Both the position numbers and the translations under genes were made by a program. Positions 1 through 31,353 of a stretch of DNA of 31,353 nt are shown here, piece after piece. Source of the DNA: a virus; the IMG/VR virus record IMGVR_UViG_3300045256_000087, positions 1 through 31,353 of that record; one strand, 5' to 3'. The first letter of the stretch is position 1, and every line of letters begins with the position of its first letter. The notes beneath the pieces were generated by a model. The model did no database searches. It saw only the letters and a program-made list of their open reading frames with translations, and was not told the DNA's origin.

Positions 1-29
1 TTGACTTTTTCCAAGTTTTGTGTTATAAT
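1..29 (+). promoter_or_regulatory. sigma70-type promoter P1
   Basis: A -35 box TTGACT (1-6) and a -10 box TATAAT (24-29) are separated by exactly 17 bp. It serves the first run of genes (69-1298). The -35 box begins at the first base of the window, so upstream context is unseen. Confidence 0.85.
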
Positions 30-68
30 TAAGTATCGAGCAAAAACAAACACACAAAGGAGGCAATC

Positions 69-269
69 ATGGGTTTCTACACAATCCTGAACAAAGTCGT
101 AATTGAAGCAAGCACTAACTATTTCAAAGCTGAAAACGCGTATCTCGCTAACAAGAAAGCTGCTTTGGCTAATGGTGCTAGTTTGGTTCTAGCTAAACGT
201 GCCTTTGGTGAAACTGAGTTTACCACGATAACTAAAATCGAAAACAACAAGTTAGTTGGATCGTTCTGA
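69..269 (+). CDS. small hypothetical protein (66 aa)
   Basis: I do not recognise this protein. The ATG lies 5 nt after an AAGGAGG ribosome binding site (57-63) and about 33 nt after the expected transcription start of P1, so expression should be strong. It is rich in Ala, Lys and Asn with no membrane segment. Its length, its N-terminal F-x-T-[IV] and the pattern of an aromatic/acidic middle followed by an Ala-rich stretch loosely resemble the 62-aa protein at 4126-4314, which also stands alone behind a strong promoter and also ends in a stop-codon hairpin. Whether the two are homologous is uncertain. Confidence 0.75.
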   Translation: MGFYTILNKVVIEASTNYFKAENAYLANKKAALANGASLVLAKRAFGETEFTTITKIENNKLVGSF

Positions 270-280
270 TCCAACTAACT
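250..280 (+). terminator. 13-bp hairpin over the stop codon of the first gene
   Basis: Perfect 13-bp inverted repeat (250-262 with 268-280) and a 5-nt loop; the TGA stop (267-269) sits at the loop edge. Only TT follows and a ribosome binding site comes next, so it may stabilise mRNA or attenuate rather than fully terminate. Confidence 0.55.
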
Positions 281-292
281 TTAGGAGGTCCT

Positions 293-649
293 ATCGAAAA
301 TATTTACCCGCCCGTTCCCGACGCTTATGCTGCTCGGCCGGCTCTTAACATCGGTAACGCAATGCTAAGGATCGGTAAGCACGCCATTGACCTGCGTCAG
401 GTTGTCGAAGTTTGGTTTAACGAAGAGGAAGAAACCGCCCAGGTCTGGTATAGAAACTATCACACCAGCTTAGATGGTGGCCAAGTTTACTATTTCGAAA
501 CCGATAAAGAGGATGAAATCCGAGCTTTGCAGGCGTGGGCGTCTTTGGTTTGTCTAGACTTGCTGGACGTACTAGAAAGTGTATTACGCGAAAATAGCGA
601 AGGTATAGAAGTTGATGCCGACGACGAAATGTCGTGGCCGGAGGTCTAA
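293..649 (+). CDS. hypothetical protein, possible ATC start
   Basis: I do not recognise this acidic protein. The first ATG in frame (362) has no ribosome binding site. A strong AGGAGG (283-288) instead precedes an in-frame ATC at 293 by 4 nt, and the reading frame is open and coding-like from there, giving 118 aa instead of 95. ATC is a rare but documented bacterial start; alternatively the original ATG has been mutated. The body has Trp and Tyr-rich strands (V-W-Y near the middle) and a very acidic C-terminus. It is followed directly by the zinc-ribbon gene in the same unit. Confident it is coding; not confident about the start. Confidence 0.65.
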   Translation: MENIYPPVPDAYAARPALNIGNAMLRIGKHAIDLRQVVEVWFNEEEETAQVWYRNYHTSLDGGQVYYFETDKEDEIRALQAWASLVCLDLLDVLESVLRENSEGIEVDADDEMSWPEV

Positions 650-910
650 ATGGAAGTACTTAAAGTTGTACCGAATATTCCCGGCAAAAGAAGCTGGCAA
701 TGTCCTCAATGCCAAACAGTCAATCTGGTGACATTCCTTTCCTCAGGACGACCTAAGGGCCCAGGTTTGTATAAATGCACAGGCTGTCGACGTCCTAGGT
801 TCAAATATAACCCGGAGGAAGAAACCGTTCAACCAACTGTAAAGATTGCGGCCGATATTACGCCCGGATGTTGGGCAATGTATTGCGAGGAAAAAGATGG
901 TATCACATAA
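650..910 (+). CDS. small zinc-ribbon protein (86 aa)
   Basis: The ATG directly follows the TAA of the upstream gene, with GGAGG 7-8 nt before it, so the two are translationally coupled. Two Cys pairs, CPQC (residues 18-21) and CTGC (43-46), are spaced like a zinc ribbon. The rest is basic and Pro-containing. Such proteins in phages are often nucleic-acid or transcription-factor binding, but no specific role can be read here. It overlaps the next gene by 14 nt. Confidence 0.7.
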   Translation: MEVLKVVPNIPGKRSWQCPQCQTVNLVTFLSSGRPKGPGLYKCTGCRRPRFKYNPEEETVQPTVKIAADITPGCWAMYCEEKDGIT

Positions 911-1298
911 ATTGAAAGGTACGGCCCTGTTACGTATGTGGCGGACAGAGCTATTTAGTTCCCAAGAAGCTTGCGCCGAAGCGGCCGGAATTAGCGAAAG
1001 CTTCTACAAGAAGATTGAGTCCGGCGCCCGCCAGCCAAGCTTCGACGTAGTGAAACAGTTGGCCGTGGCCTTACATTTGACGGGATATGAATACCATATG
1101 TTATTTATGGCCTATGGGTATACGGCACCTGGAAGAGCATGTGACCAGGCTGCGGCTATTATCCACCTAGATACCAAACTTACCTCGGAACAAAGAGTCC
1201 GTATGGCTAGCATGATCCAGAGGCTGTACGATACGGCGGTGCTCGAGAACACCAATAACCAAAAAGAACACGGTGTTCCAGTTTCTAAATTGGCTTAA
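897..1298 (+). CDS. XRE-family helix-turn-helix regulator (133 aa)
   Basis: A Cro/C1-type DNA-binding domain occupies about residues 15-65: S-x-Q-E-A-C-A-E-A-A-G-I-S, then a recognition helix and the E-S-G-x-R-x-P-S-x-D motif typical of XRE proteins. I place the start at ATG 897, behind a GAGG, rather than at a TTG at 846 that would overlap most of the zinc-ribbon gene. The C-terminal half is helical and of unknown function, perhaps dimerising. It closes the P1 unit and is followed by promoter P2, which it may control, although no operator is evident. Confidence 0.75.
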   Translation: MVSHKLKGTALLRMWRTELFSSQEACAEAAGISESFYKKIESGARQPSFDVVKQLAVALHLTGYEYHMLFMAYGYTAPGRACDQAAAIIHLDTKLTSEQRVRMASMIQRLYDTAVLENTNNQKEHGVPVSKLA

Positions 1299-1306
1299 AG
1301 TCCGGC

Positions 1307-1335
1307 TTGCCTTTAACCAGATTCGGTGGTATAAT
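1307..1335 (+). promoter_or_regulatory. promoter P2
   Basis: TTGCCT (1307-1312), 17-bp spacer, TATAAT (1330-1335). The transcript should begin near 1342, immediately before a 7-bp hairpin (1343-1349 with 1359-1365) of sequence GAAGTAC/GTACTTC, the same stem found downstream of promoter P3. Confidence 0.85.
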
Positions 1336-1407
1336 AGATTCAGAAGTACCGAAGAGCCGTACTTCAAACGACAATAACAACACAAGACACATTATTAGGA
1401 GGTCATC

Positions 1408-1965
1408 ATGATTACTGAAAACACCAATCAACCGTTGCCGGAACTTATTCGCGCTTTCTTGGCGGTCAAGAACATCAACTTGTACGCACTACGCACCAAT
1501 CCAAACTTTCGTTATGACGCCGCTTTTGAGATTTCAGAAGGTGCCGACACTGACGAACTTGGTACACAATTGCATCTGGACTTGGTCGAAGCGTTCGAAA
1601 CTTTTACAGTCGCGAACATTAGGGTCGGTCAGGCTCAGGTTCAAGAAATTACCAAAGCTGGTGTGACAAGTGAGTGTATCGTGATTCGGTTGTCAGCTAA
1701 AGGCTACACCGCACCAACGCGCGTAGCCAAACCGAAACCATGTAGCTTGAAAGAATTACAACACGATTTCAACGAAGCTGGTGTAAGCTTAGCCAGTATC
1801 GCTGAAACGGTCAACCAAGTACCGGTCTTTTCGGAAGTGGTTACCGAACCGATGACTGAAGCCGCGGTTACAGAAATTGACTCACAAGTTGCGGCTAGCG
1901 CGGAAGTGGTTGCAAAACCAAAACGCGTTCGCAAGTCGAAAAAGGTTGAAGAAGCCGTCGCGTAG
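1408..1965 (+). CDS. PNF[RT]Y-family protein, member 1 (185 aa)
   Basis: No family I can name. It is one of three related proteins in this window (with 10552-11223 and 11557-11925). Shared features are an N-terminal helix starting [IL]R-x-x-L, a T-x-P-N-F-R-Y-[DE] motif at about residues 30-36, a long helix in the middle (D-L-V-E-A-F-E here), and a G-Y-x-A-P-x-R segment shared with the second member (about residues 102-108). The C-terminal 60 residues are low-complexity (Val, Glu, Ala, then a Lys/Arg patch), suggesting a flexible nucleic-acid-contacting tail. ATG follows AGGAGGT by 5 nt and the gene is alone behind P2, implying high abundance. Confidence 0.8.
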   Translation: MITENTNQPLPELIRAFLAVKNINLYALRTNPNFRYDAAFEISEGADTDELGTQLHLDLVEAFETFTVANIRVGQAQVQEITKAGVTSECIVIRLSAKGYTAPTRVAKPKPCSLKELQHDFNEAGVSLASIAETVNQVPVFSEVVTEPMTEAAVTEIDSQVAASAEVVAKPKRVRKSKKVEEAVA

Positions 1966-1983
1966 TTAACCCATTTTAATCAT

Positions 1984-2010
1984 TAGGTGACAGATTAAAT
2001 CTGTCACCTA
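1984..2010 (+). terminator. 12-bp hairpin after the PNF-family gene
   Basis: Perfect 12-bp stem (1984-1995 with 1999-2010) with a 3-nt TAA loop, 18 nt after the stop. There is no U-tract, so it may be a weak terminator or an mRNA 3' end stabiliser. Confidence 0.5.
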
Positions 2011-2031
2011 GTCACTTGCCGAGGAGACCTT

Positions 2032-2178
2032 ATGAAAGTCGCTACTTACAAATTGTTCCGTTGGGCTTTAGAATTGGTAGGTCAATGCAGTGGAGTCTGC
2101 CTATGCAGCCGACCTTGTATTTTGCAAGATGGACATGACGGTTCGTGTCGTTGCCGTGATCATTGGTTTGGCGGATAG
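2032..2178 (+). CDS. Cys-rich small protein (48 aa)
   Basis: A short gene with a GAGGAG ribosome binding site (2021-2026) 5 nt before ATG 2032. The C-terminal half has five Cys and two His in the order C-x3-C-x-C-x3-C, then G-H-D-G-x-C-x-C (residues 19-41), suggesting a zinc-binding knuckle. Similar H-D-G-x-C-x-C tails occur in short phage proteins of unknown role, but I cannot assign a function. It lies between the 12-bp hairpin and promoter P3 and ends in TAG. Confidence 0.6.
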   Translation: MKVATYKLFRWALELVGQCSGVCLCSRPCILQDGHDGSCRCRDHWFGG

Positions 2179-2193
2179 ATTTTAAATTGGGGG

Positions 2194-2222
2194 TTGCCTC
2201 CTTGCCAAATCTGGTGTATAAT
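2194..2222 (+). promoter_or_regulatory. promoter P3 with 5'-terminal hairpin
   Basis: TTGCCT (2194-2199), 17-bp spacer, TATAAT (2217-2222). Transcription should start near 2229, so the perfect 8-bp hairpin at 2230-2248 (GAAGTACC, loop GTT, GGTACTTC) forms the very 5' end of the RNA. Confidence 0.85.
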
Positions 2223-2275
2223 AAATTATGAAGTACCGTTGGTACTTCAGCAACACATTCAAGGCGGTAACCACA

Positions 2276-2552
2276 ATGCCAAAAGACAACAATGATCCAT
2301 TCGGAATTCTTCACAAACGTTACCCGGTAAAGGGGCGTAAGTTCCGCACCTATGACCCAGCAAAGAGTTACGCAATAGAACATTTACGTAATAGAACATT
2401 TACGCAATAGAACATTTACGTAATAGAACATTTACGCAATAGAACAGTCACACATTCACCCCGACCAAACGTATCACGTCGTTGACCTTGACAATGGCAA
2501 CCGAATAGTTGCTATCTATCAAGGCGGTCACAAGTTAACTGGCGGATACTAA
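2276..2552 (+). pseudogene. small gene broken by a 16-bp tandem repeat expansion
   Basis: An AAGGCGG site precedes ATG 2276. The frame reads 32 residues up to Y-A-I-E and then enters a tandem array of 16-bp units in which it stops (TAG 2408-2410). Past the array a coding-like segment resumes in another frame (about 2427-2552, with H-V-V-D-L-D-N-G and V-A-I-Y-Q-G-G) up to TAA. Removing exactly four units (64 bp) joins both halves through the repeat, Y-A-I-E-Q-S-H, into one 70-aa frame (213 nt). The simplest reading is slippage expansion in a formerly intact gene; a switchable locus is possible but less likely, because extra units introduce stops. Function unknown. Confidence 0.65.
2369..2446 (+). 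repeat. 16-bp tandem repeat, 4.9 copies
   Basis: Units TACGYAATAGAACATT at 2369, 2385, 2401 and 2417, with a partial fifth from 2433. The fifth base alternates C/T, giving a 32-bp higher-order period. It lies inside the broken 70-aa gene. Confidence 0.95.
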
Positions 2553-2558
2553 GGGCAC

Positions 2559-2578
2559 CAGGGGGCTTCGGCCCCCTG
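2559..2578 (+). terminator. UUCG-loop hairpin
   Basis: 8-bp stem CAGGGGGC/GCCCCCTG (2559-2566, 2571-2578) closed by a TTCG tetraloop, right after the end of the broken 70-aa gene. There is no U-tract, and the RNase H gene begins 15 nt later, so partial termination or processing is possible. Confidence 0.55.
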
Positions 2579-2592
2579 CATGAGGTTTAATT

Positions 2593-3003
2593 ATGGAAGC
2601 AGATTACACTATCACGTTTGATGGCGGTACCAGGGGCGCAAATCCGGGGCGTGGCTATGGCAGCTTTGAAATCAAAACGGCTGCCGGGCGCCAGCTGCTG
2701 GAAGGCCCTATCGACTTTGTTTCCGCGATGACTAATAATCAGGCCGAATATGAAGCATTAGTCCGGGCCTTACAAAAGCTGGATGAGATTATGATGATTG
2801 CCGGCCATAATCCCGCTGACACTACAATCGCAGTATTCGGTGATAGCGAGTTGGTCATCAAACAGTTAAAAGGCGAGTACCAAGTAAAACATATGCGCAT
2901 GAAAATCCTTCATGCCAAATGTCAATCACTAACTATGAAGTTTCGGCAAGTTAATTATGCATGGCATAGTCGCGACAATTCGGTGCGACTATTTGGCCAT
3001 TAA
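2593..3003 (+). CDS. RNase HI-like protein, interrupted by +1 frameshift
   Basis: Belongs to the RNase H-fold ribonuclease HI group, which cleaves RNA in RNA-DNA hybrids. Visible active-site motifs are T-F-D-G-G-T-R-G-A-N-P-G (Asp10), N-N-Q-A-E-Y-E-A (Glu52) and F-G-D-S-E-L-V-I (Asp84). The fourth motif is split: this frame reads H-S-R-D-N-S and then drifts to a stop at 3003, while the +1 frame immediately continues C-D-Y-L-A-I-K-A, which supplies the expected final Asp and the A-D-x-L-A-like signature. Deleting one G near 2983 fuses both into a 246-aa protein. It could be a real lesion, a sequencing error, or programmed +1 frameshifting. The ATG follows a GAGG by 8 nt. Confidence 0.75.
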   Translation: MEADYTITFDGGTRGANPGRGYGSFEIKTAAGRQLLEGPIDFVSAMTNNQAEYEALVRALQKLDEIMMIAGHNPADTTIAVFGDSELVIKQLKGEYQVKHMRMKILHAKCQSLTMKFRQVNYAWHSRDNSVRLFGH

Positions 3004-3334
3004 GGCGAATCAGCTGAACCCTGACAAGCTTAAAGTTTCCCCAAACATGATGTTGGATATCGGCAATATCGGCGAAATTAGCTTCGGAAAGACTACTAGC
3101 CCTACGGGCGAAAAGTTCCTAACGGCAACTGTTGCCTTGAAAGAACCAAGGGCTATGCCAACCGGGGAGCATACCGAACCTAGGCAGGCTAGCGCCCTAG
3201 TGCTATTCGGTGGCCCAGCTAACGTACTGTGGCTGTGGGCCAATTCGTTTGGTGTATCCGAAGTTGGTTATTACCAAGCCGTATACGACAAAAAAGACCG
3301 CGAAGATTATGTCGAAGCTGTTGCGGCCGTGTAA
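2984..3334 (+). CDS. C-terminal part of the RNase H-like protein, +1 frame
   Basis: This frame continues the RNase H motif C-D-Y-L-A-I-K-A-N and then adds about 105 residues of unrecognised sequence. It has no ribosome binding site or good start of its own: an ATG at 2957 overlaps the upstream gene without a Shine-Dalgarno and the ATG at 3048 has none either. I therefore read it as the distal part of the upstream gene. The extra domain is rich in Gly, Ala and Val strands, with a W-L-W-A-N-S-F motif near its end. It may be a separate nucleic-acid-binding domain, but nothing identifies it. Confidence 0.55.
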   Translation, partial: CDYLAIKANQLNPDKLKVSPNMMLDIGNIGEISFGKTTSPTGEKFLTATVALKEPRAMPTGEHTEPRQASALVLFGGPANVLWLWANSFGVSEVGYYQAVYDKKDREDYVEAVAAV

Positions 3335-3403
3335 GCCTTTCGGAACGGCGACAGTGTCGCAACTGAAACCACGCAATAAAAACTATCGTTAAGGCCCCTA
3401 ATT

Positions 3404-3452
3404 ACTGCTAGCTATATCAAGCAGCATCTTGCGCTAGCTAGCAGTTTATTTT
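3404..3452 (+). terminator. intrinsic terminator
   Basis: 11-bp perfect stem (3404-3414 with 3435-3445) with a 20-nt loop that can form an inner CAAG/CTTG pair, followed by TTATTTT. It ends the RNase H unit. Confidence 0.8.
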
Positions 3453-3565
3453 CGCAAATGTTGCTACGATCCCGAAATATAACATGTTCTTTGAATACAA
3501 AAATAACTAGCTAAAATCGCGTTTTTGGCAATGCGAAATTGCTGCTGCTTTTGCAAAACTGCGGG

Positions 3566-3594
3566 CTACCATTTTTGAAAACTGGGTGTATAAT
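3566..3594 (+). promoter_or_regulatory. promoter P4 with weak -35
   Basis: TATAAT (3589-3594) sits 17 bp after CTACCA, a divergent version of the TTGCCT box. The spacer end GGGTG matches P3. A 6-bp hairpin CCGACG/CGTTGG (3600-3614, one G-U pair) lies at the predicted RNA 5' end. Confidence 0.65.
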
Positions 3595-3635
3595 AGATTC
3601 CGACGGAACGTTGGCGAAGACGAAAGGTAAGCGAG

Positions 3636-3962
3636 ATGGCGAATGAATATCACAGCCGGACCATAACTGCGCTTATGACCGAGCCTAAACACTTTAATAT
3701 CTTTACAGGCAACCGCGAGCTACATGTCACTTTAGAACCTTGGAACGATAGCTTGGTACGCATTGCTGTAGGTGAAGGCTCTCATTCTGAAGGCGGCACC
3801 ACGATGCGGCTGGATGAAGGTGACAGCCTGGTATTCTGTTTAGAAAACGGAACTGAGGTTGGGCGCATTACTGCCCGTGATAGCCGGATAGAAGGCGTAC
3901 TAATGAATCCCGCGTACGATTGGCCGGCTGTGAGTGCCCTTTTACTATCCAAGGGCCACTAG
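3636..3962 (+). CDS. hypothetical protein (108 aa)
   Basis: I do not recognise it. It is the only gene between P4 and a strong terminator, so it is a monocistronic unit. The start ATG 3636 follows AAAGGTAAG with acceptable spacing. The protein looks like a small beta-rich domain: alternating hydrophobic strands such as L-H-V-T-L, L-V-R-I-A-V and S-L-V-F-C-L, with a Gly-rich turn (G-E-G-S-H-S-E-G-G) near residues 46-54. There are no membrane segments and no Cys clusters. A beta-sandwich binding role is only a guess from the strand pattern. Confidence 0.7.
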   Translation: MANEYHSRTITALMTEPKHFNIFTGNRELHVTLEPWNDSLVRIAVGEGSHSEGGTTMRLDEGDSLVFCLENGTEVGRITARDSRIEGVLMNPAYDWPAVSALLLSKGH

Positions 3963-3990
3963 ACTATAGCCACACCTCCTATATGTGTCG

Positions 3991-4023
3991 AAAAGAGCCC
4001 ACCGCCCGGGCTCTTTTCTTTTG
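3991..4023 (+). terminator. intrinsic terminator
   Basis: 10-bp stem AAAAGAGCCC/GGGCTCTTTT (3991-4000 with 4008-4017), 7-nt loop, then CTTTTG. The A-rich 5' side could also act on the opposite strand. Confidence 0.85.
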
Positions 4024-4056
4024 CTCCCAATTTTCAAAACTGGCTTGCTTCCCGGC

Positions 4057-4085
4057 TTGCCAAAAACCAAAATCGGTGTTATAAT
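4057..4085 (+). promoter_or_regulatory. promoter P5
   Basis: TTGCCA (4057-4062), 17-bp spacer ending ATCGGTGT, TATAAT (4080-4085). The spacer end closely matches those of P6 and P11. Confidence 0.85.
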
Positions 4086-4125
4086 TAAATCAGAAGATAA
4101 GACATTACAAAAAGGAGAAATCAAA

Positions 4126-4314
4126 ATGAACAATTTTTTCACTGTTATCATCAAATCTGTTTCCGAAGTTATCGCTGAAGTTGGTTTTGAATTTGAAAGC
4201 GAAGCTGTTGCTTTCGCGGAAGCTTACGAAAACAAAACTCAATTCGAACATGTCTTGGTTCAAGTTGAGAACAATGAATTCGAAGTTATTTTCGAATTAG
4301 CCGCGTACAAATAG
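4126..4314 (+). CDS. small hypothetical protein (62 aa)
   Basis: I do not recognise it. ATG 4126 follows AAAGGAGAAATCAAA; a longer open frame back to 3985 would cross the terminator and promoter and is rejected. The protein is acidic, rich in Phe, Val and Glu, and reads as alternating strand and helix: F-F-T-V-I-I-K at the N-terminus and F-E-V-I-F-E-L at the C-terminus. It loosely parallels the 66-aa protein at 69-269 in size, in its F-x-T-[IV] N-terminus and in gene layout (own strong promoter, hairpin at the stop codon, second small gene after it). Confidence 0.75.
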   Translation: MNNFFTVIIKSVSEVIAEVGFEFESEAVAFAEAYENKTQFEHVLVQVENNEFEVIFELAAYK

Positions 4315-4321
4315 TACGCGG
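4301..4321 (+). terminator. 8-bp hairpin spanning the stop codon
   Basis: CCGCGTAC (4301-4308), 5-nt loop, GTACGCGG (4314-4321). The TAG stop (4312-4314) spans loop and stem, the same arrangement as at 250-280. Confidence 0.5.
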
Positions 4322-4358
4322 TTCCCTAACCATTTATTATTATACAGGAGGTTTCAAG

Positions 4359-4577
4359 ATGTCAGACATTCACGAAGACGATGTAACACCCAAACGCAGC
4401 GAGCATGGGGAAATGTTAGTCCAGGCCTTACGAGCCAATAACCCAGGCTATGAGGATTTGGTGAATGAATACGTAGATGAGGCCGAGCATCAGGATGGTT
4501 TCGGATATTGGAATCAATTCAAAGATGCGAATGATGTCCAGGAGGATTTCGATATTTATCGTGAATCGCGTAATTAG
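4359..4577 (+). CDS. small acidic hypothetical protein (72 aa)
   Basis: I do not recognise it. An AGGAGG lies 8 nt before ATG 4359. The protein is strongly acidic (about a quarter Asp plus Glu) with W-N-Q-F and aromatic residues in the C-terminal third; no Cys and no membrane segment. Small acidic phage proteins often mimic DNA or inhibit host enzymes, but that is speculation here. It shares the P5 transcript with the 62-aa gene and ends just before a terminator hairpin. Confidence 0.7.
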   Translation: MSDIHEDDVTPKRSEHGEMLVQALRANNPGYEDLVNEYVDEAEHQDGFGYWNQFKDANDVQEDFDIYRESRN

Positions 4578-4587
4578 GTTCAGACTA

Positions 4588-4609
4588 AGGGCTAGCAAAA
4601 GCTAGCCCT
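4588..4609 (+). terminator. terminator-like hairpin
   Basis: 9-bp stem AGGGCTAGC/GCTAGCCCT (4588-4596 with 4601-4609) around an AAAA loop, followed by CATTTAC. It is a stable stem with a weak U-tract. Confidence 0.65.
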
Positions 4610-4768
4610 CATTTACACCACTCACCCGTTGCTGCCATCTGCGTAGACGCGCTATAACGCGTTCTAACAAGTGGTATTTTTGTTTGCGTAGTTTAGTACG
4701 CTTGAGCTTAAACAGAGGCCTTAAAACGCCTTATATCGCGTCGGCTATAACGCGTCCGCAATTGCGGG

Positions 4769-4797
4769 TTGCCATTTACGGCAAGATGTGGTATAAT
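4769..4797 (+). promoter_or_regulatory. promoter driving a non-coding stretch
   Basis: TTGCCA (4769-4774), 17-bp spacer, TATAAT (4792-4797). No gene with a ribosome binding site follows for several hundred bases, so the product may be an untranslated RNA. Confidence 0.75.
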
Positions 4798-4922
4798 AAG
4801 ACATCCGTTACGTACAGTAGCGCGGGGCACAGGCGTGTAACGGCGCCAGGCGGGAGCCCCTTGAGCGGCAGTGACGTGGGCTGTTTCGTTGTAACAGTCG
4901 CGGGCAGCCGGTACGGGCGTTA

Positions 4923-4950
4923 CCCCCCCCCTCCCTCTCCCTCCTCCCCC
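4923..4950 (-). other. G-quadruplex-capable purine tract
   Basis: The plus strand has a 28-nt pure pyrimidine run, mostly C. The minus strand therefore has at least four G runs of three or more separated by 1-4 nt, meeting the usual intramolecular G-quadruplex pattern. Confidence 0.8.
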
Positions 4951-5145
4951 GTTCGCACTCGCGATCACACGTCTTTTCTTATGTTTAGCTTAACGCAGCT
5001 AGCTCGTTACCATGCGCATAGACGCGATATAACAATCGCTAACAAGCGAACATGCGCTAAGCTGCAGATTGCTATAGCTCGTTAAAAAAGCTGTACGATG
5101 CTAGTGAATGTTTGAAACAAACATAAAATTAGTGCGTTGCGGGGC

Positions 5146-5174
5146 GTACCATTTCGGCAAAGCTGTAGTATAAT
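5146..5174 (+). promoter_or_regulatory. promoter with weak -35
   Basis: TATAAT (5169-5174) 17 bp after GTACCA, similar to the divergent -35 of P4. It drives the small genes from 5278 onward after a GC-rich leader of about 100 nt. Confidence 0.6.
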
Positions 5175-5277
5175 GAAGACAGAAGAGGAACAGTCGAAAC
5201 GGGGCGGGTAGCCGCAAAATACGCCGATTGGCTGCGCTAGCGTGATAGCCCGTGAAGCGCATTTCTCTTTTACAACT

Positions 5278-5367
5278 ATGGCCAACCGCCAACAAATTTT
5301 CGCGAGACAGGTGCCGGCCAGCATTGTCAACAACATCGACCGTCAAGTCAACACAGCCGGAGGCTAA
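5278..5367 (+). CDS. possible 29-aa leader peptide
   Basis: ATG 5278 to TAA 5367 encodes 29 residues with coding-like composition (Q-V-P-A-S-I-V-N-N-I). It ends 1 nt before the next start, an arrangement that suggests coupling. It lacks a visible ribosome binding site, and the frame is open upstream to 5212, so the true start is uncertain. It may instead be non-coding leader. Confidence 0.3.
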   Translation: MANRQQIFARQVPASIVNNIDRQVNTAGG

Positions 5368-5368
5368 C

Positions 5369-5473
5369 ATGTACGAAGTAAGCGAGAACGCGCCGGTTTT
5401 GATTGCACCCGCAAGTGATTTAAATGACTATCACACCCGCGTAACTAAACGTTCGATTATGTTCGGTGATTAG
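5369..5473 (+). CDS. 34-aa hypothetical peptide
   Basis: A CCGGAGG site (5357-5363) lies 5 nt before ATG 5369. The short product starts M-Y-E-V-S-E and has no recognised motif. The TAG stop is built into the 5' arm of the hairpin that follows. A longer frame from 5252 is possible but its upstream part is less coding-like and lacks a ribosome binding site. Confidence 0.5.
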   Translation: MYEVSENAPVLIAPASDLNDYHTRVTKRSIMFGD

Positions 5474-5500
5474 ACCTCGGCCTTTAGGGCCAAGGTCTAA
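5470..5500 (+). terminator. stop-codon hairpin
   Basis: TTAGACCT/AGGTCTAA (5470-5477 with 5493-5500) plus inner GGCC/GGCC pairs and a 5-nt loop. The stop codon TAG lies in the 5' arm. A weak A/T run follows. Confidence 0.6.
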
Positions 5501-5505
5501 TAACT

Positions 5506-5643
5506 ATATCGTGGATACTGCTTGGTGCAGTTCTAATTAACCTTACCGTTTTCGACAAGTTTACCAATCACGAACGGGCCGCCTTGGTAGTTGCGGGCCT
5601 GTTGTTACGAGTCATAAGGAGCACACGCAATGGACAACAATAA
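5506..5643 (+). CDS. small membrane protein, non-ATG start
   Basis: An open frame from 5488 to TAA 5643 reads as a convincing small membrane protein: hydrophobic I-S-W-I-L-L-G-A-V-L-I, a polar D-K-F-T-N-H-E-R loop, then A-A-L-V-V-A-G-L-L-L and a basic tail. There is no ATG or GTG before the first hydrophobic segment; ATA at 5500 or 5506, behind AAGG (5492-5495), are the only candidates, so the start may be a mutated ATG. It overlaps the next membrane-protein gene by 14 nt, as paired phage genes often do. Function unknown; a holin-type role is possible but unsupported. Confidence 0.45.
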   Translation: MSWILLGAVLINLTVFDKFTNHERAALVVAGLLLRVIRSTRNGQQ

Positions 5644-5899
5644 ACTTGACCGCCGTTCCCGCTTTAAAGTAATCTTATGGACCATATCTTTCTGCGGAGG
5701 CTGGTTCATCACATTGGCTTTCTTCTGCGTCAATCCTCTGGCTAACTGGTGGATATTCGCACCAGCATGTTGGACGTTGTACATTACTATCTTATTAGAG
5801 GCTGCTTCCGAAAAGCTGCTGGACATCTGGCGTTCGACGCCTAGCACACCCGAACCAAAACCGGTAGCCCCCGCCTCGCATTCGCCTAATGAACCGTAA
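5630..5899 (+). CDS. two-helix membrane protein (89 aa)
   Basis: ATG 5630 follows AAGGAG (5616-5621). A basic N-terminus (residues 1-12) precedes two membrane helices, about 13-33 (with V-I-L-W-T-I-S-F) and 39-58 (with W-W-I-F-A-P), then a Pro-rich soluble tail. By the positive-inside rule both ends are probably cytoplasmic. I cannot name a family. It overlaps the preceding small membrane protein, and the two may act together. The 350-nt region after it has no gene. Confidence 0.65.
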   Translation: MDNNKLDRRSRFKVILWTISFCGGWFITLAFFCVNPLANWWIFAPACWTLYITILLEAASEKLLDIWRSTPSTPEPKPVAPASHSPNEP

Positions 5900-5960
5900 C
5901 ATTTCTGACACTGTTCCGGCTCATAATATATTTACGATGTTTAGTAACTTTTCATGAATA

Positions 5961-6021
5961 ATTTAGACGTATTTACTGAATTCTATTATTCTATAATAGA
6001 ATTCAGTAAATACGTCTAAAT
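5961..6021 (+). repeat. 29-bp perfect inverted repeat, 3-nt loop
   Basis: The left arm 5961-5989 is an exact reverse complement of 5993-6021, with a TCT loop. Arms are about 75 per cent A+T. There is no U-tract typical of a terminator. It is the longest perfect dyad I saw in the window and should extrude as a cruciform or form a long RNA hairpin. Confidence 0.95.
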
Positions 6022-6176
6022 CATAATTGTAATTCGTCGAACGCTGTAATTCGAGGAGTAAAACCGCCCAACGTAATACAAAAAATTATTTGATATTTGT
6101 TAAACGCATGTCAAACGTAATATACTGACGATGGATGCATGTACAACGTCTAAACGAGATTTCTTACGATGGGGCG

Positions 6177-6205
6177 TTGATTTACTGCTTCGTTTATGGT
6201 ATAAT
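6177..6205 (+). promoter_or_regulatory. promoter for the LAGLIDADG-like pair
   Basis: TTGATT (6177-6182), 17-bp spacer, TATAAT (6200-6205). The next gene starts at 6253 behind AGGAG. Confidence 0.8.
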
Positions 6206-6252
6206 CAATAGTAGATTAGTGTAAATGCGAATTCAGAATAGGAGTATAGTCA

Positions 6253-6957
6253 ATGGCATGGACACCGGAACAGAAGCGCCAATATGCCCGGGAGTACTAC
6301 CAAAGATTGCGCTACGGCGAAGGCGACGGGCTAGACCGTCTTGAGAAGTACCGCAAGAATTATCGCCAGCGTAAGAAGCTAAAAGCCGCGGGCAAGGTAT
6401 TGCCCCCTAGAGGCACCGAGTTAGCGGAGCAAGCCGCGACAAAACCGCGTTTTATCAAGTTGCCGCATGTGACCTGGGATATGCTTCCGGATTCGGTGCC
6501 GGAGTATACTCAGCCCCAAGTCGTCGCTATTATGGATGCCGTATCCTTTATCAGCCTAGTGGACTCTAGTCGAAGTATATTGTTAAAGGTGCACAGTTCC
6601 GATATTGAGCTATTGTGTCGGCTAATGAAGACCCTGCGGGTAGGCTATATAGTCGCCAATCGCAACTCGGGCTCTAATTATATATTTAACGTAACTCGCG
6701 CCACCGAGATAGTCGAGGTTCTGGAATATATCATCCCCTCGCTAACGTTGCAGAAAGTTAAGGCTCAGAAGGCCCTAGACTTTATCAACAAGTATTCTTC
6801 GGTACTAAATCGGGTGTACGTTGTTGGGGATGCCATTCAAGTCCGCAACGCTGCTTGGATCGCTCTCAAGGAATTAGTTACGCCCAGCGCCAATAAAAAC
6901 CTAGCGCCAGTTTATGCTGAAGTGCTAACCGTATTAAAGGGGAATGCTAATGGCTAA
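6253..6957 (+). CDS. LAGLIDADG-like protein without catalytic acid (234 aa)
   Basis: Residues 1-50 are a very basic Arg/Lys/Tyr helix (E-Y-Y-Q-R-L-R, Y-R-K-N-Y-R-Q-R), as in DNA-binding tails. Residues 88-178 follow the LAGLIDADG fold: helix motif V-V-A-I-M-D-A-V-S-F (90-99), strands, G-Y-I-V, then I-P-S-L-T-L-Q-K-V-K-A-Q-K-A (161-174), the usual closing helix. The catalytic D/E that follows the conserved D-A is Val here, so nuclease activity is unlikely. The family comprises homing endonucleases and maturases; I infer a DNA- or RNA-binding role without cleavage. Assignment rests on pattern only. It overlaps the next gene by 8 nt. Confidence 0.55.
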   Translation: MAWTPEQKRQYAREYYQRLRYGEGDGLDRLEKYRKNYRQRKKLKAAGKVLPPRGTELAEQAATKPRFIKLPHVTWDMLPDSVPEYTQPQVVAIMDAVSFISLVDSSRSILLKVHSSDIELLCRLMKTLRVGYIVANRNSGSNYIFNVTRATEIVEVLEYIIPSLTLQKVKAQKALDFINKYSSVLNRVYVVGDAIQVRNAAWIALKELVTPSANKNLAPVYAEVLTVLKGNANG

Positions 6958-7936
6958 GTTTGACACATCTGTTGAACCCTATAGTGAACGACGCCCCCGC
7001 TATACAAACGCGCTACATTGGAATGCCTTCTTATTGGCCAAGTACGAGCCCCTGTCTTGGGCTGAGGTTGGTATAATTATCGACAACTGCCAGTTCGTCG
7101 CCAATGATTATTTCCGCTTTGCCAGCGACGACCAGAACATCCTTATTCGCCTAATGGCCAATTTCCAAGGATATGCCGTCGTGCCACAACGTGATCCGAT
7201 GTTTCCCTATTGCCTGCGTGTTCAACCCAATAAAAGCTCGTTATATGCGTTTGTTATGGCAAGACACTTTACCGAAAAGAAACGGGATCTGTTGGAAGTC
7301 GTTTGTCGCTATATTGCGCAACGCCTGTTTAAAGATTCGGGCATTACGGCGGTCCCAAGAACCGAATGGTGTCATGTGCAGAAAGCGGCCGAACCCTTTG
7401 TTATTCCGGTTGACCGACCAAAGACTAAGGCGCAATTACGGCCTAAGATAGAACTCGCTGATGTTAAGAGTTATGAAGCACTTCCCCTCGCGTATATCGC
7501 GGCAGTGTTTGATCACAACTCTTTTATCACTAAGCATCACGCGCCCCGTTCCTTTATTATACGCCTGTATGGTTCGAATTTAGATCTATTGTGTCGCATC
7601 CTTAGGACCATTGGCCTGGGATATATTGTGTACCGGGCAAGTGATGCTGTTAGCCCCTACTATTATGTCGTAAACAAAGGGGAAGATGTGATCAAGGTTC
7701 TCGCTATAATTGGACCCTTTTTACAGTATAAGCAGAATATGGCAACGCATGTTAGCTCACATCTGACGAATCACTGCGTTGACAAGCGTTACAAGCATCG
7801 CTCGCCCGCCGAGATGCAAGCTCGTTCGGAATCCTGGCTTGCTTTTGGAACACTTTTGGAGTGTAATAGTAATAGAGAGACAACCGTCGCGTTAGCAAGG
7901 CGGTTAAAGGAGGCTTACAATGCCCTCGAAGCGTAA
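6950..7936 (+). CDS. double LAGLIDADG-like protein, degenerate motifs (328 aa)
   Basis: Start ATG 6950 is chosen because AAGGGG (6937-6942) is well spaced; ATG 6944 is also in frame. Two LAGLIDADG-like repeats are visible: V-G-I-I-I-D-N-C-Q-F (residues 40-49) and Y-I-A-A-V-F-D-H-N-S-F (182-192). The second closely resembles the repeat of the upstream protein, including [NL]-[ILD]-x-L-L-C-R-[IL] and G-Y-I-V. At the catalytic position they have Cys and Asn rather than Asp or Glu. The protein may have arisen by duplication of the upstream repeat and, if folded, would resemble a two-repeat monomer. Likely nucleic-acid binding, probably inactive as a nuclease. Confidence 0.55.
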   Translation: MAKFDTSVEPYSERRPRYTNALHWNAFLLAKYEPLSWAEVGIIIDNCQFVANDYFRFASDDQNILIRLMANFQGYAVVPQRDPMFPYCLRVQPNKSSLYAFVMARHFTEKKRDLLEVVCRYIAQRLFKDSGITAVPRTEWCHVQKAAEPFVIPVDRPKTKAQLRPKIELADVKSYEALPLAYIAAVFDHNSFITKHHAPRSFIIRLYGSNLDLLCRILRTIGLGYIVYRASDAVSPYYYVVNKGEDVIKVLAIIGPFLQYKQNMATHVSSHLTNHCVDKRYKHRSPAEMQARSESWLAFGTLLECNSNRETTVALARRLKEAYNALEA

Positions 7937-8144
7937 TGCTTACTATGAAGTGCCACGCAGCATTGCGGAATCGGCCCGCGGACTTGATTCATATTTTCCG
8001 CCCTATGAACCACCAGTGCCATATAATCGCAATACGCCACCGCAGCGGGCTAATAATGACTCAAGGCCGCTTAAGATAATCCAAGTGCCGCAGAATGACA
8101 CTGTTCGGCCTGACAATGTAGCAGAGTTGGAGGACTGGGTATGA
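7920..8144 (+). CDS. Pro-rich hypothetical protein (74 aa)
   Basis: An AAAGGAGG site precedes ATG 7920, which overlaps the upstream gene by 17 nt. The protein is Pro, Asn and Tyr-rich in the middle (Y-F-P-P-Y-E-P-P-V-P-Y) and probably disordered, with an acidic end. Its TGA overlaps the ATG of a decayed small gene (ATGA). Not recognised. Confidence 0.65.
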   Translation: MPSKRNAYYEVPRSIAESARGLDSYFPPYEPPVPYNRNTPPQRANNDSRPLKIIQVPQNDTVRPDNVAELEDWV

Positions 8145-8305
8145 CATGTGTATCGACCCATACCGCTACTAAGGCGGGCGTAGGTGTAGCGCCCGTGTAG
8201 CGGGAGTATGTCGAAGGGTTAAAGGAGACCATTCCTGAGATTCGTGCCCCTATTAACAACCGGTGGGTGGTGCAACAATAGCGGGTGCTGAAGCCTGTGC
8301 CTTAA
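8141..8305 (+). pseudogene. small gene with two in-frame TAG codons
   Basis: ATG 8141 forms an ATGA overlap with the upstream stop and has GGAGG before it. The frame runs 19 residues to TAG (8198-8200), then 26 coding-like residues (R-E-Y-V-E-G-L-K-E-T-I-P-E-I) to a second TAG (8279-8281), then R-V-L-K-P-V-P to TAA 8305. If both TAGs were CAG, the product would be a plain 54-aa protein. Decay by C-to-T change or amber readthrough are the options. Function unknown. Confidence 0.5.
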
Positions 8306-8430
8306 TATATAGTAATCAGTGTAGCGGGACTTCATTCATCCGGTGCATCGAAGCTACTACGGCAGGTTGGGCGCAATTTGCTAACTATAGCCCGATTGAA
8401 CGTCGCTGGGATGAGCTCGTTAAGGACTGA
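8305..8430 (+). pseudogene. small gene with lost start codon
   Basis: A coding-like frame ends at TGA 8430 (C-I-E-A-T-T-A-G-W-A-Q-F-A-N-Y). It has no ATG at its head. ATA at 8305 overlaps the upstream TAA exactly as ATG does in the TAATG junction at 30862, so the original start was probably ATG. The frame remains open back to 8257, where a GTG at 8263 is an alternative start without a ribosome binding site. No family recognised. Confidence 0.4.
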
Positions 8431-8433
8431 CGG

Positions 8434-8462
8434 TTGCCTTTTGTCAAAAACGGTGTTATAAT
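8434..8462 (+). promoter_or_regulatory. promoter P6
   Basis: TTGCCT (8434-8439), 17-bp spacer ending AACGGTGT, TATAAT (8457-8462). A second near-consensus pair, TTGACA (8513) and TATAAC (8537) with an 18-bp spacer, lies just inside the following gene. Confidence 0.85.
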
Positions 8463-8500
8463 AGATTTAGGAAAGTAAATCAACCCACAAGGAGGCAAAA

Positions 8501-9013
8501 GTGCAAGTTACGTTGACAAAGGAAAAGATGTGCCTGTATAACATCGAATGGCAGACACTGCGCGTATCTTTTCTCGGCAAGTGGAATGCGTATGATTCGG
8601 CTCGGGCTAATCTGTTACAGGGCTTAGAATATATTACCGCAGCATCGGATTTGAATGAACAGTATACGCGGCTTTGGCGTATGGTTAATCTGTTAAATGC
8701 AGTACGCATGGGTTACTCGGGTCAAAACAGACTTGACTCGGATGTCGCGCTTATGGTCGCTCAATGGCGCGACAAATGGTCGAATGGACTTTATGAGCTC
8801 AAGCGACAGGGCGCGGATTACGTAGTCGATAGTGACGACAAGATTCGTGAGGACTGGGCTAAGCTAGAGTTTCGGGTTCAGAAAGCTATCGCTAGTAACC
8901 TCAATGGACGGCTGGATTTACATAAGGAAAGTAAACATCGCAATGAACTCAGACATTTTCTGTTTCTCATTGGTGAAATGAAGGAGGACGTAGATGTCGC
9001 AAAACTCGTCTGA
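8501..9013 (+). CDS. hypothetical protein, GTG start (170 aa)
   Basis: The start is GTG 8501, placed by a strong AAGGAGG (8490-8496). Not recognised. The protein is mostly helical, Leu, Arg and Asp-rich, with a W-x-x-L-E-F-R-V-Q-K-A segment near residue 125 and a basic stretch K-H-R-N-E-L-R-H near residue 150. No Cys clusters or membrane helices. It is first in a run with the 108-aa gene, which it overlaps by 20 nt, so the two are probably co-translated. Confidence 0.75.
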   Translation: MQVTLTKEKMCLYNIEWQTLRVSFLGKWNAYDSARANLLQGLEYITAASDLNEQYTRLWRMVNLLNAVRMGYSGQNRLDSDVALMVAQWRDKWSNGLYELKRQGADYVVDSDDKIREDWAKLEFRVQKAIASNLNGRLDLHKESKHRNELRHFLFLIGEMKEDVDVAKLV

Positions 9014-9320
9014 TAGTGGTATGGCGCCAACACTTGACCAGGCCATGGAAGCAATTGCGCAATTGTTTCCTAATCAGACCGAAAATACAGAGCGCCTGCT
9101 GGAGCTTCTCAAGGTTGCCGGTATGACGGCTATCGTTGAGAACCTGGTTAACATGATGAGTGCCTTCGAGGAGCAGGGCGGCTATTCATTACCAAGTGTC
9201 GGACCTATGCTTCACCGGGCCTATCTCATCGCTTACTTGAAACAATTGGCCCAGCGTGATGCTATCAAATTATGCCCTGGGCTGATAGAGGCTTACCATA
9301 AATACGTAGGCAGTGATTAG
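8994..9320 (+). CDS. hypothetical helical protein (108 aa)
   Basis: AAGGAGG lies 7 nt before ATG 8994. The protein is predicted all-helical (M-E-A-I-A-Q-L-F, L-L-E-L-L-K-V-A, A-Y-L-I-A-Y-L-K-Q-L). Not recognised. After its TAG (9318-9320) the same frame stays open for 33 codons and ends in a TGA overlapping the next ATG (ATGA at 9419), so an extended product through the TAG is conceivable, but that stretch is AT-rich and carries the next ribosome binding site, so I keep the TAG as the end. Confidence 0.7.
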   Translation: MSQNSSDSGMAPTLDQAMEAIAQLFPNQTENTERLLELLKVAGMTAIVENLVNMMSAFEEQGGYSLPSVGPMLHRAYLIAYLKQLAQRDAIKLCPGLIEAYHKYVGSD

Positions 9321-9418
9321 ACCCAATCAAATAAACCTAAATTTACTTATTTTGACGAGGTCCTGTTAAAATCGAGGCCTCGTTTCGTGCTGTTCTGGAC
9401 AAGCACAAGGAGTGACCT

Positions 9419-9880
9419 ATGAACCATGCTACGCCTGAAAAGGCGCTTGACGCGATCCGGCGAATAGCCCAACAGGAGTATAACGCGGTTATGCTGCGTC
9501 GCCTTAATACGCAAATAGGTGCTGAAGCGACTGAAAAGATGCGTCTCCCGCGTGAAGACAATACGGTTTCAGGAACCATTAAATCGGACCCGCAAGCCTT
9601 GGCTATGATATCCCGCGACCAATTAGTGCGCATGTTAGGTGATACTAACAAGACCGCTCGACCGGAAAAGACCGAATCTACGGAGCGTAAGGTTATTGTC
9701 ATCCGCGATGACGCGGCCAACGCTCGCCGTAAGTCGGCTCTGGAGCAGTCCTATCTACCCGTCGCAGCAGTTCCCAAGCCTCCTAAGCCACGGGGTAAAG
9801 AGAACATTGGGGCTGTGTGGCGTCCTGACTTCCCGGGCCAGAAGCCCCGGTTTAAGAACCGGAGGAAACATGTCCGATAA
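9419..9880 (+). CDS. basic hypothetical protein (153 aa)
   Basis: AAGGAG lies 7 nt before ATG 9419. The N-terminal half is helical (A-L-D-A-I-R-R-I-A-Q-Q-E-Y). The C-terminal 40 residues are Pro/Lys/Arg-rich (P-K-P-P-K-P-R-G-K, N-R-R-K-H), typical of a disordered nucleic-acid-binding tail. No family recognised. It overlaps the next start by 11 nt, and the ribosome binding site for that gene lies inside its last codons. Confidence 0.7.
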   Translation: MNHATPEKALDAIRRIAQQEYNAVMLRRLNTQIGAEATEKMRLPREDNTVSGTIKSDPQALAMISRDQLVRMLGDTNKTARPEKTESTERKVIVIRDDAANARRKSALEQSYLPVAAVPKPPKPRGKENIGAVWRPDFPGQKPRFKNRRKHVR

Positions 9881-10181
9881 ACCAGTGTTCACGCCTGCTT
9901 TTACTTTTGAGTTAAGGGTGCCTCAATGGGAATAGATTCCTAAAGGCTCTGGGCTCAATATTTACCGCATGCTTATTCCGATCCTTAATTTGGAGTTAAA
10001 TGCTTGGCCGTTAATAATCGACGGTATGCCCAATACTCCGTGGAGGTGGCGCGCGACTAACGGCAACCATTTCAATCGCAGTGGTGAAGTTGCTACGGCC
10101 GATGAGGCTCGCATTGCTGCCTTTAATGCTGTCCGCAGTGAACTCGGAGGCACTTTACTCGTGTTAGGATTGTCTCTCTGA
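9870..10181 (+). pseudogene. 103-codon gene with an in-frame TAG
   Basis: GGAGG (9861-9865) precedes ATG 9870. The frame reads 21 residues to TAG (9933-9935) and continues in the same frame, with coding-like sequence throughout, to TGA 10181, which overlaps the next gene's ATG (TGATG). The intact part after the first internal ATG (9969) is 70 aa, with W-R-W-R-A-T-N-G-N-H and A-D-E-A-R-I-A-A-F-N-A-V, but that ATG lacks a ribosome binding site. The natural product is therefore the full frame with TAG at a plausible Gln site (E-x-I-P-K-G). Either decayed or read through. Function unknown. Confidence 0.6.
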
Positions 10182-10429
10182 TGTACCTGTATTACTTTCC
10201 GCTACAATCACACCTATTCGAATGGTTCAATATATTCCAGGATAACGGGGGCGTTTCATTGGTCTCACCGACTTGCGAAATAGCCCATGCCCGTTTTCTG
10301 CAGATATGCCAAGAGAATAAATACAATCCTGCCGAGTTTGCGGGGGCATTATGTGTGCTCGTGGAATTCAATCCGCTTACAGGCATGATCCTTTACCCCA
10401 TTATTCCATTACATCGGTTTAAAAACTGA
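10181..10429 (+). CDS. hypothetical protein (82 aa)
   Basis: ATG 10181 overlaps the upstream TGA, so translation would be coupled to the frame carrying the TAG. The protein is hydrophobic and aromatic, with Y-Y-F-P-L-Q and G-A-L-C-V-L-V-E-F segments; it is probably a compact soluble domain rather than a membrane protein. Two Cys at residues 28 and 43 and a third at 58 show no metal-site spacing. Not recognised. Confidence 0.55.
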   Translation: MYLYYFPLQSHLFEWFNIFQDNGGVSLVSPTCEIAHARFLQICQENKYNPAEFAGALCVLVEFNPLTGMILYPIIPLHRFKN

Positions 10430-10464
10430 TTTCGAAATTGCTTGAAAATTCATTGGTCGGGGGG

Positions 10465-10493
10465 TTGCCTTTTTAGTAAAAATGTTGGATAAT
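10465..10493 (+). promoter_or_regulatory. promoter P7
   Basis: TTGCCT (10465-10470) inside a G-rich lead, 17-bp spacer, GATAAT (10488-10493). A small GGTG/CACC hairpin (10504-10515) follows near the RNA 5' end. Confidence 0.8.
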
Positions 10494-10551
10494 ACTAACG
10501 TACGGTGATTCCACCAAATGAAGGTTAAAAGATTATCAAGGAGAAAAACAG

Positions 10552-11223
10552 ATGACTGCTATGTTAGATGAAGCTCCAGTAGCCGCGGCGACTACAACCG
10601 AAGTGAGACCACTGCCAGTGCGTTTGCGCGAATACCTCAATAGTAAAGGTGTTGCGTTTAACCGCATTAAAACCACGCCGAACTTTCGCTACGAAGTTAC
10701 ATTGGATTCAAGTGTCGACGGCCAAATTGTTGATGTGAACGCCGAAACCGCTAAAGCTGCGGCGGAAACATTTATCAATTCGCTCAGTGAGTTTCCGGTT
10801 CAGTTTAAGCGATTGGGCGATGCTACAATTCAATTTGGTGAAACGGGTGCGACTTATTTGGTCGTGATTAAAGCTCAGGGTTATGATGCACCGGGTCGTG
10901 CGCCTGCCGCCCCCAAAATGAATGCCGCACAGAAGCTGGAAGCCAAAGCTCGCGAAGCCCATTCGAACTGGGATGAATTGACTGAAGATGAGCGTACCGA
11001 TATCTTGGCCCAGATGAAGAAATCGACCCGCAAGGTTGCCGCACCTTCAATCCAGGATACTGAAGGTTTTGACGGCGCTGAAAAGCCGGCTAAGAAAGAA
11101 AAAGTAGGCCGCAATGCCAAGATGCGCCAAGCTCGTCAGGCACATGCGGAACAAGCCGATCCTACTCTAGACCCCGAACAAGCTACGGCATTTGCCAATG
11201 AGTTGAATGACATAGTCCTCTAA
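10552..11223 (+). CDS. PNF[RT]Y-family protein, member 2 (223 aa)
   Basis: Second and largest paralog. Shared with member 1 are L-R-E-Y-L near residue 26, T-x-P-N-F-R-Y-E (about 41-48), the middle helix (A-A-E-T-F-I-N-S-L), and G-Y-D-A-P-G-R (about 110-116). After residue 120 it carries a Lys/Glu/Ala-rich helical tail (A-Q-K-L-E-A-K-A-R-E-A, later a K-K-E-K patch and an acidic end), probably extended. The ribosome binding site is AAGGAG before ATG 10552. It has its own promoter and is followed by a hairpin, suggesting a separately dosed, abundant protein. Function unknown; binding of nucleic acid or of a partner protein is only inferred. Confidence 0.8.
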   Translation: MTAMLDEAPVAAATTTEVRPLPVRLREYLNSKGVAFNRIKTTPNFRYEVTLDSSVDGQIVDVNAETAKAAAETFINSLSEFPVQFKRLGDATIQFGETGATYLVVIKAQGYDAPGRAPAAPKMNAAQKLEAKAREAHSNWDELTEDERTDILAQMKKSTRKVAAPSIQDTEGFDGAEKPAKKEKVGRNAKMRQARQAHAEQADPTLDPEQATAFANELNDIVL

Positions 11224-11254
11224 CTCCTCAGTACCTCCTTAGAATGTTGTGATA

Positions 11255-11272
11255 AGAGGGCGCAAGCCCTCT
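11255..11272 (+). terminator. GCAA-loop hairpin
   Basis: AGAGGGC/GCCCTCT (7 bp) closed by a GCAA tetraloop, then CTATTTAT. Similar in style to the hairpin at 14521. The next gene begins 21 nt later. Confidence 0.6.
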
Positions 11273-11292
11273 CTATTTATCCGGGAGGATTT

Positions 11293-11487
11293 ATGGAATT
11301 AAAGTTATGGTTTGGAGAGCTGGAAAAGCCAACTTTGCCCTATACGCCCGAGAAAGAGGCCGAACTTGTAGCCGAGATATCGGCAGAAATGGACCAACAA
11401 GCTTTTAAGGAATTAGCTCAAAATGCGCGTGATCGCGGTGATACCAAAGAGGCCGAGCTTTTTGAAAGTCGTATCGTAACTGACTAA
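11293..11487 (+). CDS. small hypothetical protein (64 aa)
   Basis: GGGAGG precedes ATG 11293. The protein is Glu and Ala-rich and mostly helical after a short N-terminal strand (M-E-L-K-L-W-F-G). No known motif. It sits between two PNF[RT]Y-family genes and just upstream of promoter P8. Confidence 0.65.
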   Translation: MELKLWFGELEKPTLPYTPEKEAELVAEISAEMDQQAFKELAQNARDRGDTKEAELFESRIVTD

Positions 11488-11495
11488 ATTCCGGG

Positions 11496-11524
11496 TTGCT
11501 TTTTGAATAAGGACCCGTTATAAT
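11496..11524 (+). promoter_or_regulatory. promoter P8
   Basis: TTGCTT (11496-11501), 17-bp spacer, TATAAT (11519-11524). Confidence 0.8.
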
Positions 11525-11556
11525 AATATCAAGGTTGAAAGTGAAAGGATATAAGA

Positions 11557-11925
11557 ATGAGTGTCGCAGTGATTGAAGATAAGGGTCCGGCGGTCCCGAA
11601 GCAAATCCGTCAGAAGTTAGGTGAAGCCGGCTTTCGATTTAGTACGGTAGTGACGTTCCCGAATTTTACCTATGAAGTTAAACGGTTAGCCGTTGACGGG
11701 GCCGGAAACCGTGACGATGTCTTGAAGGCAATGCAGGATGAGCTATTGAATGCTTTGGAGGGTATGCCCTTCAAGTTTGAACCAATGGCCGCTTACTATC
11801 AAGATACCAGTTCCGATGGACAAACTCCGGCAATGGATGTTGTCCGCATTAAACGGGTCAAGCCGGTCCAGGAAACCCAAGTGAGCGAGTTACCCGTTTC
11901 TGAAGCTGAGGTCGCCGAGGCGTAA
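11557..11925 (+). CDS. PNF[RT]Y-family protein, member 3 (122 aa)
   Basis: Shortest paralog. It has I-R-Q-K-L-G-E-A-G-F (about residues 17-26), T-F-P-N-F-T-Y-E-V (33-41), the middle helix (L-L-N-A-L-E-G-M-P-F) and a conserved V-x-R-I-K-x-V strand near residue 103, but lacks the G-Y-x-A-P-x-R block and the long tail. It ends in a Glu/Val-rich stretch resembling the end of member 1. AAAGGA is the likely ribosome binding site before ATG 11557. It is alone between P8 and a clear terminator. Confidence 0.75.
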   Translation: MSVAVIEDKGPAVPKQIRQKLGEAGFRFSTVVTFPNFTYEVKRLAVDGAGNRDDVLKAMQDELLNALEGMPFKFEPMAAYYQDTSSDGQTPAMDVVRIKRVKPVQETQVSELPVSEAEVAEA

Positions 11926-11972
11926 ACCAACCCAGCCACGAGTCCCTTGTTTCTATTGTTCCAAGCTGCTTG

Positions 11973-11997
11973 AAAAGGTCCTCAGGGACCTTTTCTT
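11973..11997 (+). terminator. intrinsic terminator
   Basis: 9-bp stem AAAAGGTCC/GGACCTTTT (11973-11981 with 11986-11994) with a TCAG loop, then CTT. Confidence 0.85.
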
Positions 11998-12009
11998 ATA
12001 GGAGGAGTT

Positions 12010-12258
12010 ATGCCCGAAGAAATTGACCCGGAATAATTGCGTACTGAGTTCCTGAACCAACTTGGTACAGATCGTGCCGTGCAATCTGAATTACAACAAC
12101 ACGAGCAATGGTGGTCCGACCGCCTGGAAGATTACCACAACCGCGGGATACCTGCGCCGCTTGAGGAGTTTGATACACACCAATCTTTGGTACATGATGT
12201 TAACAAAGCCAATGAAGTGGTAATGCAAATCCGAAATTGTCTTAGTAAACTGCCGTAA
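12010..12258 (+). pseudogene. 82-codon gene with an in-frame TAA
   Basis: AGGAGGAG stands just before ATG 12010. Eight codons later is TAA (12034-12036), and the same frame then continues without a break to TAA 12258 (L-R-T-E-F-L-N-Q-L-G ... H-E-Q-W-W-S-D-R-L-E-D-Y-H). The only start after the stop is TTG 12037, which has no ribosome binding site at a suitable distance. With CAA in place of TAA the protein would read D-P-E-Q-L-R. Decayed, or initiated at TTG. Not recognised. Confidence 0.55.
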
Positions 12259-12265
12259 TGGGGGG

Positions 12266-12294
12266 TTGCTTTTCGCAGCACGTGCGCGTATAAT
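12266..12294 (+). promoter_or_regulatory. promoter P9, upstream of tRNA-like genes
   Basis: TTGCTT (12266-12271), 17-bp spacer, TATAAT (12289-12294). Confidence 0.8.
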
Positions 12295-12299
12295 AACTA

Positions 12300-12573
12300 T
12301 AGAAAGATATTCCACTCGCAGTAAACCTACTAGTGGGAGCCTTCTTATAATGTGTTGGGAGGGTAGTCGCCGAGAGGCGGCTATTTCTCTCTTTAGAATA
12401 TGTCTCCGTGGGGAACAATACCCGAGCAACGCGTGCCCTTTGCCTGCTAGCGGACAACCGGTGAGAATCTGGGACGGAGGCTACAAATCCACTTTGGGGC
12501 AAGTCCACAGTTCAGCATTTGCTGGCAAAGTGGTTGGTCAGAGTGCCGGATTTTACTCCGGCATACAAATCAT
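12300..12573 (+). other. structured leader upstream of tRNA-like genes
   Basis: No supported gene. Hairpins are visible: CCACT/AGTGG near 12312-12336, TAGTCGCC/GGCGGCTA (12364-12383) with a GAGA loop, CAGC/GCTG near 12512, and TGCCGGA/TCCGGCA (12544-12562). A 77-aa open frame from ATG 12350 to 12583 has moderate coding character but poor initiation and runs into the tRNA-like gene. A CCGGTGAGAATCTGGGACGG segment (12459-12478) resembles the core of cobalamin riboswitches, but the rest of that motif is missing. Confidence 0.35.
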
Positions 12574-12641
12574 GTCTTGTTAGCTTAATCGGAAAAGCAC
12601 TCGGCAGAGAAGATTCCTCGGTTCGAATCCGGGACAAGACA
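12574..12641 (+). tRNA. tRNA-like gene, anticodon arm defective
   Basis: A 7-bp perfect acceptor stem GTCTTGT/ACAAGAC, U8-A9, a D-arm GCTT/AAGC with a GG-containing loop, and a T-arm CTCGG-TTCGAAT-CCGGG (one G-U) are all normal. Between D and T arms there are only 18 nt, about 5 short, and the 17 nt expected to form the anticodon arm do not pair (CTCGG against GATTC) and lack U33. At 68 nt it looks like a tRNA with a deletion in the anticodon and variable region; no anticodon can be assigned. Confidence 0.5.
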
Positions 12642-12690
12642 ACGGGCTGGCTAGTGGGGCTAAAAATCTGCTAGCAGGGTCTAAATGGTT

Positions 12691-12717
12691 AAGGCGTACT
12701 GCGGTACGCCTTTTCTT
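12691..12717 (+). terminator. intrinsic terminator between tRNA-like genes
   Basis: 9-bp stem AAGGCGTAC/GTACGCCTT (12691-12699 with 12704-12712), TGCG loop, then TTCTT. Confidence 0.85.
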
Positions 12718-12722
12718 AACAT

Positions 12723-12812
12723 GGAGCTTTAGCTTAAAGGGGAAAGCGCCCTCGCTCATAATCGACGGGTTATGTGTCCAGTGGCTGGTGGGTTCGATAC
12801 CCACCAGTTTCC
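12723..12812 (+). tRNA. tRNA-Met(CAT)-like gene, irregular
   Basis: T8-A9, the D-stem GCTT/AAGC and the T-arm GTGGG-TTCGATA-CCCAC are regular. The acceptor stem is weak (GGAGCTT with CAGTTTC, two G-U pairs and one mismatch). The anticodon loop CTCATAA is the one seen in Met tRNAs (CAT), but the flanking stem pairs only with an 8-nt loop and a bulged C, as if one base were missing, and the variable region is about 18 nt with a CCAG/CTGG hairpin. A functional divergent phage tRNA or a decayed one are both possible. Confidence 0.45.
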
Positions 12813-12868
12813 GAAACGCGTTTCGAGGTCCTAATCGATCGTATTAAACATCGGCGCGCCTGCTCCTC

Positions 12869-12897
12869 TTGCTTTATTTTCAAATCTGATATATAAT
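12869..12897 (+). promoter_or_regulatory. promoter P10
   Basis: TTGCTT (12869-12874), 17-bp spacer, TATAAT (12892-12897). The predicted RNA begins with a CTTGC/GCAAG hairpin and reaches a terminator-like stem within 70 nt. Confidence 0.8.
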
Positions 12898-12947
12898 AAA
12901 TATAGCAGTTCGAGCTTGCGTAGGTTCGAGCAAGTTCCTTTCGAAAA

Positions 12948-12972
12948 GGCCCTTGGACGGGCCATTATTTTT
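12948..12972 (+). terminator. terminator or attenuator after P10
   Basis: GGCCC/GGGCC (12948-12952 with 12959-12963) followed by ATTATTTTT. It lies before the next gene start, so P10 may make a short RNA of about 70 nt with partial readthrough. Confidence 0.55.
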
Positions 12973-12981
12973 GGAATGCTT

Positions 12982-13116
12982 ATGAATATAGATGTGTCTG
13001 AGGGATGGATTATGGGCGCTAAGTTATACGCCTCTACGCAAAAAGTCTTTGTGGCTTTACGTAATGCTAAACTGTAGCCGGAAACTTTCTTTGACCGTTT
13101 GTTCGCAATGGTATGA
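12982..13116 (+). pseudogene. 44-codon gene with an in-frame TAG
   Basis: ATG 12982 (weak GGA upstream) reads 31 residues (S-E-G-W-I-M-G-A-K-L-Y) to TAG (13075-13077), then continues in frame with P-E-T-F-F-D-R-L-F-A-M-V to a TGA that overlaps the next gene's ATG (ATGA, 13113). The natural junction with the next gene lies beyond the TAG, which argues that the ancestral frame extended through it with a sense codon, plausibly CAG. Function unknown. Confidence 0.5.
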
Positions 13117-13370
13117 ACAAACCTGCCCTTCGGTTTAGCCGATTAGTTGCCCCTTTTACTATCCTCGACGCGGCCAGCTTCGCTAAGATGAAAGCGGACC
13201 TTGAGAACTGGGGCTATGAGGTAGTTGATGCTGCTGCAAATCAGCCCATTGGCATGTACACGTGTTTGTATTGCGGGCATCGGCACGACAAGCCCCTTAT
13301 CGACGGCGCTAAGGACGGCTCGGGCAACTGTCAGAATCCGGCATGCGGTAAACGGCACCCTTGTTGCTAA
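13113..13370 (+). CDS. small zinc-ribbon-like protein (85 aa)
   Basis: The C-terminal half contains C-L-Y-C-G-H-R-H (about residues 51-58) and C-Q-N-P-A-C-G-K-R-H-P-C-C (73-85), a set of Cys and His suited to one or two zinc sites. The N-terminus is a short helical domain (F-A-K-M-K-A-D-L-E-N-W-G-Y-E-V). No ribosome binding site is evident; start ATG 13113 is chosen from the ATGA overlap. If the upstream frame no longer reaches this point because of its TAG, expression may be reduced. Confidence 0.6.
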   Translation: MNKPALRFSRLVAPFTILDAASFAKMKADLENWGYEVVDAAANQPIGMYTCLYCGHRHDKPLIDGAKDGSGNCQNPACGKRHPCC

Positions 13371-13379
13371 AATTGGGGG

Positions 13380-13408
13380 TTGCCTGTTTTCAAAATCGGT
13401 GTTATAAT
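13380..13408 (+). promoter_or_regulatory. promoter P11
   Basis: TTGCCT (13380-13385), 17-bp spacer ending ATCGGTGT, TATAAT (13403-13408). Nearly the same spacer end as P5 and P6. Confidence 0.85.
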
Positions 13409-13454
13409 ATATTCAGCAGTGATTCAAGACAATAAATTAACAAGAAGGTTCTCA

Positions 13455-14516
13455 ATGGTTACATTCGTAGATGACAAGGCTTTAGCGTTCCTCGATGACC
13501 GCATTGGCGATAAAACGGGTACGCAGCGCCAATCAATATTCCAACAGATGGGTGTTAATACTTACTCGCCCATGACGGCATTTGAAGCATACCAAGTTTA
13601 TGGCGATTATCGGGTTGATATTCGTCCTTTCAAGGAAGATGTCCAGGTGTGGGAGAATGGGCGGCTGGTAACCAAGACTGTGGATTCAGACTTCCGCGGC
13701 ATCTATATTAAGGATATGCACGGAGCCGATGTTCGCCTAGGTGAGGTTAAAGGGCGCTACGCGCCGATTCAACCTTCGCAGATTGTACAGCTGTGGGACC
13801 GTTACGTTAAGAAACCTGTAGTCGCAATGGGCTCAGCTGGAACATTAGGACAGACATTTTTCCTCTCTAGCGAATTAGGCGAGATGGATATCAAAGGTGA
13901 CATGACCACCGTGTACCTTGTAGGTGAGTCACCGATGACGGGCAAAGGTAGTATCAAGGTTCGCATCACGCCTGTACGTCACAAGTGCGCCAATATGATG
14001 CAGGTAGCTGCCGCTCGTTCGGTTATGACTAAGAATATTCCGCACACAGGCCAGGTGCTGGATAACGTGGGCGCTTGGATGTCTCATCTTAATACTGACA
14101 TTGCGGCACGCTACCAGCGTATTAAACAAGAATTGCACCAGATGATTGAGACTCCGGTTAAGGTAGAAGACTTTACTTGGTTCACGGAGACCTTGTTTGC
14201 TAAGCCTGAACCGCCTAGTGAAATCGGTAGCACTAAGGATGTTGAACGCCGTAAGAAAGAATTCAAGGCACATACTAGTATGGCAGAACGTCGCCAAGGT
14301 GAATTGAAACTTCTTTACGAGGGCCGTATGACTGGTGCCGAAGACCTGGATGAATCGGTATATCGTTTGTATCAGGCCGCCGCCGAGTTGATTCAGTATC
14401 GGCGAGGCGAAAAGACGGTAGCGAAACGCGCTGAGCAGGTTTTATTCGGTGGCCGAGCAGACGCCATTGCTCGTGCCTATGAGTTATCAATGCAGCTAGT
14501 GCGGGCACGTCGCTAA
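13455..14516 (+). CDS. DUF932 / phage-plasmid TIGR03299-like protein (353 aa)
   Basis: The start is ATG 13455 behind AAGAAGG; the frame upstream overlaps the promoter. Length and pattern fit the DUF932 group found in phages and plasmids: an N-terminal G-x-x-V/I-x-x-Y-S-P-M-T region near residue 35, A-P-I-Q-P-S-Q-I (about 119-126), a G-x-x-F-F-L-S-S-E-L strand and a C-terminal helical part with Ala/Arg-rich helices. The biochemical function of DUF932 is not established; its neighbours elsewhere suggest a replication or recombination accessory role. It forms its own unit between P11 and a hairpin. Family assignment is from pattern memory only. Confidence 0.65.
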   Translation: MVTFVDDKALAFLDDRIGDKTGTQRQSIFQQMGVNTYSPMTAFEAYQVYGDYRVDIRPFKEDVQVWENGRLVTKTVDSDFRGIYIKDMHGADVRLGEVKGRYAPIQPSQIVQLWDRYVKKPVVAMGSAGTLGQTFFLSSELGEMDIKGDMTTVYLVGESPMTGKGSIKVRITPVRHKCANMMQVAAARSVMTKNIPHTGQVLDNVGAWMSHLNTDIAARYQRIKQELHQMIETPVKVEDFTWFTETLFAKPEPPSEIGSTKDVERRKKEFKAHTSMAERRQGELKLLYEGRMTGAEDLDESVYRLYQAAAELIQYRRGEKTVAKRAEQVLFGGRADAIARAYELSMQLVRARR

Positions 14517-14520
14517 CAGT

Positions 14521-14540
14521 AAGGGGCGCAAGCCCCTTTA
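14521..14540 (+). terminator. GCAA-loop terminator hairpin
   Basis: AAGGGGC/GCCCCTT around a GCAA tetraloop (14521-14538) then TA. The short U-run suggests moderate strength. Confidence 0.65.
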
Positions 14541-14554
14541 TCAAGGGGGTTGTT

Positions 14555-14645
14555 ATGGCTGGGTTTATGCTCGATGGTCAATATTTTTATCCTCAGTCGC
14601 GTAAGACCCCTTGCTTTAGCTATGGGGACAAGCGCGACACCTTAC
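14555..14645 (+). pseudogene. 5' part of a gene split by the IS200/IS605 insertion
   Basis: AAGGGGG precedes ATG 14555. The frame reads M-A-G-F-M-L-D-G-Q-Y-F-Y-P-Q-S and runs to D-T-L at a TTAC (14642-14645), the insertion point; beyond that it goes on into the element and stops at 14683. Joining base 14645 to 16251 gives an uninterrupted 345-nt frame (114 aa) reading D-T-L-H-W-D-K-I-I-S across the junction. The gene product is not recognised. Confidence 0.7.
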
Positions 14646-14674
14646 TCGCGTTAGCGAGATATAGGTTAGACAGC

Positions 14675-14703
14675 TTGCGCTAATCTAACATTTAGTGTAT
14701 AAT
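14675..14703 (+). promoter_or_regulatory. promoter of the IS, within its left-end hairpin
   Basis: TTGCGC (14675-14680), 17-bp spacer, TATAAT (14698-14703). Transcription would start at about 14710, on the GTG that may begin tnpA. Confidence 0.6.
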
Positions 14704-14709
14704 CTCTTT

Positions 14710-15108
14710 GTGGAAAAAGAGATTAAATCAAACCACAATATTGTTTACACCTGCCGGTATCACGTGGTTTTCTGCCCCAAATACCGACGCAGTGTTTTGA
14801 CTCCGCCAATAGACGAACGGCTCAAAACTATTATACTCGAAACTATCGAGAAATGGGGTCAAGAGTTCATCGAAATGGAAGTTATGCCTGACCACGTTCA
14901 TTTGCTGGTTGGGTGTGACCCTCAGTTCGGTATTCACCGGCTGGTTAAATACATCAAAGGCACGAGTAGCTATTTGCTTAGAAAAGAATTTCCCGAACTC
15001 AAAAGCCGTCTGCCTAGTCTGTGGACTAATTCTTACGCTGTGTTTACCACTGGTGGTGTTACTATCGAAGTAATGAAACGATATATCGAAAGCCAAAAAG
15101 GTAAGTAG
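14710..15108 (+). CDS. tnpA: TnpA, Y1 HUH transposase
   Basis: Single-strand transposase of the IS200/IS605 family. The HUH motif is in M-P-D-H-V-H-L-L-V (His about residues 62 and 64) and the catalytic Tyr in V-M-K-R-Y-I-E-S-Q (about residue 125); Y-H-V-V-F-C-P-K-Y-R-R near residue 17 is a family signature. Length (132 aa from GTG 14710) is normal. A GTG at 14695 is in frame, but it lies upstream of the predicted transcription start; starting at 14710 would make a leaderless mRNA. It excises and inserts the element by recognising the end hairpins and the TTAC target. tnpB follows 3 nt after the stop. Confidence 0.9.
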   Translation: MEKEIKSNHNIVYTCRYHVVFCPKYRRSVLTPPIDERLKTIILETIEKWGQEFIEMEVMPDHVHLLVGCDPQFGIHRLVKYIKGTSSYLLRKEFPELKSRLPSLWTNSYAVFTTGGVTIEVMKRYIESQKGK

Positions 15109-15111
15109 TAA

Positions 15112-16248
15112 GTGAAAAGTCGTAAAGCTTACAAGTTCAGGCTTATGCCAACTAGAAGCCAAGAAGCTAAACTCTTGGCTGTGTTGGATTTGAACCGTGA
15201 GCTTTACAACGCCGCCCTTCAAGAGCGTCGGGATGCCTACCGAATGTGCGGCAAATCTATCAACTATATAGACCAGGCTAATCAACTGCCCGAAATTAAA
15301 GAGGTGCGGCCAGACCTACAAGGAGTTTACTCCCAGATATTGCAAGACACCTTGCGCCGCCTGGACAAGACCTGGGGGGCGTTCTATGAGCGCGTGAAGA
15401 AGGGTGTCAAAGCAGGCTTTCCTCGTTTCAAAGCCCGCGAACGTTATACCAGCTTCACCTATCCTCAATCGGGTTGGTCGCTTCACAATGACCGTTTGAC
15501 CCTCTCCAAGCTTGGTACGTTCAAACTTAAATTGCACCGGGCGGTCGCTGGTAAAGTTAAAACCTGTAGTATTGTCAAAGATGGCCTTAGTTGGTTCGCT
15601 GTCTTTTCGGTCGAATACGAATTTGAACCACCAGTACATGAGGGTGAAGCAGTTGGAATCGATGTTGGTCTTGAACATTTTGCTAATTTGTCGAGTGGCG
15701 AACAAGTTGAAAACCCGCGCTTTTTTCGTAAGAGCGAAAAACATCTGGCGAAGGTGCAACGGAAGCTGGCAAAGGTTCGTCATCTGCCCCGAACTAGCCC
15801 CGTCAAACAAAAGGCTAAGCGGGCAGTTAGCCGGGCTTTTAGGCGTATTCGTAATCAACGTCTTGACTTCGCGCATAAACTCTCCAGACAGCTTGCTCAT
15901 ACCTACAGCTTAATTGCCCTCGAAGATTTGAACGTCAAAGGGCTGGCAGCTTCCCGGCTTGCCAAGTCTGTGAACGATGCCGGATGGTCGCTTTTCATCA
16001 ATCTACTTGCCTACAAAGTGGAAGAAACTGGTAGCAAGCTGGTAAAAGTAGACCCCTGTATGACCTCACAGACCTGTCCCCAGTGCGGCAATATCCACAA
16101 AAAGGAACTTTCCCAGCGGTGGCATTCCTGCCCATGTGGGTGTGAAATGCACCGAGACGAAGCTGCCGCCCGTGTAATACTCAGTCGTGGATTAGCGACT
16201 GCCGGTAAACAATCCGTAGATGCCCCGCCCTTTAGGGCTGGGGTCTAA
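15112..16248 (+). CDS. tnpB: TnpB, RNA-guided RuvC-type nuclease
   Basis: 378 aa with a GTG start close behind tnpA. The RuvC catalytic residues are visible: Asp184 in V-G-I-D-V-G-L-E, Glu271 in L-I-A-L-E-D-L-N-V-K and Asp349 in H-R-D-E-A-A-A. The zinc finger (C-P-Q-C near 322-325, C-P-C-G-C near 340-344) lies between the last two. TnpB proteins cut DNA guided by an RNA made from the element's right end and help the transposon persist after excision. The protein looks full length and active. Its 3' end overlaps the right-end hairpin, where such guide RNAs are encoded. Confidence 0.92.
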   Translation: MKSRKAYKFRLMPTRSQEAKLLAVLDLNRELYNAALQERRDAYRMCGKSINYIDQANQLPEIKEVRPDLQGVYSQILQDTLRRLDKTWGAFYERVKKGVKAGFPRFKARERYTSFTYPQSGWSLHNDRLTLSKLGTFKLKLHRAVAGKVKTCSIVKDGLSWFAVFSVEYEFEPPVHEGEAVGIDVGLEHFANLSSGEQVENPRFFRKSEKHLAKVQRKLAKVRHLPRTSPVKQKAKRAVSRAFRRIRNQRLDFAHKLSRQLAHTYSLIALEDLNVKGLAASRLAKSVNDAGWSLFINLLAYKVEETGSKLVKVDPCMTSQTCPQCGNIHKKELSQRWHSCPCGCEMHRDEAAARVILSRGLATAGKQSVDAPPFRAGV

Positions 16249-16250
16249 TC

Positions 16251-16504
16251 ACTGGGATAAAATAATCTCAATCGAAACTGAAGCTGCGATATATGATCAC
16301 GGTGACTATGACCCTAAGAACGGTTACTCAAAAGACCGCGGAGTTAGAATACACACTGTGGGTATAGCAGATGATGGTGATGGTAATAAAGTCTCGCTGG
16401 CTTTCGAGTTTGTCGGGTCTGGCGTTGATTGGCTTCGCCAGCACCTGCGCTGGTTAACTGGTTCAACTAATCAATCCGCTTACCAAGAATATAGCACTAA
16501 ATAA
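16251..16504 (+). pseudogene. 3' part of the IS-split gene
   Basis: It continues the frame of 14555-14645 after the element: H-W-D-K-I-I-S-I-E-T-E-A-A-I-Y-D, then D-R-G-V-R-I-H-T-V-G-I and S-L-A-F-E-F-V-G-S. It is open upstream into the IS right end but without a proper start there. Well preserved, so the insertion looks recent. Not recognised; the strand pattern suggests a small mixed alpha/beta domain. Stop at 16504, 1 nt before the helicase ATG. Confidence 0.7.
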
Positions 16505-16505
16505 T

Positions 16506-18041
16506 ATGCCTACGTTTAAAGGGACTCGTTACTATATGGCTCCGCGTAATGCGGAGTCCATTGCCTACTTAGGCCACAAGAAGCCAAAGGGAATTCTTAT
16601 TCCGGCGATGCAGTGTAATGTCGATGCCTTGCGAGACCACGGATACAGACCCGAGCAGCTGTTATCCGTCGACCAAGAGATGTATTATAATATTCGGCCG
16701 GAGGAGCACCCCTGTTATAGTAAAGCATTTGATCATCAAAAAGATACGATAGAACGCGCGTTTGTTTCTTGCTTCCCCGGGATACTTTTGCATCTGTCGC
16801 CGGGCTTAGGTAAGACCTTTATCTCTATATTACTGGCCGATTGCTTTACCCGACTCCGTCAGCAGGTATTGGTTATCTGCCAGAAGATTCTATTCGCAAC
16901 GTGGCAGTCCGAGATTAACCAATGGTCCATATACAAGGACCCTGAAATATGGCATGGCAGTATACACAAGCAAGGCCATTGGGTGGTGACTAATTATGAA
17001 TATCTGCAGCGACATCCGGAAGCGTTCGCGCAGCATTGGTCGGTTGTCATTATCGACGAATCCCTACTCATTGCAAACCCCGATGCCAAACGTAGCAAGG
17101 TCATTAGCAAGCTCAAACGTGACCGTGCAATTCTTTTATCCGGCAATCCCACGAATCGGTATTACGACGATCTATGGATGCAACTCCATGTGGTGTGGCC
17201 GGAGGCCTTCAAGGGCTATTGGAAGTTCGCGGAGGAGTGGTGTGTCATTGAGGAAAATGCCTGGGGGAAAAAGCCCATTGCGTCTCGTCTTAGAAGGGAC
17301 CCGATCGAGCACTACTCGGATGTCATCATCCGCAAGACCCAGCAAGAGGAACTTCCAGGTCTACCTCAGTATATTGAGCGTAGACGCGATATAACGCTCG
17401 ATAAAGCGCAGCAAAGGATTCACAACGAGCTGCGTGACGGCTTCGTAACTGAGCTAGAGTCTGGGGCCGAGTTAACGGCCCTTAACAATATTGCCGCCCT
17501 TATCCGGATGCAACAAGTAGTCTCAGGCTTGGTTAACGTTGACCCGACTTCTACAATCTCGGCTAAGCACGATGCTGTCTTAGAAATGTTTAATTCCAAC
17601 GATGTAGAGTTACCCGCGATCATTTGGGTGAACTGGAAGCCGAGTGGCATACAGCTGGCTCAGAAGATTAAAAAGCTCAAACCTCACCTACGCGTTGGTA
17701 TCGCTAACGGTGATGACGCTAAGTCTCTGGAACTATATAAGCAAGGTCAAGTCGACGTATTGTTGTTATCACTGGCAGTAGCTAAATTTGGGCATACACT
17801 CACCAATACTCAACATGTCATTTACGTTGACCGAACTTTGAATCCAGACGACTATATTCAAAGCCGGGCGCGCGTAGTCCGGATTGGTCTCAAGCACCAC
17901 CCCGTACTCACGGTTATAAGGGCACCGGGTTCAGTGGATGATATTATAGAAGACATACTTGCCGGCAAGCTAGCTAGCATCGCAGTCGTGAATGCGCTAG
18001 ACTTGTTGGTACTATTGAAAGGATTAGGTAGATGGAGGTAA
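16506..18041 (+). CDS. SNF2-type DEAD/DEAH-box helicase (511 aa)
   Basis: Superfamily 2 ATPase. Walker A S-P-G-L-G-K-T (residues 98-104), Walker B I-I-D-E-S (182-186), motif III-like S-G-N-P-T-N (212-217, in place of the common S-G-T-P), and in the second RecA lobe the Q-S-R-A-R-V-V-R-I-G motif (about residue 465), the SNF2 version of motif VI. The size, the Q-x-R-A-x-R-I-G signature and the absence of nuclease domains fit phage SNF2 helicases that act in replication or recombination. The ATG follows the stop of the IS-split gene without a clear ribosome binding site. It overlaps the RuvC-like gene by 10 nt. Confidence 0.85.
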   Translation: MPTFKGTRYYMAPRNAESIAYLGHKKPKGILIPAMQCNVDALRDHGYRPEQLLSVDQEMYYNIRPEEHPCYSKAFDHQKDTIERAFVSCFPGILLHLSPGLGKTFISILLADCFTRLRQQVLVICQKILFATWQSEINQWSIYKDPEIWHGSIHKQGHWVVTNYEYLQRHPEAFAQHWSVVIIDESLLIANPDAKRSKVISKLKRDRAILLSGNPTNRYYDDLWMQLHVVWPEAFKGYWKFAEEWCVIEENAWGKKPIASRLRRDPIEHYSDVIIRKTQQEELPGLPQYIERRRDITLDKAQQRIHNELRDGFVTELESGAELTALNNIAALIRMQQVVSGLVNVDPTSTISAKHDAVLEMFNSNDVELPAIIWVNWKPSGIQLAQKIKKLKPHLRVGIANGDDAKSLELYKQGQVDVLLLSLAVAKFGHTLTNTQHVIYVDRTLNPDDYIQSRARVVRIGLKHHPVLTVIRAPGSVDDIIEDILAGKLASIAVVNALDLLVLLKGLGRWR

Positions 18042-18547
18042 CAGTGCATCCCAGTCCCCTAGTTATGGCCTTTGACATAGGCGTAACTACGGGCTACGCC
18101 GCCTTATCAAATACTGGTCAAATACTAGAGCTAGAAGATATCCCCGATAATGTTACGGCTACTCGTATAGTATCTCTGGTAGTTTCTCGCAAACCTCGTT
18201 TTGTTGTATTTGAGAAAGCTTTGTCCCCTACTATATCCCAAATGAATCGGTCTCTTGCCGAGAAACAGATGGCAATATACGCTGCGGTGTCGGGAGCCTA
18301 CTGGTGTGAGGCGCGCCAGTGGAAGCCGAGTCTATATGCTAAGGCACCTACTCCTAAAAAATTTCTAGGTCAGACTCTATCTAAACATCAACGTGATGCC
18401 ATACGTATTGCAGCGTGGTACTTAGGCCACGTCTTAGGAGGTCAGCATGGTGACTACGAACCAATGGAATACGAAAGGGAGACCCTTGCATCCTGGCGGA
18501 ACGCAATCGCATCCGCATATAACGGACCATTACAAGTGGGATTATGA
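18032..18547 (+). CDS. RuvC-like Holliday junction endonuclease (171 aa)
   Basis: RNase H-fold nuclease of the RuvC group. The N-terminal strand V-M-A-F-D-I-G-V-T-T-G-Y-A carries Asp15, F-V-V-F-E-K-A carries Glu61, and S-K-H-Q-R-D-A-I-R-I-A carries Asp122, the usual order of acidic residues. Length matches bacterial and phage RuvC. It should resolve branched DNA during replication and recombination. The gene overlaps the helicase gene upstream and the next gene downstream (101 nt), so it is in the same unit. No frameshift or missing residue. Confidence 0.8.
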   Translation: MEVTVHPSPLVMAFDIGVTTGYAALSNTGQILELEDIPDNVTATRIVSLVVSRKPRFVVFEKALSPTISQMNRSLAEKQMAIYAAVSGAYWCEARQWKPSLYAKAPTPKKFLGQTLSKHQRDAIRIAAWYLGHVLGGQHGDYEPMEYERETLASWRNAIASAYNGPLQVGL

Positions 18548-18863
18548 GTGGTTGGATGAGTCCCAAACTTTACAGGCCTGGACGTGCAAAGATACTCGTA
18601 CGGGTGAAGTGCTCCCAGGTTCCTTTATCCGAGATGCCGATGTTACCATTGCTAACTACGGGTCCTACATTCGTAAGTTTTACCGGACGGACTACCAGTC
18701 AGTTAAGCATCCGAGCTTATTTGACGTAGTCGCTTACGACACTATGCTTATCCGTGCCAGGTATTGGATCCACCTAATGCATAACTATACCCAGGAGCTC
18801 GGCGACGCGGGCTTCGCTTACCATGTCGTAGAGAATCTTCTCTTCCAAGCTAACTGGTTTTGA
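18447..18863 (+). CDS. hypothetical protein (138 aa)
   Basis: AGGAGGT (18437-18443) inside the RuvC-like gene precedes ATG 18447, supporting the long overlap. The protein is Tyr, Trp and His-rich (W-D-Y-E-W-L-D-E, A-R-Y-W-I-H-L-M-H-N-Y). No metal-site spacing or known motif that I recognise. It closes the unit, ending a few bases before promoter P12. Confidence 0.65.
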   Translation: MVTTNQWNTKGRPLHPGGTQSHPHITDHYKWDYEWLDESQTLQAWTCKDTRTGEVLPGSFIRDADVTIANYGSYIRKFYRTDYQSVKHPSLFDVVAYDTMLIRARYWIHLMHNYTQELGDAGFAYHVVENLLFQANWF

Positions 18864-18878
18864 TTTCAAAACTGGGGC

Positions 18879-18907
18879 TTTCCTTTTCTGGGAATGTGTT
18901 TTATAAT
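18879..18907 (+). promoter_or_regulatory. promoter P12
   Basis: TTTCCT (18879-18884), 17-bp spacer, TATAAT (18902-18907), then CAATTCAG at the start site as in several sister promoters. Confidence 0.75.
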
Positions 18908-18952
18908 CAATTCAGAATAGAAAAACAACACATATTCAACAGGAGGCTTACG

Positions 18953-19489
18953 ATGACTACTGAAACTAAAACGACTGAGCAAACTATTCTTGAAGCATTA
19001 CGTGCCCTCGCAAGTGTGTGTGATGGTGCAGTGACTCATGACGCACGCGGCTTTAATGGTGTCGATACCCATTTTGGTCACGAGCTCGCGAACCGTTCTT
19101 ATCTCACCTATCGACAACAAGAAGCCGCTTTGAAGATGTTACGCAAATACCGCAAGCAGCTTGCCGATTTTGATATTGAGTTACCTGAGAAGCCTGAAAG
19201 TGATTGGTTCTCGAAAGAAACTGGTGCTAGTTTCGAACCTCATGGTGAAGAAATCAAAGTGCCTGAGAAGCGTGGCTCAGTGAAGTTTAACCGCAGTTGG
19301 ATTGTCGTTCGCATCAATCGTGGCAAATGGTTTGAAGAAACTCTTACGATGGTTAAGTCTTTACCAGAGCGTCGTTACGATAATGCGCATAAGGCTTGGG
19401 TTATACCAGGTCGCTATTTCAACTTAGTTCGTGCGACACTCGGCGTTGACTATTTCGAGTACATCGACGCGGCTGCGAAAGCATCCTAG
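18953..19489 (+). CDS. HARP-like accessory protein (178 aa)
   Basis: AGGAGG lies before ATG 18953. Residues 10-65 carry a block (A-L-A-S-V-C-D-G-A, G-F-N-G-V-D, H-E-L-A, then Q-x-A-A-L-K-M-L-R-K-Y-R-K-Q-L) that I associate with N-terminal regions of bacterial SNF2/DEAD-type helicases. The C-terminal part (S-L-P-E-R-R-Y-D, K-A-W-V-I-P) resembles the HARP domain of annealing helicases of the SMARCAL1 type. The protein has no ATPase of its own. The SNF2 helicase encoded 0.9 kb upstream lacks such a domain, so the two may work as a split enzyme. Assignment from memory of the patterns. Confidence 0.55.
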   Translation: MTTETKTTEQTILEALRALASVCDGAVTHDARGFNGVDTHFGHELANRSYLTYRQQEAALKMLRKYRKQLADFDIELPEKPESDWFSKETGASFEPHGEEIKVPEKRGSVKFNRSWIVVRINRGKWFEETLTMVKSLPERRYDNAHKAWVIPGRYFNLVRATLGVDYFEYIDAAAKAS

Positions 19490-19496
19490 TAGGCTT

Positions 19497-19730
19497 ATGG
19501 AATATCTATTCGTACCAGTGCTAGTATCGTTTATGGGTGGTAAGCCGGCTAGTGTCCGGCCCTTCTCATTGTCCCGTTCCTCAATTGCTTTCTTCGACAC
19601 GCGCGCAGAGGCAGTCGAGTTTCTAAAGACCAAAAAAAGTATGACCAATGTCGACAATCGTTTCGGTATAGTCAAGCTCGTGAAGGAGGCTCCGGATGTT
19701 GCAATACTTACCGATAGCGCTAGTGTTTGA
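19497..19730 (+). CDS. hypothetical protein (77 aa)
   Basis: ATG 19497 follows a weak TAGG 8 nt after the previous stop, so coupling is likely. A small alpha/beta pattern: L-F-V-P-V-L-V-S-F, then F-F-D-T-R-A-E-A-V-E-F-L-K and F-G-I-V-K-L-V. Not recognised. The next gene starts inside it (35-nt overlap) behind its own AAGGAGG. Confidence 0.6.
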   Translation: MEYLFVPVLVSFMGGKPASVRPFSLSRSSIAFFDTRAEAVEFLKTKKSMTNVDNRFGIVKLVKEAPDVAILTDSASV

Positions 19731-20049
19731 CAATGATCGCGCGCAATCGGTTCAGGTGCTCCGGGTACCTACGATACAGCAAAGTGCCTTTAATAGCTTT
19801 GAGTTGATGCAGGCTTTAATTATCGAACGTCGCTCCCGTTACTCCTTGAGCACACGGTTGCACATAGTCACGTGGGATGTGCCTGATGACGCTACTGCAG
19901 CTCAATTCGCTTACGGCATAACTGAAACCGTTGACGGGCCTCTAGTCAATCTAAGTGTGTCTGAAGGTACAATTCTGGACATAAAGTTTATCTGTACGGG
20001 CCTAGTGTTCTCGGGGCCGGCAGTAGGAGGGGAGGTTCACGATGGCTAA
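19696..20049 (+). CDS. hypothetical protein (117 aa)
   Basis: AAGGAGG lies 6 nt before ATG 19696. A mixed alpha/beta protein with hydrophobic strands L-P-I-A-L-V-F and L-H-I-V-T-W-D-V and a Gly-rich C-terminus. No known motif. Overlaps the following gene by 8 nt. Confidence 0.6.
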   Translation: MLQYLPIALVFDNDRAQSVQVLRVPTIQQSAFNSFELMQALIIERRSRYSLSTRLHIVTWDVPDDATAAQFAYGITETVDGPLVNLSVSEGTILDIKFICTGLVFSGPAVGGEVHDG

Positions 20050-20344
20050 TCCGCGCCCTAAGGTTACGGTTGCTAGTATCAAGCGAGTATTGGAAAACCA
20101 TGGCTTCCGCCCTTGCGTAATAGGTAATAAGATGGACGGCTTTGCAGTACGTCAGACAGGCTTTGTCGTAGGCCGACACGTGGGCTTATTCAGTGGGTTC
20201 TTCGTTCGCTATCAAGGTATTGATAGCAAGCAAATAGACGTACCGCAGCTTATAGCGCGTTATAACGAGGCTCTGCAAGCGTCCGACTTCCCCTCGAGCA
20301 TATCAACGACTGACTCCGAAGAACTGATTATTAAAAACGCGTAA
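20042..20344 (+). CDS. hypothetical protein (100 aa)
   Basis: AGGAGGGGAGG stands before ATG 20042. The protein starts with a basic helix (V-A-S-I-K-R-V-L-E-N-H-G-F) followed by strands with G-F-A-V-R-Q-T-G-F-V-V-G-R and F-F-V-R-Y-Q-G. The helix-then-strands layout could be a DNA-binding or dimer fold, but no family is recognised. Last gene before promoter P13. Confidence 0.6.
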   Translation: MANPRPKVTVASIKRVLENHGFRPCVIGNKMDGFAVRQTGFVVGRHVGLFSGFFVRYQGIDSKQIDVPQLIARYNEALQASDFPSSISTTDSEELIIKNA

Positions 20345-20357
20345 TCAAAACCGGGGG

Positions 20358-20386
20358 TTGCATCTTTTGAAATAATGTAGTATAAT
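20358..20386 (+). promoter_or_regulatory. promoter P13 for the recombination and queuosine-type operon
   Basis: TTGCAT (20358-20363) after a G run, 17-bp spacer, TATAAT (20381-20386). No further promoter or terminator is apparent up to 27028, so it probably drives genes 20428-27028. Confidence 0.85.
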
Positions 20387-20427
20387 AAAACTACACAACA
20401 ACACGTTAATAAGAAGGAGGCATCTTA

Positions 20428-21321
20428 ATGAATTCCGCGCCTGAAGTACCTGAAAACATACTCCGTAAAATTGAAGCCGCCGCCGAGATGAAGACTCGAG
20501 GTCGAGTCTCGTATGAGGCCGCCAAAGCTAAATTAAACGCGGTTGTAGCATCTAAAGGCTCCATGACACCCGAAGCCTATAACGCAGCCCACTCGGCTGC
20601 CTTACAAGAGCTTCGTGCCATGGAAGTAACTTTGGAGGAAGCAACTAATGCCGCGGGTGTATTGGCTAACTTGTTACTCAAGTATGGCATCTCGGTTGAG
20701 AAGGCTCGCATGTTACGGGGCAGTAAAGAGGAAGAAACCGTTGCCGAAGAGTGGGTGAGCAAAGGGACACCCGGCTTCAGATATTACAAACGTCGTATCT
20801 GGTGGCAGGAGCAATTAGCCCGTATCGTTACCCAACACACTGGTTGTGGTTTCTTCATCACCAAGCACTCTAACTCAATTGGGTTCATTGGTGCAAGCGC
20901 GAATCGTAAAGTTGCCATCCACTTACATGTTATGTTGTCAAGACTAATTGACGAGGTAACCGACAAGTCGTACCGCAGGGAATATCAGCGCCAGCGAGCG
21001 AGTGGCATTGACAAGCCACAACTAACCAACTATCGTGTATCATTTGTAGCCGGAGCTTTGGAGCTTCTGAGTCGTCGCTTAAAGAAAGCCCATGATGATG
21101 CGGTTGCCACTGACCAAAAGTTTGCACTAATGGTTATCAATAAAAACGCATTGGCTATCCAAAAGTACATGCAGGACGCCCCCGAACTTAAAGCACACAA
21201 GCCTCGTGACCAAAGAGTCGAAACGGATGGTTTTTGGGCGGGCTATGAGTGGGCAAAGACAATCCCGCTTAACTCGGCTGTCGAGAATACCTCTAACCAA
21301 GCAGTACCACTGCTTCAATAG
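20428..21321 (+). CDS. DUF2786/DUF7168-like protein (297 aa)
   Basis: AAGGAGG precedes ATG 20428. The N-terminal third is a helical Ala/Lys-rich region with A-G-V-L-A-N-L-L-L-K-Y-G-I. The central domain (about residues 120-215) has W-W-Q-E-Q-L-A-R-I-V, G-F-I-G-x-x-A-N-R-K-V-A, and N-Y-R-V-S-F-V-A-G-A-L-E-L-L-S-R-R-L, a pattern I associate with the DUF2786 and DUF7168 phage families. These have no assigned reaction. Being first in the P13 operon ahead of recombination genes suggests a replication or recombination link. Confidence 0.5.
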   Translation: MNSAPEVPENILRKIEAAAEMKTRGRVSYEAAKAKLNAVVASKGSMTPEAYNAAHSAALQELRAMEVTLEEATNAAGVLANLLLKYGISVEKARMLRGSKEEETVAEEWVSKGTPGFRYYKRRIWWQEQLARIVTQHTGCGFFITKHSNSIGFIGASANRKVAIHLHVMLSRLIDEVTDKSYRREYQRQRASGIDKPQLTNYRVSFVAGALELLSRRLKKAHDDAVATDQKFALMVINKNALAIQKYMQDAPELKAHKPRDQRVETDGFWAGYEWAKTIPLNSAVENTSNQAVPLLQ

Positions 21322-21333
21322 GAGGGCATTACA

Positions 21334-21594
21334 ATGGCATATCAATATGCTACCAAAGCACTCACGCCCGCGGAAGAAGAAAAAGCCAGACTGGCTGACG
21401 AGACTAAAAGGGTACAAGAGTGTGTTGCTATATTAGCTGAGTTTGAAAAACTGGCTTTGGGTCACCGGGCACATATTGTTCGAGCTTTGTTAGTACATGA
21501 TAAGGATAAGAAGACGCTGGCTGATATCATCAGCACGGCCAGGGAGTATATTAAAACTGAATCCTTGGTCAAGAATGTACTACAAGGAAAATAA
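21334..21594 (+). CDS. small helical protein (86 aa)
   Basis: AGGAGGG lies 8 nt before ATG 21334. Highly charged and helical, coiled-coil-like in the first half (A-E-E-E-K-A-R-L-A-D-E-T-K-R-V). Not recognised. It ends 1 nt before the PD-(D/E)XK nuclease gene. Confidence 0.65.
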   Translation: MAYQYATKALTPAEEEKARLADETKRVQECVAILAEFEKLALGHRAHIVRALLVHDKDKKTLADIISTAREYIKTESLVKNVLQGK

Positions 21595-21595
21595 T

Positions 21596-22579
21596 ATGTC
21601 CAAAGTCAGTTCATCCGAAATAAGATTGTTTCGCTCTTGTCGCCGTTCGTGGCAATACAGATTTGTTCGTCTGCTGGTACCAAAGCATGGTAGCCCTCAT
21701 CTGTGGTTCGGTTCGGCAGTCCATTCAGCTTTGGCTAATTACTACACCAAACAGGATTGGACTCCGACCTCATTACTCGAGGGCTGGAATGATTATTTAG
21801 CGAAGCATCCAATGCCGGGTGAAGCTGCCCACCAGGCGCTAGACGTTCTTGGTCCCAACATATTATCGGTATATTGGCACTATGAGAATAATGTGCCTCG
21901 CTGGAAACCGAAACTAGTCGAGCAAAGGTTTGAAACGCCAATTCCAAACACTGACCACGTCTTCACGGCTCAACTAGACCTTATCATCGACGGGCCAGAT
22001 GATACCGAGATAATCGTTGACCATAAGACTACGCGACAGCTAGTTCCGCCCGCGGGTGTTATAGTCGATGGCCAAATGACCTCTTACATGTGGGCCCAGT
22101 GGCGGAGGTCGGGCAAGATTCCTAAAGGGGCTATTTACAACACTATATCCAAGTTTTCGCGTGGCTGGCCGGAGAGGCTAGATAACGGCAGTTTTAGCAA
22201 GAAAAAGAATCAAAGGACGACCTATGATCTGTTCCTCTTTAGGTTAAAGAAAGAGGGTATGGACACGGGCCCGTACCAGGAGGTTCTGTCTTACCTAAAA
22301 GAGCGTCCACCAGTGGGGCGTTATTTTACCACACGTAGTGAACATGAACTTTTGGATTTCGAGCACGGCCTTTATCACACTGTGATGGATATGGAAGCCG
22401 TGCGCCAGCACCCGGAAGAAGCTTACCCCAATCCATCGGCGTACACTTGTGGTAATTGTCCGTATCTGTCTCTATGCAAAGCTAAAAGCGAAGGCAAAGA
22501 CGAAGAGTTTATTGCAGCCATGGGCTACAAACAAGAGGTTCCGCACTATGACACAGACGATATCATCGAGCCAGAATAG
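21596..22579 (+). CDS. PD-(D/E)XK nuclease, RecB/Cas4-like, Fe-S type (327 aa)
   Basis: RecB-family nuclease fold. Visible are S-S-S-E-I-R-L-F-R-S-C (start helix with Cys15), F-G-S-A-V-H (His43), A-Q-L-D-L-I-I-D (Asp128) and I-I-V-D-H-K-T-T (Asp142, Lys144), with Q-M-T-S-Y (about residues 160-164) as the usual Q-x-x-x-Y. Near the end C-G-N-C-x5-C (Cys285, 288, 294) together with Cys15 makes the four-Cys set that binds an iron-sulfur cluster in AddB, Cas4 and phage relatives. Likely a 5'-3' exonuclease in phage recombination. The start ATG 21596 avoids overlapping the upstream gene. Next to a Sak4-like ATPase, as in other phages. Confidence 0.82.
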   Translation: MSKVSSSEIRLFRSCRRSWQYRFVRLLVPKHGSPHLWFGSAVHSALANYYTKQDWTPTSLLEGWNDYLAKHPMPGEAAHQALDVLGPNILSVYWHYENNVPRWKPKLVEQRFETPIPNTDHVFTAQLDLIIDGPDDTEIIVDHKTTRQLVPPAGVIVDGQMTSYMWAQWRRSGKIPKGAIYNTISKFSRGWPERLDNGSFSKKKNQRTTYDLFLFRLKKEGMDTGPYQEVLSYLKERPPVGRYFTTRSEHELLDFEHGLYHTVMDMEAVRQHPEEAYPNPSAYTCGNCPYLSLCKAKSEGKDEEFIAAMGYKQEVPHYDTDDIIEPE

Positions 22580-23336
22580 TCTGCAAGGCTATAGCTCGGT
22601 TAAGGATTCATTGGTATTACCACCGGGCATGCAGCTGTATGCGCCCGCCAGTAACTACCGCATGAAGGCTCTCTTCTACGGGGAGCCGGGCGCTGGTAAG
22701 AGTCGCCTCGCCGCGACCGCGGCTGATTCCGATATTATGGGCCCGATATTTGTAATCTCCTGGGGGCCAGGCACTGACAGCTACGACGGGTACGATGTAG
22801 CCGTATTGCCTGTCAACAGTTTGAAACAATTGAGTGCCGCATTGAACTGGTTCAGTGACGGCAAGCACCCCTTCAAAACCTTGGTCATCGATGAGTATAG
22901 CGAAGTCCACAAGGCCAAGTTGTCTCAGATTCAAAAAGAAGAAGCTCGCCAGGGTAAAATGGAAGATACCTTCCAGCAGCAAGATTACGGCAAGGCGCTT
23001 AACTACATGCGTAATTTGACCGACAAGCTGCGCCTTCTCCCGTACCATGTTATACTTATTGCCCACACGCGCGAGATACCGAACCCACGCGTGGGTAATA
23101 TTACGTTGCCAGGATTCCCGGGACAGTTCGCTCGTGAGGTCCAGGGTTATTGTTCCATCGTGGGGTACCTTACGATTAAGGATACCGCAGGTAGTGAACA
23201 AATTAGGCAACTCCAGATTGACGGTTCTAAGACTGTCAATGCCAAGTTCCGTGTAGGCAAGGGCCAAAAGGTGCCTTTGTATGTTGACAATCCAACCATT
23301 AGTAAGCTGATAGAACTACGGTTCGCAGCACGTTAA
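22548..23336 (+). CDS. Sak4-like RecA-family ATPase (262 aa)
   Basis: Walker A G-E-P-G-A-G-K-S (residues 45-52) and Walker B T-L-V-I-D-E (111-116), followed by Y-H-V-I-L-I-A-H-T-R as the sensor strand, fit phage AAA_24/Sak4 single-strand annealing or RecA-like ATPases. The start ATG 22548 (behind AGAGG) overlaps the nuclease gene by 32 nt. Sak4 proteins work with an exonuclease and an SSB-like protein; both are here (the nuclease upstream, DUF669 downstream), forming a recombination module. Confidence 0.8.
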   Translation: MTQTISSSQNSLQGYSSVKDSLVLPPGMQLYAPASNYRMKALFYGEPGAGKSRLAATAADSDIMGPIFVISWGPGTDSYDGYDVAVLPVNSLKQLSAALNWFSDGKHPFKTLVIDEYSEVHKAKLSQIQKEEARQGKMEDTFQQQDYGKALNYMRNLTDKLRLLPYHVILIAHTREIPNPRVGNITLPGFPGQFAREVQGYCSIVGYLTIKDTAGSEQIRQLQIDGSKTVNAKFRVGKGQKVPLYVDNPTISKLIELRFAAR

Positions 23337-23351
23337 GAGGAGCTAATAGTC

Positions 23352-23834
23352 ATGAGTAACACTGACACAGCCGAAGTCGTAATTAACTTTGCCGATGTTG
23401 ATGAGAATAATAATCTCCCGGAAGGCGTTTACCTCGCCAAATGCGTCAAGGCTACTTACGCCACTAGTAAGAGTTCCGGCCAGCCGAAGATTGAGACACA
23501 GTACGAAATTGTCGAAGGGCCTTACGCAAAACGTAGGCTCTATGACAATATCAGCCTTAGTACTGCCGCACTTTGGCGTAGCAAGAAAACTTTCTTGGCT
23601 CACGGGGCTACAGTGGAGCAGATGTCCAAGATTCAGTATGATGCCGCAACTGGTTCGCTTCGCCAGCCGGACTTGTTTGCCAATTGCGTAACTATCGTGG
23701 TCAAACACGAAGATTATAACGGGCAGACTCGTGCGCGTATTGGTGACATAGCTCCCGAGGCCGAGTTTGACCGCATTGCCGATGAGTATGACAGTGCTAA
23801 GGCGTCCGTTGGAGAATCCGGATTATGGAGCTAA
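23352..23834 (+). CDS. DUF669 SSB-like protein (160 aa)
   Basis: AGAGGAG lies before ATG 23352. The pattern L-P-E-G-V-Y-L-A-K-C-V-K-A, then K-S-S-G-Q-P-K-I and R-L-Y-D-N-I-S-L-S-T-A-A-L-W matches DUF669, a phage family regularly found next to Sak4-type ATPases and thought to bind single-stranded DNA. The C-terminal region is acidic and ends in G-L-W-S, comparable to the acidic tails with which SSB proteins recruit partners. Overlaps queD by 10 nt. Confidence 0.75.
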   Translation: MSNTDTAEVVINFADVDENNNLPEGVYLAKCVKATYATSKSSGQPKIETQYEIVEGPYAKRRLYDNISLSTAALWRSKKTFLAHGATVEQMSKIQYDAATGSLRQPDLFANCVTIVVKHEDYNGQTRARIGDIAPEAEFDRIADEYDSAKASVGESGLWS

Positions 23835-24262
23835 ATAACTTGCCCGCCCCAATGATGCGTGCCTTGCAGTCCATTAATCATCCGCAGAACCGAGCAGTTA
23901 TTACCAAAACTTTTAAGTTCGAGTCGGCGCACCAATTACCGAATCACAGAGGCAAGTGTGCTAATCTTCACGGACACTCTTATGTGATGCAGGTGGCGGT
24001 GCATGGTTATATCAAGTCGGGGTCAAGTACCTCGGATGAGGGCATGGTAATGGACTTTGGGGATTTAGATGCTATTGTTGCGCCAATGGTAGCGGACTAT
24101 TTTGATCACAAGCTACTTAACATTATGTTCGAAGTCCCCACGGCCGAGAATATAGCAACCTTCTGGGCGGGCTATATTAAGGAGATGTTGCCTACAGGCA
24201 TCTACCTTGCCAGCGTCAAACTGTGGGAAACTGATAAATGTTTCGTGGAAGTGGAGGGCTAA
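23825..24262 (+). CDS. queD: QueD, 6-carboxytetrahydropterin synthase
   Basis: Converts dihydroneopterin triphosphate to 6-carboxytetrahydropterin, step 2 of preQ0 synthesis. Zinc ligands His36 (E-S-A-H-Q-L), His49 and His51 (N-L-H-G-H-S-Y), nearby catalytic Cys45, M-V-M-D-F-G-D-L, D-H-K-L-L-N and P-T-A-E-N-I-A are all in place. Length 145 aa is a little above typical because of about 25 extra N-terminal residues. GGAG (23811-23814) is the probable ribosome binding site. Directly followed by queE. Confidence 0.92.
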   Translation: MELNNLPAPMMRALQSINHPQNRAVITKTFKFESAHQLPNHRGKCANLHGHSYVMQVAVHGYIKSGSSTSDEGMVMDFGDLDAIVAPMVADYFDHKLLNIMFEVPTAENIATFWAGYIKEMLPTGIYLASVKLWETDKCFVEVEG

Positions 24263-25015
24263 ATGAGCTTACGCGATTATCCCGTAGCCGAGATATTTGG
24301 ACCGACAATTCAAGGGGAAGGTCGCTTACTGGGAATGCCTTGCTACTTTATTCGCTTCGGTGGCTGTACTTATAAGTGCTCCTGGTGCGATAGTATGCAT
24401 GCCGTTGACCCAGAAAAGGTTCGCCAGCTTCCACGAATGAATAATGATGCGATAATGTCTCGATTATTGGAACTAAGCGGTTATGCAGAATGGGTTATCC
24501 TTTCCGGAGGTAATCCATCGATGTTAGACCTATCGGACCTTATTGATCGCCTGCACGAAAAGGGCTTTAAGGTCGCAATTGAAATGCAAGGCGACAAGGC
24601 TCCTTGGTGGCTGGCTAAACTAGACCATATTACCATCAGTCCCAAAGGACCTTCTGCTCTCCTACCCGACAATCAATATCTCGCTCAGACAGCTAATGTA
24701 ACCAAATGCTTGCGCGCAGCCAGCGACGTACGTTCGGACCCTGCATTAGCCTTATTTGCGAAACGGAACTGTGATTTAAAGGTTCCTATCTTCACACCGG
24801 AAGACTACCAATTCGCTCGGAATATGCACGCTAGTTTTCCGGAGTATCAAATGTACCTCACTGTTGGCAACAACCTCGGTGAGGATGATACTGCGGCGTT
24901 GTTGAATAAACTAAAGTGGCTCGTAGAGACCACTGTTGAGGACTCCATGATGAAGGATGTGCAGGTAATCCCTCAGTTACACGTTCTCATCTGGGGCAAT
25001 GATATAGGGCACTAA
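24263..25015 (+). CDS. queE: QueE, 7-carboxy-7-deazaguanine synthase
   Basis: Radical SAM enzyme that contracts the ring of 6-carboxytetrahydropterin to 7-carboxy-7-deazaguanine. The C-x3-C-x2-C cluster motif is at Cys35, Cys39, Cys42 ([11 protein letters not shown]). [11 protein letters not shown] (10-20) is the family N-terminus, and L-S-G-G-N-P is the glycine-rich SAM motif (about residues 79-84). Length 250 aa is typical. The start is the ATG directly after the queD stop, behind GGAGG. Confidence 0.93.
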
Positions 25016-25017
25016 AT

Positions 25018-25674
25018 ATGGCACATACTAACACCTCTCAACTGTTACAAAGAGTATTGCCGGGTATCTTCGACGCTGATGGCGGAGATATGCCGGAGAC
25101 ACCTCTACCAACTGAACAGCAATCCTTGGTACTCATTGCTGATTCAGTCCTCGTCATTTTAGAGCAAATCGGTGAAAGGCCTGAACGTCCTGGTTTAATA
25201 GAGACGCCAATGCGTGCGGCCAAAGCTTGGATGGAATTAACGGCTGGTTATATTGCCGATGTTCCGGAGCTGTTTAAAACTTTTGAGCCAGTAGAACGTA
25301 ACCAAATGGTGACAGTCCGCAATATCCGTTTTCACAGTCTGTGCGAGCATCATCTACTTCCGTTCTACGGTGTCGCTGATATTGGGTATATCCCCAATGG
25401 CAAGATTTTGGGTCTCAGTAAGTTTGCTCGTTTGGTCGATGCTTACGCGCGCCGGCTTCAAGTCCAGGAGCATCTGACCCAGCAAATCTTGAAAGCTATT
25501 GAAGTCGGGCTACAGCCGCATGGGGTTATTGTCAAAACTCGTGCCGTCCATATGTGTATGGAAATGCGAGGCATCAATGCCCAAGGTGCTGCAACTACCG
25601 TAGCGCAATACTCCGGTGCCTTCGAACAGAACCCGACCCTCGTTTCGGAGTTCTACAGTGCCATAGGGAGCTAA
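25018..25674 (+). CDS. folE: FolE, GTP cyclohydrolase I
   Basis: Makes dihydroneopterin triphosphate from GTP, the entry step to preQ0. [11 protein letters not shown] (Cys109, His111, His112) and H-M-C-M-E-M-R-G (Cys180) are the zinc and active-site motifs; [10 protein letters not shown] and R-L-Q-V-Q-E also match. 218 aa, typical. Placed between queE and the amidotransferase, giving the phage its own supply of the precursor in place of host FolE. Confidence 0.94.
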
Positions 25675-25678
25675 CATT

Positions 25679-26353
25679 ATGTGTGGTCTATTCGGCATCA
25701 CGGGCTTTAACTCACGTGACCCTTTCCACAAAGCCTTTTGGGAAGCTCTCGTGAAAGCCAACAGTCCTCGGGGGACTCAAGCTCTGGGCGTGTTATCTAT
25801 CGGCAGCGGAACAATGCGTGTGACTAAAAAGCTCCGTGACGAAGGGCTATATTTTGAGCCCGGCGACGACCACACAATCCTTGGACACTTCCGACAACCA
25901 ACAGGTGGTTGGAGTAAATCCAAGGATGACGTGCATCCTTTCCAAAAGGGTGCAGACCGCTTTCTCGCTCACAATGGGATACTCATCAACCACGAGAGTT
26001 ACCCGCAGCATAAACTTCTTTCTACATCTGTAGACTCAGGATATATACTTGGAGCCATTTCGCATCAGCTCGACAATGGTTATCAGCCTGCCGCAGCTAT
26101 TGCCAACACCGTTACCATGTTTGAGGGACAGCAAGCCTGTTGGCTTTATCTCTTTGGCAGGGGCTTATATCTGTGGCGAGTAATGTCACCGTTGTACGTA
26201 TATCATCGTGAGTTTATGTCAGCGTTCAGCAGCATTCCAATTCCCGGATACGATTTTTGGGCATTGGAGCAGGGACAAGTTTGGCGTATGAGCGAGTACG
26301 GTTTTGAACACTTACTCGATTTTAAGTTCCATAGTATTTACGGGAAGGTATAA
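25679..26353 (+). CDS. stand-alone class II glutamine amidotransferase
   Basis: N-terminal nucleophile Cys2 (M-C-G-L-F-G-I), S-P-R-G-T-Q-A-L-G (about 29-37), G-H-F-R-Q-P-T-G (74-81) and A-H-N-G-I-L-I-N (98-105) are the class II glutaminase motifs that release ammonia from glutamine. 224 aa; it has only the glutaminase domain. In enterobacterial phage 9g a similar domain is fused to QueC (Gat-QueC) and is linked to deoxyarchaeosine (dG+). Here it is a separate gene 6 nt before queC, so I infer it feeds ammonia to QueC or to a preQ0 derivative. It could also serve another amidation. Confidence 0.85.
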   Translation: MCGLFGITGFNSRDPFHKAFWEALVKANSPRGTQALGVLSIGSGTMRVTKKLRDEGLYFEPGDDHTILGHFRQPTGGWSKSKDDVHPFQKGADRFLAHNGILINHESYPQHKLLSTSVDSGYILGAISHQLDNGYQPAAAIANTVTMFEGQQACWLYLFGRGLYLWRVMSPLYVYHREFMSAFSSIPIPGYDFWALEQGQVWRMSEYGFEHLLDFKFHSIYGKV

Positions 26354-26359
26354 CACATT

Positions 26360-27028
26360 ATGAAGGCTATAGTCATTTGTAGCGGTGGAGCCGACTCAAC
26401 TGTCGCGCTCCATAAAGTTTGGTCCGAGGCTGATGATTTACATGTCCTCGCTTTTAATTACGGACAACGCCACGTCAAGGAACTTGAGTGTGTCAAGGAG
26501 CAATGCTCAACTCTCGCCTTGTCCGAGAAGCTGCATATTGTTGACTTGCGTAGTGTTATTCCGGGGCAGAGTACCGCACTAGTCAATGGCAGGATTGCCG
26601 TGCCGCACGTACAGCAAGTTCTAGGCGACCCGCAGCCGTTTACTTACGTACCCAATCGTAACATGATCTTCCTTTCGGTTGCTGCTGGCTGGGCGGAAGA
26701 TTTGGGATTTGACACCGTTGCTTACGGGGCACAGCGTCATGACATTTACGGCTACTGGGATACGACCATTATGTTCGTAGAGGCTGTGCAGAGTGTACTA
26801 GAACTCAATCGTAAGAATCCTATCCAGCTGTATGCCCCTTTAATTGGCTACTCCAAGACTGACGTTATCCGGGAAGGTCTACGCCTCGGAATTGACTTCT
26901 CGCTGACTTGGTCTTGCTATAACGGACAGGAAGAAGCCTGTGGTATTTGCCCCACTTGTACCGAACGCCTTAACGCTTTTCGCGAACTAGGCCGGGTAGA
27001 CCCTATCCCTTATCAAGTAGCTCAATAA
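26360..27028 (+). CDS. queC: QueC, 7-cyano-7-deazaguanine (preQ0) synthase
   Basis: ATP-dependent conversion of 7-carboxy-7-deazaguanine to preQ0. PP-loop S-G-G-A-D-S-T (residues 8-14), Y-V-P-N-R-N (96-101), and the zinc site Cys186, Cys194, Cys197, Cys200 (C-Y-N-G-Q ... C-G-I-C-P-T-C) are present. 222 aa, full length. GGAAGG lies before ATG 26360. It ends the P13 operon; promoter P14 follows. Confidence 0.94.
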   Translation: MKAIVICSGGADSTVALHKVWSEADDLHVLAFNYGQRHVKELECVKEQCSTLALSEKLHIVDLRSVIPGQSTALVNGRIAVPHVQQVLGDPQPFTYVPNRNMIFLSVAAGWAEDLGFDTVAYGAQRHDIYGYWDTTIMFVEAVQSVLELNRKNPIQLYAPLIGYSKTDVIREGLRLGIDFSLTWSCYNGQEEACGICPTCTERLNAFRELGRVDPIPYQVAQ

Positions 27029-27037
27029 ATTTCGGCG

Positions 27038-27066
27038 TTGCGTATTCGCTGGCCGCATACGATAAT
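27038..27066 (+). promoter_or_regulatory. promoter P14
   Basis: TTGCGT (27038-27043), 17-bp spacer, GATAAT (27061-27066). It drives the dpdA, polymerase and HNH genes, with an untranslated leader of about 40 nt. Confidence 0.7.
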
Positions 27067-27114
27067 ATAAGTATCGCAGTGAGCGCAGCGTTGTAGCATA
27101 CATGGAGTATCGTT

Positions 27115-27516
27115 ATGGATGTTTCGGTTGACAAATTGTCACAACTTATGGCTCATCAGACAGCCGAATTCAACAATGAGTTCATAAAAGAATATTTGGC
27201 TGCTTTAGAACGGGGTAAGGAAGTTTTTGCCCAACGCAGTAGCGAAGGACGGAATAAATTCCTGGGGCCTATTTCTATGGCACCGTTCGGCATGATGAGC
27301 TGGGTTACTATTATCTACCAAAAGACCCTTCGCCTGGTGGGCAATGTCCTCGCTGATAATATGGTGAAAGCAGTAGAAGAGTGCGAGGACATTATCAACT
27401 ATTGTGCGATGGCGATTGCGTGGCGCAAGATGCAAGACAAATACCAATCCGACCCTGGTCCAGGGTTCGCAACAGATGTAACAGAGATGTTGCAAAAATA
27501 TGGAGGGCAGAAATGA
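27115..27516 (+). CDS. DUF1599/Nmad1-like protein (133 aa)
   Basis: GGAG precedes ATG 27115. The pattern R-x-K-F-L-G then M-M-S-W-V-T-I-I-Y-Q-K-T-L-R-L (about 61-75) and V-E-E-C-E-D-I-I-N-Y-C-A-M-A (87-100) resembles DUF1599, also called nucleotide modification associated domain 1, where a D-x-x-N-Y-A motif is common. The gene sits between queC and dpdA with an ATGA overlap to the latter, which supports a role in nucleotide or base modification. Its reaction is unknown. The match is by eye and could be wrong. Confidence 0.45.
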   Translation: MDVSVDKLSQLMAHQTAEFNNEFIKEYLAALERGKEVFAQRSSEGRNKFLGPISMAPFGMMSWVTIIYQKTLRLVGNVLADNMVKAVEECEDIINYCAMAIAWRKMQDKYQSDPGPGFATDVTEMLQKYGGQK

Positions 27517-28361
27517 CTTACCCAATTCTCATTCCCCCGATTGCTCACATGGATATCCTTTACCGCGAGCCGATGGTTATGCTATTGGCACATATGTTTG
27601 AAGACCCGATCTATTCGGCCAAGGCAGCTTTAATTCGTCCCAAAAATAAACGTTGTCATATCATTTTAGATAACGGGGCGCACGAGTTGGGAGCCAGCAT
27701 TGCCATAACCAATATTCTCGAAATAGCTAAGAACGTGGATGCTAACGAGATTATTTTGCCCGACGTAATTAAAAACTGTGAAGCCACTGTCCTCGCATCA
27801 ATAGATGGTGCTGAGGCTGTCTGTGACTTCTGGTATCTGACCAACTGGAAGCCTTCGCACCTTATGGTCGTCCCGCAGGGTTCTACTCCCGCTGAATGGG
27901 AATATTGTCTCCGGACGCTTATTACTAAAGTGACTCAAGTATTCCAGCGGCGTCACGTGGAACCGTGTGAAATTGTTATCGGTGTACCCAAGCATTTTGA
28001 GTTTTTTAATGGCGGGCGATTAGCCCTTCTGCAAAGCATGGTCTATAGGTTCCATATGCAAGGGCATCAGGTTCACTGTCTTGGTATTGAAAGCAACTTG
28101 TTTGACTATCAGATCATCGGGGACAAATGCACTTGGGTCCGCAGCACCGATTCCGCCAAACCATTCCGTTACACTATTGCCGGCTGGGATTTATCCACAG
28201 GGCACCTGCCCCCTAATAAATATGGTGACCAGGAGGATTACTTCCACCTACATGTGCCCGATAACGCGTTAAACCTAATGGCCCGAAATGAGATGGTCTA
28301 TCGTGCCGTAGTAGGCGGCGTATGGAGTGGCGGATATGCGTATAGTAATCATAGTCGATAA
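27513..28361 (+). CDS. dpdA: DpdA-like DNA 7-deazaguanine transglycosylase
   Basis: Related to tRNA-guanine transglycosylases; phage DpdA inserts 7-deazaguanine bases into DNA. I-I-L-D-N-G-A-H-E-L-G (Asp53) and I-I-L-P-D-V (Asp84) correspond to catalytic and substrate-binding Asp regions, followed by V-V-P-Q-G, I-G-V-P-K, L-G-I-E-S-N and R-S-T-D-S-A, the order expected for this family. 282 aa from ATG 27513; an upstream in-frame stretch from 27381 overlaps the previous gene and is rejected. The zinc site of tRNA enzymes is absent, as in DpdA. It stands directly after the preQ0 genes. Confidence 0.82.
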   Translation: MTYPILIPPIAHMDILYREPMVMLLAHMFEDPIYSAKAALIRPKNKRCHIILDNGAHELGASIAITNILEIAKNVDANEIILPDVIKNCEATVLASIDGAEAVCDFWYLTNWKPSHLMVVPQGSTPAEWEYCLRTLITKVTQVFQRRHVEPCEIVIGVPKHFEFFNGGRLALLQSMVYRFHMQGHQVHCLGIESNLFDYQIIGDKCTWVRSTDSAKPFRYTIAGWDLSTGHLPPNKYGDQEDYFHLHVPDNALNLMARNEMVYRAVVGGVWSGGYAYSNHSR

Positions 28362-30864
28362 CCCGTCTATCGAAGACTACAATAACAAGGTAGTCATCCA
28401 AGGGACTCGCAAAGAGATGGTGCTCAAGTCAATTGAGCACGCCCTCAATGCCACATTTAACTATCAGTCATCTCAAGTTAAGCCCGAGCTGCACTGGGTA
28501 GCTGCGTGTAAAGAGCCATTGCCCCCAGGCAAGGAACCGACCAAGCTGCAATGGCATCCCTACCGCCATAACCTAGTCCAGGAGGTTCTCGCCCTACAAC
28601 CCGACAAGGTACTATGTTTGGGAGCTATTGCTTTGTCAGCTTGGTGCGTCGCTCCGGATAAGCTGCCTATAACTAAATGGCGGGGCGGTGGGATGTGCGT
28701 AAATGGGGTATTTACGGTAGCTACGTATCGGCCGCTTATGATTGTTCAAAACCCGGATCACTTCCGCGACTTCCACGGGGATATCCGTAAGTTGATAGAG
28801 CAAGATAGCCCTAAGCCTTCTAAGCCATTTAAGGTTATAACTGCCGATAATTTTGCAACATTGCATCAGGTGCTTAAAAAGATTGGCGAAAAGACCGAAG
28901 TTGTATGTGACTTAGAAACATACAGCATTTCTACCGATGAATACGTTGCAGCTAACTATAAGGCTTATCAGGAAGATTATGATGCCGCATCAAAGTTAGG
29001 TTTGATGAAGGCTAAGCAGGTCGAATCAAAATGGTTGGCCAAGGTTGAAGAAACATTCAAAGATGCGCTCGATCCGGTTGCCGGCCGGATCGAGTCATTG
29101 GGTCTCGGGTATCGTAACGAAGCTGGTGTCTTTCTTAGTATTATTATACCCAGAACCATGCTAGAAAAGAACGCTACCCACGAGATGTTGGGTCAAATGT
29201 TCGGTTCATTTCAGGGAACTTTAGTTTTCCATAATGCTAAATTTGACTTGAAATTTCTCCAGGCGTATCTGGGCAAGCCTCTTACTTGCAAAATAGCCGA
29301 TACCATGATTATGCACTATGCCCTGGATGAGAGACCCATCGGCTCATTTGCAGTTCACGGCTTGAAGCTTCTTAGTCGCCGCTATTACGATGCCGACGCG
29401 TACGAAATCGAGTTTAAAGTGTTTTATTCAAAACCTTTTCCCGACCGCGATTATCGAGCCTTATTTTACTACCAATCCAAAGACTTGTTGTACACTTATG
29501 ACTTGTACTTTGACTTGATGCAGGAGCTCGAAAAATGCGAGTCACCCAAGCTTAAAAAGGTTACTTTTAACCTGATGATGCCGGCGACGCATGCCCTCGC
29601 GGAGATTGAGTATCGTGGCGTATTGATAGATGCACCTCATTTGCAAGAACATTCGGAGCGACTAAAGAAATGGGAGGATGAGGTTGTCAAAGAGATTCAA
29701 GAACGTTTCACCGGCCCGGATTTCACGCCGCACTCACCCAAACAAGTAGTCGAGTTTCTTTGGGACCGATGGCGCCTCAAGACCGAAGCTCATGGCAAAC
29801 ATGACATGGGCTTTATGGGTAATGATGACTCCGCTGGTGCCGGAAAAGATGTTCTCATCGACTTACAATCGCGCGTGACAGGCGACCCTTATGATTTTAT
29901 TGACCTGGTGTTGAAGGCCCGGAAGATTCACAAGTTCGATATAACTTACTTCCAAGGACTCCTTGATGCCCGCGGCGACGATGACCGCATCCGTACCCAA
30001 CTCAATATTGCGGGCACTGCTACGGGCCGATTATCGTCAAGCAAGCCTATCAATTTACAGAATATTCCGGCTCGGCAGAACTGGCTAGACCCAACAGGTG
30101 GCTTAGTCCGTAATGCCTTTATTGCGGGTCCGGGCAATGTATTGATTCAACGTGACTTTGCCCAGCTGGAACTTCGCACCGTGGCTTTCTTAGCTCAAGA
30201 TGAAAAGATGGCAGCAACATTTAGGGACGGTGTAGACATTCACCGCCTTGTCGCGAGTCAGATTTTTAATAAGCCCCAAGAGCAAGTCACTAAAGAAGAG
30301 CGCCATTTAGCCAAGTCCATTGTGTTCGGTATCGTGTACGGACGCGGCGCCAAGACTCTCGCCGAAGGGTTCGAAATGGACGCTTATGTTGCCGCTGGTG
30401 GTAAACGCTTAACGGTAGCCGAAGCCCAAGGTTTTATCGACGTATTCTTGGATACTTTTCCGCAAATGAAAAAGTGGATGTACAGTATCCAGGCATCGAC
30501 CCTAAAGAACCAGTTCAGCGAGTCTCTATTCGGCCGTCGGAGACGTTGGCCTTTACGTCTAGGAACACCGCAGCAAAACGGGGAAATCAAACGGGCCGCA
30601 GTTAATACTCCGGTTCAATCTATGGCTTCTGATCTTTGTCTCCGAGCCTTGGTTGAATTGCACCGTACTCTCCCCGAAGGCGCTTACGTTTGCTTCTCGG
30701 TCCATGATAGTATTATTGTGGAATGCCGAGAAGACCTGGTATCCGATGTCCTAGAGCAGATGCGTATATCGATGGAAGTCAACCACGGTTTAGGTGACTT
30801 TATCCCCTTCGCAACTTCCGCTGAAGTTGGTCCTCGATGGGGTTCTCTCAAGGAGGTTAAATAA
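28336..30864 (+). CDS. family A DNA polymerase with 3'-5' exonuclease and UDG-like N-terminus
   Basis: 842 aa from ATG 28336 (GGAG 9 nt before); GTG 28327 is an alternative. Residues 1-155 look like part of a uracil-DNA glycosylase-like fold (L-Q-P-D-K-V-L-C-L-G-A-I-A, T-Y-R-P). The exonuclease has C-D-L-E-T-Y (about 191-196), F-H-N-A-K-F-D and Y-x-x-x-D-L-L-Y. The polymerase has T-G-R-L-S-S-S, motif A Q-R-D-F-A-Q-L-E-L-R, motif B R-H-L-A-K-S-I-V-F-G-I-V-Y-G and motif C F-S-V-H-D-S-I. All catalytic residues are present. This is the replicative polymerase of the phage. It overlaps dpdA by 26 nt. Confidence 0.92.
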   Translation: MRIVIIVDNPSIEDYNNKVVIQGTRKEMVLKSIEHALNATFNYQSSQVKPELHWVAACKEPLPPGKEPTKLQWHPYRHNLVQEVLALQPDKVLCLGAIALSAWCVAPDKLPITKWRGGGMCVNGVFTVATYRPLMIVQNPDHFRDFHGDIRKLIEQDSPKPSKPFKVITADNFATLHQVLKKIGEKTEVVCDLETYSISTDEYVAANYKAYQEDYDAASKLGLMKAKQVESKWLAKVEETFKDALDPVAGRIESLGLGYRNEAGVFLSIIIPRTMLEKNATHEMLGQMFGSFQGTLVFHNAKFDLKFLQAYLGKPLTCKIADTMIMHYALDERPIGSFAVHGLKLLSRRYYDADAYEIEFKVFYSKPFPDRDYRALFYYQSKDLLYTYDLYFDLMQELEKCESPKLKKVTFNLMMPATHALAEIEYRGVLIDAPHLQEHSERLKKWEDEVVKEIQERFTGPDFTPHSPKQVVEFLWDRWRLKTEAHGKHDMGFMGNDDSAGAGKDVLIDLQSRVTGDPYDFIDLVLKARKIHKFDITYFQGLLDARGDDDRIRTQLNIAGTATGRLSSSKPINLQNIPARQNWLDPTGGLVRNAFIAGPGNVLIQRDFAQLELRTVAFLAQDEKMAATFRDGVDIHRLVASQIFNKPQEQVTKEERHLAKSIVFGIVYGRGAKTLAEGFEMDAYVAAGGKRLTVAEAQGFIDVFLDTFPQMKKWMYSIQASTLKNQFSESLFGRRRRWPLRLGTPQQNGEIKRAAVNTPVQSMASDLCLRALVELHRTLPEGAYVCFSVHDSIIVECREDLVSDVLEQMRISMEVNHGLGDFIPFATSAEVGPRWGSLKEVK

Positions 30865-31349
30865 TGTTAGGCGGCAATGAACTAGACACAGTTGCCGCCG
30901 TAATAATAGTTATCGTAGGGATATCCACAACAATCTGGGTATCCCTAGCCTTATGTAGATTATACTTTAAGGCCCGTAAGTTATATCGCAGATATTTCTC
31001 ATCACATAGCTCTCGCTCGCAAGCTAAATCATCGAATGTTAAACGTAAACCCTTTCAGCGGAGAGAGCGGCCAGTATCCGATTTAAACGTTCAAAAGCAA
31101 TTAGAACGTGGTAAAGCATATCATGCCAAAGGGAGCTTTACCTTAGAACAATTTAAACGTAAATGTGCCAAATATCACTGGAAATGCGCTTATTGTGACA
31201 CACAGTTGAATGAGTTGACTGTAACTATAGAACACGTAGTACCACTTTCTCGGGGTGGTACTAACAATATCGACAACTTGGTACCTGCTTGTAGTAAGTG
31301 CAATAACTCAAAAGGCGCGAAACTATTAAGCGAGTGGCGACGTAGTTAG
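30864..31349 (+). CDS. HNH endonuclease with N-terminal membrane helix (161 aa)
   Basis: ATG 30864 overlaps the polymerase stop (TAATG), behind AAGGAGG. Residues 9-31 form a clear transmembrane helix (V-I-I-V-I-V-G-I near its start), then a basic linker, then an HNH domain: C-A-Y-C (108-111), I-E-H-V-V-P-L-S-R-G-G (122-132), N-N-I-D-N-L-V-P-A-C-S-K-C-N-N-S-K-G (134-151). The zinc Cys and the H-V-x-P, N-L and N-N residues fit an active metal-dependent nuclease. A free-standing HNH next to a DNA polymerase is often a homing endonuclease; a membrane anchor is unusual. Confidence 0.85.
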   Translation: MLGGNELDTVAAVIIVIVGISTTIWVSLALCRLYFKARKLYRRYFSSHSSRSQAKSSNVKRKPFQRRERPVSDLNVQKQLERGKAYHAKGSFTLEQFKRKCAKYHWKCAYCDTQLNELTVTIEHVVPLSRGGTNNIDNLVPACSKCNNSKGAKLLSEWRRS

Positions 31350-31353
31350 GATT

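What the first reader, a model, noticed from the sequence alone, without database searches (positions are those of the whole stretch)
23825..28361. Complete preQ0-in-DNA pathway with a separate glutaminase, predicting an archaeosine-type base
The sequence shows queD, queE, folE, a class II amidotransferase, queC and a dpdA-like gene. From work on phage 9g, GAT fused to QueC goes with deoxyarchaeosine (dG+), while phages without it carry preQ0 or other forms. Here GAT and QueC are separate adjacent genes. Inference: this phage converts preQ0 to dG+ or another amidated base with a split enzyme.
Basis: partly seen in the sequence, partly recalled or inferred. Interest (0 to 1): 0.75.

Follow-up and report, generated by a model that had tools for sequence, protein, structure and literature searches.

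The report
Phage preQ0 cluster with split glutaminase-QueC

Summary
queD, queE, folE, a stand-alone class II glutaminase (GAT), queC and a dpdA-type transglycosylase gene lie in one operon-like row at 23825-28361. The dpdA gene starts at 27513, and a small ORF sits between queC and dpdA.

The archaeosine inference is not favoured. (i) The window's GAT groups (99/96 support) with bacterial GATs inside queuosine operons. Grouping it with the fused Gat-QueC proteins that make dG+ is rejected (p-AU 0.0008). (ii) Its QueC keeps the canonical preQ0-synthase motifs and none of the fused-clade signatures. (iii) A separate GAT beside QueC is common: 78 of 80 related viral contigs, and about 50 reference phages including KVP40 and nt-1. 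In 28 of those contigs a preQ0 reductase (QueF) lies in the same locus. (iv) nt-1 DNA holds mainly dPreQ0, and nt-1 has its own ArcS.

Best reading: a two-subunit, glutamine-dependent preQ0 synthase feeding a DpdA of the Campylobacter-phage CP220 type, giving dPreQ0 or a derivative tailored by genes outside this fragment. Not shown here: the chemistry, any GAT-QueC contact, and the base in the DNA. Split archaeosine synthesis remains possible (about 0.2).

The parts
23825..24262 (+). queD, 6-carboxytetrahydropterin synthase (145 aa)
   Evidence: PF01242 1.2e-32; TIGR03367 93.5 bits over cut-off 89.25; motifs FESAH, CANLHGH, DHKLLN
24263..25015 (+). [quoted passage not shown] subtilis type (250 aa)
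   Evidence: TIGR03365 233.9 bits over cut-off 206.1; CTYKCSWC radical-SAM cluster motif
25018..25674 (+). folE, GTP cyclohydrolase I (218 aa)
   Evidence: PF01227 6.5e-65; CEHH and CMEMRG motifs
25679..26353 (+). GAT: stand-alone class II (Ntn) glutamine amidotransferase/glutaminase (224 aa)
   Evidence: Profile matches GlmS/PurF glutaminase domains 5e-15; N-terminal MCG, HNG, VDS, R31-G32 and GHFR conserved; AF2 pLDDT 94.5, GlmS Z 24.0; groups 99/96 with GATs of bacterial queuosine operons
26360..27028 (+). queC, canonical-motif QueC, YWDT variant (222 aa)
   Evidence: PF06508 3e-58; SGGADS, YGQRHVKE, VPNRN, YWDT, C-x7-CGICPTC; about 50-54% identical to Chloroflexota QueC
27115..27516 (+). 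133-aa ORF between queC and dpdA, function unknown; part of the gene row only by position
   Evidence: phrog_1485 (unknown function) 7.6e-4; HMUD2 E 0.08 is not significant
27513..28361 (+). dpdA of the CP220/immuto type (called DpdA3 in the literature, from memory): DNA guanine transglycosylase (282 aa)
   Evidence: tblastn to MA9V-3 (1e-5) and Bacillus BSP7/BSTP phages (3e-3); same family as CP220 and immuto; conserved LDNG(A), H188-x-x-G, STDS; AF2 model has TGT fold, Z 16.7; DpdA 7ui4 Z 16.1

Best explanation
The row is a phage 7-deazaguanine DNA-modification cluster. FolE, QueD and QueE make 7-carboxy-7-deazaguanine (CDG) from GTP. QueC, an ATP-dependent and ammonia-using enzyme, turns CDG through the amide ADG into preQ0. 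The separate GAT hydrolyses glutamine and supplies the ammonia, so GAT plus QueC act as a two-subunit, glutamine-dependent preQ0 synthase (compare the split glutaminase/ATP-pyrophosphatase form of GMP synthase). A DpdA of the Campylobacter-phage CP220 type then exchanges DNA guanines for the base. Predicted product: dPreQ0, unless a tailoring enzyme lies outside this 31-kb fragment. Shown here: gene identities, intact active-site motifs, folds of GAT and DpdA, phylogeny. Inferred: ammonia transfer from GAT to QueC, preQ0 as product, insertion into DNA, anti-restriction role.
For: GAT tree: the window groups with four bacterial GATs (three Chloroflexota, one Methylococcaceae MAG) at 99/96; window plus fused Gat-QueC rejected, p-AU 0.0008. 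Those bacterial GATs directly follow queC, with queD and queE in the same operons; queF is directly upstream in L112 and L122 and in a further Anaerolineae-class genome. All four genomes encode QueA (PF02547), the queuosine-specific enzyme, and archaeosine is limited to Archaea (PMC5485725), so their GAT is unlikely to make G+. QueC motifs are canonical: YGQRHVKE, VPNRN, Y132, K166, Y187 and Zn cysteines, matching the residues shown essential or conserved in PMC13329287; all ten fused proteins have YG[CSA]xA, EWVP, PDN or GDN, and HCGxCGPC instead. QueC tree: fused clade 100, window outside it. Of 80 viral contigs 78 have a separate GAT near QueC, and 28 of these also have a QueF with NADPH motif and catalytic Cys in the flank. 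pf16 has QueF-QueC-GAT adjacent. The split phage nt-1 has mainly dPreQ0 (232 against 72 dADG and 44 dG+ per million; PMC6884629) and an ArcS match that can explain its trace dG+. No QueF over the cut-off and no ArcS in the window.
Against: QueC is described as using ammonia without a glutaminase partner (PMC13329287), and closely related Chloroflexota QueC operons lack GAT, so a partner is not required. No GAT-QueC contact has been tested. In the window GAT precedes queC, as in the fused protein, whereas all 78 GAT-bearing viral contigs have QueC first. The fused Gat-QueC of 9g shows that a GAT with a QueC domain can make G+. The YPDC motif is altered to YWDT. The record is a fragment, so tailoring genes may be missing.
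Confidence: 0.6

Rival explanations
1. Split archaeosine synthase: GAT delivers ammonia into QueC, which turns preQ0 (or the adenylated amide) into the amidine G+, so the phage DNA carries dG+.
For: Fused Gat-QueC of 9g makes dG+ in E. coli DNA and can also make preQ0 (PMC6884629). GAT and queC are adjacent, in frame, in the order of the fused protein. nt-1, with a split GAT, has traces of dG+ (PMC6884629). No other tailoring enzyme was found in the window.
Against: Both proteins lie outside the fused clades. QueC lacks all fused-clade motif changes. Nearest GATs are in bacterial queuosine operons. Viral split GATs often co-occur with the reductase QueF, which needs preQ0. nt-1 has ArcS.
Confidence: 0.2
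2. The end product is dADG: QueC stops at the amide, and the CP220-type DpdA inserts ADG, possibly at every G.
For: The DpdA family includes CP220 and CPt10, whose dG is fully replaced by dADG (PMC8306585).
Against: CP220 has no GAT match, and its QueC has a changed motif (YGSNHQDKE, FPDC) that the window lacks. The same DpdA family occurs with QueF (immuto, L006, L081) and in MA9V-3 without any QueC match, so it does not fix the base.
Confidence: 0.08
3. The cluster makes preQ0, but a QueF or another tailoring enzyme outside the 31-kb fragment converts it (preQ1 or derivatives).
For: In 28 of 78 GAT-bearing viral loci QueF lies near QueC-GAT. The record is a linear fragment.
Against: In the relatives inspected, where QueF is present in the locus, it sits next to or near queC, and the window has none there.
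Confidence: 0.1

Closest known systems
Phage 9g-type dG+ cluster (FolE, QueD, QueE, fused Gat-QueC, DpdA)
   Same: Same preQ0 pathway enzymes, a class II GAT tied to QueC, a TGT-family DNA transglycosylase, position beside DNA replication genes
   Different: GAT separate and of another clade (p-AU 0.0008); QueC keeps canonical motifs; DpdA of another subfamily (9g DpdA not matched by the A2 profile)
Chloroflexota queuosine operon QueF-QueC-GAT-QueD-QueE
   Same: Closest GAT (35-37% identity) and among the closest QueC (about 50-54%); separate GAT; YWDTT variant of the QueC motif
   Different: Bacterial chromosomes with QueF and QueA; no DpdA found in the flanks; order QueC-GAT
Vibrio phages nt-1 and KVP40 and Pseudomonas phage pf16 (split QueC-GAT, unremarked as far as the held library shows)
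   Same: Separate GAT gene directly after QueC in a preQ0 cluster
   Different: Different GAT clade (nt-1, pf16 tested); QueC first; nt-1 has DpdA2 and ArcS, pf16 has QueF; the CP220-type DpdA was not found in nt-1 or pf16
Campylobacter phage CP220 and Flavobacterium phage immuto (DpdA3-type)
   Same: Same DpdA subfamily and preQ0-pathway genes
   Different: No GAT; CP220 QueC motif diverged (dADG); immuto has QueF
Archaeal GMP synthase with separate GATase subunit (described in PMC13329287)
   Same: Split glutaminase plus ATP-pyrophosphatase: the proposed way of working
   Different: Class I GATase (PF00117), other substrate; an analogy, not a relative

Membership tests
Fused Gat-QueC type archaeosine (dG+) synthase | GAT and QueC in one polypeptide | tested here: not met
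   TAA stop between them, own start and SD-like site
Fused Gat-QueC type archaeosine (dG+) synthase | GAT belongs to the Gat-QueC GAT clade | tested here: not met
   Fused clade 100/99 without the window; AU test p 0.0008
Fused Gat-QueC type archaeosine (dG+) synthase | QueC-domain signature of the fused clade (YG[CSA]xA, EWVP, PDN, CGPC) | tested here: not met
   Window has YGQRH, TYVP, YWDT, CPTC
Fused Gat-QueC type archaeosine (dG+) synthase | Makes dG+ in DNA with DpdA | not testable with these tools
   Needs LC-MS/MS
[quoted passage not shown]
   against PMC13329287
[quoted passage not shown]
   YWDT: Tyr and Asp kept, Pro and Cys changed; the same YWDT/YWDC variant occurs in bacterial QueC, including GAT-bearing queuosine operons
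[quoted passage not shown]
   Delta-queC complementation or in vitro assay needed
Class II (Ntn) glutamine amidotransferase | N-terminal nucleophile Cys and conserved glutamine-site residues | tested here: met
   C2 (Cys1 after Met removal), R31, H98-N99-G100, D119 invariant
Class II (Ntn) glutamine amidotransferase | Glutaminase fold | tested here: met
   GlmS Z 24.0, rmsd 3.0, 215 residues aligned
DpdA / TGT-fold DNA guanine transglycosylase | TGT fold | tested here: met
   TGT Z 16.7 over 239 residues; DpdA 7ui4 Z 16.1 over 227; model pLDDT 74
DpdA / TGT-fold DNA guanine transglycosylase | Conserved Asp residues and the DpdA histidine | tested here: inconclusive
   D53, D84, H188 and D213 are invariant in the family alignment, but their equivalence to 9g and TGT catalytic residues was judged by eye only (hhalign to 9g weak)
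DpdA / TGT-fold DNA guanine transglycosylase | Inserts a 7-deazaguanine base into DNA | not testable with these tools
   Needs expression and LC-MS/MS
preQ0 biosynthesis pathway (FolE, QueD, QueE, QueC) | All four enzymes with catalytic motifs | tested here: met

The most novel reading that the evidence does not exclude
The separate GAT and QueC form a true two-subunit archaeosine (or other amidine) synthase that arose independently of the fused Gat-QueC, from a bacterial queuosine enzyme pair; the same chemistry would then occur widely in phages carrying split GAT-QueC.
Probability: 0.18. Interest if true: 0.7.

Novelty: new variant of a known kind. Interest (0 to 1): 0.45.

Why it matters
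A glutaminase domain tied to QueC has been a marker for archaeosine in phage DNA. If stand-alone GATs instead serve preQ0 synthesis, that marker misleads when GAT is not fused, and base predictions need the QueC motif (YxQxHxxE against YG[CSA]xA) and the GAT clade as well. It also points to a glutamine-dependent, two-protein form of QueC shared by many phages and some Chloroflexota queuosine operons, with a simple test: window QueC should complement E. coli delta-queC for tRNA queuosine, which 9g Gat-QueC does not.

Tried and rejected
Recently broken Gat-QueC fusion: considered because GAT and queC are in frame and only a TAA plus two codons apart; rejected on phylogeny. GAT as part of the phage amidoligase (peptide or cell-wall) systems: BLAST first pointed there, but adding the bacterial GATs resolved the placement, and no amidoligase was seen among the genes of the row. 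Direct pattern searches with the window's GAT, dpdA-like protein and DNA polymerase in viral contigs returned no relatives. Megablast of 21-31 kb in phages gave nothing. The 9g DpdA against the window family by hhalign was weak, so membership rests on fold and on nearer relatives. A read-through GAT+QueC tandem alignment for folding was abandoned because the GAT rows seemed misaligned. The 2023 NAR paper that names DpdA3 is not held, so that name is from memory. Rosebush could not be fetched by its RefSeq number.
Full report
What is there. The window is a 31,353-base virus record, a linear fragment with no end repeats. From 23825 to 28361 on the + strand, almost without gaps, lie queD, queE, folE, a class II glutaminase (GAT), queC, a 133-aa ORF and a dpdA-like gene, followed by a family A DNA polymerase. 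Four of the six named genes are identified by curated models, and the expected motifs of all six are present. GAT and the dpdA-like gene reach no curated Pfam or NCBIfam cut-off, so they were checked separately.

GAT. A profile built from it and its phage relatives matches the glutaminase domains of GlmS and PurF at 5e-15. The N-terminal Cys, R31-G32, H98-N99-G100 and D119 are invariant. The AF2 model (pLDDT 94.5) aligns to GlmS at Z 24.0 over 215 residues.

The dpdA-like gene. It starts at 27513. It does not match 9g DpdA well but belongs with proteins of Bacillus BSP7, Chryseobacterium MA9V-3, Campylobacter CP220 and Flavobacterium immuto. To my recollection this is the subfamily called DpdA3. 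CP220 and CPt10, in this family, have all dG replaced by dADG (PMC8306585). The AF2 model (pLDDT 74) has a TGT fold: TGT at Z 16.7, and the solved DNA preQ0 insertase DpdA 7ui4 at Z 16.1.

Is a separate GAT unusual? No. A QueC-based scan of viral contigs kept 80 loci; 78 have a separate GAT gene, always downstream of queC and within 200 bases in 62. The scan is biased to this QueC type, and many contigs are near-duplicates. Of the two without GAT, L045's contig ends before the place where its near-identical relative L047 has GAT, and L006 has a unimodular QueF beside queC. In reference phages a GAT follows queC in about 50 records: KVP40, nt-1 and relatives, and pf16. In the held papers searched I found no mention of this gene.

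Does it make archaeosine? Four lines argue against it. First, phylogeny: with bacterial relatives included, the window's GAT groups at 99/96 with GATs of three Chloroflexota MAGs and one Methylococcaceae MAG; ten fused Gat-QueC GATs form their own clade (100/99), and forcing the window into it is rejected at p-AU 0.0008. In QueC trees the fused clade is likewise separate. Second, motifs: a 2026 mutagenesis study defines canonical QueC by SGGxDS, YxQxHxxE, VPxRN, YPDC, a second essential Tyr and Zn cysteines (PMC13329287). The window has all but YPDC, which reads YWDT as in bacterial QueC including GAT-bearing queuosine operons. All ten fused proteins have YG[CSA]xA in place of YxQxH, EWVP, PDN or GDN, and CGPC. 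Third, context: the bacterial GATs lie inside queuosine operons (queC-GAT with queD and queE, and queF upstream in L112, L122 and the G186 genome), and the four genomes found by the scan all encode the queuosine-specific QueA, while archaeosine is limited to Archaea (PMC5485725). In viruses 28 of the 78 GAT loci have a QueF with the NADPH motif ESKS[LV]KLY and catalytic Cys near QueC. A reductase that consumes preQ0 makes sense if QueC plus GAT make preQ0. Fourth, data: nt-1, with the split arrangement, carries 232 dPreQ0, 72 dADG and 44 dG+ per million nucleotides (PMC6884629), and its genome has an ArcS match that can account for the dG+.

How it most likely works. FolE, QueD and QueE make CDG. 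QueC, fed with ammonia from glutamine by GAT, makes preQ0. The DpdA exchanges it for guanine in DNA. In Chloroflexota the GAT is rare (3 of 199 genomes of the class at a strict cut-off, two of them already known from the scan) and close relatives lack it, which fits an accessory ammonia supplier rather than an essential subunit. A phage that modifies much of its DNA may gain more from it than a bacterium making tRNA queuosine (inference). The gene pair may derive from a Chloroflexota-like queuosine operon: QueC about 50-54% and GAT 35-37% identical. The host is not known.

Limits. No biochemistry was done. The record is incomplete: no QueF over the cut-off and no ArcS lie in the 31 kb, but they could lie outside. 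The CP220-type DpdA family occurs with and without GAT, with QueF, and in MA9V-3 without a QueC match, so it does not decide the base. The window's gene order (GAT before queC) differs from the bacterial and viral relatives and equals that of the fused protein, which I cannot explain. The archaeosine reading therefore keeps about 0.2.

Noticed in passing
window 14695-16253: IS200/IS605-type element: TnpA (PF01797) and TnpB (PF01385, PF07282), with a palindrome CCCCGCCCTTTAGGGCTGGGG at 16223-16243; an 81% copy of that end lies at 5475-5505.
   Followed up: partly
window 1-29, 1305, 2189, 3561, 4055, 4764, 5141, 8429, 10460, 13375, 18874, 20353: About a dozen copies of a 35-39 nt promoter-like element ending in a TATAAT-type box (some with TTGAC/TTGCC at -35 spacing); none listed inside the queD-dpdA row.
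   Followed up: no
window 2347-2454: Several copies of a 16-nt tandem repeat (AACATTTACGYAATAG).
   Followed up: no
window 5958-6024: Near-perfect 32-nt inverted repeat with a 3-nt loop (97% complementary).
   Followed up: no
window 27115-27516: 133-aa ORF between queC and dpdA without a clear family; phrog_1485 (unknown function) 7.6e-4.
   Followed up: partly
L046 5974-6717 and relatives (L003, L010, L026, L047 and others): Many viral QueC proteins with a separate GAT have lost most or all of the C-terminal Zn cysteines (for example SDANSPSSALR in place of CGxCPxC), although the Zn site is a QueC hallmark.
   Followed up: partly
L087 (Chryseobacterium phage MA9V-3): queE, folE and a CP220-type dpdA but no QueC match in the genome, suggesting insertion of a pre-QueC base such as CDG.
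   Followed up: partly
L091 7001-7609 (Vibrio phage nt-1 ORF392): The GAT gene after queC in nt-1, KVP40 and relatives is annotated as hypothetical, and I found no mention of it in the passages read of the held paper on nt-1 DNA modification.
   Followed up: partly
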